A stretch of DNA of 42,886 nucleotides from Verrucomicrobiota bacterium (GTDB taxonomy: Bacteria; Verrucomicrobiota; Verrucomicrobiia; Verrucomicrobiales; Akkermansiaceae). Made by a program: the position numbers and the translations under genes. The stretch spans positions 1-42,886 of the forward strand of contig JAGWXY010000013.1 in the NCBI GenBank assembly GCA_018969605.1, read 5' to 3'. The notes under the pieces were generated by a model, which did no database searches, was not told the origin of the DNA, and saw nothing but the letters and a program-made list of their open reading frames with translations. This document shows positions 1 to 42,886 of the stretch, one piece after another. How positions within the stretch are numbered: the stretch's first letter is position 1; each line of letters opens with the position of its first letter.

Positions 1-3000
1 CACACCCAAGGCCAACTGTCACTGGTATCTTCACAAGTATACCCGTCCAGCCTCAGCTCATTCAACATCTTCGCTTACGAAGTCAATGACTGGAGTGAGG
101 CAACCAATTACACATCGGGATCTGTCATTCGCTTTGCCGGAAACTATTGGAAATCGACTCAAGACAACAGCGGTGTCACACCAGATACCACGCTCGCATG
201 GGAAGAGATTGATCTGGCTTACTCAGATGAGGAACCTGTCGCTTGGGATAAATCAACCTCATACCTTCGCGACCAAGTTGTAAGCACAGGCACGAGAGAC
301 AACAAAAAATACTGGATCGCTCTTGAAGAAAACGCAGGCAAAATTCCCAGCAATGAGTTGCCATGGACACTTCTGGACATCAATCCCGAGTTGATCGCCG
401 GCACGGTTGAAATCCATGGGACCCTGCCGTCCAACATGGTTTCCACGCCACTCTCTGCCGGTGGCGAGCTTTCAATCCAGGCGGCAAATATTATCCAAAG
501 TGGCATTCTGAGAGCCCCCATGGGATCCATTATTCTGGGATGGGACGGTAAGGACCTCAATCCCTACAACACGGTTTTGGATTCACCCAATGATCCAATT
601 GCCAACTCATCAATTCTCTCCCCCATCACCAAGAGCCTCAAACTTAGCTCCACAAGCGTCACTTCGGTTTCAGGAATCGATGAGACCGGTAAAGATTGGA
701 TCAGCCCGTACGGAATCAGCCCGGATGGACAATCGTGGATCGACCCAAGAGGCGTCAACATCACCACGAGTGGATTGCCTCAAAAGACAGTCAAGTTGAG
801 CGGTTCCATCGTGGATATGGATATCGGCTCGACAGTCGATATCCGTGGCGGCGGCGATCTCTTCGCAAGCCGTTGGATTGCCGGAAATGGTGGCAGCATC
901 AACCTTCTGGGGTCAACTGACGCAATCTGGACACCCGGCAACGAATACAAAGCGGGCGAACTTGTTCGATACAATGGCGAGACATGGTCAGCACGGGTCA
1001 AAAATTCAGGTCAAACTCCTACAGTCAGCCAATACTGGTCAAAAGTTCCCAAGTCCTTCGCCATCGTTCCATCATATAATTTTTCTGTCGCTCCTTACAA
1101 TGCCTACAACACGGGTTCCAATGCAAACGCTCTTGGCGGGGACAATGGATACACCGATATCAACATCTCCGCAGGAGACACCATCACCCTTGAGGGAAGC
1201 GATGTTCTAGCCGCCGGCACCTACACGCTTCTTCCAAGCAAATATGCCCTGCTTCCAGGCGCTGTGCTTGTGACCCCGCTAGCCGGATCCGGAATTGGTG
1301 TTTATCAAACCCTCGATGGTGCGGTGCAAGTCTCCGGCTTCACATCCAATACCTTCAACCGCCCATCGACAGATCCGGCTCTGCGCACCCGTTTCGAAAT
1401 AGCCTCCCAAGAAACCATCAAACAACGGGTTAAATACGAAACCTACTCGGCCAACAAATTCCTCGGCGACATTGCGCTCAACCTCGAACTCGCCAACCCG
1501 CAAGAACTTCCCCGTGACGCCGGATACGCGTCTTTCCAATCCGACTCATCGCTCAGACTCGCAGGCAAGGTGCTCACAGAAGCAAGCGGAATCGGTGCAA
1601 GAATCGATATCAGCAGCACTGGCATCATCAACATTCTTGGCGCAGGAACAGGTGCTGGCGAAATCATTGCAGGCCAATCGAATCTGGACGCCTCGACCCT
1701 CAGCTCATGGGGTGCGGCAAGTTTGCTCATAGGCGGCATTCGTCATGAAGATTCAACAGGCGTTTCAAAACTCGAAATCCGCACGAACCGCATCAACCTC
1801 AACAACGGTCAAACCACACTGACTGCACCGGACATCATCTTGGCATCAAAAGAAATTTTGAACATCGCCAACGGCTCCAGCATCGAAGCAATTGGCAACG
1901 ATGAGTTCGAAGCCGATGAATTTCATGTGTCGGGAGACGGAACACTCGTTCGAATCAGCGCCGATACAAATACCACGACACTTAGAGAGGAGGTCACAGG
2001 CTCCGACAAGCCCATGATGACCGTCGGATCAAATGTCCAAATCAACGGCAAATACGGATACTTCGATTCAACTTACGGTACTCAATTTGCAAATGATGCT
2101 GTTATCAACACGAACAACCTCATTCTCGCCAGCGGCCAGATCAGCATCGCATTCGATGCTGCAAGCGTAGACCCTACCAAAAATTTAATTTCGAAGCCTC
2201 ACCTTGTCCTGAATGGCAATCTTCTGACCAGCGCTCAGCAGGCAACAAGCCTTACGCTTCGCAGCTATTCCGGCATTGATATCTACGGCAATGGATCTCT
2301 CGGTGGCGAATCCATCGAAAACCTGTCACTTCTGGGCAACGGGATCCGTGCGTATCAAAATGGCGACGGCGATGTCTTGATCGATGCGCAAAAGATCACA
2401 TTCGGCAACCCTAACAAGCCATCAGCATGGAGCCCAAGCCCCTATGCAAGTGGTACACTTCAAGTATCGGCAAATACAATCCAACTGACAGCCGGCGACT
2501 TTTCGATTTTCGGCTATCAGGATGTCAATTTGTCCGCATTGGATGGGATATTCTTTAATGGAAAAGGCTCGCTCTCATCGGTTGGCAACATTCAGCCCCA
2601 ATCCCCATTCATCATCGGCTCGGGCGGATCCAACTATCAAATCAAGGCAGGCGGCGTTCTGGCATTGGATCGCAACGGCAACCTTACACCCGAGCAAACC
2701 TCTCTTGGAGCTTCCCTTGCACTCGAGGGATCCTCAATTTTCGCCAACACATTCATTGAGTTGAATAGCGGAAAAATTTCCCTCAAGGCATTCGAGGGCG
2801 ATATTCAGATCGGTGGCACACTCTCCGTTGCGGGCATCATGAAAAATTTCAATGATGTGACACGCTACTCCAACGCTGGCACCATCACTCTGGAATCTCT
2901 GTCAGGGGATGTCGTCCTAGAAGAGAAATCCTTAATATCCGTCGCCGCAAACAACAGCGGAGGAAACGCTGGTACGCTTCAAGCAAAGAGCGGGCTTGGA

Positions 3001-6000
3001 TCCTTCGTCAACTTGGGCTCCATCACAGGCTCAGCATCTGCAAATGCCATCTCAGGCTCCTTCCTGTTAGATGTCTATGAATTCAATGCTGTGGACGCCG
3101 GATCTTTGGCATCGATCAACCAGTCATTGGATTTGGGTGGATTCTATCAATCGAGAAACTTCCGAGCGAGAAATGGCAATGTCATCATTGATCATGACAT
3201 CCGCGCACGCGATTTCTCGATGGCGGCGGACAACGGCTCCATCACCGTCACGCATAAAATCGATGCCTCAGGTATCACCGGAGGCAATATCGCTCTCACT
3301 TCGCGTGACAGCCTCACTCTAGAAAACGGTGCCGCCCTCACGGTCGCGGCCGAGAAATTCGACAGCGCAGGCAAAGGTGGCTCCATCCTACTCGAAGCCG
3401 GCACCCAGCGCGATGGAAACGCCAACCTGTTTGCCACGCTTGGCATCAAAGCAGGCGCGTCGCTCGATCTGTCGGTGGCGGAATTCAAACCCGGAAAATA
3501 TGATGCCGTCGGCTCGAGCGCCTTTGGAGGAAAGTTCAGCGGCACCCTCCATCTGCGCGCACCGAGGACGGCAGGAAATGATGGTATCCTGATCGATCCC
3601 ATCGCGGGCACGATCACCGGAGCATCCTCCATCCTTGCCGAGGGCTTCAAAGTTTATCAACCCCTTGACGGCATCCTCAACATCGCACAGCGCGACCTCA
3701 TCGATAGCGATGCCAAAGCATATCTCGGCAACTCAGGCGTGGGCAATGCCAACGAAGCAGCGATGAGCGCCAAACTCCTCAATGGCAGCACTTCGATTGA
3801 CTCGATTCTGGTCATTGCTCCCGGCGCGGAACTGATCAATCCGACGGGTGATCTCATCCTCGGCCTTGCCAACAACAGCAGCTCAGGAACCACGAACAAA
3901 GAAGCACTCGCCGAAGCCGATTGGGATCTCTCCGGCTTCCGCTATGGCAAACTTGGCGCAGCGGGCGTCCTCACACTCCGCGCCCAAGGTGACCTGATCT
4001 TCAATAATACTCTTAGCGACGGATTCACACCCATCGCACAAGGAAGCGCCCAAGAATTTGCCGACAATGGCCACTCACGCATGTGGCTGGCACCTCTGGC
4101 AAAGATATCAGACTCCCTGCCTATCAACCTGCAGTCGTGGTCCTACCGCCTCTCCGCAGGAGCGGATACCAATGCCAGCTCTTCAAGCGCCGTACTCGGC
4201 ATTGACCAACTGGCATCCGCCAACAAGGGATCGATCCTTGTCGGAGAGTTTTACCCGGCGGTTCCGAATAACTCGGAAACAGGTCTGAACGCCGGCATCG
4301 GCACCAAAGGCCAAACCGCGGACACCATCAGGATTTCCAACACCACAACAAACAGAGGAAACCGATTTGAAGTCATCCGCACGGGAACCGGAATCATCAA
4401 CATCCATGCGGGTCGTGATGTCCAACTTCGCAACCAATTCGCCACAATCTACACAGCCGGTGTGGCAACGACGAATGCCAATAGCATTTTCAGTGCTAAT
4501 GATTTTGTCACACCCGTCATTCCGACTACCAACATCCACCCCAGCCAATCCGGAGCAGGCTTGACACTTGGTGAGTTCCAACAAGTCTATCAGCCAGCGT
4601 GGTCGATGGCAGGCGGCAACATCAACATTCAAGCAGGTCAAAACATTGCCCGCTACACACTAAACAATGGCGAACTGACCATCGACTCCAGCCGTCAGAT
4701 GCCGACAAACTGGCTTTATCGTCGCGGCCATGTCGATCCCACCACTGGATTGTTTGCTGACAACGGCGGCATCGATCGGGTTAGGGATACCGCCACATCA
4801 ACCACATGGTGGATCGATTACAGCAATTTCTTCCAAGGAGTGGGGACACTAGGTGGCGGCAACATTGCATTCAACGCAACCAAGGATGTCATCAATGTGG
4901 ATGCTGTGGCACCAACCAATGCGCGCATGGCAGGTCGTGACCCAAGCACCGGCAAAAATCTCGCGCCGGATCAAAACAAGCTATTGGAGTGGGGCGGTGG
5001 CGATGTCACCATTCTGGCCGGATCGGACATCAGCGGCGGCATCTACTATGTCGAACGCGGCAAAGGAACACTCAGCGCAGGCAATTCCATCACTACCAAC
5101 GCTGCAAGAACGCCCACACCTTCGACACTTGCAGGAGAAGAGCCTCTTGGCTCATCCACTTGGCTTCCAACCACGCTCTTTGTCGGCAAATCCGGTTTCG
5201 ATGTGGTCGCGCTCGGCGATATCCTCTTGGGCCCTGTAGCCAACACCTTCATGATGCCGCAAGGGCTGAACAACAAGTACTGGTACAAAACCTACTTCAG
5301 CACCTTGTCATCCGAGTCGTCACTTACCGCGACTTCTTACGGCGGCGATATCACCCATCGCAATAGCTCAACATTGCCCGAGGGCTCGAGCGCCACAAAC
5401 ATTTTGGCCAATTGGTTCAATGGTCAGAACCTTTATGTGGGAGAAGGATCTGCGAACAACTCGTCGCATTATCAGCCATGGATACGCCTGACAGAGACCG
5501 ACCTCAGCAACTTCTCATCAGCCTTCACGCTCACCACATCCAACTTTAGCAGCGCATCCTTCGGTGGAGATATCAATCTGGTTGGAAGCATCAGCCTTTC
5601 CCCTTCGGCTATTGGAAATCTTGAGCTCTTGGCAGCAGGTCAGCTCAATGGCCTCAACCCAACAGGAGAAGGCCTCCTGAATGGAGAAAAGGTTCAAGTC
5701 TGGACCAGCTCTTCGATCAATGTTTCGGATGCTGACCCCAATACAATCCCAAGGGTTAGCTCTCCGCTGGCTTACCAAAGCATCACCGGCAGGGACAAAG
5801 ACAAATCCATTGATTCCACACTAAACATCCTGCAAGGCGTCACTGCCGCGTTGACAGAGTCCGGCTCCTACTCAGGGCAATTTGCAAACGCCTACATCAA
5901 ATCAGCTCTTCACGGCGGAAGCATTCTTCATAAGGATGACAAAAATCCGATTCGCATCTATGCCTTGGGCAGCGATATCTCCGGACTCACGCTTTATGCT

Positions 6001-7485
6001 CCAAAACAAGCCCGCGTGATGGCCGAGCGCGACATCACCGACATCGCGCTCTACATTCAAAACACCGATATAAACGACATCACTCTCATTTCAGCAGGAC
6101 GCGACATCCTGCCTTACAACGAGAGCTCCCCCACCCGCTCGATCGCCAGTAACATAAGCGCAGGAAATCTGGTGGGCGATGAAACCCAATCCACCGTTGC
6201 TGGAAGGCCCAGCAATGCCATGGCGGGAGACATCCAAATCAGCGGCCCAGGTGTGCTCGAAGTACTCAGCGGAAGAAACATCGATCTCGGCACCGGCGCC
6301 AACTATTCCAACGGCACTGGCCTTGGCATCACCAGCATCGGCAACAACCGCAATCCAAACCTGCCCTTCACCGGTGCCGATATCATCGCCCTCAGCGGCG
6401 TTACCGGCGCATCTGGCACGGGCCCGGCCGATGGCATCGCCAACAGCTCAATGAGAATGTCTGATTTCACCAACAGATACCTCACCAATCCGGAAAGCTT
6501 CGCCTCCGCTTACCGCCAAAAGCTTGCCAACGGCATGACCTACGACCAGCTGAGCATTGAACAGCGCGCGATTGTTGGACTCGAAAAATTCTACTCGGTC
6601 CTCAACCAAAGCGGCAAAGACGCTTTGACAAGCGAATCAGATGACACCGACTACGAGGAAGGCTACGAAGCCATCAAGACCCTATTCGGCGAACAACCCA
6701 AGAAAGGCGAAATCCTGACCCGCGCCCGCGAAATTCGCACGATCACTGGTGGCTCCATCACGCTTTCTAGTGCAGCTGGCGGCATCACGATGGCCTCGGA
6801 AATCTTCGGCAATCCGCTCACCCCACCCGGCATCGTCACCGAATACGGCGGCAGCATTTCTACCTTCACCGACGGCAGCGTCGACATCGGCCAGGCCCGT
6901 ATCTTCACCCTCCGCGGTGGCGACATCATGATGTGGTCTTCAAAGGGCAACATCGCCGCAGGCACGGCTGCTCGCACTGTAGTGACCGCACCACCAACCC
7001 GCGTGGTTATCGATGTCAACAGCGCCAATGTCGAAACCGACCTCGGCGGTCTCGCCACCGGTGGCGGCATCGGCGTGCTCGCCTCAGTCGAAGGCGTGAA
7101 GGAAGGATCCGTCGGCTTGTTTGCACCCAAGGGCTTCATCGATGCCGGCGACGCAGGCATTCGCTCGACCGGCAACATTCAGATTGGCGCCCAAGTGGTG
7201 TTGAACTCCAGCAATATCAGTTCCGGCGGCGCGACTACCGGTGCCACCGTTGCCGCTCCCAGTGCCCCAAGCGTTTCCTCGGTCACAAGCGCATCCAATT
7301 CCTCCGCAGCCAGCACGGCCAGCACGCCCAAACCGGCAGAAAACAAACAGGAAGCCAACACACCCGCAGCGGACAATTCACTGCCGACGGTCTACACGGT
7401 AGAAGTCATTGGTTATGGCGGCGGATCGGGTGAGGATGAGGAAGATGATGAAGAAAAAAAATCTGAGCAAAACCCAACGCCCTGA
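1..7485 (+). CDS. Filamentous haemagglutinin-family (two-partner-secretion type) giant exoprotein, 5'-truncated by window edge
   Basis: The reading frame is open from base 1, so the true start lies left of the window; about 2,494 residues are visible. Most of it is glycine/asparagine/serine-rich with regular short beta-strand patterns (GGNI, AGRDI, SGGSI), as expected of a right-handed beta-helix. Codons 31-72, 82-124 and 310-349 hold three W-x(n)-Y-x(2)-G-x-V-x(n)-W modules that resemble chitin/cellulose-binding CBM5/12 repeats. The C-terminal part (about 6730-7230) matches the DUF3739 region of large FhaB-like proteins (IFTLRGGDI, WSSKGNI, APKGFIDAGDAGIRSTGNI). The end is an acidic tail after EVIGYGGG. 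By family knowledge these are exported through a TpsB/Omp85 pore and act as adhesins or matrix proteins. No TpsB is visible here. The Sel1 gene follows after 19 bp on the same strand. The family call is firm; function is inferred. Confidence 0.87.
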   Translation, partial: HTQGQLSLVSSQVYPSSLSSFNIFAYEVNDWSEATNYTSGSVIRFAGNYWKSTQDNSGVTPDTTLAWEEIDLAYSDEEPVAWDKSTSYLRDQVVSTGTRDNKKYWIALEENAGKIPSNELPWTLLDINPELIAGTVEIHGTLPSNMVSTPLSAGGELSIQAANIIQSGILRAPMGSIILGWDGKDLNPYNTVLDSPNDPIANSSILSPITKSLKLSSTSVTSVSGIDETGKDWISPYGISPDGQSWIDPRGVNITTSGLPQKTVKLSGSIVDMDIGSTVDIRGGGDLFASRWIAGNGGSINLLGSTDAIWTPGNEYKAGELVRYNGETWSARVKNSGQTPTVSQYWSKVPKSFAIVPSYNFSVAPYNAYNTGSNANALGGDNGYTDINISAGDTITLEGSDVLAAGTYTLLPSKYALLPGAVLVTPLAGSGIGVYQTLDGAVQVSGFTSNTFNRPSTDPALRTRFEIASQETIKQRVKYETYSANKFLGDIALNLELANPQELPRDAGYASFQSDSSLRLAGKVLTEASGIGARIDISSTGIINILGAGTGAGEIIAGQSNLDASTLSSWGAASLLIGGIRHEDSTGVSKLEIRTNRINLNNGQTTLTAPDIILASKEILNIANGSSIEAIGNDEFEADEFHVSGDGTLVRISADTNTTTLREEVTGSDKPMMTVGSNVQINGKYGYFDSTYGTQFANDAVINTNNLILASGQISIAFDAASVDPTKNLISKPHLVLNGNLLTSAQQATSLTLRSYSGIDIYGNGSLGGESIENLSLLGNGIRAYQNGDGDVLIDAQKITFGNPNKPSAWSPSPYASGTLQVSANTIQLTAGDFSIFGYQDVNLSALDGIFFNGKGSLSSVGNIQPQSPFIIGSGGSNYQIKAGGVLALDRNGNLTPEQTSLGASLALEGSSIFANTFIELNSGKISLKAFEGDIQIGGTLSVAGIMKNFNDVTRYSNAGTITLESLSGDVVLEEKSLISVAANNSGGNAGTLQAKSGLGSFVNLGSITGSASANAISGSFLLDVYEFNAVDAGSLASINQSLDLGGFYQSRNFRARNGNVIIDHDIRARDFSMAADNGSITVTHKIDASGITGGNIALTSRDSLTLENGAALTVAAEKFDSAGKGGSILLEAGTQRDGNANLFATLGIKAGASLDLSVAEFKPGKYDAVGSSAFGGKFSGTLHLRAPRTAGNDGILIDPIAGTITGASSILAEGFKVYQPLDGILNIAQRDLIDSDAKAYLGNSGVGNANEAAMSAKLLNGSTSIDSILVIAPGAELINPTGDLILGLANNSSSGTTNKEALAEADWDLSGFRYGKLGAAGVLTLRAQGDLIFNNTLSDGFTPIAQGSAQEFADNGHSRMWLAPLAKISDSLPINLQSWSYRLSAGADTNASSSSAVLGIDQLASANKGSILVGEFYPAVPNNSETGLNAGIGTKGQTADTIRISNTTTNRGNRFEVIRTGTGIINIHAGRDVQLRNQFATIYTAGVATTNANSIFSANDFVTPVIPTTNIHPSQSGAGLTLGEFQQVYQPAWSMAGGNINIQAGQNIARYTLNNGELTIDSSRQMPTNWLYRRGHVDPTTGLFADNGGIDRVRDTATSTTWWIDYSNFFQGVGTLGGGNIAFNATKDVINVDAVAPTNARMAGRDPSTGKNLAPDQNKLLEWGGGDVTILAGSDISGGIYYVERGKGTLSAGNSITTNAARTPTPSTLAGEEPLGSSTWLPTTLFVGKSGFDVVALGDILLGPVANTFMMPQGLNNKYWYKTYFSTLSSESSLTATSYGGDITHRNSSTLPEGSSATNILANWFNGQNLYVGEGSANNSSHYQPWIRLTETDLSNFSSAFTLTTSNFSSASFGGDINLVGSISLSPSAIGNLELLAAGQLNGLNPTGEGLLNGEKVQVWTSSSINVSDADPNTIPRVSSPLAYQSITGRDKDKSIDSTLNILQGVTAALTESGSYSGQFANAYIKSALHGGSILHKDDKNPIRIYALGSDISGLTLYAPKQARVMAERDITDIALYIQNTDINDITLISAGRDILPYNESSPTRSIASNISAGNLVGDETQSTVAGRPSNAMAGDIQISGPGVLEVLSGRNIDLGTGANYSNGTGLGITSIGNNRNPNLPFTGADIIALSGVTGASGTGPADGIANSSMRMSDFTNRYLTNPESFASAYRQKLANGMTYDQLSIEQRAIVGLEKFYSVLNQSGKDALTSESDDTDYEEGYEAIKTLFGEQPKKGEILTRAREIRTITGGSITLSSAAGGITMASEIFGNPLTPPGIVTEYGGSISTFTDGSVDIGQARIFTLRGGDIMMWSSKGNIAAGTAARTVVTAPPTRVVIDVNSANVETDLGGLATGGGIGVLASVEGVKEGSVGLFAPKGFIDAGDAGIRSTGNIQIGAQVVLNSSNISSGGATTGATVAAPSAPSVSSVTSASNSSAASTASTPKPAENKQEANTPAADNSLPTVYTVEVIGYGGGSGEDEEDDEEKKSEQNPTP

Positions 7486-7504
7486 TTCGATATTCTTCCG
7501 AAAG

Positions 7505-8419
7505 ATGAAACTACGACATCCCATCCACGGTACCATCATTGCCTTATACCTTGGCGCATGCTCAAGCCTCTACGCCACGGAACAAACACCCACAACAACA
7601 ACCAATCAGACCCAACCCGCATCGAATGATACCGAGGCGTTGTTTCAGCAAGCCCGGGCCCTTCTGCGGGGAGAAGGCGTAAAGAAAGATGCATCTCAGG
7701 CATTCAAGCTGATGCAATCCGCCGCTGATCTGGGGCATGCGGATGCCATGGGTGGGCTCGGCTACTTTTACAGCCAAGGCATCAGCGTGCCCAAGGATCC
7801 TGAAAAGTCCCTCGAATGGTTTCGCAAAGGTGCGGAAAAAGGTTCTGCCAAATCTCAATACAATCTCGGCACCTCACTCATGAAATCTCATGAGCAACAG
7901 CCGGACGAAAAAAAAGCTGCTGAAGCCATCGAGTGGATTCGCAAAGCAGCCGAACAAAAATTGCCAGAGGCAAATCTTACTTACGGCATCTACGCATACA
8001 TGGGCGAAAACAACATCTCCCAAAACTACGAACTCGCGGCCACTCATTTTCGAATCGCCGCCAATCAAGGGCTCGCAGATGCTCAAAACTATCTAGGCAC
8101 TATGAACCAAAACGGCCAAGGAATGGCCATCGATCACGACCAAGCAATCGCATGGTATCGCAAAGCCGCCCTCCAAGACCATATTCGCGCCCAAGCAAAT
8201 TTAGGCTTCGCGATCGGCACGAATAATGCGGATGAAAACAAACAAAACGAGGCGCTCGCATGGCTCAGCATCGCATCTCAGCAAGGGGATGTGAGCGCCG
8301 AAAAAGGCCTCATCGAAATCGAGCCTTCAATGACGCCTGAAAAGCGCCAAAAAATCAGCGCCTTGGCCATCGAGTTCCGCAAACAAATTAAACCAAACAC
8401 ATCGTCCACCACCAGGTGA
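7505..8419 (+). CDS. Sel1-repeat secreted protein or lipoprotein
   Basis: 304 residues from ATG 7505. This start gives a signal peptide (MKLRHPIHGTIIALYLGAC); in-frame ATGs further upstream would overlap the preceding gene and destroy the signal. The LGAC element could be a lipobox, or signal peptidase I could cut after SLYA. The rest is tandem Sel1-type TPR-like repeats of about 36 residues (for example DAMGGLGYFYSQG, SAKSQYNLGTSLM, DAQNYLGTMNQNG, RAQANLGFAIG), an alpha-alpha solenoid used for protein-protein contacts. The gene starts 19 bp after the giant exoprotein stop, so the two are probably cotranscribed. A role as periplasmic or outer-membrane helper of the exoprotein is inference from position. 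No Shine-Dalgarno is obvious (GAAAG abuts the ATG). Confidence 0.85.
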   Translation: MKLRHPIHGTIIALYLGACSSLYATEQTPTTTTNQTQPASNDTEALFQQARALLRGEGVKKDASQAFKLMQSAADLGHADAMGGLGYFYSQGISVPKDPEKSLEWFRKGAEKGSAKSQYNLGTSLMKSHEQQPDEKKAAEAIEWIRKAAEQKLPEANLTYGIYAYMGENNISQNYELAATHFRIAANQGLADAQNYLGTMNQNGQGMAIDHDQAIAWYRKAALQDHIRAQANLGFAIGTNNADENKQNEALAWLSIASQQGDVSAEKGLIEIEPSMTPEKRQKISALAIEFRKQIKPNTSSTTR

Positions 8420-8598
8420 AAATCGTGTTACTGGCGTCCCACCCGCCACCTCTCCATCTATTCTATTTCCTTCAAAAAATCCACGCCCTCGTTGACTGCT
8501 TCTGTAAGATTGAAGATTCAGCGATGCTGAATTACCTATCATCAGCATCTTCAACAAATCAGTAAATCAGTAAAATCAGCGGTCAATATTGAGCTCAC

Positions 8599-9366
8599 TC
8601 ACTCCTGCCCATTTGCCGGCAGTCTTGCCTCAAGCTTGCTCTGAACCCCGAATCGGTTCGCTGCTTCATCACCAAACAACAACTGATGAGATTGATTGGC
8701 CTTCTCTGTCGCCTGCATAGCTTCCTCAGTTGGCGCGATAACACGCGTCACCTCGGCCGATTCATTGTTCGAATTGAATTCACTTTGCTCTTGAGCTGAG
8801 ACTTCGGTTTCCGCTGTGGCATCGGGCCCAAGCTCACCCACCTGCGCCACATCTCGGTAGAAATCATCGACCAAATGGTCGACCGCGGCCTTGATCTGAG
8901 GTGTCATCGACCCCGAACCTTCATGACCTGCTTCAATCGCCGCCATGTGCATCATGGCCGAAGGCAAGGCAAAATCGTCGGCAAGCCTCAAGGCCTGCGC
9001 TTGCTGGGCCGTTTTGGCATCCGAATCCAAGTCGACATCGGCAGATTCATTTTCAACTCGCTTATCACCATTCGGCAATGACTTCTCAATTCCGCTCACG
9101 GAATCTTTCTGCACGCCAGTTTGTTTGGAACCCTTTCCAAGCTCCATCTCCGCCTGCCAATCCATTTTGTGATCTTGGCCGTGAGCATCATCGACAGCAG
9201 AATCATTCACGCGATCATCAGGCTGATCCAATACCACCCGACCCTTTTCCTCATGCCCTGCAGTTCCCTCAGGCAGCGACTTGCTATTCGATCGCTCCAA
9301 GTTCCACCAAGCGGCTACGATTGCCATCGAGAGCACACAAATAGATAGATAAACATTCTTTCTCAT
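8599..9366 (-). CDS. Acidic membrane-anchored protein of unknown function
   Basis: 255 residues. I do not recognise the family. The N terminus (MRKNVYLSICVLSMAIVAAW) is a single hydrophobic segment, either a signal anchor or an uncleaved signal, putting the rest outside the cytoplasmic membrane. The remainder is strongly charged and low in hydrophobics, with many D, E, Q, K and S residues (stretches such as ESADVDLDSDAKTAQQAQAL), suggesting a disordered or coiled periplasmic region. The only hint of an ordered part is around FALPSAMMHMAAIEAG and IKAAVDHLVDDFYRDVAQ. It converges with the Sel1 gene and is separated from the PstS-like gene behind it by a terminator, so it is probably its own transcription unit. 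Coding status rests on length, a plausible N terminus and codon use only. Confidence 0.6.
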   Translation of the reverse strand: MRKNVYLSICVLSMAIVAAWWNLERSNSKSLPEGTAGHEEKGRVVLDQPDDRVNDSAVDDAHGQDHKMDWQAEMELGKGSKQTGVQKDSVSGIEKSLPNGDKRVENESADVDLDSDAKTAQQAQALRLADDFALPSAMMHMAAIEAGHEGSGSMTPQIKAAVDHLVDDFYRDVAQVGELGPDATAETEVSAQEQSEFNSNNESAEVTRVIAPTEEAMQATEKANQSHQLLFGDEAANRFGVQSKLEARLPANGQE

Positions 9367-9470
9367 GATCAGTAAAATCTCTACAATCAGCGATTAAATA
9401 TCTGCCATTTGAACCACCATGATCTCTTCTTAGTCAAATCCACTTTCGTAAACTTTCGTGCATTTTGTGG

Positions 9471-9509
9471 TTAAAAAAGAACTGGTGCCAGCCATAACCA
9501 GCACCAGTT
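9471..9509 (-). terminator. Rho-independent terminator after the PstS-like gene
   Basis: Perfect 9-bp inverted repeat AACTGGTGC (9480-9488) / GCACCAGTT (9501-9509) with a 12-nt loop. Read on the minus strand it is followed by TCTTTTTTAA. It lies about 60 bp beyond the stop of the PstS-like gene and closes the minus-strand PEP-CTERM/PstS-like unit. Confidence 0.8.
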
Positions 9510-9567
9510 CCAACCATACAAGCCGGATCACAATTTTTTTGAAAACCAAAACCCGACTCAACAAACA

Positions 9568-10875
9568 TTAAGGAGCAACAACGCCGCCGTCAGATGGACG
9601 GATGACAGCCATGTCAGCAACCGGGATTCCTGCAGTACCGATGTTGGCTGGGATAGCGGCTTTGATGCCATCGTAAACCAACCTGTTGTTTCCGGAGTAG
9701 GAGCTATTACGGGCGTACATTTGCTGGTATCCCCAAGCGGTGTAAGCACCGTTGGTGACCTTCGCTTTGTCGGCCGCACTAAGCGTAGTCCCGCTGGCGG
9801 CGATGCCGTCAAGCTTGACGCCGTTGAACGCGCAGAACACCGCGCCTGACGCACGAGCAGTGGCAGCATCCGAAATAGTGATCCAAGTCACGAGGTCAGC
9901 TTTGCCTCCATCTTGGAGAACATCGGTTCCATTGGCATCATAGACAGTCACATTGGCTGCTGTTTTGGCCATATGGCCACGGATAACACTTCCGGAGAAA
10001 TAGCCGCCGTTACCGTCGATATCTTGCCCCCAAACGGTCGATGCACTTGTGGAATCATTTACACCGTTGGCACCGCTGCCCACACCACCTGCAGCCGCTT
10101 TGCGGAGCGTGGTGATCGTATCAGTAGTGCCGCCTGTAATCATAAACTGGTTTACAGGATTCGTGATTCCGTAACCAGTTTCCGCAAGGTAGGCTGTACG
10201 GGTGCCGGAACCGTCGTTACGACCGACCGCATATACCAAGGATTCATCAGCCGTAACACCTGTAAAAAGGCTGAGCGGTTGGCTACCATTAGAGAATAGC
10301 GCACGAAATTGCTTGCTGGTCACGTTTGTAATGGTCGAGCCTTCATTGGTGAGCATGGTGAAAACCACTACGCCGACCTGTGGGGATGCAGGTGAAAGCG
10401 TGCTAGCCGCAAAAGGGGTCGAGTTCTTGGTCACATCGGAGAAAGCGATTTCCGACTGGGACGCCTCGACGCTTTTGGCAAAACCAACGGTGTCCTTGTG
10501 AGTCTCGCCACCGTTAGCAGCAGGAGCAGTCACGAAGTTGCCATTCACGTTTTGGTAGTACTCAGGGTTGTAGGTAGTATCCACGAGGGCACGAATACCT
10601 TCAACCGAGCCGTTCCATGAGCAGCGCACGACCGTCTCTCCATTGACACCTTGGAAGGTCCCCTTGAAAATGGCCTTGTTGGCGCCGCTGACACCACCGG
10701 AAGCGGCATCGTGTGCGTATTGATAGTTACCACCAGCCGCAAATTTGGCACGGATGGCTGCGATGGCCGCCGAGCGGAAAGCCGTGGCTCCCGTGATATC
10801 GACGACGGTTTGGGAATAAGCGGGCGCTGCAAGAGCAAGGCCAAGCAGACCGCATGCGATGGATGTTGTTTTCAT
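9568..10875 (-). CDS. PstS-like secreted substrate-binding-domain protein
   Basis: 435 residues from ATG 10875. An upstream in-frame extension was rejected because this start gives a clean signal peptide (MKTTSIACGLLGLALAAPAYSQ). The mature protein opens with DITGATAFRSAAIAAIRAKF. It then has the hallmarks of the PBP_like_2/PstS fold: IAFSDV, a VVVFTMLTNEGSTITNVTSKQ segment (equivalent to 'I..lt..q...if.G'), and VGRNDGSGTRTAYL, matching the R-x-x-GSGT ligand loop of phosphate-binding proteins. No permease or ATPase genes are adjacent, so it may be a surface or periplasmic binding protein rather than part of a local ABC transporter. It starts 31 bp after the stop of the PEP-CTERM gene on the same strand, suggesting an operon, and a terminator follows. 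The ligand is unknown. No Shine-Dalgarno is visible (leader CTACTACAACAAA). Confidence 0.8.
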   Translation of the reverse strand: MKTTSIACGLLGLALAAPAYSQTVVDITGATAFRSAAIAAIRAKFAAGGNYQYAHDAASGGVSGANKAIFKGTFQGVNGETVVRCSWNGSVEGIRALVDTTYNPEYYQNVNGNFVTAPAANGGETHKDTVGFAKSVEASQSEIAFSDVTKNSTPFAASTLSPASPQVGVVVFTMLTNEGSTITNVTSKQFRALFSNGSQPLSLFTGVTADESLVYAVGRNDGSGTRTAYLAETGYGITNPVNQFMITGGTTDTITTLRKAAAGGVGSGANGVNDSTSASTVWGQDIDGNGGYFSGSVIRGHMAKTAANVTVYDANGTDVLQDGGKADLVTWITISDAATARASGAVFCAFNGVKLDGIAASGTTLSAADKAKVTNGAYTAWGYQQMYARNSSYSGNNRLVYDGIKAAIPANIGTAGIPVADMAVIRPSDGGVVAP

Positions 10876-10906
10876 TTTGTTGTAGTAGGCGATATATTGT
10901 TTTAGT

Positions 10907-11827
10907 TTATGCGTTGCGACGACGACGGCGGAAGGCGAGAGCGCCTGCGCCAAGACCAAGGAGCATCACAGAGGATGGCTCAGGAACAGCGGAGAAACCA
11001 ACGACACCACTTGAATTGATGGTAATCGTTCCTTCGTAGGTACTGGTGCGGAGCGGAATCGGATTCCCCTCTGAGTCAAGACCCGCGGTGATGGTTCCTG
11101 CGCCGCCATTCGTTGCAAGAATCCGATGAAGATCCAAGGCAAACTCGACGTTGCTGACATCACCAAAACTTCCGAGAGAAGTTGCGGTGCCCTTTTGTGC
11201 CACACCCCCAGCAAGGCTGCCGAAAGCAGTATCCAGGATTCCAGAGGCAAAGAAGGGGTTTTGATCATCAATATTGGAATCAGCGACGCCGACTTGCAGA
11301 ATGTCATTCGTCCCAAGAAACTTAGTGTTCATCGAAATGATTCTGCCTGCGATCGTGGTCATGTCCGTGTTACCTAAACCAGATCTAATACCTGGATCAC
11401 TCACTAGGTCGTTCGCTACAGATGTGTAGATTGTTCTATTTGGGTCACCGTTTACCGCAGCGGCAGTCGTACTGGTACTGCCCGATCTTGCCGCCGCAAG
11501 ACCTGCATACAGATTGGTCATGCTTGCCCACCCAGCACCAAATGCTGTGGTAAGCGTAGTGCTGAGGTTGGTCACCGCTGCTTCACTCTGGGTGCTGCCG
11601 CGGGACTCGAGGATGTTGGCGACAGCTGTGGCATCTTGCGATCCAGCTGCTGCACCACGGTAGGTGTAGGCCTGTCCAAGGTTCACATATACAGTTTCAC
11701 TGCCGTTCTCCTGGAAGAAGAACAGCACGAGGTCACCGGCCACATATGAGGCGGCGTTGGATGTTGTCGCAGCAACCAATGACCCGGAGGCCACGAGCAA
11801 TGCCGCAAGTTTGTTTTTCAATTTCAT
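10907..11827 (-). CDS. PEP-CTERM sorting-domain secreted protein
   Basis: 306 residues. Signal peptide MKLKNKLAALLVASGSLVAA with cleavage likely near SNA. The main domain begins with AGDLVLFFFQENGSETVYVNLG, a pattern shared by many verrucomicrobial PEP-CTERM proteins. The C terminus is a classic tripartite tag: VPEPSS, a short hydrophobic helix (VMLLGLGAGALAF) and RRRRRNA. By family knowledge this tag is recognised by an exosortase (none in this window) and links the protein to extracellular polymer export or surface anchoring. The first 280 or so residues are a close paralogue of residues 1-270 of the 1789-residue protein beyond the insertion sequence. Its promoter region (11828-12005) contains the TGTGAC-N6-GTCACA palindrome. 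It is first gene of a probable two-gene unit with the PstS-like gene. Confidence 0.92.
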   Translation of the reverse strand: MKLKNKLAALLVASGSLVAATTSNAASYVAGDLVLFFFQENGSETVYVNLGQAYTYRGAAAGSQDATAVANILESRGSTQSEAAVTNLSTTLTTAFGAGWASMTNLYAGLAAARSGSTSTTAAAVNGDPNRTIYTSVANDLVSDPGIRSGLGNTDMTTIAGRIISMNTKFLGTNDILQVGVADSNIDDQNPFFASGILDTAFGSLAGGVAQKGTATSLGSFGDVSNVEFALDLHRILATNGGAGTITAGLDSEGNPIPLRTSTYEGTITINSSGVVGFSAVPEPSSVMLLGLGAGALAFRRRRRNA

Positions 11828-11947
11828 ATGGTGTTGGTATTATTTGTTGTTTGAGCTCCGGCGGATCTGCTCGTCAGCTAGCGACGCACAGGCCATCGAA
11901 GACGCTTAAAATTAGGCTCTCGGACACTCTCCCGCCTATGGTTTTGA

Positions 11948-11965
11948 TGTGACTTATTCGTCACA
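11948..11965 (-). promoter_or_regulatory. Candidate operator TGTGAC-N6-GTCACA upstream of the PEP-CTERM gene
   Basis: A perfect inverted repeat with 6-bp arms and a 6-bp centre (TTATTC on the plus strand). It ends 120 bp upstream of the PEP-CTERM start codon. The same arms and spacing occur at 13570-13587 before the paralogous gene, while the surrounding sequence does not match. The half-site TGTGA resembles CRP/FNR-family half-sites, but the spacer between TGTGA and TCACA is 8 rather than 6. The regulator is unknown. Confidence 0.5.
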
Positions 11966-11996
11966 ATCCGCCCTTTTCTAACGCCAAACAAAAAAC

Positions 11997-12005
11997 AGCT
12001 CAAAT
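11997..12005. repeat. Left copy of 9-bp target-site duplication
   Basis: AGCTCAAAT lies immediately outside the left inverted repeat and recurs at 13310-13318 immediately outside the right one. This is the expected footprint of insertion. Confidence 0.93.
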
Positions 12006-13309
12006 CACGGGTGTCCGGTTGTAACTACCACAGATTCAGTTGGTTAGGATCTGAGTTAGTAAAAGATCTGTGGTCGGTTTCCATAAGTAGTTGATTTAGA
12101 GTGACTTTCTCAAACGGATGAACGCTCAAAACCTGCAAAGTTCTGTGGAGTGTGCCGGGCAGCTTGAGCCGCTTGTGGAGGATCGCAATCATGAGGTAGG
12201 TGCACACCGCGATCCAGATCTGGGTCTTCACCGCGTTGGGGCTCGTACCGTAGTAGTGCTTGATCCGGAGGTGGCCCTTGATCCAGCGGAAGAACAATTC
12301 GATGCGCCAGCGCAGCTTGTAGAGCATGGCCACGGTAAGCGCGGGAATTTCGAGATGGTTGGTCAGGAACACGAGTGGCTTGCCGGTTTCCAAGTCGAGG
12401 TATTTGACGCGCCGCAAAAGCATCGGAAAGTCGTCTCTCGATTTTTGGATCGTGGGTTTGCCTATGTGATCGCTGCGCAATCCGGTCAACCGGTTCACTT
12501 GGTTGGAGTAATGCCTTGTGAAGCGCAGGTTGGCTTTGGCGCGTGTGACAAAGAAGGCACCGGCATTGGCGATGAGAGCCAGGCGGGCAAAATCCATGTA
12601 GCCGCGATCCATCAGGTAAAACGCGCCGGCCTCGAAGAACAGTTCGTCGAGCCAGCCCACATCGTGCTGCCGGGCCCCTGTAATGCAGATGCAAGTGGGA
12701 ATCGGGCCTCGCAAGTCGATCTGCGTGTGCATCTTGATTCCAGCCTTGGTCTGGCGAAAGTCCGCCCAGTTGAAGAGCGTGAGCGACAGGTCGATCGTGG
12801 TCGAATCCAGGGCATAGATCGTGTTGTCCAGATCGACACCGAGATCCTCGCCGACGTAAAGCGGCCTTGCCTTGCGAATGAGGCTCTTGGCGAGGTCCTC
12901 CCAAATCCGCCAGTCGCGCGATTCGTTGGCATCGGCAAGTGTCGATCTGGCGACCTTCCCGGTGAAGCCAAGATGATAGAGGGTCTCGGGACGAGCATTG
13001 AGACAGGTGGCGATATCGCGCAATCCATCCCTGGAGGTAAGTTGGGCAAACACCATGCAGATGAACTGCTGACGAAATCCAAAGTGTCGAGCGGCGGTGT
13101 TCGGTTCGTATTTCGAGACGAGTCGAGAGAGCGTTTGCCAGTGAACCAAATCCAGAATCTGAGAGAGAATATAACGGCCAGCATTCATGAGCCGAGAGCG
13201 TCACCTGAACGCCAACGGACTTCAAATCCCTCACATCTATTTTTGCTTCTAAGTTACTCATAAACAGAGACTTCTAAATCCCAATAGTCGATTGAACCGG
13301 ACACCCGTG
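12006..13309 (-). mobile_element. Complete IS4-family insertion sequence, 1304 bp
   Basis: Bounded by perfect 15-bp terminal inverted repeats: CACGGGTGTCCGGTT at 12006-12020 and its reverse complement at 13295-13309. It is flanked by 9-bp direct repeats AGCTCAAAT. It carries one uninterrupted transposase gene on the minus strand, whose stop is only 5 bp from the left inverted repeat; about 105 bp lie between the start codon and the right inverted repeat. Intact ends, intact gene and exact target duplication point to a recent insertion. It lies between the two divergent PEP-CTERM-type paralogues without breaking either. Confidence 0.96.
12025..13188 (-). CDS. IS4-family transposase (DUF4372 + DDE domain)
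   Basis: 387 residues. The N terminus (MNAGRYILSQILDLVHW) and the FAQLTSRDGLRDIATCL and STLADANESRDWRI stretches match the DUF4372 domain of IS4-type transposases. The DDE catalytic core is complete: D128 in ALDSTTIDL, D194 in LMDRGYMDF, and E297 within a perfect Y(2)R(3)E(6)K signature (Y290, R293, E297, K304), the hallmark of the IS4 family. Length is normal and no frameshift is seen, so the enzyme is probably active. The start at 13188 is supported by similarity of the first residues to the family. Long open frames in other phases over this gene are by-products of its GC-rich codons. Confidence 0.96.
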   Translation of the reverse strand: MNAGRYILSQILDLVHWQTLSRLVSKYEPNTAARHFGFRQQFICMVFAQLTSRDGLRDIATCLNARPETLYHLGFTGKVARSTLADANESRDWRIWEDLAKSLIRKARPLYVGEDLGVDLDNTIYALDSTTIDLSLTLFNWADFRQTKAGIKMHTQIDLRGPIPTCICITGARQHDVGWLDELFFEAGAFYLMDRGYMDFARLALIANAGAFFVTRAKANLRFTRHYSNQVNRLTGLRSDHIGKPTIQKSRDDFPMLLRRVKYLDLETGKPLVFLTNHLEIPALTVAMLYKLRWRIELFFRWIKGHLRIKHYYGTSPNAVKTQIWIAVCTYLMIAILHKRLKLPGTLHRTLQVLSVHPFEKVTLNQLLMETDHRSFTNSDPNQLNLW

Positions 13310-13318
13310 AGCTCAAAT
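13310..13318. repeat. Right copy of 9-bp target-site duplication
   Basis: AGCTCAAAT, identical to 11997-12005, directly after the right inverted repeat of the insertion sequence. Confidence 0.93.
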
Positions 13319-13569
13319 AACCAAAAAAAAGACTGCCGCACAGGCATATCATTGACGCCTGGAAATCGAACCGTGCAGGCGTCATAACGATTGTCCGCCA
13401 CCCGCAGTTGGCGCACCGAACAAACTGCCGCATTCACTCGCCAGTGGAAAAAATTGGCCAAAGAAACTGAATAAAAAACGCTGGGAGTCTGTCAACTGTA
13501 AGCGAGATATGACCTTATGATCCACCAGACAATATGTTCTCCATGCAACCAAAAAATAATGAAACAAAA
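13319..13569. other. Non-coding stretch between the insertion sequence and the operator
   Basis: I see no credible gene here. It is AT-richer than its surroundings. It holds one hairpin with 8-bp perfect arms, GACGCCTG (13354-13361) and CAGGCGTC (13376-13383), with a 14-nt loop and no T-run on either side, so it is not a convincing terminator. Before the insertion this stretch joined directly to the sequence now left of 12006. Confidence 0.5.
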
Positions 13570-13587
13570 TGTGACAATTGTGTCACA
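13570..13587 (+). promoter_or_regulatory. Candidate operator TGTGAC-N6-GTCACA upstream of the 1789-residue paralogue
   Basis: Same 6-bp arms and 6-bp spacing as at 11948-11965, here with centre AATTGT, ending 93 bp before the ATG at 13681. A weak promoter-like pair follows (TTGTCG, 17 nt, TTAAAG), which would place the palindrome just upstream of the -35 element, as for an activator site. That promoter call is weak. Confidence 0.5.
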
Positions 13588-13680
13588 TGAATCCCTTGTC
13601 GGGTTCAAAGAGTAAGTTTTAAAGGTGAAACACTTCGCCATTTCTAACCTTTTTTTCAAATTCTACAAACCATTTGTCCC

Positions 13681-16600
13681 ATGAACCTCAAGCGCAGATT
13701 AGGCTCTTTCTTTCTCACCATTTTCGCCACCCTCATGGCAGCTCCCCTTGCTGCCAATGGCGGCACCTACACGGCAGGTGACCTTGTGCTGTTCTTTTTC
13801 CAAGAGAATGGCAGCCAAACTATTTACGTCAATCTTGGCCCAGCATACACCTATCGCGGCAATGCAGCAGGCCCACAGGATGCCCCAAAGAATTTAAACA
13901 TCCTGGATATCAAGAGCGCCCTCGACCAAGCATATGGAACCGATTGGGCGACCAAGGACAATGTCTATGCAGGTCTTGCAGCAGTAAGATCCAATAGTAC
14001 CAGCACGGCTGCTGCTGCCGTTAACGGTGACCCGGGAAGAACAATCTACACATCCGTAGCGAACGACCTAGTGAGTGATCCAGGTAATAGATCTGGTTTA
14101 GGTAACACTGACATGACCTCTATCGCGAACGGTATTATTTCGATGAATACGAGATTTCCCGCAAATGTCGACTATGCTGTTGTGCCATCTGCGGACTCAT
14201 TCATTCCAGGGCAAAACCCCTTCTTAGCGCCTGGAATCCTTGATACTGCATTCAATAGTCTTGCTGGAGGTGTGGCGCAAAAGGGCACCGCTGGATCTCT
14301 CGGAAGTTTTGGAAATGTTAGCAATGTCGAATTTGCCCTCGATCTGCATCGGATTCTTGCAACGAATGGCGGCAGCGGCACCATCACCGGTGGCCTTGAC
14401 TCTGCTGGAAATCCCGTCCCCATTCGTACCAGCACCTACGAAGGCACCATCACGATCAACTCCAGCGGCGTCGTGGGTTTTTCTGCAGTCCCACCCGCAG
14501 CCATCACCATCAGTGGTAACCTTGCAAGCTTGAGCAGCACGGCCGGTAACGCATCCAGTACCACGAGCTTCACGGTCTCCGGTGCAAACATGAAGCAAGC
14601 CATCACGATCAACGCGCCAAATGGCTTCGAGGTTTCGACATCACCCACTTCTGGTTTCTCCGGCAGCATCACGGTCGGAGCCGCTGGAACAATCGAAAGC
14701 ACCACCATCTATGTACGCCTCTCCGCCAGCGCCGAACTTGGCACTTACAGCGGCGACATCACCCTCATCAGCGGGTCGGCTGCCCGAACAATCGCAACAG
14801 CTACAAGCACTGTTACAGCCACGGCTGCCAACCCGGTCATCTCCGTTTCCGGAGGCCTCACCGTCCTAAGCACCACCTACGGTACCGCATCATCCACCAG
14901 CAACTTCACCATTTCCGGCACGAACATGACGGCACCGGTCACCGTCACCGCACCGGCGGGCTTCCAGGTTTCCACCTCATCTACCTCTGGATTCGCCCCC
15001 AGCATCAGTGTTCCTGCATCCGGCACCCTTTCCAACACCACCATCCATGTCCGCCTCTCTCCCACTGCCGACGCAGGAACCTACAGCGGCAACATCAGCC
15101 TCACCAGCACCGGCGCCACCGAAAAAACCATCGCTACAGCCAGCAGCACAATCAGCAAGGCCGCGCAGACAATCGATGCCATCGCCAGCATCAGCAACAA
15201 GGCCTTTGGCGATGCTGCGTTTGCAGTCACTGCGCCATCCTCATCCAGCAGCTTGCCAGTGACTTTGAGCGTGAAGTCAGGACCGGCGACGATTTCCGAT
15301 AACACCGTCACACTCACTGGCGCTGGCACTGTGGTACTTGCGGCCAACCAATCGGGCAATGCCAACTACAACGCGGCGGCGGAAGTGACAACGAGCTTCT
15401 CGGTTTCGAAAGCAGCACAGACGATCGGAGCCTTCACCAGCATCGGCAACAAGACTTTTGGCGACGCTCCTTTTGCGGTCACAGCGCCAACGGCCAGCAG
15501 TGGCTTGGCCATAACTTTGAGCGTCAAGTCTGGTCCAGCGACCATCTCGGGCAACATCGTGACCATCACAGGTGCTGGCACGGTGGTGCTTGCGGCCAAT
15601 CAGGCGGGTAACGCTGACTATGCAGCCGCCACGGAAGTGACGACCAGCTTCTCGGTAGCGAAAGTAGCTCAAACGATTGGGGCATTCATCAGCATCAGCA
15701 ACAAGACTTTTGGCGACGCACCGTTCGCGGTCATAGCGCCATCCTCATCCAGCAGCTTGCCGGTGACTTTGAGCGTGAAGTCAGGCCCGGCGACCATCTC
15801 GGGAAATACCGTGACGCTCACTGGTGCCGGCACGGTAACGCTAGCCGCCAACCAGGCAGGCAGTGACAACTATGCCGCAGCCCCTGAAGTGACGACGACT
15901 TTTTCAGTTGCCAAAGCCACCCCAACCCTCACCAGCAGCCCCACCGCGAGTTCCATCAAAAAAGGGCAAAATCTTTCCCAATCAAATCTCGCCGGAGGGT
16001 CAGCATCCGCTGCTGGTGTATCAGTTTTTGGAAATTTCGCTTTTGCCAATCCGAGCACCGCTCCCGAAGCAGGCACCGCAAACCATAGCGTAATTTTCAC
16101 ACCTACAGAAATCGCCAATTACAACACCTTCACACTTGATGTATCTGTGACTGTCAATGAAAGCAGCCTTCCTGCGCTTACAAGCCCTAGCACAAGCAGC
16201 GGTGTTTGTTTCCAGCCCTTTCAATATCAGATCACTGCAACGAACAACCCCACCGGATTTGCTGCCAACAATCTGCCGGAAGGACTGTCCATCAATACTG
16301 GCACGGGATTGATCTCCGGCACCCCAACAAAAGCGGGCGCATATGATGTCGCACTCAGCATAACCAATACCGCTGGCGATTTCGGATCGTCGCTTAAAAT
16401 CACAGTCAACAAGGCTGCCCAGACGATTGCTCCCTTCACCAGCATTGGCAACAAGGCCTTTGGCGATGCGCCTTTTGCAATTACCGCGCCCACAGCAAGC
16501 AGCAGCCTTCCAATAACTTTGAGCGTAAAATCAGGTCCGGCGACCATTTCGGGCAACACCGTGACGCTTACTGGAGTAGGCACAGTTACGCTGGCCGCGA

Positions 16601-19050
16601 ATCAAGCGGGCAATGACAACTACACCTTGGCCCAGGAGGTAACTACGAGCTTCCCGGTTTCGAAAGGCACGAAAGGCACCCAAACGATCGGGACATTCAC
16701 CAGCATTGGCAACAAGACCTTTGGCGATGCACCTTTTGCGATCACAGCGCCAGCAGCCAGCAGTGGCTTGGCCGTGAGTTTTAGCGTCAAGTCTGGCCCG
16801 GCGACGATTTCCGGCAACACTGTGACACTCACCGGAGCGGGTATCGTCGAGATCGCCGCCAACCAAGCGGGCAATGACAATTACAACCCTGCCACTGAAG
16901 TAACGACGAGCTTCACCGTCTCGAAAGGCCCTCAAACGATTGGGCCCTTCTCCAGCATCGGCACCAAGGCCTTTGGCGAAGCGCCCTTTGCAGTCTCGGC
17001 TCCATCCTCAACCAGCAGCTTGCCGGTAACCTTGAGCGTCAAGTCAGGCCCGGCGACGATTTCGGGCAACACCGTGACGCTCACCGGAGCAGGCACCGTC
17101 GAGATCGCAGCCAATCAAGAGGGTAATGCGAATTACAATGCTGCCACGGAAGTGATTACCAGCTTCTCGGTTTCGAAAGGCACTTCCACCGTCACGCTTG
17201 GAAGCCTCTCACCCACCTACGATGGCACAGCCAAATCAGCCACAGCAACCACCAGTCCGACCATCACAGGCAACGTGACCTACACGTACACGGGGATCAG
17301 TCCCACCGTTTATGCACAATCCACCACCCCGCCAACTCAAGCTGGAAGCTACACCGTGGTTGGAACCATCAACGATGCCAACTACAGCGGCAACGCGACG
17401 GGCACTTTGGTAATCACCAAGGCAACTCCCAGCATCACCACAAAACCAAATGCTTCCAACATCACACTCGGCCAAAAACTCTCTGACTCCACGCTCAGCG
17501 GTGGCATCGGCTCAGTGAATGGCACCTTCGCATTCACCAATCCAAACACCCAGCCAAGCACCGCCGGTACAAGCAGCCAAAGTGTCACATTTACCCCTGC
17601 CGACACCAACAATTACCTCACAACCACAACTTCAATCGACATCGTCACTCAGGCAGGATCAAGTCCTGTCATCACAACCCAACCGATCGATCTCACCATA
17701 TCGCAAGGCAATAGTGCTACTTTTTCGGTTCAAGCCACCGGCCAAAACCTGAGTTACCAATGGAAAAGAAACGGCCTTGATATCAACAACGCAAGGAATA
17801 GTTCGTACACCGTCAGCAGCACATCGATTGCCACAGCGGGAGAATACTCAGTCGTAGTATCCAGCGACAATGGCAGTCAACCCATCACCAGCCGTGCAGC
17901 CAAACTGATCGTCACATTCCCTCTTGCCGATCTCTCCATCAATGAGAACACCAGCCCTGTTCTGAGCGTTTCCGTTACTGGTACAGGTCTGAAATACCAG
18001 TGGTTCAAAGACGGCACGCCGCTTCGTGGACAAACCAATTCGACACTGACACTCAAAGACATCACAGTCGATCAAGCTGGTACCTACAGCGTCGAAGTGA
18101 CCGATGCCAATGGCAACAAATTCACAAGCCAGTCATCCAAAGTCAGTGTCAATGCGGTACTTCCCGTGATCACCACTCAACCAAGCAATGTAAGCGTCTA
18201 TACCGGTGGTAGCGCTACCATGCGCGTCTTGGTCAAGGGTGCCGGCCACGCTTACCAATGGCGAAAGAACGGCATCAATATTCCCGGTGAAACAAGAAAT
18301 ACCCTTACATTGACCGACATCATTCTCGCAGATGCTGGCGAATACTCAGTTTCCATCACCAACTCAGTTGGAAGCGTCACCAGCCGATCTGCAAGGCTGC
18401 GCGTTCTTGCTTCGAATTCTAACAACCAAGGTGGTGCCACTGCTCGCCCCACCATCACATCTCACCCGATTTCGCAAACAGTTGCCGATGGTAGTCGAGT
18501 CATGATGAGCGTGAATGCAAGCGGCGGCGGGCTCCTTTACCAGTGGACGAGAAACCGCCAAAATATCACGGGAGCAAACCAATCCTCATACACCATCCCT
18601 GCCGCCTCTTCCTCGGATTCCGGTGATTATGCAGTGATTGTTTATAATTCACTGGGAACGGTGACCAGCAACATCGCTCGAATTGCCATCTCAGCGCCGG
18701 AGATCGATGTCCAACAACCTGCTGGTAGCAGCTTGGTTTCCAGCACCTCAAAAATCAGCTTCGGCACAGCAAAAACGACCAGCAACGGTATTGTGAGGAC
18801 ATTCACCATCCGAAACACCGGCACGACCAAGCTCACTGGCATTTCCTTCAGCAAGTCGGGCAGTCACCAAAGCGATTTCACCGTCACCCAATCCAATCTG
18901 CGTGAAGTAGCACCGGGGGCATCAGCCACCTTCACTGTCACCTTCAAGCCGGCAGCCATAGGCGCTCGTACCGCCTCCATCCGCATAGCCAGCAACGATC
19001 GCGATGAAAACCCCTTCATCATCAATCTCGCTGGCGAAGGCGCGCGTTGA
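13681..19050 (+). CDS. 1789-residue modular secreted protein: PEP-CTERM-paralogue head, repeats, Ig-like and ASH-type domains
   Basis: Signal peptide MNLKRRLGSFFLTIFATLMA. Residues about 27-270 are a close paralogue of the PEP-CTERM protein at 10907-11827; similarity stops at VGFSAVP, exactly where that protein continues with EPSS. Two modules of about 100 residues follow (TVSGANMKQAITINAPNGFEVS type). Then come six copies of an 84-residue module (QTIGAFTSIGNKTFGDAPF), a putative-Ig (He_PIG-like) module (LPEGLSINTGTGLISGTP) and MBG-like modules (SPTYDGTAKSATATTSP). Four Ig-like domains with the W...Y.V pattern (YQWKRNG, YQWFKDG, YQWRKNG, YQWTRNR) follow, and last a choice-of-anchor-D/ASH domain (SFGTAKTTSNGIVRTFTIRN ... 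ASNDRDENPF). No PEP-CTERM tag, LPXTG or beta-barrel is seen at the end, so how it is held on the cell is unclear. An adhesive or matrix role is inferred. Confidence 0.9.
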   Translation: MNLKRRLGSFFLTIFATLMAAPLAANGGTYTAGDLVLFFFQENGSQTIYVNLGPAYTYRGNAAGPQDAPKNLNILDIKSALDQAYGTDWATKDNVYAGLAAVRSNSTSTAAAAVNGDPGRTIYTSVANDLVSDPGNRSGLGNTDMTSIANGIISMNTRFPANVDYAVVPSADSFIPGQNPFLAPGILDTAFNSLAGGVAQKGTAGSLGSFGNVSNVEFALDLHRILATNGGSGTITGGLDSAGNPVPIRTSTYEGTITINSSGVVGFSAVPPAAITISGNLASLSSTAGNASSTTSFTVSGANMKQAITINAPNGFEVSTSPTSGFSGSITVGAAGTIESTTIYVRLSASAELGTYSGDITLISGSAARTIATATSTVTATAANPVISVSGGLTVLSTTYGTASSTSNFTISGTNMTAPVTVTAPAGFQVSTSSTSGFAPSISVPASGTLSNTTIHVRLSPTADAGTYSGNISLTSTGATEKTIATASSTISKAAQTIDAIASISNKAFGDAAFAVTAPSSSSSLPVTLSVKSGPATISDNTVTLTGAGTVVLAANQSGNANYNAAAEVTTSFSVSKAAQTIGAFTSIGNKTFGDAPFAVTAPTASSGLAITLSVKSGPATISGNIVTITGAGTVVLAANQAGNADYAAATEVTTSFSVAKVAQTIGAFISISNKTFGDAPFAVIAPSSSSSLPVTLSVKSGPATISGNTVTLTGAGTVTLAANQAGSDNYAAAPEVTTTFSVAKATPTLTSSPTASSIKKGQNLSQSNLAGGSASAAGVSVFGNFAFANPSTAPEAGTANHSVIFTPTEIANYNTFTLDVSVTVNESSLPALTSPSTSSGVCFQPFQYQITATNNPTGFAANNLPEGLSINTGTGLISGTPTKAGAYDVALSITNTAGDFGSSLKITVNKAAQTIAPFTSIGNKAFGDAPFAITAPTASSSLPITLSVKSGPATISGNTVTLTGVGTVTLAANQAGNDNYTLAQEVTTSFPVSKGTKGTQTIGTFTSIGNKTFGDAPFAITAPAASSGLAVSFSVKSGPATISGNTVTLTGAGIVEIAANQAGNDNYNPATEVTTSFTVSKGPQTIGPFSSIGTKAFGEAPFAVSAPSSTSSLPVTLSVKSGPATISGNTVTLTGAGTVEIAANQEGNANYNAATEVITSFSVSKGTSTVTLGSLSPTYDGTAKSATATTSPTITGNVTYTYTGISPTVYAQSTTPPTQAGSYTVVGTINDANYSGNATGTLVITKATPSITTKPNASNITLGQKLSDSTLSGGIGSVNGTFAFTNPNTQPSTAGTSSQSVTFTPADTNNYLTTTTSIDIVTQAGSSPVITTQPIDLTISQGNSATFSVQATGQNLSYQWKRNGLDINNARNSSYTVSSTSIATAGEYSVVVSSDNGSQPITSRAAKLIVTFPLADLSINENTSPVLSVSVTGTGLKYQWFKDGTPLRGQTNSTLTLKDITVDQAGTYSVEVTDANGNKFTSQSSKVSVNAVLPVITTQPSNVSVYTGGSATMRVLVKGAGHAYQWRKNGINIPGETRNTLTLTDIILADAGEYSVSITNSVGSVTSRSARLRVLASNSNNQGGATARPTITSHPISQTVADGSRVMMSVNASGGGLLYQWTRNRQNITGANQSSYTIPAASSSDSGDYAVIVYNSLGTVTSNIARIAISAPEIDVQQPAGSSLVSSTSKISFGTAKTTSNGIVRTFTIRNTGTTKLTGISFSKSGSHQSDFTVTQSNLREVAPGASATFTVTFKPAAIGARTASIRIASNDRDENPFIINLAGEGAR
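15154..15909 (+). repeat. Three tandem 252-bp coding repeats (84 residues each)
   Basis: Units start at 15154, 15406 and 15658, each exactly 252 bp. They encode the module with AAQTI, NKTFGD, VKSGPATISGN and GTVTLAANQ. Exact length conservation and long stretches of near-identical DNA indicate unequal crossing-over or slippage within the gene. Confidence 0.85.
16408..17178 (+). repeat. Second array: three more copies of the 84-residue module
   Basis: Three units start near 16408, 16660 and 16921. They encode the same module as 15154-15909 but are separated from it by about 500 bp encoding two unrelated modules. The middle unit carries a small KGTKGT extension, so unit length varies slightly here, unlike in the first array. 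Confidence 0.82.
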
Positions 19051-19085
19051 TCTGGCTCAATTCTCTTGCATCGGCTGAGTTCACA

Positions 19086-19114
19086 TAGCCCTCTCCGGAT
19101 TTCGGGGAGGGCTA
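19086..19114 (+). terminator. Probable terminator hairpin after the 1789-residue gene
   Basis: Stem TAGCCCTCTCC (19086-19096) / GGGGAGGGCTA (19104-19114), 11 bp with one G-T pair, and a 7-nt loop. The U-tract after it is poor (TTCTCG). It lies 35 bp after the stop and before rsmB. Confidence 0.5.
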
Positions 19115-19180
19115 TTCTCGCTAGCGGGGCACCTCCTCTCTCCCCTTGCATCTTGGCGGCAAAAGTCCGAGCCTCGCGAC

Positions 19181-20440
19181 ATGCCTGCACGCAACTTTCA
19201 TGTCCGCCAAGCCGCTGTCTCCGCATTGCGTGCTTGGGCGAAGGGGCATGATTACGCCGAGACGCTTGTCGAACGGCATGCGCAGCGCCGCAAGTTGAGC
19301 CCTGCCGACCGCGGGCTCCTGCAAGCGATCCTCTTCGGTGTGCTGCGCCACCGCCGCTTGCTCGACCACTGGATCAGCGAACTCCGCGATGGCAAGACTG
19401 ACCCCGAGACTCGCGATGTCCTGCGCGTCGGGCTGTGCCAAATTCTCATCCTCGGCATTCCCGACCACGCCGCCGTCAACGAAACCGTGGAGTCGGGAAA
19501 AGCCTGCGTGCGCGGGCTCATCAATGCCGTGCTGCGCCGAGCCATCGCATCGCGCAAGCGTCTGCTCGATCAAGTGCCCGACCTCCCGCCAGCTGTCGCG
19601 CATTCCCATCCCGACTGGCTCTACAATCGCTGGCGATCCGCCTTCGGCAAATCCAATGCCCTCGCGCTCATGGAGTGGGACAACCTGCCGGCAGAAACAT
19701 TTTGCCGCATCAACCCCCTCGCACCGCCCGCCGACATCCCTGGCGAACCCGTAAAAAACGCTCCGGGATTTTATCGCATCGAGGGATCGCTTCCAAACGA
19801 TCTCATTCAAAGCGGAGCCATCTACATTCAGGATCCGGCCACGCGTCATTCGGTCGAGTTGCTCGCGCCACAGCCCGGCGAGCACATCCTCGACGCCTGC
19901 GCCGCGCCTGGTGGAAAAGCATTTCTCATCGCCGCCGCGATGGGCTCCGCCGAAAATCTTGTGTGCACGGACTCCAACGAAAAACGCCTGCCACGACTCG
20001 AGCAAAACCTCGCGCGACTCCACGCCGGTAAGGCAAAGGTCAGCGTGCACGACTGGACCCAACCCGCTCCATCCGCATGGCATGGCGCATTCGATGCCAT
20101 CCTGCTTGATGTTCCCTGCTCCAACACCGGTGTCATCCGTCGTCGCGTTGATGTCCGCTGGCGCCTTCAACCAAACGACATCGAAAAGATCGTTCTCACC
20201 CAACGAAAAATCCTCGAAAACGCCATCCCCTGCCTCAAGCCCGGCGGCCGCATCGTTTATTCGACCTGCTCGATTGAGGCCGAGGAAAACATGAAACAAA
20301 TTGAGGCGTTTCTGAGCGATCATCCCGAGTTTGAAATGATCGCTCATGTCGCAGCTCTCCCCTTCCGCGATCAAACCGATGGCGCATTCGCCGCCTGTTT
20401 GAAAGGCAGGGACCTTTCTCCGAAAGGTCCGTCCAAATGA
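19181..20440 (+). CDS. rsmB: 16S rRNA m5C967 methyltransferase RsmB/Sun family
   Basis: 419 residues, normal for the family. The N-terminal 140 or so residues form a NusB-like RNA-binding domain (QAAVSALRAWAKGHDYAETL, LLQAILFGVLRHRRLLDHW, VNETVE, GLINAVLRR). The C-terminal SAM-dependent methyltransferase has motif I DACAAPGGKAF (about residue 238), the motif IV cysteine C313 in DVPCSNTGVIRR, and the motif VI cysteine C363 in YSTCSIEAEEN. In this family one cysteine is the catalytic nucleophile and the other assists product release. It methylates C967 of 16S rRNA using S-adenosylmethionine in the cytoplasm. Motif IV has N where most homologues have G (CSGTG). The last codons contain a perfect hairpin (20410-20430). 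Confidence 0.93.
   Translation: MPARNFHVRQAAVSALRAWAKGHDYAETLVERHAQRRKLSPADRGLLQAILFGVLRHRRLLDHWISELRDGKTDPETRDVLRVGLCQILILGIPDHAAVNETVESGKACVRGLINAVLRRAIASRKRLLDQVPDLPPAVAHSHPDWLYNRWRSAFGKSNALALMEWDNLPAETFCRINPLAPPADIPGEPVKNAPGFYRIEGSLPNDLIQSGAIYIQDPATRHSVELLAPQPGEHILDACAAPGGKAFLIAAAMGSAENLVCTDSNEKRLPRLEQNLARLHAGKAKVSVHDWTQPAPSAWHGAFDAILLDVPCSNTGVIRRRVDVRWRLQPNDIEKIVLTQRKILENAIPCLKPGGRIVYSTCSIEAEENMKQIEAFLSDHPEFEMIAHVAALPFRDQTDGAFAACLKGRDLSPKGPSK
20410..20430. other. Hairpin inside the last codons of rsmB
   Basis: Perfect 9-bp arms GGACCTTTC (20410-20418) and GAAAGGTCC (20422-20430) with a 3-nt loop, encoding the C-terminal RDLSPKGP. No T-run follows. It may protect the 3' end or be a captured dispersed palindrome. 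Confidence 0.5.
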
Positions 20441-20469
20441 GACGCTACTTATAGGGCTATTTCTTCGGC

Positions 20470-20485
20470 GGACCGAGGCCGGTCC
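20470..20485. other. Intergenic hairpin between convergent rsmB and the J-domain gene
   Basis: GGACCG (20470-20475) / CGGTCC (20480-20485) with a 4-nt loop. It lies in a 54-bp gap between two converging genes, so it could act as a weak bidirectional terminator. No T-run is present on either side. Confidence 0.35.
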
Positions 20486-20494
20486 ACCCTACCC

Positions 20495-21049
20495 TCACAG
20501 CATCCGCGGAAAAATCGCCCGCAACGAAGCCTGCCACTTTTCCAAAAAGGCCAGATTGCGCACACTACGCGCAGCATCCGTCGCATCCAAAGGATCCGCA
20601 TCTTCGTAGCGTGGGAATGCCGCGCATTCGCATTCGATCCGATCGTTCACGCGCGCGATCATGCTCTCGAGCTCCTCGCGGCAACGCTGCGTTTCATCCT
20701 CCAAGAGTGCGCGACCAAGTGCCGACTTCGCATCATCGCGCTTGCGAATGAGCGCCTCACATTTCTGCATCGTTGCGCCAACTCCGGCGAAAAGATCCAT
20801 CAGCGAATCATCCACCGCACCGCGCGGATCGATCTTCATTCCGCGCAACTCGAGCCAATGCGACAGGCGCCGCGACGGGCTCGCAAGGATGTCATGGGCA
20901 CGCTGCAAATCGGCAAAATCCCCTTCACCGCCGCCCGCATCCGGATGCAGTCGTTTGCCCGCCTCACGAAACGCCTCGCGCAGCTCCTCTGCGCTGATCC
21001 CAAGGCGCTTCTCCACGCCAAGCACTTGAAAGGCATCGAATATCGGCAT
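20495..21049 (-). CDS. J-domain (DnaJ/HscB-like) co-chaperone
   Basis: 184 residues. An N-terminal J-domain of about 65 residues (FDAFQVLGVEKRLGISAEEL ... AHDILASPSRRLSHWLEL) carries the essential HPD tripeptide at residues 35-37, which stimulates the ATPase of an Hsp70 partner. The C-terminal part is helical and rich in charged residues (ALIRKRDDAKSALGRALLED, ESMIARVNDRIECE). The overall size and two-part architecture resemble HscB, the iron-sulfur-cluster co-chaperone, but I see no isc/hsc neighbours and similarity of the C-terminal part is not clear. It is therefore called J-domain protein without a gene symbol. It converges on rsmB, and the rplT terminator lies just upstream. Confidence 0.8.
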   Translation of the reverse strand: MPIFDAFQVLGVEKRLGISAEELREAFREAGKRLHPDAGGGEGDFADLQRAHDILASPSRRLSHWLELRGMKIDPRGAVDDSLMDLFAGVGATMQKCEALIRKRDDAKSALGRALLEDETQRCREELESMIARVNDRIECECAAFPRYEDADPLDATDAARSVRNLAFLEKWQASLRAIFPRML

Positions 21050-21112
21050 GACTGCGACGAAATCTGGGACTTCGCGCTAAGGCTGGCAACTCCCTTTGCG
21101 GTCAGTTCATTT

Positions 21113-21156
21113 CATAAAACAAAAAACCGCCGTCCGGAATGACCGAACGGCGGTTT
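21113..21156 (-). terminator. Strong Rho-independent terminator after rplT
   Basis: Inverted repeat AAACCGCCGT (21124-21133) / ACGGCGGTTT (21147-21156). On the minus strand it is followed by TTTTTTGTTTTATG. It starts about 20 bp after the rplT stop and ends the rpmI-rplT transcript. Confidence 0.9.
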
Positions 21157-21175
21157 GATGATTTCTATCTCCGCA

Positions 21176-21556
21176 TCAGGCGCTGACCGCCGAAGCTTTC
21201 GCTTCAAGCGCTTTCTTTGCCTGGGCGATGATGGCCGAAAACGCGGCGGCATCGGTGATCGCAAGGTCCGAGAGGATCTTGCGGTCGGCCTCTATGCCAG
21301 CGGCTTTGAGACCTTCGATGAAGCGCGAATAGGTCAATCCCTCGGCGCGAACGGCGGCGTTGATCCGCTGCGTCCACAACCTGCGGAACTGGCCTTTGCG
21401 ACGCTTCCGGTCGCGGTATTCATAGGTCATCGCCTTGCGGACAGCGTCCTTGGCGTAACGGAAGAGTTTCGAGCGGAATCCGCGGAAACCCTTGGCACGC
21501 AGCAACACGCGCTTGCGACGCTTGCGGCTGGCCGGTGAGTTGGTTGCTCTTGGCAT
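21176..21556 (-). CDS. rplT: 50S ribosomal protein L20
   Basis: 126 residues, slightly longer than the usual 115-120 because of a short alanine/lysine-rich C-terminal tail. The family pattern is clear: [57 protein letters not shown] and [12 protein letters not shown]. It binds 23S rRNA early in large-subunit assembly. It lies downstream of rpmI on the minus strand with an unusually wide 137-bp gap, and it is followed by a strong terminator. In other bacteria L20 represses its own operon by binding a leader structure; a candidate inverted repeat lies just upstream. No Shine-Dalgarno is seen before the ATG. Confidence 0.98.
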
Positions 21557-21573
21557 GTGTTTGTTTCTGTTCT

Positions 21574-21614
21574 GACAGGTCGTTGTTTACTTACCTCCCG
21601 CAGTCTCACCTGTC
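21574..21614 (-). promoter_or_regulatory. Inverted repeat in the rpmI-rplT spacer, possible L20 autoregulatory structure
   Basis: GACAGGT (21574-21580) and ACCTGTC (21608-21614) can pair across 27 nt, ending 17 bp before the rplT start. A second smaller stem (CGTCCG/CGGACG) lies further upstream in the same spacer. The spacer encodes no protein that I can support. L20 autocontrol is known in other bacteria; its use here is inference. Confidence 0.3.
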
Positions 21615-21693
21615 GTGCTTCCCTCGCGGGATCAGGCTGTGTGGAGGCCGTCCGATTCGCGGACGGGGGCGCTTTCCGTTGCCGGCTTCAGTT

Positions 21694-21903
21694 TCAGTGG
21701 AAGGGAAGATTCTCTTTGACGTTTCTAATGTCAGCATCGGAAACAAGGCATGCTTGACCCAGCCTGCGCTTGCGCTTGCTGTTCTTGCATTGAAGCAAGT
21801 GGCGTGCTCCCTGTTTGCGACGAAGGATCTTCCCCGTACCTGTCACCTTGAAGCGTTTGGCAACGGCTTTCCGTGTCTTTGCTTTTCCAGAGACTCTTGG
21901 CAT
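21694..21903 (-). CDS. rpmI: 50S ribosomal protein L35
   Basis: 69 residues. Typical L35 features: the [19 protein letters not shown] stretch, [21 protein letters not shown] and a final [11 protein letters not shown]. It is a basic, small large-subunit protein placed upstream of rplT as usual. The gene normally in front, infC (IF3), is absent; the upstream neighbour is a divergently transcribed helicase gene. The leader is GCGCCCC-ATG with no Shine-Dalgarno. Confidence 0.97.
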
Positions 21904-22048
21904 GGGGCGCGAAAACTAACCAGCCACCCACCCTTGGCAAGCAAAAAACGGCATCTTTTCTCAGAAATCGGGGGATGCCCGACATCTTTGGTTTCACGCA
22001 ACTGTACACTTGCAAGTTTCGCTCTCCGGATTTGGATGCCCCCGGCCC

Positions 22049-24055
22049 ATGGCGTCCTCCTTTTCCTTCGAATCTCTCAACCATGCCCAACGCCAAGCGG
22101 TCGGCGCCCTCGACGGCCCCGTGCTCATCCTCGCCGGCGCCGGCACGGGCAAGACCCGCACCGTCACCTGCCGCATCGTCCACATGCTCGAGCGGAAAAT
22201 CCCCGCCTCGGAGATTCTGGCCGTCACCTTCACCAACAAGGCTGCGAGCGAAATGCGCGAACGCATCGCCGGCATGGTTTCAAAAAAAGCAGCGTCGGAA
22301 ATGACCGTCTGCACCTTCCACTCACTTTGCGTCCGAATCCTGCGCGGTGGCATCGACAAACTCGGTTACAAAAAGAATTTCTCGATCTGCTCGTACTCGG
22401 ACCAAGTCGGCATGATGAAACAATTGCTCGTCCGCAAAGGCGGCAGCGATGAAAAGATCAAGCCTGAGACAATTCTCAGCGCGATCTCCGGCGCAAAAAA
22501 CAAAGGGCTCGATCCCGCCGATCTCGAAGATGACTTTTTCGCCACGCTGGCAGTCGCCTATCAGAACGAACTCCGCGCGCAGAATGCGGTCGATTTCGAC
22601 GATCTACTCCTGCTCGCCGAGAAAGTCCTGCGTGAACACGATGATGTCCGCGAGCAGTTCCGCCAACGCTTCACACGCGTGACGGTCGACGAGTTCCAAG
22701 ACACCAACTCGCTCCAAATGCGCCTGTTGCAGCAACTCGTGAGTGCGCCTTTTCATGTCTGCGTGGTCGGCGATGACGACCAATCGATCTATGGCTGGCG
22801 CGGAGCGGAAACAGCCAACATCCTTGAGTTCGAGCGCTTCTTTCCCAACCCAAAAATCATTCGCCTCGAGGACAACTACCGCTCGACCCATGCGGTCCTG
22901 CACACCGCCAACAGCCTGATCCGCCACAATCGCGGCCGACGCGAAAAATCCCTGCGCACCACCCGACCGTCCGGCGAACCGGTACGCATCGTCGCCATGC
23001 CGGGCGATGATGAGGAGGCGGAGTTTGTCGCGGAAGAAATCCTCGCCGGCAAAGGCAACTCCCGCAAATGGGAGGACTTCGCCGTACTCTTCCGCACCAA
23101 CGGCCAGAGTCGCAAACTCGAGCTCGCGCTGCGCGAACGCAAGATTCCGTATCGAATGATCGGCGCGCAGAGTTTTTACGACCGCCGCGAAGTCCGCGAT
23201 GTGCTGGCTTATACCCAGTTGATGGTCTCGCCCGAAGCGGATGTGCCTCTGCTCCGCATTCTCAACGCACCCAACCGCGGGATCGGACAATCCACCGCCG
23301 TGCTCGCTACCGACTGGAGCCGCGAGCACAACCAGTCGGTGTGGGAAGCTCTCTGCGATCCGGAATTCACCAAATCGCTCGGCGCCAAAACACGCAGCGC
23401 GATCGAGGATTTCGTCGCACTGATCTCCGGCGCGAAAAACCGCATCGATTTGAAAAATGAAAACCCGGCCGATGTGCTGGGCGAACTGCTCAAGGAGATT
23501 GATTACCTTCCATGGATCGGACGCGGATGCAAAACCGACCAAGAACGCCAACAGCGCGGCGAAGGCGTACAAAGCATTCTGGATAGCCTCCGCGATCACG
23601 CGATGAAGGGCAAAAAGCTCCAAGCATTTCTCGACGACAGCGCGCTAGCGTCGGATCGCGAAGATGACGACATTGAAAAAAAACAAGGCGCCACGCTTAT
23701 CACGCTCCATGCCTCAAAAGGCCTAGAGTTTCCCGTCGTTTTTCTCGTCGGGCTCGAAGAAGGATTCCTCCCTCACTCACGCAGCATCACCGAAGGCACC
23801 AAAGACGAGGAACGCCGCCTGCTCTATGTCGGCATCACCCGCGCGCAGGACCAACTCACGATGACTTATTGCTCGAAGCGCGTGAAATGGGGACAGGAAA
23901 CCGCCTGCCAAGCCAGCTCGTTCATCGGCGAACTCGACGACACCCACCTCGAACATACAAGCTATGAAGAGGTCCTTGCCTACGAGCCGGATAGCGAGGA
24001 GCTGAGCAATTTCTTCAGCAACCTGAAGAACATGCTCGGCAACGATCAGCAATGA
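22049..24055 (+). CDS. ATP-dependent DNA helicase, UvrD/Rep/PcrA superfamily 1
   Basis: 668 residues from ATG 22049 (MASSFSFESLNHAQRQAV); an upstream TTG would add 13 unsupported residues. All SF1A motifs are present: Q-motif (LNHAQRQAV), Walker A GAGTGKT (residues 30-36), Ia (AVTFTNKAASEMRERI), Ib (CTFHSLCVRIL), Walker B DEFQDTN (about 214), III (GDDDQSIYGWRGA), IV (LEDNYRST), V (TLHASKGLEFPVVFLVGLEE) and VI (EERRLLYVGITRAQ). It is a 3'-5' DNA translocase for repair or replication restart. Length and the short C terminus after motif VI fit Rep more than UvrD/PcrA, but I do not assign the symbol firmly. It is divergent from rpmI with a 145-bp shared promoter region. Confidence 0.95.
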   Translation: MASSFSFESLNHAQRQAVGALDGPVLILAGAGTGKTRTVTCRIVHMLERKIPASEILAVTFTNKAASEMRERIAGMVSKKAASEMTVCTFHSLCVRILRGGIDKLGYKKNFSICSYSDQVGMMKQLLVRKGGSDEKIKPETILSAISGAKNKGLDPADLEDDFFATLAVAYQNELRAQNAVDFDDLLLLAEKVLREHDDVREQFRQRFTRVTVDEFQDTNSLQMRLLQQLVSAPFHVCVVGDDDQSIYGWRGAETANILEFERFFPNPKIIRLEDNYRSTHAVLHTANSLIRHNRGRREKSLRTTRPSGEPVRIVAMPGDDEEAEFVAEEILAGKGNSRKWEDFAVLFRTNGQSRKLELALRERKIPYRMIGAQSFYDRREVRDVLAYTQLMVSPEADVPLLRILNAPNRGIGQSTAVLATDWSREHNQSVWEALCDPEFTKSLGAKTRSAIEDFVALISGAKNRIDLKNENPADVLGELLKEIDYLPWIGRGCKTDQERQQRGEGVQSILDSLRDHAMKGKKLQAFLDDSALASDREDDDIEKKQGATLITLHASKGLEFPVVFLVGLEEGFLPHSRSITEGTKDEERRLLYVGITRAQDQLTMTYCSKRVKWGQETACQASSFIGELDDTHLEHTSYEEVLAYEPDSEELSNFFSNLKNMLGNDQQ

Positions 24056-24157
24056 TCCACCCGCACCCCACAACACGCCATTGCGTCATGGGGGCCAATG
24101 ACCACACCGAGTACCATGTCGCCGCATGCGGACATTTGATCCACATGCAATCGCACC

Positions 24158-25396
24158 ATGAAAGTCCTGCTCATGCATCGTGGCGATGGCCATGCCGGCG
24201 GTGGTCAGATCCAAATGAACCGCCTGCGCGACGGGCTCAATTCTCGCGGCATCGAAGCCCGCATCCTCTGCAGGGACGCTACGCAAAAAGACTCGGTACT
24301 CATGCCGAGCCGACCGCATGTCGAAAATTTTCTTCGCCGCATCACAAGGCCGATCGGGCTTCACGACATCCACCTTCTCAGCTCATTCGATGTCCCGCGC
24401 ATGCCGGAGTTCGCTTCGGCCGATCTCATCGACATCCACTGCACCCACTGCGCCACACTGAGCTACCTCGCTCTACCGCGAATCACCGCCAACAAACCCG
24501 CCGTCTTCACTTTTCACGACATGTGGCCCATCACCGGCCACTGCCATGCAAGCCTCGACTGCGAACGATGGAAAACCGGTTGCGGCATGTGCCCCTACCC
24601 GCTCACCGAACCCGCCATTCGCCGCGACGCGACAGCCATCGAGTGGCGACTCAAAAATCATGCCTACCGGCGCTCGAAGTTCACGATCGTCACCCCCAGC
24701 AAATGGCTGCGCAACCTCGTGCGACAAAGCATGCTTGCTACCTTCGATGTCCGCCACATCCCACACGGCATCGACACGGAAGTTTACCAACCGATCGATA
24801 AAGACCTCGCTCGCAGCATCCTTGGAATACCACGGGACAAAAAAATCCTGATCTTCGGCGCCGAGACCATGAAGCGCCCGCTCAAAGGCGCGGACCTCTT
24901 GGTCATGGCTCTGCAAAGATTGCCCGATGCCCTCAGACAGGAGCTCGTTCTACTGATCTTCGGCAATGCGACCGATGGCATCGTTAATGACACCGGCATT
25001 CCATCGATCCAACTCGGCTACCTTCGCAATGACCGCATGAAGGTCCTCGCCTTTTCCGCTGCCGATCTTTTCATCCATCCAAGTCGCGCGGAAAACTCAC
25101 CGCTGGTCATCCTCGAAAGCATGGCCTGCGGCACACCGGTCGCATCATTCGCAGTTGGTGGTGTGCCGGAGTTGGTGCGAGATGGCATCACCGGCCAACT
25201 CGCCAAACCCGAGCACGCCAGCGACCTCACCCGCGTGATGGAAGAAATGATTTCCAACCCGGATGCCCTCAACACGATGGCGCAAAATTGCCGCAGCATC
25301 GTCCTCAAGGAATACCCGATCGAACTCCAAACCAGCCGCACGATCGACCTCTACCACCGGCTCATCGCCGAACATCGGGACGCGACAAAGCACTGA
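24158..25396 (+). CDS. Glycosyltransferase family 4 (GT-B fold)
   Basis: 412 residues. The N-terminal half contains a glycine loop (HRGDGHAGGGQIQMNRL) and an FHDMWPITGHCHAS segment, typical of acceptor-side domains of GT4 enzymes. The C-terminal half has the nucleotide-sugar site: IPHGIDTEVYQP, ILIFGAETMKRPLKGADLL, the SRAENSPLVILE EX7E-type motif and ACGTPVASFAVGGVPELV. It transfers a sugar from an activated donor in cell-surface polysaccharide or glycan synthesis; donor and acceptor are unknown. It converges on the beta-propeller-like gene with a 13-bp gap. A cysteine-rich patch (CERWKTGCGMCPYP) is typical of some GT4 members. Confidence 0.92.
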   Translation: MKVLLMHRGDGHAGGGQIQMNRLRDGLNSRGIEARILCRDATQKDSVLMPSRPHVENFLRRITRPIGLHDIHLLSSFDVPRMPEFASADLIDIHCTHCATLSYLALPRITANKPAVFTFHDMWPITGHCHASLDCERWKTGCGMCPYPLTEPAIRRDATAIEWRLKNHAYRRSKFTIVTPSKWLRNLVRQSMLATFDVRHIPHGIDTEVYQPIDKDLARSILGIPRDKKILIFGAETMKRPLKGADLLVMALQRLPDALRQELVLLIFGNATDGIVNDTGIPSIQLGYLRNDRMKVLAFSAADLFIHPSRAENSPLVILESMACGTPVASFAVGGVPELVRDGITGQLAKPEHASDLTRVMEEMISNPDALNTMAQNCRSIVLKEYPIELQTSRTIDLYHRLIAEHRDATKH

Positions 25397-25409
25397 TGCG
25401 ACACACCGT

Positions 25410-26402
25410 TCACGCGGAATGACCATCCACCACCGCCATCCACCCGCCATCCCGCCGGTGCAAATCGACATGGTGCATGCCCGCCGCATTCCACCCATGA
25501 CCACTTGCGGTGACGACCGGTTTTTCAAGCATCATCCGCTCGCGATAAACATTGATGTCGAGCTCGACGATCTCAAAGGCAAACACCTGAATGCCATAAT
25601 CCGGATCGTCGTCCTGACCGAATCGGTACAGCTTGCCCTCACGTTCGATCACACTACCACCCGGCCTTGCGATGTGCTTGTCTAGCTTCACCACCGGGTT
25701 CATCGGATGCGCCGACCAACCATCCTTGAGGTTCTGCGAGTAGTACAAATTCAACACATCATTGCGCGTTGTGCTCGCAAACATCCACCACATGTCCCCA
25801 TAGCGAAACAACGTCGCATCGACATAATCATGACCGGTCAGCAGCTTGTTGACGAATTCCCAGCGCCTCGGAAATTCCACCGCACGATACAACCTCACGG
25901 AAAAATCTCTGTGCGACTCGGGCACCATGTAAACTTGCCCGTTCCACTCAAACACATGCGGGTAAGCGAGATGGAAGTCCTCTTCCAAAACCACCCCGCG
26001 ATACTGCCACTCAAAGCCATCGGCACTCACCGCATGCCCGATCACGCCTTTGTCCTCGCCTTGCAAGAGAACTTCAAAAAACAGATAATACACACCCTCT
26101 CTCACAATCATGAAGGGATCCGCGATCAATTCGGCGTTCACATCGGTCACATCGTCACGCGTGAGCACCGGATTTTCCACCCGCTTGCTCTCGACCAATT
26201 CCCAAGGACTCGACCCTTCATAAATTCCGATCGCCCAATCTCTCTTCACCTCTACAGGTGCCTCGACTTTTTTTCTGCGAAGCAAACTCCGTAAGGTCCT
26301 GTAGCCTGAGGGCTGATGCTTATGCACCAGAATACCAAGGATGCCGCCAAGCCCCAGCATCGTCACCATCCATCCCGCGCCATTCGGAAGATATGAAATC
26401 AT
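25410..26402 (-). CDS. Membrane-anchored five-bladed beta-propeller-like protein (GINT1 N-terminal-like/GH43-like)
   Basis: 330 residues. An N-terminal transmembrane segment (GWMVTMLGLGGILGILV) is followed by a basic linker. The large domain has blade motifs seen in the family related to the N-terminal part of glucosamine inositolphosphorylceramide transferase and to GH43/GH32-like propellers: ELIADPFMIVREGVYYLFFE, YPHVFEWNGQVYMVPES, VDATLFRYGDMWWMFAST and ARPGGSVIEREGKLYRFGQD. In bacteria such domains occur beside or fused to glycosyltransferases and formyltransferases in surface-glycan loci. Here the only partner is the GT4 that converges on it. Glycan binding or hydrolysis is inferred and the catalytic residues are not certain. 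An alternative ATG lies at 26369, inside the membrane segment, and is less likely. Confidence 0.72.
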   Translation of the reverse strand: MISYLPNGAGWMVTMLGLGGILGILVHKHQPSGYRTLRSLLRRKKVEAPVEVKRDWAIGIYEGSSPWELVESKRVENPVLTRDDVTDVNAELIADPFMIVREGVYYLFFEVLLQGEDKGVIGHAVSADGFEWQYRGVVLEEDFHLAYPHVFEWNGQVYMVPESHRDFSVRLYRAVEFPRRWEFVNKLLTGHDYVDATLFRYGDMWWMFASTTRNDVLNLYYSQNLKDGWSAHPMNPVVKLDKHIARPGGSVIEREGKLYRFGQDDDPDYGIQVFAFEIVELDINVYRERMMLEKPVVTASGHGWNAAGMHHVDLHRRDGGWMAVVDGHSA

Positions 26403-26535
26403 GTGCGGCCAATGATTCGCCCAAACCCGCGGAGTTTCACCTACGCGATCATGCGAGTGATGATAATAAATCCAAGCTCACCGACCGCATGAAAATGCTT
26501 TGCAGCAGCGACCGAATGTGGGAAACCGCTTCACG

Positions 26536-27153
26536 GTGCCTGATCTCTCACTCGAACATGCTCTGAATGCCCGCGGTGTTTCGCACATCGCCGGAATCGA
26601 CGAAGCAGGTCGCGGCCCGCTCGCGGGACCAGTCGCCGCCTCCGCGGTGGTCCTGCCCAAAAATTTCTCCTGCCCGGGCCTCGACGATTCAAAAAAGCTC
26701 AGCGCCTCGGCCCGGCGCAAACTCTACGACCACCTCACCACCCACCCGGATATCATCTGGTCTGTTGCCACCGCAGATCACGAGGAAATCGACAGAATCA
26801 ATATCCTCCAGGCCACTCACCTCGCCATGCGCCGCGCGGTCGAAGGCCTCCGTGAAGCACCCGACCACTGCTTCATCGACGGTCTGCCACTTCGCAATTT
26901 CCCCTACCCTCACGACGGCATCGTGAAGGGCGACTCAATCTCGCTATCAATCTCCGCCGCAAGCATCATCGCCAAGGTTACCCGCGACGACATCATGCAA
27001 GAAATCGACCGCGAGTTCCCGCAATTCGGCTTTGCGAAACACCAAGGTTATGGCACCAAGGCACATCTTGAAGCGCTTCGGATACACGGCCCTTGTCGCT
27101 ACCATCGTCGCTCGTTTCAGCCGGTGGCTCAACTCGCCCTGCCGCTTGACTGA
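26536..27153 (+). CDS. rnhB: Ribonuclease HII
   Basis: About 205 residues. The catalytic DEDD set is visible: D and E in GIDEAGRGPLAGPV, D in CFIDG and D in KVTRDD. GLDDSKKLS and KHQGYGTKAH are also diagnostic. The enzyme cuts RNA in RNA-DNA hybrids and removes single ribonucleotides misincorporated in DNA. The frame has no ATG before the core: possible starts are TTG 26500, GTG 26518 and GTG 26536. I use 26536 because it leaves a leader of typical length (VPDLSLEHALNARGVSHIAG). It is divergent from the beta-propeller gene and overlaps yraN, the common rnhB-yraN pairing. Confidence 0.93.
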   Translation: MPDLSLEHALNARGVSHIAGIDEAGRGPLAGPVAASAVVLPKNFSCPGLDDSKKLSASARRKLYDHLTTHPDIIWSVATADHEEIDRINILQATHLAMRRAVEGLREAPDHCFIDGLPLRNFPYPHDGIVKGDSISLSISAASIIAKVTRDDIMQEIDREFPQFGFAKHQGYGTKAHLEALRIHGPCRYHRRSFQPVAQLALPLD

Positions 27154-27526
27154 TTCAGAGGGCCTGGCCCACGACCGCCGCTGGATCGGCGAATACGGCG
27201 AACGCATCGCTGTCGATTTTCTCCGCGCCACGGGCCACCGAATCCTCAAACGAAATTTCAAAGGCCCGCGCCGCGGCGAAGTCGACATCATCGCGAGACA
27301 CGATCGGCTGCTCCTATTTGTCGAAGTCAAAACCCGGCACAGCGACACCAAAATCCGCCCGCTCGACGCGGTCGATAAAGCCAAACAACAACTCATCGAG
27401 CGCGGTGCCAACGCTTGGCTCAAACTGCTCAAAACACGCAATCTCCCTTGGCGCTTCGATGTGATCGAGGTCCTGCTCGAAGAAGGCAAAAAACCAAAGA
27501 TCAACCATGTGAAGGACGCGTTCTGA
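27050..27526 (+). CDS. yraN: YraN family (UPF0102) nuclease-like protein
   Basis: The conserved core is clear: GEYGERIAVDFLRATGHRIL, RNFKGPRRGEVDIIARH, LLLFVEVKTRHSD and DAVDKAKQQLIERGANAWL. The E-x(n)-D-x(n)-EVK residues match the active-site pattern of restriction-endonuclease-fold nucleases (GEVDII, FVEVKTR). The function in cells is poorly defined. The start is uncertain. ATG 27050 gives 158 residues and a 104-bp overlap with rnhB in another frame. TTG 27146, overlapping the rnhB stop region, gives the usual length of about 126 residues. Translational coupling to rnhB is likely either way. Confidence 0.88.
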   Translation: MAPRHILKRFGYTALVATIVARFSRWLNSPCRLTDSEGLAHDRRWIGEYGERIAVDFLRATGHRILKRNFKGPRRGEVDIIARHDRLLLFVEVKTRHSDTKIRPLDAVDKAKQQLIERGANAWLKLLKTRNLPWRFDVIEVLLEEGKKPKINHVKDAF

Positions 27527-27579
27527 GCGAATCAAACTTGCGCGGCACCAGCTACGCGCGCATCGTGCCGACCCGTAGC

Positions 27580-28602
27580 ATGAAAACGCAGTCCGATTCC
27601 ATGGCATGGCTCACCCGCGGCGACGGGTCTCGCATCATCGGCCATGGACCTTTCACTGCTGCGACAGAAGCACCCGCCACCGGCACCGCATTTTATGTGC
27701 AGGACTTCGCGCTCTCGGATCCGAAACCATGGAAAATTCCGCACGCATCGGAATGCATCACGGCGGAGTCCATCGCTGCCGCGAAATCATCCGAGCCAAT
27801 CGAATGCGATTGGCAGCCACTCGATGCCACTCCGTTCTCCGCGGTGTTTCAAGAAATCATGACGAGCATCCACAGCGGCGAATTTGAAAAAACCGTTCCT
27901 GTGGTGACCGAAACCGGCGTCTGCAAATCCGCACCCATTCACGCGATTGCCAACGCGATGCAATGCCAAGGCGCGCCGCTTCATTCATACGGCTGGATCG
28001 ATGGCGATTCCGGCTTTGCCGGTGCCACACCCGAGTTGTTGTTCTCACTCGACGACCACCACCTCGAGACAATGGCCCTCGCAGGCACCGCGCGCTCCGA
28101 AGACCACGATGTCTTCGCCGCCGACGAAAAGGAAATCCGCGAACACGAATATGTCGCGCAAACACTCGTCTCAAAACTCCTCGACCTCGGCCAACTCTCA
28201 CGCCACCCGCGCAGCATCCTCAACCTCGGATCAATCGTTCATTTCCTGACCCGCATCTCGGTCAAACTCCATTCGCCTATGCCGCCCGAGGCACTGATCC
28301 GCAAACTCCACCCGACCCCCGCCCTCGGCCCTCTGCCGCGAACCACCGAAACGATGAACCAACTCATCGGCTGGCGCCAACGGCTCGATTGCCCCGCACA
28401 ATTCGGCGCACCCTTCGGGGTCCTTCACAATGGCCGCTTCGAAGCCATCGTCGCCATTCGTGGCATCTGGTGCGTTGGCCCTCACATCCGCATCCCCGCA
28501 GGCTGCGGCATCATTGAAGCCAGCCGCCTCGTCAACGAATGGCGCGAACTCCGCCTCAAACGCGAATCGGTCAAAAATTTCCTATTCCATTCCAATCGCT
28601 AG
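27580..28602 (+). CDS. Chorismate-binding enzyme, isochorismate-synthase-like
   Basis: 340 residues from ATG 27580. The C-terminal chorismate-binding fold is complete: ALAGTARSED, EIREHEYVAQTLVSKLL, LHPTPALGPLPR, FGAPFGVLHNGRFEAIVAI and GCGIIEASRLVNEWRELRLK. The LHPTPALGPLPR element resembles the LHPTPAVGG loop of isochorismate synthases (MenF/EntC), so conversion of chorismate to isochorismate for menaquinone or a siderophore is the best guess. TrpE and PabB are less likely by this loop. There are no men or ent neighbours here. It follows yraN after 53 bp. Starts upstream (TTG 27538, GTG) are possible but would add residues I cannot match. Confidence 0.85.
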   Translation: MKTQSDSMAWLTRGDGSRIIGHGPFTAATEAPATGTAFYVQDFALSDPKPWKIPHASECITAESIAAAKSSEPIECDWQPLDATPFSAVFQEIMTSIHSGEFEKTVPVVTETGVCKSAPIHAIANAMQCQGAPLHSYGWIDGDSGFAGATPELLFSLDDHHLETMALAGTARSEDHDVFAADEKEIREHEYVAQTLVSKLLDLGQLSRHPRSILNLGSIVHFLTRISVKLHSPMPPEALIRKLHPTPALGPLPRTTETMNQLIGWRQRLDCPAQFGAPFGVLHNGRFEAIVAIRGIWCVGPHIRIPAGCGIIEASRLVNEWRELRLKRESVKNFLFHSNR

Positions 28603-28654
28603 TGCGATGCGGTCCATGGTTGCATCCGCGATCGCGTCATCTAAAGTTTCCGCG

Positions 28655-29122
28655 ATGAATTTGCATGCGACGCTACAAGCGGTCACCGGATGGCTGGAAT
28701 TGGGATTGGCCGATGAAGCGCTCTTAGAGATCAACGAATTGCCTGCCGAGACGCAAAAAAAACGCCAGGTGCTCGAGCTCAAGCTCGCAGCGCAAATGCA
28801 AAGCGAATCCTGGAACCGCGCTTCCGACACCGCCCGCCTGCTTTGCCTCGTCGCCAAGGACGAACCGGTTTTTTTTCTTCGCGCCGCCTTTTGCCTCCAC
28901 GAAACCGGCGACACGCTCGCGGCCTGCAACTGGCTGCTCAAAGGCCCCAAAAGCCTCTTCGAAATGGCCATTTTCCACTACAACCTTGCCTGTTACCTCT
29001 GGACCCTCGGCGAGGCAAAACGCGCCCGCAGCCACCTGAAACAGGCGATTTCGATGGATCACACATTCATCGAGGCCGCCAAGGAAGACCGCGACCTGAT
29101 CGGCATCGGTCCCCTCGATTGA
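28655..29122 (+). CDS. Small TPR-like protein of unknown function
   Basis: 155 residues from ATG 28655; ATGs at 28607 and 28616 are alternatives. It is all-helical with paired-helix repeats: GWLELGLADEALLEINELPA, RAAFCLHETGDTLAACNWLL, and YNLACYLWTLGEAKRARSHLKQAISMDHTFIEAAKED. The last unit is a good TPR consensus. Without signal or membrane segment it is presumably cytoplasmic and mediates protein contacts. It follows the chorismate-binding gene after 52 bp on the same strand. The partner is unknown. Confidence 0.78.
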   Translation: MNLHATLQAVTGWLELGLADEALLEINELPAETQKKRQVLELKLAAQMQSESWNRASDTARLLCLVAKDEPVFFLRAAFCLHETGDTLAACNWLLKGPKSLFEMAIFHYNLACYLWTLGEAKRARSHLKQAISMDHTFIEAAKEDRDLIGIGPLD

Positions 29123-29277
29123 CCTCAAAACATACTCCGCCTTTCCGCGCCCCCCGCGAAAATCATCCGCCCGCGACCGCATTTCCCGAGATGCTTTCTT
29201 GCGCCAAGCGCCAAAAGTGCGATGATTCGCTTCTACGGATCCAGCTCCGGAAACTTGCAATCCTAACGAACAAAGCC

Positions 29278-29643
29278 ATGACCGACTCCGCTTCCACTCT
29301 CGACAACGCCGAGACCACCGCCGCAAGCCCATCGATCGCACAAGCCGCCAACGACCTCCGCGCCGCCGCCGGCGAAAGAGCACGCGAGTTCGTGCACACC
29401 GCCGAATCCAGAGCCGCCGCGCTCAAGGAACGCGCGATCGAGTCCGCGCAACACCTCCGCCAAACGGCCGCCGAAAAATCCCAACACCTTCGCGAATCGG
29501 CCACCGAACACTGGCAGGAAACCCGCGTGAAAGCACAGGAATTCCACTCGACCGCCGAAGAGTACATCCGCCAAAACCCCACGAAATGCGTGCTGGGTGC
29601 CCTTGGCGTTGGATTCCTCATCGGCCTCATCACCCGCCGCTGA
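29278..29643 (+). CDS. DUF883 (YqjD/ElaB/YgaM-like) membrane-anchored protein
   Basis: 121 residues. A long amphipathic, coiled-coil-prone region (ANDLRAAAGERAREFVHTAE, ESAQHLRQTAAEKSQHLRES) is followed by EYIRQNPTKCVLGALGVGFL and a glycine-rich C-terminal membrane segment ending LITRR. This layout defines the DUF883 family, whose E. coli members are inner-membrane C-tail-anchored proteins, some ribosome-associated in stationary phase. It is first of a YqjD/YqjE/YqjK-like trio on the plus strand leading into the pilT genes. Two hairpins in the gap after it may separate its message from the next gene. Confidence 0.85.
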   Translation: MTDSASTLDNAETTAASPSIAQAANDLRAAAGERAREFVHTAESRAAALKERAIESAQHLRQTAAEKSQHLRESATEHWQETRVKAQEFHSTAEEYIRQNPTKCVLGALGVGFLIGLITRR

Positions 29644-29659
29644 TTCCACCCTCTGATTC

Positions 29660-29718
29660 CACCCACATTCGAAGCGTGGGTGATTCGCATCGGCTGATGA
29701 TCATTTCACTCATCAGCC
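29660..29718 (+). other. Tandem hairpins between the DUF883 and YqjE-like genes
   Basis: First stem CACCCAC (29660-29666) / GTGGGTG (29676-29682), 9-nt loop. Second stem GGCTGATGA (29692-29700) / TCATCAGCC (29710-29718), 9-nt loop and perfect 9-bp arms. No U-tract follows either, so these look more like processing or mRNA-stability elements than a terminator. Confidence 0.5.
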
Positions 29719-29743
29719 AAGCGCTACCCATTCGTCACCTTTC

Positions 29744-30166
29744 ATGCCAGATCCAAGTCCACAGCCTGAGCCCGAAGGCCGCGAAACATCTCATGGCCCG
29801 TCGAGCTGGATCGAAGCCTTGCTCGCCATCGCCAGCTCACGCGCCGAGTTGATAAGACTCGAGGCCAAGGAAGCCGCACGCAAAGGCACGAACAAAGCAG
29901 CACGCGTCATCACCGCAATCCTCTGCTTCACCTTCGGATGGACATTGCTTTTGGCCGGCGGCATCGGCGCAATCTCACAACTCGCGGGTTGGCCGTGGTT
30001 CTGGACGGCCCTCGTCATCGGCACCATCCATATTATCGTCGCCGCCATCCTCCTGCGCAAATCATCCGGCACCACCACGCCACTCTTCCCCGTGACCCGC
30101 GCCGAATTCCAAAGAGATCGCGAATGGATCGAAAATCTGCAGAAAAATCCGAAGTCGAACGCCTGA
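29744..30166 (+). CDS. YqjE-like (holin-superfamily III) membrane protein
   Basis: 140 residues. A polar N-terminal 25 residues is followed by an amphipathic helix (LLAIASSRAELIRLEAKEA). Two transmembrane helices (VITAILCFTFGWTLLLAGGI and WFWTALVIGTIHIIVAAILL) come next, then a basic cytoplasmic tail (FQRDREWIENLQKNPKSNA). This matches the YqjE/Actinobacterial Holin-X-type family, found next to DUF883 proteins in many bacteria. Its role is unknown; membrane stress or envelope homeostasis has been suggested for such operons. It overlaps the next gene by 43 bp, indicating one operon. Confidence 0.83.
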   Translation: MPDPSPQPEPEGRETSHGPSSWIEALLAIASSRAELIRLEAKEAARKGTNKAARVITAILCFTFGWTLLLAGGIGAISQLAGWPWFWTALVIGTIHIIVAAILLRKSSGTTTPLFPVTRAEFQRDREWIENLQKNPKSNA

Positions 30167-30561
30167 TCCAACTCAGCGCCGCCGCCCGTTCGCGACTCAC
30201 GCACGATGCCATCGCACTTCGCGAGAAGCTCGATGTGCCGACACGCATCCGCCATTCGCTGCACGACAAACCCGGCATGTGGCTCACCGGCTCGATCCTT
30301 TCCGGTCTCGCTGCAAGCATGCTCTTTCGCCGCAAAAAATCCGCACGCACGGAAAAATCACGCGGCCTCGCTGGCACGCTGCTTGGTCTCGTCTTGACTA
30401 CTGCCCGCCCGCTGTTGAAAATCTGGTTCGGCAACGCGTTGAAAAAATGGCTGAGCCAACGAATTGCCACATCGCTCGTTTCCAGCCCAGAGACACAACG
30501 CCAACTTCACAAGAGCCAAACTCTCTCCAACAAGCCCCATGTCCGCCCATCAGGTCCTTGA
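30124..30561 (+). CDS. YqjK-like membrane protein, third member of the trio
   Basis: 145 residues from ATG 30124, inside the end of the YqjE-like gene (43-bp overlap). A basic helical N terminus (VERLIQLSAAARSRLTHDAI) precedes two likely membrane segments (GMWLTGSILSGLAASMLF and GLAGTLLGLVLTTARPLLKI). The polar C terminus overlaps the first pilT by 23 bp. Similarity to YqjK is by position and layout rather than sequence, so the call is tentative. The double overlap suggests translational coupling from the YqjE-like gene through to pilT. Confidence 0.68.
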   Translation: MDRKSAEKSEVERLIQLSAAARSRLTHDAIALREKLDVPTRIRHSLHDKPGMWLTGSILSGLAASMLFRRKKSARTEKSRGLAGTLLGLVLTTARPLLKIWFGNALKKWLSQRIATSLVSSPETQRQLHKSQTLSNKPHVRPSGP

Positions 30562-31621
30562 CCATGTTGACCAATACCTCCAGATCGGCCGAGAATATGA
30601 CTGCTCGGATGTTCACCTCGCCACCGGTTACCCCCCTGCTTGGCGACGCTTCGGCACGCTCTCACCCATTTGGGACGACCATGATCCGCTGACCCCGGAA
30701 CAAGCCGAAAAACTCGCGCGCTCTTTCCTCTCAGAAACCGAATGGGCCCGCCTCGATCAACGCGGCGACATCGACTTCGCCTACTCTTCACCCAGCGGCC
30801 GCTACCGCGCCTCGGTGATCAAGCAACGCCTTGGCTATGACATGGTGTTCCGCATCATCAACAGCAAGATCCGCTCGATCGAAGACATCGGCCTGCCACT
30901 CGAACACATCCTGCCTCTTACCCGATATCAAAACGGCCTTGTGCTCGTCACCGGCTCGGTCGGCTCCGGCAAGTCGACGACGCTCGCGGCCCTTGTCGAT
31001 TTCATCAACCGCGACCGCGAAGACCACATCCTCACCCTCGAAGATCCGATCGAATATGTCTTCGATTCGAAAGGTTGCCATGTCAACCAACGCGAGGTGC
31101 ATACTCACACCGAATCCTTCGCGAAAGCCCTGCGCGGCGCCCTGCGGGAGGACCCGGATGTGATCATGGTCGGTGAAATGCGCGACCTCGAAACAATCCA
31201 ACTCGCGCTCACCGCCGCCGAAACAGGTCACCTTGTGCTCGGCACCCTTCACACCGGCAACGCCCCTCGCACCCTCGACCGCGTACTCGATGTGTTCCCC
31301 ACCGACCAACGCGACCAGATCCGCATCATGGTCTCCGAATCGTTGCGCGGCATCCTTTCCCAACAACTCGTCCCCCGCGCCGATGGCTGCGGACGCGTCA
31401 TGGCCCTCGAGCTGCTCGTCAACACTCCTGCCGTCTCGAACTGCATCCGCGAAGGCAAAACCTACATGCTCCCCGGTGTCATGCAGACCGGTAAAAATGT
31501 CGGCATGATCACCATGGACGAATCCCTGCGCAAACTCTATATCGATGGACTGATTACCCGTGAAGAACTCCTCTACCGCGCCGACGACAAGACCGAAATG
31601 AAGATCTTCCTCCAGTCCTGA
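30539..31621 (+). CDS. PilT/PilU-family type IV pilus retraction ATPase (copy 1)
   Basis: 360 residues. An N-terminal PAS-like domain (VLDHVDQYLQIGREYDCSDV, then DFAYSSPSGRYRASVIKQ) precedes the GSPII_E ATPase core. The core has Walker A GSVGSGKST (about residue 139), an Asp box (ILTLEDPIEYVF), Walker B DPDVIMVGEMRDLET and a His box (LGTLHTGNAPRTLDRVLDVF). The C-terminal IREGK and ITMDESLRKLYIDGLITREE match the PilT retraction clade rather than PilB. The hexameric motor sits at the inner membrane and pulls pilin back. It overlaps the YqjK-like gene by 23 bp and is followed 36 bp later by a second pilT. Confidence 0.93.
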   Translation: MSAHQVLDHVDQYLQIGREYDCSDVHLATGYPPAWRRFGTLSPIWDDHDPLTPEQAEKLARSFLSETEWARLDQRGDIDFAYSSPSGRYRASVIKQRLGYDMVFRIINSKIRSIEDIGLPLEHILPLTRYQNGLVLVTGSVGSGKSTTLAALVDFINRDREDHILTLEDPIEYVFDSKGCHVNQREVHTHTESFAKALRGALREDPDVIMVGEMRDLETIQLALTAAETGHLVLGTLHTGNAPRTLDRVLDVFPTDQRDQIRIMVSESLRGILSQQLVPRADGCGRVMALELLVNTPAVSNCIREGKTYMLPGVMQTGKNVGMITMDESLRKLYIDGLITREELLYRADDKTEMKIFLQS

Positions 31622-31657
31622 TCCGCCAACTTTTTCCCTCCTCTCCCACGACCCGCC

Positions 31658-32767
31658 ATGGCCCGCATCGACGAGTTTTTCCGCTACCTCGTAGCCACCA
31701 AAGGATCCGACCTCCACCTGTCAGAAGGTCAACCACCGAAAATCCGCGTCCATGGCGCGGTCACCCCCATCCCAGACAAGGAGGTGCTCAGCGGCGATGA
31801 TTTCAAAAACCTGCTGGGAGAAATTTGTGACCCAGCCGCATTCGAACGCTATCTCAAGGCGGGCGATCTCGACTTCGCCTACGAGATGGACGAAAACTCA
31901 CGCTTCCGCTGCAACTACCTCAAGCAGCAGAACGGCCTCGGCGCGGTCTTTCGTCTCATCCCCACCGAGATCGCCTCACTCGAATCACTCGGCGTGCCGG
32001 AAATCGTCAAAGAGTTCGGCCACATGCGCTCCGGCCTTGTGCTTGTCACCGGCCCCACCGGCTCCGGCAAATCCACCACGCTTGCGGCACTGCTCGATTA
32101 CATCAACTCTAACTTCAGCCGCCACATCATCACGGTCGAGGAACCGATCGAGTTCGTTCATCGCAACAAAAAATCCATCATCACCCAACGCGAGGTGCAT
32201 ATCCAGACACCCTCCTTCGCCGATGGCCTTCGCGCCGCTATGCGCGAGGACTCGGACATCGTGCTCGTCGGCGAGATGCGCGACCTCGAAACAATTTCAC
32301 TCGCTCTCACCGCCGCCGAAACCGGCCTGCTCGTCTTCGGTACCCTCCACACCAACAACGCGCGCAAGACGGTCGACCGCATCATCGATGTATTTCCCTC
32401 CGACCAACAATCTCAAGTCCGAACCATGCTGGCCGCCTCACTGCGCGGCGTGGTCGCCCAACTCCTCTGCAAACGCATCGACAAACCCGGCCGTACCGCC
32501 GTCCACGAAATCATGTTCGCCACCCCGGCGGTCTCCGCGATCATCCGCGAAGGCGCGACCCAAAAACTCTACGATGTGATCACCGGCGGCAAAGCCGAAG
32601 GCATGCAATTCATGGACGAATCGATCTGGACGAAACTTCGTGAGGGCATGATTTCGCCCGAGGAGGCCTACATGAAGTCGATCGACAAGACCCGCTTCAA
32701 ACGCTTCCTGCCGGAAAACATGAGCCACCTTGGCGATGCCTCCGGCGACAACCCGATGAGCCATTGA
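31658..32767 (+). CDS. pilT: PilT-family type IV pilus retraction ATPase (copy 2)
   Basis: 369 residues. It has the same architecture as its upstream neighbour: DEFFRYLVATKGSDLHLSEG, Walker A GPTGSGKST (about residue 131), HIITVEEPIEFVH, DSDIVLVGEMRDLETI, FGTLHTNNARKTVDRIIDVF, and C-terminal GMQFMDESIWTKLREGMISP. The LHLSEG opening and canonical GPTGSGKST loop make it the more typical PilT; copy 1 has a variant loop (GSVGSGKST) and may be the PilU-like accessory motor. Tandem pilT genes in other bacteria divide retraction work, PilU needing PilT. No pilin or pilB/pilC gene lies in the window. Confidence 0.94.
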   Translation: MARIDEFFRYLVATKGSDLHLSEGQPPKIRVHGAVTPIPDKEVLSGDDFKNLLGEICDPAAFERYLKAGDLDFAYEMDENSRFRCNYLKQQNGLGAVFRLIPTEIASLESLGVPEIVKEFGHMRSGLVLVTGPTGSGKSTTLAALLDYINSNFSRHIITVEEPIEFVHRNKKSIITQREVHIQTPSFADGLRAAMREDSDIVLVGEMRDLETISLALTAAETGLLVFGTLHTNNARKTVDRIIDVFPSDQQSQVRTMLAASLRGVVAQLLCKRIDKPGRTAVHEIMFATPAVSAIIREGATQKLYDVITGGKAEGMQFMDESIWTKLREGMISPEEAYMKSIDKTRFKRFLPENMSHLGDASGDNPMSH

Positions 32768-32922
32768 GGTACCATTGAGGCCCGGGCGGCCGACAGAGCC
32801 GATCCAAGGGCATTTCGGCGGCAAAACTTAAGTCATCGCGCCCAACTCCAGCGCTTGCAAGGTCCTCTTCCCCGGTGTATTCCCTCCGGCCCGGCGTTCC
32901 CCCGCCTCACCCCCAGCGTCAC

Positions 32923-36095
<3,173 letters not shown>

Positions 36096-36096
<1 letters not shown>

Positions 36097-38384
36097 TGAA
36101 GCAACACAGTGACATCGAGACTGACGTGACTGCGGTCGCGTCCCAAAGCGATGTTGCAACTTCGCCGCAACTGCTGCAAGAGGTCTCGAGCCTCGGCTGC
36201 ATCGATCGCTTGCGAAACCGAATCTTCCAAGCCGCCCTCATCGTCCTCGCGAGCCTGTGGGTTTACTCACCATCCTACCACGGCGACTGGCTCTGGGACG
36301 ATGACCAACTGCTTACGGCAAATCCCACCGTGCAGCACCGCGTTTCGCTCGATCCGAATGTGCCGACCGACAGCCTGGCTACACTCAAAAAACTTTGGTT
36401 CAGCCCCGAAGGTGCCGACTACTTCCCACTCTCCTACACGGCGCTGTGGGCGCAATGGCCCTTCTTTGGGTTGGATCCAACGGGCTATCATGTCACAACG
36501 ATTCTGCTCCACACCATCAGCGCGCTGCTTGTTTGGGCATTGCTCGCCAAGATGAAAATTCCCGGCGCTTGGCTATCCGGCCTCGTGTTTGCGATTCATC
36601 CGGTCTGCGTCGAAAGCGTCGCCTGGATCTCCGAAACAAAAAACACACTCTCACTGCCGTTCTTCCTGCTCTCGTGCATTTTTTGGGTCGGTCAGGACGA
36701 TGAGACCAATGCAGCCAAGCGGCAACGGCTCTATGTTTTATCGATCATTTTTTTCCTGATCTCGATGTTCGCCAAAACCTCGATCGTGGCCTTTCCGATC
36801 GTGACGCTGCTTTATGCTTGGTGGAAGCGTGGAAAAGTGACCGAACGGGACATTATACTCGCACTGCCCATGTTTGCGATCTCGCTTGTGCTCGGGCTCG
36901 TGACAATCTCCTACCAATGGGGCCGCGCCATCGGGCAAGAAAAGATCATCATCGGCGATTTCCTTTCAATCGACGGATTCCTTTCCCGAATGGCCATAGC
37001 GGGAATGGGAATTCTGCATTATCTCGCATCGATCGTTTGGCCGATAGGCCTGCTGCCGATCTATCCGCGCTGGGAGGTCGACCCGCCGAAGCTGTGGATG
37101 TTCCTCGCTTGGCCCATACTCTTTGCAGGCCTGTGGTGGATGTGGAAAAAACGCAATGCCGCATTTCCATCTCACTGGGGCCGCCACGCTCTTTTTGTTT
37201 TCGGCTTTTTCCTGCTGATGCTGGCACCCGTGCTTGGGTTCGTGACCATCTCCTACATGCGAATCACCTGGGTGGCGGACCACTTCGTTTACAAGCCCAT
37301 GATCAGCATCGTGGCCTTCCTGTGTGCTGGTGTCGTGCTGTTTTTCAATCGCCTCAAAGAGAGTTCGAAGCCGGCATTTTTGCTCATCGGCTCGCTTATG
37401 CTGGTCGTGCTCGCATTGCTTGCCTTTCGCCAAACGGTTGTGTGGAAAGACGAGGACCACATGTGGGAATACACGCTCAAGCGCAACAACAATGCCTGGC
37501 AGGCACACAACCGTTTGGGCGCCAAAAAATCTTCCCGCGGCGATCTGGATGGAGCCCACTATCACTTCCTGAACGCCACACGCTTGCGACCCGACCTCGG
37601 AGAAACAAACAACAACCTCGCCTCTACCTACTTGGCGCGCGCACAAATTTTTGAACAGCAAGGCGACAAAGCAGCGGCCGAGCGGGAAAAAGAGGCAGCG
37701 ATCCATCATTTTTCCGAAGCTTGCCGACTGACGCCGCAAGTTCCCATTTTTCATACAAACCTTGCCAACGCGCTGACAACTGCGGGTCGCCATGCCGATG
37801 CTGAAATCAAATACAAAGAAATCCTCAGCAATGATCCCAACAACCCGGTCATGGTCAACAACTACGGCATCGCCCTTTACAAGCAGGGCAAGATGGACGA
37901 AGCGATCGTTCAGTTCCGTCGGGCGCTCGAGCTTGCGCCGAATGTCAAGGATGCCAGTGACAATCTGGCCAACGCCTTGGCAGAGAAAAATGACTCCTCA
38001 GCTGGCGCTCAGATGCCGCCACCAAAAGGCAAGCCGGGCGAGTTCAAGTACGACAAGAATATCGCCGATTCACTGGCAGTAGCCGGCCGGATCGTCGAGG
38101 CGGGAGAAAAATACAAGGAACTCCTCAAAAGAGAACCAAACGACCCTACCTTGATCAATAATTACGGTTCTATTCTCTACAAGCAGGGCAAAAATAATGA
38201 GGCAATCGCCCAGTTCCGCCGGGCTCTCAAGCTCGCACCGGACATGAAAGATGCCAGCTACAATTTGGCCGTGGCCATGGGCCAGAATCCTTCTTCCCCG
38301 GTCGCCATGCCGCAACCCCAAGGCGACAGAAAGCAGTCCGATCAACAATCGGCACCAAACAAAAAAAATCAGGCGCCAAAATAG
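36096..38384 (+). CDS. TMTC-like multi-pass membrane protein with C-terminal TPRs (putative GT-C glycosyltransferase)
   Basis: 762 residues. The first 440 or so form a multi-pass membrane region with about ten hydrophobic helices. It carries the acidic loop HGDWLWDDD after the first helix and the AIHPVCVESVAWISETKN motif typical of TMTC/O-mannosyltransferase-related proteins. The C-terminal half is TPR repeats, including two nearly duplicated units (NNYGIALYKQGKMDEAIVQF and NNYGSILYKQGKNNEAIAQF), then a low-complexity P/Q/K tail. By family knowledge GT-C enzymes use lipid-linked sugars outside the cytoplasmic membrane. The acidic loop suggests an active enzyme, but this is inference. It is coupled to secA by a 1-nt stop/start overlap and converges on a polyprenyl-phosphate-mannose-synthase-like gene. 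Confidence 0.85.
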
Positions 38385-38579
38385 GAGCTGCTCTCATGCT
38401 ACTCACCTTCGGTGATATGATTGGATCACGATTGACTTGTCCTCCATAGCTCGCAGAGCGACGGCGAAGCAAAAAAACGCAGTTATAAAAATGGACTTCG
38501 AGGCCAATCCAAGACCCGGCGAATCCGCAAATTTCTCACATCCATCCCAACCACCGGCCACAGACTTGGGAAAAATACC

Positions 38580-39341
38580 CTAACGCCCCAGCCAGGTCCG
38601 GCGGGCAAACCTCAGCAAGTCCCTCGTGCTGCGGCAGATTTCCGCAAAGTCCGCCTTGCTCGAGCCACGGGTGCGGTCACTGAAAGTAATTGGTATCTCC
38701 ACAATCCTGCCGTTTGCCCGGTGCACCCGCCAGAGAAAATCTTCTTGGAAGGCATAGCCCTGAGCGAAGCGCCCGATGTCAATCCGGTCGAGAATCGAAA
38801 GCCGCACGGCGCGAAACCCGCCCGACGAATCATTCACCGGCACACCGATGATCCAGCGCGTAAACCAGCAGACAAGCCAACTCGTCAAATGCCTCGAAAG
38901 CGGCCACCCAAGCGTACGACCGCCCGGCACGCATCGCGATCCGATCGCGATGTCCACAGGCACGCCGCCCACCGGATCCAACGCAGCCAGTAGCCGCACG
39001 ATGTCGGCCGGATCATGGCTGAAGTCGGCATCCATGTTCACGCTCACCGCAAAGCCGCGGCTGCGGGCCAATAAAAAACCCTCGAGAATCGCGCTGCCAA
39101 GTCCTCGCCTTCCGCGTCGAATGAGCACATGGAGTCGGGGTTCGCATTTGGCACGCTCCAAGGCAATCTGCCCGGTGCCGTCGGGCGAGTCATCGTCGAT
39201 GATGAGCAATTGCACCTCAGCCGATGAAGCAAGGATGGCATCAATGAGCGGACCGATATTCTCGCGCTCATTGTAGGTGGCCGCCTGCACCAGTACGCGG
39301 CCCGGCAGCCAAGTTTCGGAGGAGTGAGGATCTTCGGGCAT
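38580..39341 (-). CDS. GT2 glycosyltransferase, polyprenyl-phosphate-mannose (DPM1-like) synthase
   Basis: 253 residues from ATG 39341; an in-frame TTG at 39410 would add 23 unsupported residues. GT-A fold: VLVQAATYNERENIGPLIDA, LLIIDDDSPDGTG, RRGRRGLGSAILEGFLLARS, the metal site MDADFSHDP, IAIGSRCVPGG, and NDSSGGFRAVRLSILDRI with QGYAFQEDFLWRV. These are signatures of dolichyl/polyprenyl-phosphate mannose synthase (NERENI, DADFSHDP, DSSGGF). It moves mannose from GDP-mannose to a polyprenyl phosphate on the inner leaflet. It lacks the C-terminal membrane domain of the bifunctional forms. It converges on the TMTC-like gene, 195 bp apart, which could use its product. The exact sugar is unproved. 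Confidence 0.88.
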   Translation of the reverse strand: MPEDPHSSETWLPGRVLVQAATYNERENIGPLIDAILASSAEVQLLIIDDDSPDGTGQIALERAKCEPRLHVLIRRGRRGLGSAILEGFLLARSRGFAVSVNMDADFSHDPADIVRLLAALDPVGGVPVDIAIGSRCVPGGRTLGWPLSRHLTSWLVCWFTRWIIGVPVNDSSGGFRAVRLSILDRIDIGRFAQGYAFQEDFLWRVHRANGRIVEIPITFSDRTRGSSKADFAEICRSTRDLLRFARRTWLGR

Positions 39342-39473
39342 GCGATCGATGGCAACAGGCACCAGCCAGCAGGTCCGACCAGTCTTGTGGGAAAGGCAGC
39401 GAACTGTCAAAAAATCCCGTTGAATCTTAAAAGATTTCTTGGCTATGCGGCCAGAAAAAGTAGCATCTCGCGT

Positions 39474-42400
39474 ATGAAAACCCAGATTTGCACTGCTCTA
39501 CAACCTGCATTCGGACTTTCCAAACAAACATTTCTCATGCGTCACCGCCACATCACCCAAGCCGCCTTTGCCGCCATGATCTTCGGTCTGATGACTGGGA
39601 CTCACGCCATCGCAGCGCCGGTCATCACCGTGTACGGCACTACGGCAGCGAGCAATGCAGGCTCCAGCTTCACCCCCGCGACGATCGTCAGTGGATCCAC
39701 GGTGCGCTTTGACGATGGTGCAACGGTCAGCGGCACCAACGCTATTGCGATCAACGGTGAGCTCCAGTTCAACCAATCGACCGGTACCCTGACTCTCAGC
39801 AATGTCGTCTCCGGCAACGGCACGCTCACACTGAGCAACTCCGGCACACTCCAGCTCACCGGAACCACCGCAGGCACCAGGTTGATACCGCTCAACATGA
39901 CGATCAACACCTCGAGCGGTCGTCTGATGGGGCCACAGGTCTCGGGGACTGAGACCGGCATCTTCCAGCTCGGCGCGAGCGGCACTGGCACGCTGAACGT
40001 CTCCGGAGGATTTGTGAGCGGCTCGGCGTGGCAAATCGGCTTGGGCTCGACCGGCGTCGGCACGGTCAATGTGACCGGTGGCACCTTCGGCCCGTTCGGC
40101 GCTCTCACGGTCGGCGGCTCGAGCGGTGGCTCGGGCGGCACGGGCACGCTGACGATCAATGGCGGTGTGGTCGGGGATAATCCGACAACCCCCTTGAACA
40201 ACGAAGGTTTCCGGTTCGGCGTCGGCCAGAACAGTTCCGGCGTCGCCACGATCACCAGCGGCACGCTCGGGGCCTCCGCCACCGGAAACGGCGGGAGCTT
40301 TATCGGCCTCGCGGGAACGGGCAGCGTCGGGCTCAACAGCGGCTACCTTCAGGCGGGGCACTTGACGCTCGGTGCCGCTTCCACCGGTCGTGGCTCGCTC
40401 ACCATCGCAAGCGGCTCGGCGTCAGTGAACAATTTGACGATCGGCGGCACCGGCAGTGGCACGCTGACCATCACGGGCGGAGTGATGAAGTCCGGGGGCG
40501 GATTTCTCGGAAGCGCCACCAGCGGCACTGGCACGGTGACGGTGTCGAGCGGCACCTGGCTCGTTAACGGCAATGGCCTCTCCAATGGTGAAAGAGACGG
40601 CGTGCTCAGGGTCGGCGGCACGAGCGGCGGCACCGGGAACCTGACGATCGGCAATGGTGGCTATGTGGTCGTCTCGGGGAGTTTTATCCGGGGCGCCAAT
40701 GGCACCTTCAGCCTCAACGAAGGCGGCACGCTCCAGATCGGCGGCCAGTCCGGCGTCTACACCCCCTCCACGGCCACCGGCACGGCCTCCGCCGTGGGCA
40801 GCGGCACCATGGGCGTCCTTGTGGGCGACCTCAACTACGCCGGCACGCTCAAGTTCGCCCAAAACAACAACTCCGGCACTCTGACGAGCAGCACCTATTC
40901 CGGCAATCTGAGCGGCACGGGCGATCTTGTGAAGACGGGCACGGGCACACTCATCATAGGCGGTTCCAACAGCTACACCGGCGGCACGAAGCTCGACGGT
41001 GGCACCCTCTCTCTTAACAGCGCCAATGCCATCGGCACGACAGGCAATATCACTTTCAACGGCGGCGCCCTGCAAGCCACCGCGAACAACACCCAGGACT
41101 ACTCCTCCCGCTTCTCCACCGCCGCCGACCAGCAGTACAGAATCGATAGCAATGGTCAGAGCGTCACGATCTCCGCAAATCTCACAAGTGCCAACGGCTC
41201 CTTCACGAAGCTCGGATCCGGTAACATCACGCTCACCGGCTCCAACACGTTCACGAGCGGCTCCGCAGCGGCGGGCGTGCTGCAGGGCTCGGCCACGAAC
41301 CTCGCCACCAGCGGTAGTTTCGGAGTGGCGAGCGGTGCCGAGGTGCGGTTCAACCAGACGGCGCCGAACCAGACCTGGGCCGGCGCCATGGCGGGCTCCG
41401 GCACCTTCTCGAAGTATGGTGACGGCACGCTCACGCTCACCGGTTCCACCTCCGGCACGACCGGCACGCTCCTGATCGCGGAGGGGGCGGTCAAGGGCAC
41501 GACGAACAACATCCGGAGGGATGTCGTCAACAACTCGCAACTGACCTTTGATCAAACCACAAGCGGCACCTACTCCCGCAGCATTTCAGGCACAGGCAAC
41601 GTGCTCCTGTCTAACAGCGGCACGATCACTTGGACGGGCACGAACACCTACACCGGCACCACCACCGTCGCGGGAGGCAGGCTGATCGGCAACACGAACA
41701 ACATCGTGGGCAACGTCGTCAACAATTCGGCCGTCCAGTTCAACCAGACTGTCAGCGGCACCTACGCGGGCAACATGTCGGGCTCCGGACCGCTTGCGAA
41801 GAACAACAACGGCGCCCTCACGCTGACCGGCAGCAACAGCTACCAAGGAGGCACGTTCGTCAACGCCGGATCGCTCATCGGCGACACTGGTAGCCTCCAG
41901 GGCAGCATCGCCGTCGGCTCCGGCACGCTCGGGTTCGACCAGGCCACGAGCGGCACCTTCTCCGGCTTGCTCTTGGGCACCAGCCCCAGCAGCCGTTTCG
42001 TCAAGGCCGGCGTTGGCGACCTGACTCTCTCCGGCACGAACACCAACGACGGCGCCTGGACCGTCTCTGGAGGCTGGCTCATCGGCACGACCAATTCCGT
42101 GAGCGGCAACATCACCAACAACTCCGCCGTGACATTCGACCAAAGCACAAGCGGCACCTACTCTCAAGTGATGTCTGGTACCGGCTCGCTCACCAAGGCT
42201 GGAGCTGGAGCGGTTACCCTCACCGGCAACAACAGTTACTCCGGCGGCACCATCGTCTCGGCCGGCTCACTGATCGGAACGACCTCCAGCCTCCAGGGCA
42301 ACATCAACAACTATGCTTCCGTCACCTTCGACCAAAGCACCAGCGGCACCTATTCGCAGGTGATGTCCGGCACCGGCTCACTCACGAAGTCAGGCAACGG

Positions 42401-42886
42401 GGCCTTAATTATCTCAGGTAGCAACACTTACTCAGGCGCAACCGTTGTCGATAGCGGCGAACTCAATGTCAACGGCTCGATTGCCAGCAGCGCAGTGAAG
42501 GTCAATAGCGAAGGTTCCCTTTCCGGCTCCGGCACGGTGGGAGGCATCAGCGGCGCGGGATCGATCAATCCCGGCAACAGCCCCGGCATCCTCACCGCAC
42601 CATGGATCGATCCGAGCGACGGAATGTTCCTCAACTTTGAAATCACCGGCATCAAGCCGGAGTACTCGCTGGCATCCGGCAGCGTCAACGATGTGCTGCG
42701 CCTCACCTCCGCAAGTCCCTTCGTGGCAGCGATGAATTCCGGCAATCAGATCAATGTCTACTTCAACATGGCCAGCTTCGACATGACTCAGGCCTATCTT
42801 GGCGGGATTTACACCGATCAACAGGCGGACTTCGCCAGCATGGTTTCCGGAGCAAACTTCAATTATTATGTACAGGACAATGCCGG
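39474..42886 (+). CDS. Autotransporter-associated beta-strand repeat (PATR) exoprotein, 3'-truncated by window edge
   Basis: The frame is open from ATG 39474 to the last base, about 1,137 residues so far. The signal peptide is MRHRHITQAAFAAMIFGLMT... ending near AIAA; it begins at a second in-frame ATG (39537), while 39474 would give a 21-residue extension, so the start is ambiguous. The mature part is G/S/T/N-rich. Early short strands (GTGTLNVSGG, GTGTLTI) give way from about 40900 to PATR/TIGR02601 units with KTGTGTLIIGGSNSYTGGT, FDQSTSGTYSQVMSGTGSLT and GSNTYSGATVVDSGEL. The units at 42133 and 42328 are almost identical. After the last unit comes a conserved N-P-G-N-S-P-G-I and a C-terminal-type domain. 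In Verrucomicrobiota such proteins often end with a PEP-CTERM tag; here it would lie beyond the window. Likely surface-exposed or secreted. Confidence 0.85.
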   Translation, partial: MKTQICTALQPAFGLSKQTFLMRHRHITQAAFAAMIFGLMTGTHAIAAPVITVYGTTAASNAGSSFTPATIVSGSTVRFDDGATVSGTNAIAINGELQFNQSTGTLTLSNVVSGNGTLTLSNSGTLQLTGTTAGTRLIPLNMTINTSSGRLMGPQVSGTETGIFQLGASGTGTLNVSGGFVSGSAWQIGLGSTGVGTVNVTGGTFGPFGALTVGGSSGGSGGTGTLTINGGVVGDNPTTPLNNEGFRFGVGQNSSGVATITSGTLGASATGNGGSFIGLAGTGSVGLNSGYLQAGHLTLGAASTGRGSLTIASGSASVNNLTIGGTGSGTLTITGGVMKSGGGFLGSATSGTGTVTVSSGTWLVNGNGLSNGERDGVLRVGGTSGGTGNLTIGNGGYVVVSGSFIRGANGTFSLNEGGTLQIGGQSGVYTPSTATGTASAVGSGTMGVLVGDLNYAGTLKFAQNNNSGTLTSSTYSGNLSGTGDLVKTGTGTLIIGGSNSYTGGTKLDGGTLSLNSANAIGTTGNITFNGGALQATANNTQDYSSRFSTAADQQYRIDSNGQSVTISANLTSANGSFTKLGSGNITLTGSNTFTSGSAAAGVLQGSATNLATSGSFGVASGAEVRFNQTAPNQTWAGAMAGSGTFSKYGDGTLTLTGSTSGTTGTLLIAEGAVKGTTNNIRRDVVNNSQLTFDQTTSGTYSRSISGTGNVLLSNSGTITWTGTNTYTGTTTVAGGRLIGNTNNIVGNVVNNSAVQFNQTVSGTYAGNMSGSGPLAKNNNGALTLTGSNSYQGGTFVNAGSLIGDTGSLQGSIAVGSGTLGFDQATSGTFSGLLLGTSPSSRFVKAGVGDLTLSGTNTNDGAWTVSGGWLIGTTNSVSGNITNNSAVTFDQSTSGTYSQVMSGTGSLTKAGAGAVTLTGNNSYSGGTIVSAGSLIGTTSSLQGNINNYASVTFDQSTSGTYSQVMSGTGSLTKSGNGALIISGSNTYSGATVVDSGELNVNGSIASSAVKVNSEGSLSGSGTVGGISGAGSINPGNSPGILTAPWIDPSDGMFLNFEITGIKPEYSLASGSVNDVLRLTSASPFVAAMNSGNQINVYFNMASFDMTQAYLGGIYTDQQADFASMVSGANFNYYVQDNA

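Follow-up and report, generated by a model that had tools for sequence, protein, structure and literature searches.

In Escherichia coli, PhoB binds DNA head to tail, and a canonical PHO box consists of direct repeats (PMC4415409). The box of the Desulfovibrio vulgaris PhoB (DVU1083) is likewise built of repeats, of the form (c/t)GT(n)AC, and its targets are pst and phoU genes (PMC3333781). In Pseudomonas aeruginosa, the two-partner secretion (TPS) system pdtA/pdtB is expressed on phosphate starvation (PMC7035377), and in marine bacteria the glycosyltransferase and phospholipase genes of plcP-agt carry a Pho box and serve in lipid remodelling (PMC4796936).

Our sequence-based computational analysis of a 42,886-nucleotide stretch of a Verrucomicrobiota genome, hereafter the window, concerns two divergent genes, PEP1 and PEP2, each preceded by the palindrome TGTGAC-N6-GTCACA. 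The earlier note suggested that this palindrome could be the operator of an unknown regulator of surface-protein genes. It does behave as a selected operator, but the same site is the operator of phoB, pst and phoU, and the regulator is very probably PhoB, the familiar bacterial switch for phosphate shortage. We predict with high confidence that both palindromes are clade-specific PHO boxes, i.e. PhoB operators, and PEP1 and PEP2 are most likely part of the response to phosphate starvation, not targets of an unknown regulator. The box shares with the E. coli PHO box (CTGTCAT direct repeats) its 18-bp unit, its 11-bp pitch and its location before phoB and pst, upstream of the promoter core (PMC4415409); it differs in its half-site, which is TGTGAC or nGTCAC, and in its favoured form, which is mirror-symmetric. 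The GTNAC core with a free middle base is the same as in the D. vulgaris box (PMC3333781).

Two sites between divergent genes

The features of the locus are as follows.

9568 to 10875, minus strand: exported protein with a predicted PstS fold, encoded downstream of PEP1; translation probably starts at 10875, with the M of MKTTSIAC
10907 to 11827, minus strand: PEP1, a 306-residue exported protein with a C-terminal PEP-CTERM sorting signal (PF07589, E = 2.4e-7)
11948 to 11965, minus strand: predicted PHO box of PEP1, an exact match that reads TGTGACGAATAAGTCACA in the direction of the gene; its half-sites, TGTGAC and AGTCAC, have an 11-bp pitch
12005 to 13310, no strand assigned: IS4-family insertion with transposase at 12025-13188 and terminal repeats TCACGGGTGTCCGGTT
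13570 to 13587, plus strand: predicted PHO box of PEP2, also an exact match, TGTGACAATTGTGTCACA; its half-sites, TGTGAC and TGTCAC, again have an 11-bp pitch
13681 to 19050, plus strand: PEP2, a 1789-residue paralogue of PEP1, with its N-terminal part followed by MBG/Ig-like repeats

Pattern matching in the window confirmed both palindromes as exact and at the distances first described, 120 bp from the PEP1 start codon at 11827 (minus strand) and 93 bp from the PEP2 start codon at 13681 (plus strand). It also confirmed that the window holds no third exact copy, the sole other match with two mismatches or fewer, at 12544, lying within the transposase gene. A CRP-type site, which the earlier note had also discounted, is ruled out by the spacing of 8 between TGTGA and TCACA, as against 6 in the CRP site TGTGA-N6-TCACA. 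The description of the two genes as PEP-CTERM-type paralogues holds in part: PEP2 is 71% identical to PEP1 over ~280 N-terminal residues, but the PEP-CTERM signal is present in PEP1 only, PEP2 having no PF07589 match, no PEP-CTERM and a C-terminal end that reads ...NLAGEGAR. When a position weight matrix trained only on promoters of phoB and tpsB taken from other genomes was run over the window, the PEP2 site ranked first (26.0 bits) and the PEP1 site second (23.8 bits), the next best match scoring 10.4 bits.

The IS4-family element looks intact and lies between the two divergent promoters, leaving both boxes and promoters whole. On either side it has a copy of the duplicated 7-bp target, GCTCAAA (11998-12004 and 13311-13317), and the gap before the insertion was about 540 bp.

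Distribution of the site and its target genes

Searches of the whole genome (2.43 Mb) with the pattern, followed by fetching of stretches of the genome, gave four exact TGTGAC-N6-GTCACA sites and none for the reversed control, so that chance does not account for the motif. Two are those of the window (C26:11948 and C26:13570); the other two (C54:9783 and C12:313) played no part in defining the pattern and thus provide an independent test. The C54:9783 site stands just before phoB-phoR, a gene for an OmpR-type response regulator followed by one for a PAS histidine kinase, and the C12:313 site precedes tpsB, encoding a ShlB-type TPS transporter. In addition, a copy with one mismatch (C54:24264) precedes a gene whose product joins a GT4 glycosyltransferase to a calcineurin-like phosphoesterase, and two copies with two mismatches, 84 bp apart, are found between pstS and phoU. 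Whereas P. aeruginosa pdtA/pdtB works via the sigma factor VreI and PhoB, the predicted PHO box here stands directly before tpsB. The fusion protein (L017:6235-8190, G000 C54) looks like a one-protein version of the plcP-agt route of membrane-lipid remodelling; it differs from plcP-agt in having the glycosyltransferase and calcineurin-like phosphoesterase domains joined in one 652-residue protein.

The response regulator encoded behind the C54:9783 site has the domains PF00072 and PF00486, and the adjacent kinase has HisKA and HATPase_c. The best NCBIfam model for the regulator is TIGR02154 (5e-64), but with 215.6 bits against an equivalog cut-off of 296.2, and the best models for the kinase are PnpS/PhoR. 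The regulator is 41% identical to E. coli PhoB, for which the sequence used here matched the PDB PhoB entries, and the two are alike in the recognition-helix stretch (RTLDTHMKRLRQKL vs RTVDVHIRRLRKAL).

A regulator devoted to PEP-CTERM or exopolysaccharide genes would account for a site common to two paralogues of a PEP-CTERM family, and D. vulgaris has such a regulator in DVUA0057, which controls PEP-CTERM genes in that organism, where no link between PhoB and PEP-CTERM is reported (PMC3333781). However, none of eight other PEP-CTERM genes scanned in this genome has a site within two mismatches, and most copies elsewhere stand at phosphate genes, which leaves this explanation very little probability. 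The scan covered eight of the nine other PEP-CTERM ORFs found, two with short upstream sequence, with start codons guessed as the first ATG. A regulator of surface-protein genes as such, as first suggested, is very improbable. These eight site-free genes, together with the sites at phoB and tpsB genes selected by protein (see below), strongly disfavour a general PEP-CTERM regulator.

The 36 other genomes of the same genus contain 84 exact sites, distributed over 32 genomes, and no match to the control. We inspected the downstream genes in 60 regions with 64 exact sites, a set chosen by the motif: by our count, 19 of these sites lie before phoB, and with the other phosphate genes included (pstS, pstB, phoU, OprP-type phosphate-selective porins and a Na/Pi cotransporter) the number rises to about 40; a further 7 lie before tpsB, and about 11 have no assigned target. 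For an unbiased test, genes were picked by protein homology, with no reference to the motif. The phoB genes selected in this way (n=30) have an exact site in 29 cases and a site with one mismatch in the other, 45-49 bp before the gene; for tpsB (n=27), 14 sites are exact and 25 have two mismatches or fewer. The coding and reversed-pattern controls for these promoters rarely fell under four mismatches. When pstS and phoU were taken alone, sites with up to two mismatches were seen in 5/29 and 2/30 cases, respectively. In several genomes, the site is missing at pstS because a porin gene stands in front of it and bears the site; a likely reason for the low phoU count is the location of phoU inside the pst operon.

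The divergent PEP pair and its neighbours (TPS exoprotein, PstS-fold gene, PEP1 and PEP2) are kept together in at least 8 genomes, and the eight closest orthologous pairs have near-matches in the shared promoter region. Unsupervised expectation maximization, run with no preset pattern on a non-redundant set of 61 promoters of tpsB and PEP genes that included none of phoB, returned TGTGACgATTTCGTCACA. The near-matches kept in orthologous PEP promoters, along with exact sites across the genus, bear out the earlier view that the palindrome is held by selection. PEP1 and PEP2 being paralogous and 71% identical in their N-terminal regions, the shared site could have been a functionless leftover of their duplication, or else due to chance. 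Against this stand the exact sites at unrelated genes, the conservation throughout the genus, the zero control matches and the fixed promoter geometry, and we give such an origin next to no credence; the 84 exact sites in relatives against a control of 0, with the protein-selected promoters, refute it.

In another genome (L101:12229-12716, G036 C128), four near-matches cluster in the stretch that separates a second phoB-like gene from the gene for the glycosyltransferase fusion. Exported lamin-tail-domain and choice-of-anchor-I proteins are encoded directly behind exact sites in two other regions (L118:1-1674 and L138:2581-4554), and it is possible that these are Pho-regulated secreted enzymes. 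A genome of another family (G046) has ten copies of the reversed control ACACTG-N6-CAGTGT, compared to 0 or 1 elsewhere, perhaps as a repeat or as another operator.

Half-site arrangement and promoter geometry

Among protein-selected loci, mostly from this genus, GTNAC-N6-GTNAC occurs at 120 sites, compared to 6-12 at neighbouring spacings. Because the reverse complement of the half-site core GTNAC is again GTNAC, a repeat with an 11-bp pitch also reads as a palindrome, and the two forms are told apart by the middle base and the flanks only. The middle bases of the 120 sites are G then C in 101 cases and C and C (or G and G) in 8; C then G never occurs. The genus thus favours the mirror-symmetric form, unlike the E. 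coli box, and the plain direct repeat is rarer. The phoB promoters of other families of the order have direct repeats with the same pitch and at the same place, in the form TGTGAC-N5-TGTGAC (G042, G090) or TGTCAC-N5-CGTCAC (G052, G097). As judged from these sequences, the feature conserved across families is the 11-bp pitch.

A mirror-symmetric site is what homodimeric helix-turn-helix proteins prefer, and another dimeric regulator, of the CRP/FNR or GntR type for example, might bind it as an inverted repeat and control the phosphate genes, including phoB. The direct repeats of the same pitch at orthologous phoB promoters misfit a strict head-to-head dimer, however, while the spacing and the GTNAC half-site agree with known PhoB boxes (PMC3333781, PMC4415409), and two genomes with no phoB match (G008 and G024, both incomplete) also have no exact motif. 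We consider such a regulator improbable, and favour PhoB as the presumed binder, with tandem binding and induction by low phosphate as the predicted mode of action.

The sequence downstream of the site is also constrained. TT(G/C) is found at offset 9 past the site in 24/30 phoB, 22/25 tpsB and 7/10 PEP2 promoters, the PEP1 promoters have T.G at the same offset, and phoB promoters have a conserved TA at offset 33. The TT(G/C) at +9 and the TA at +33 place the site just upstream of a predicted -35 element, with a position that is fixed relative to a sigma-70 promoter. While E. coli PHO boxes overlap the -35 position, the box here ends about 9 bp before the -35-like element. The corresponding elements of the window are these.

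11933 to 11938, minus strand: PEP1 -35-like element TAGGCG, at +9 from the box; fits the PEP1 family consensus TaGgc (column conservation in 17 PEP1 promoters)
11909 to 11914, minus strand: putative PEP1 -10-like element TAATTT, at +33 from the box, the offset of the conserved TA of phoB promoters
13596 to 13601, plus strand: PEP2 -35-like element TTGTCG, 8 bp past the box rather than the usual 9
13619 to 13624, plus strand: weak, putative PEP2 -10-like element TTAAAG, placed by spacing only

The two leaders had been described as otherwise unlike, but both have a -35-like and a -10-like element, at about +8/9 and +31/33 past the site.

A predicted role in phosphate starvation

PEP1 and the gene downstream of it probably form one operon. 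The product of this second gene has no Pfam match, but did match in profile and fold searches: its family profile matches PstS1 (4exl, E = 1e-5), its AlphaFold2 model has a pLDDT of 84.5, and the top 32 Foldseek matches are all phosphate-binding or DING proteins. The neighbour of PEP1 is thus predicted, by profile and model, to encode a PstS-fold protein. This neighbour and the PHO boxes support a phosphate-starvation role of the PEP pair from two sides.

According to the mechanism that we propose, low phosphate would lead the sensor kinase PhoR to phosphorylate PhoB, which, as a tandem dimer, would bind both GTNAC half-sites, set at a pitch of 11 bp immediately before the -35 element; the bound PhoB would recruit RNA polymerase. 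PEP1, the PstS-fold gene that follows it and PEP2 on the opposite strand would be switched on as members of the Pho regulon, which would also comprise phoB-phoR, pst-phoU, the lipid-remodelling gene and the two-partner secretion transporter. It is conceivable, if rather doubtful, that the PEP-CTERM protein, the PstS-fold protein, the repeat-rich PEP2 and the TPS exoprotein make up a surface coat that is induced by phosphate starvation and captures extracellular phosphate. We found no description of such a use of PEP-CTERM in the searchable literature, and a literature search for a tie between PEP-CTERM and the Pho regulon gave co-mention only, with the two unconnected.

The proposed assignment turns an 'unknown regulator' into one that is testable, and the clade-specific PHO-box consensus, about TGTGACRAWTTYGTCACA, is usable for calling Pho regulons in a poorly studied group. 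The predicted phosphate-starvation response gains PEP-CTERM surface proteins, an exported protein with a PstS fold and a two-partner secretion system. Positions 1-7485 of the window encode a very long TPS exoprotein of the filamentous-haemagglutinin type (PF12545), which runs past the left edge. In relatives, this exoprotein shows synteny with the PEP/PstS-fold cluster, and the tpsB transporter gene of the present genome lies on another contig, behind an exact site.
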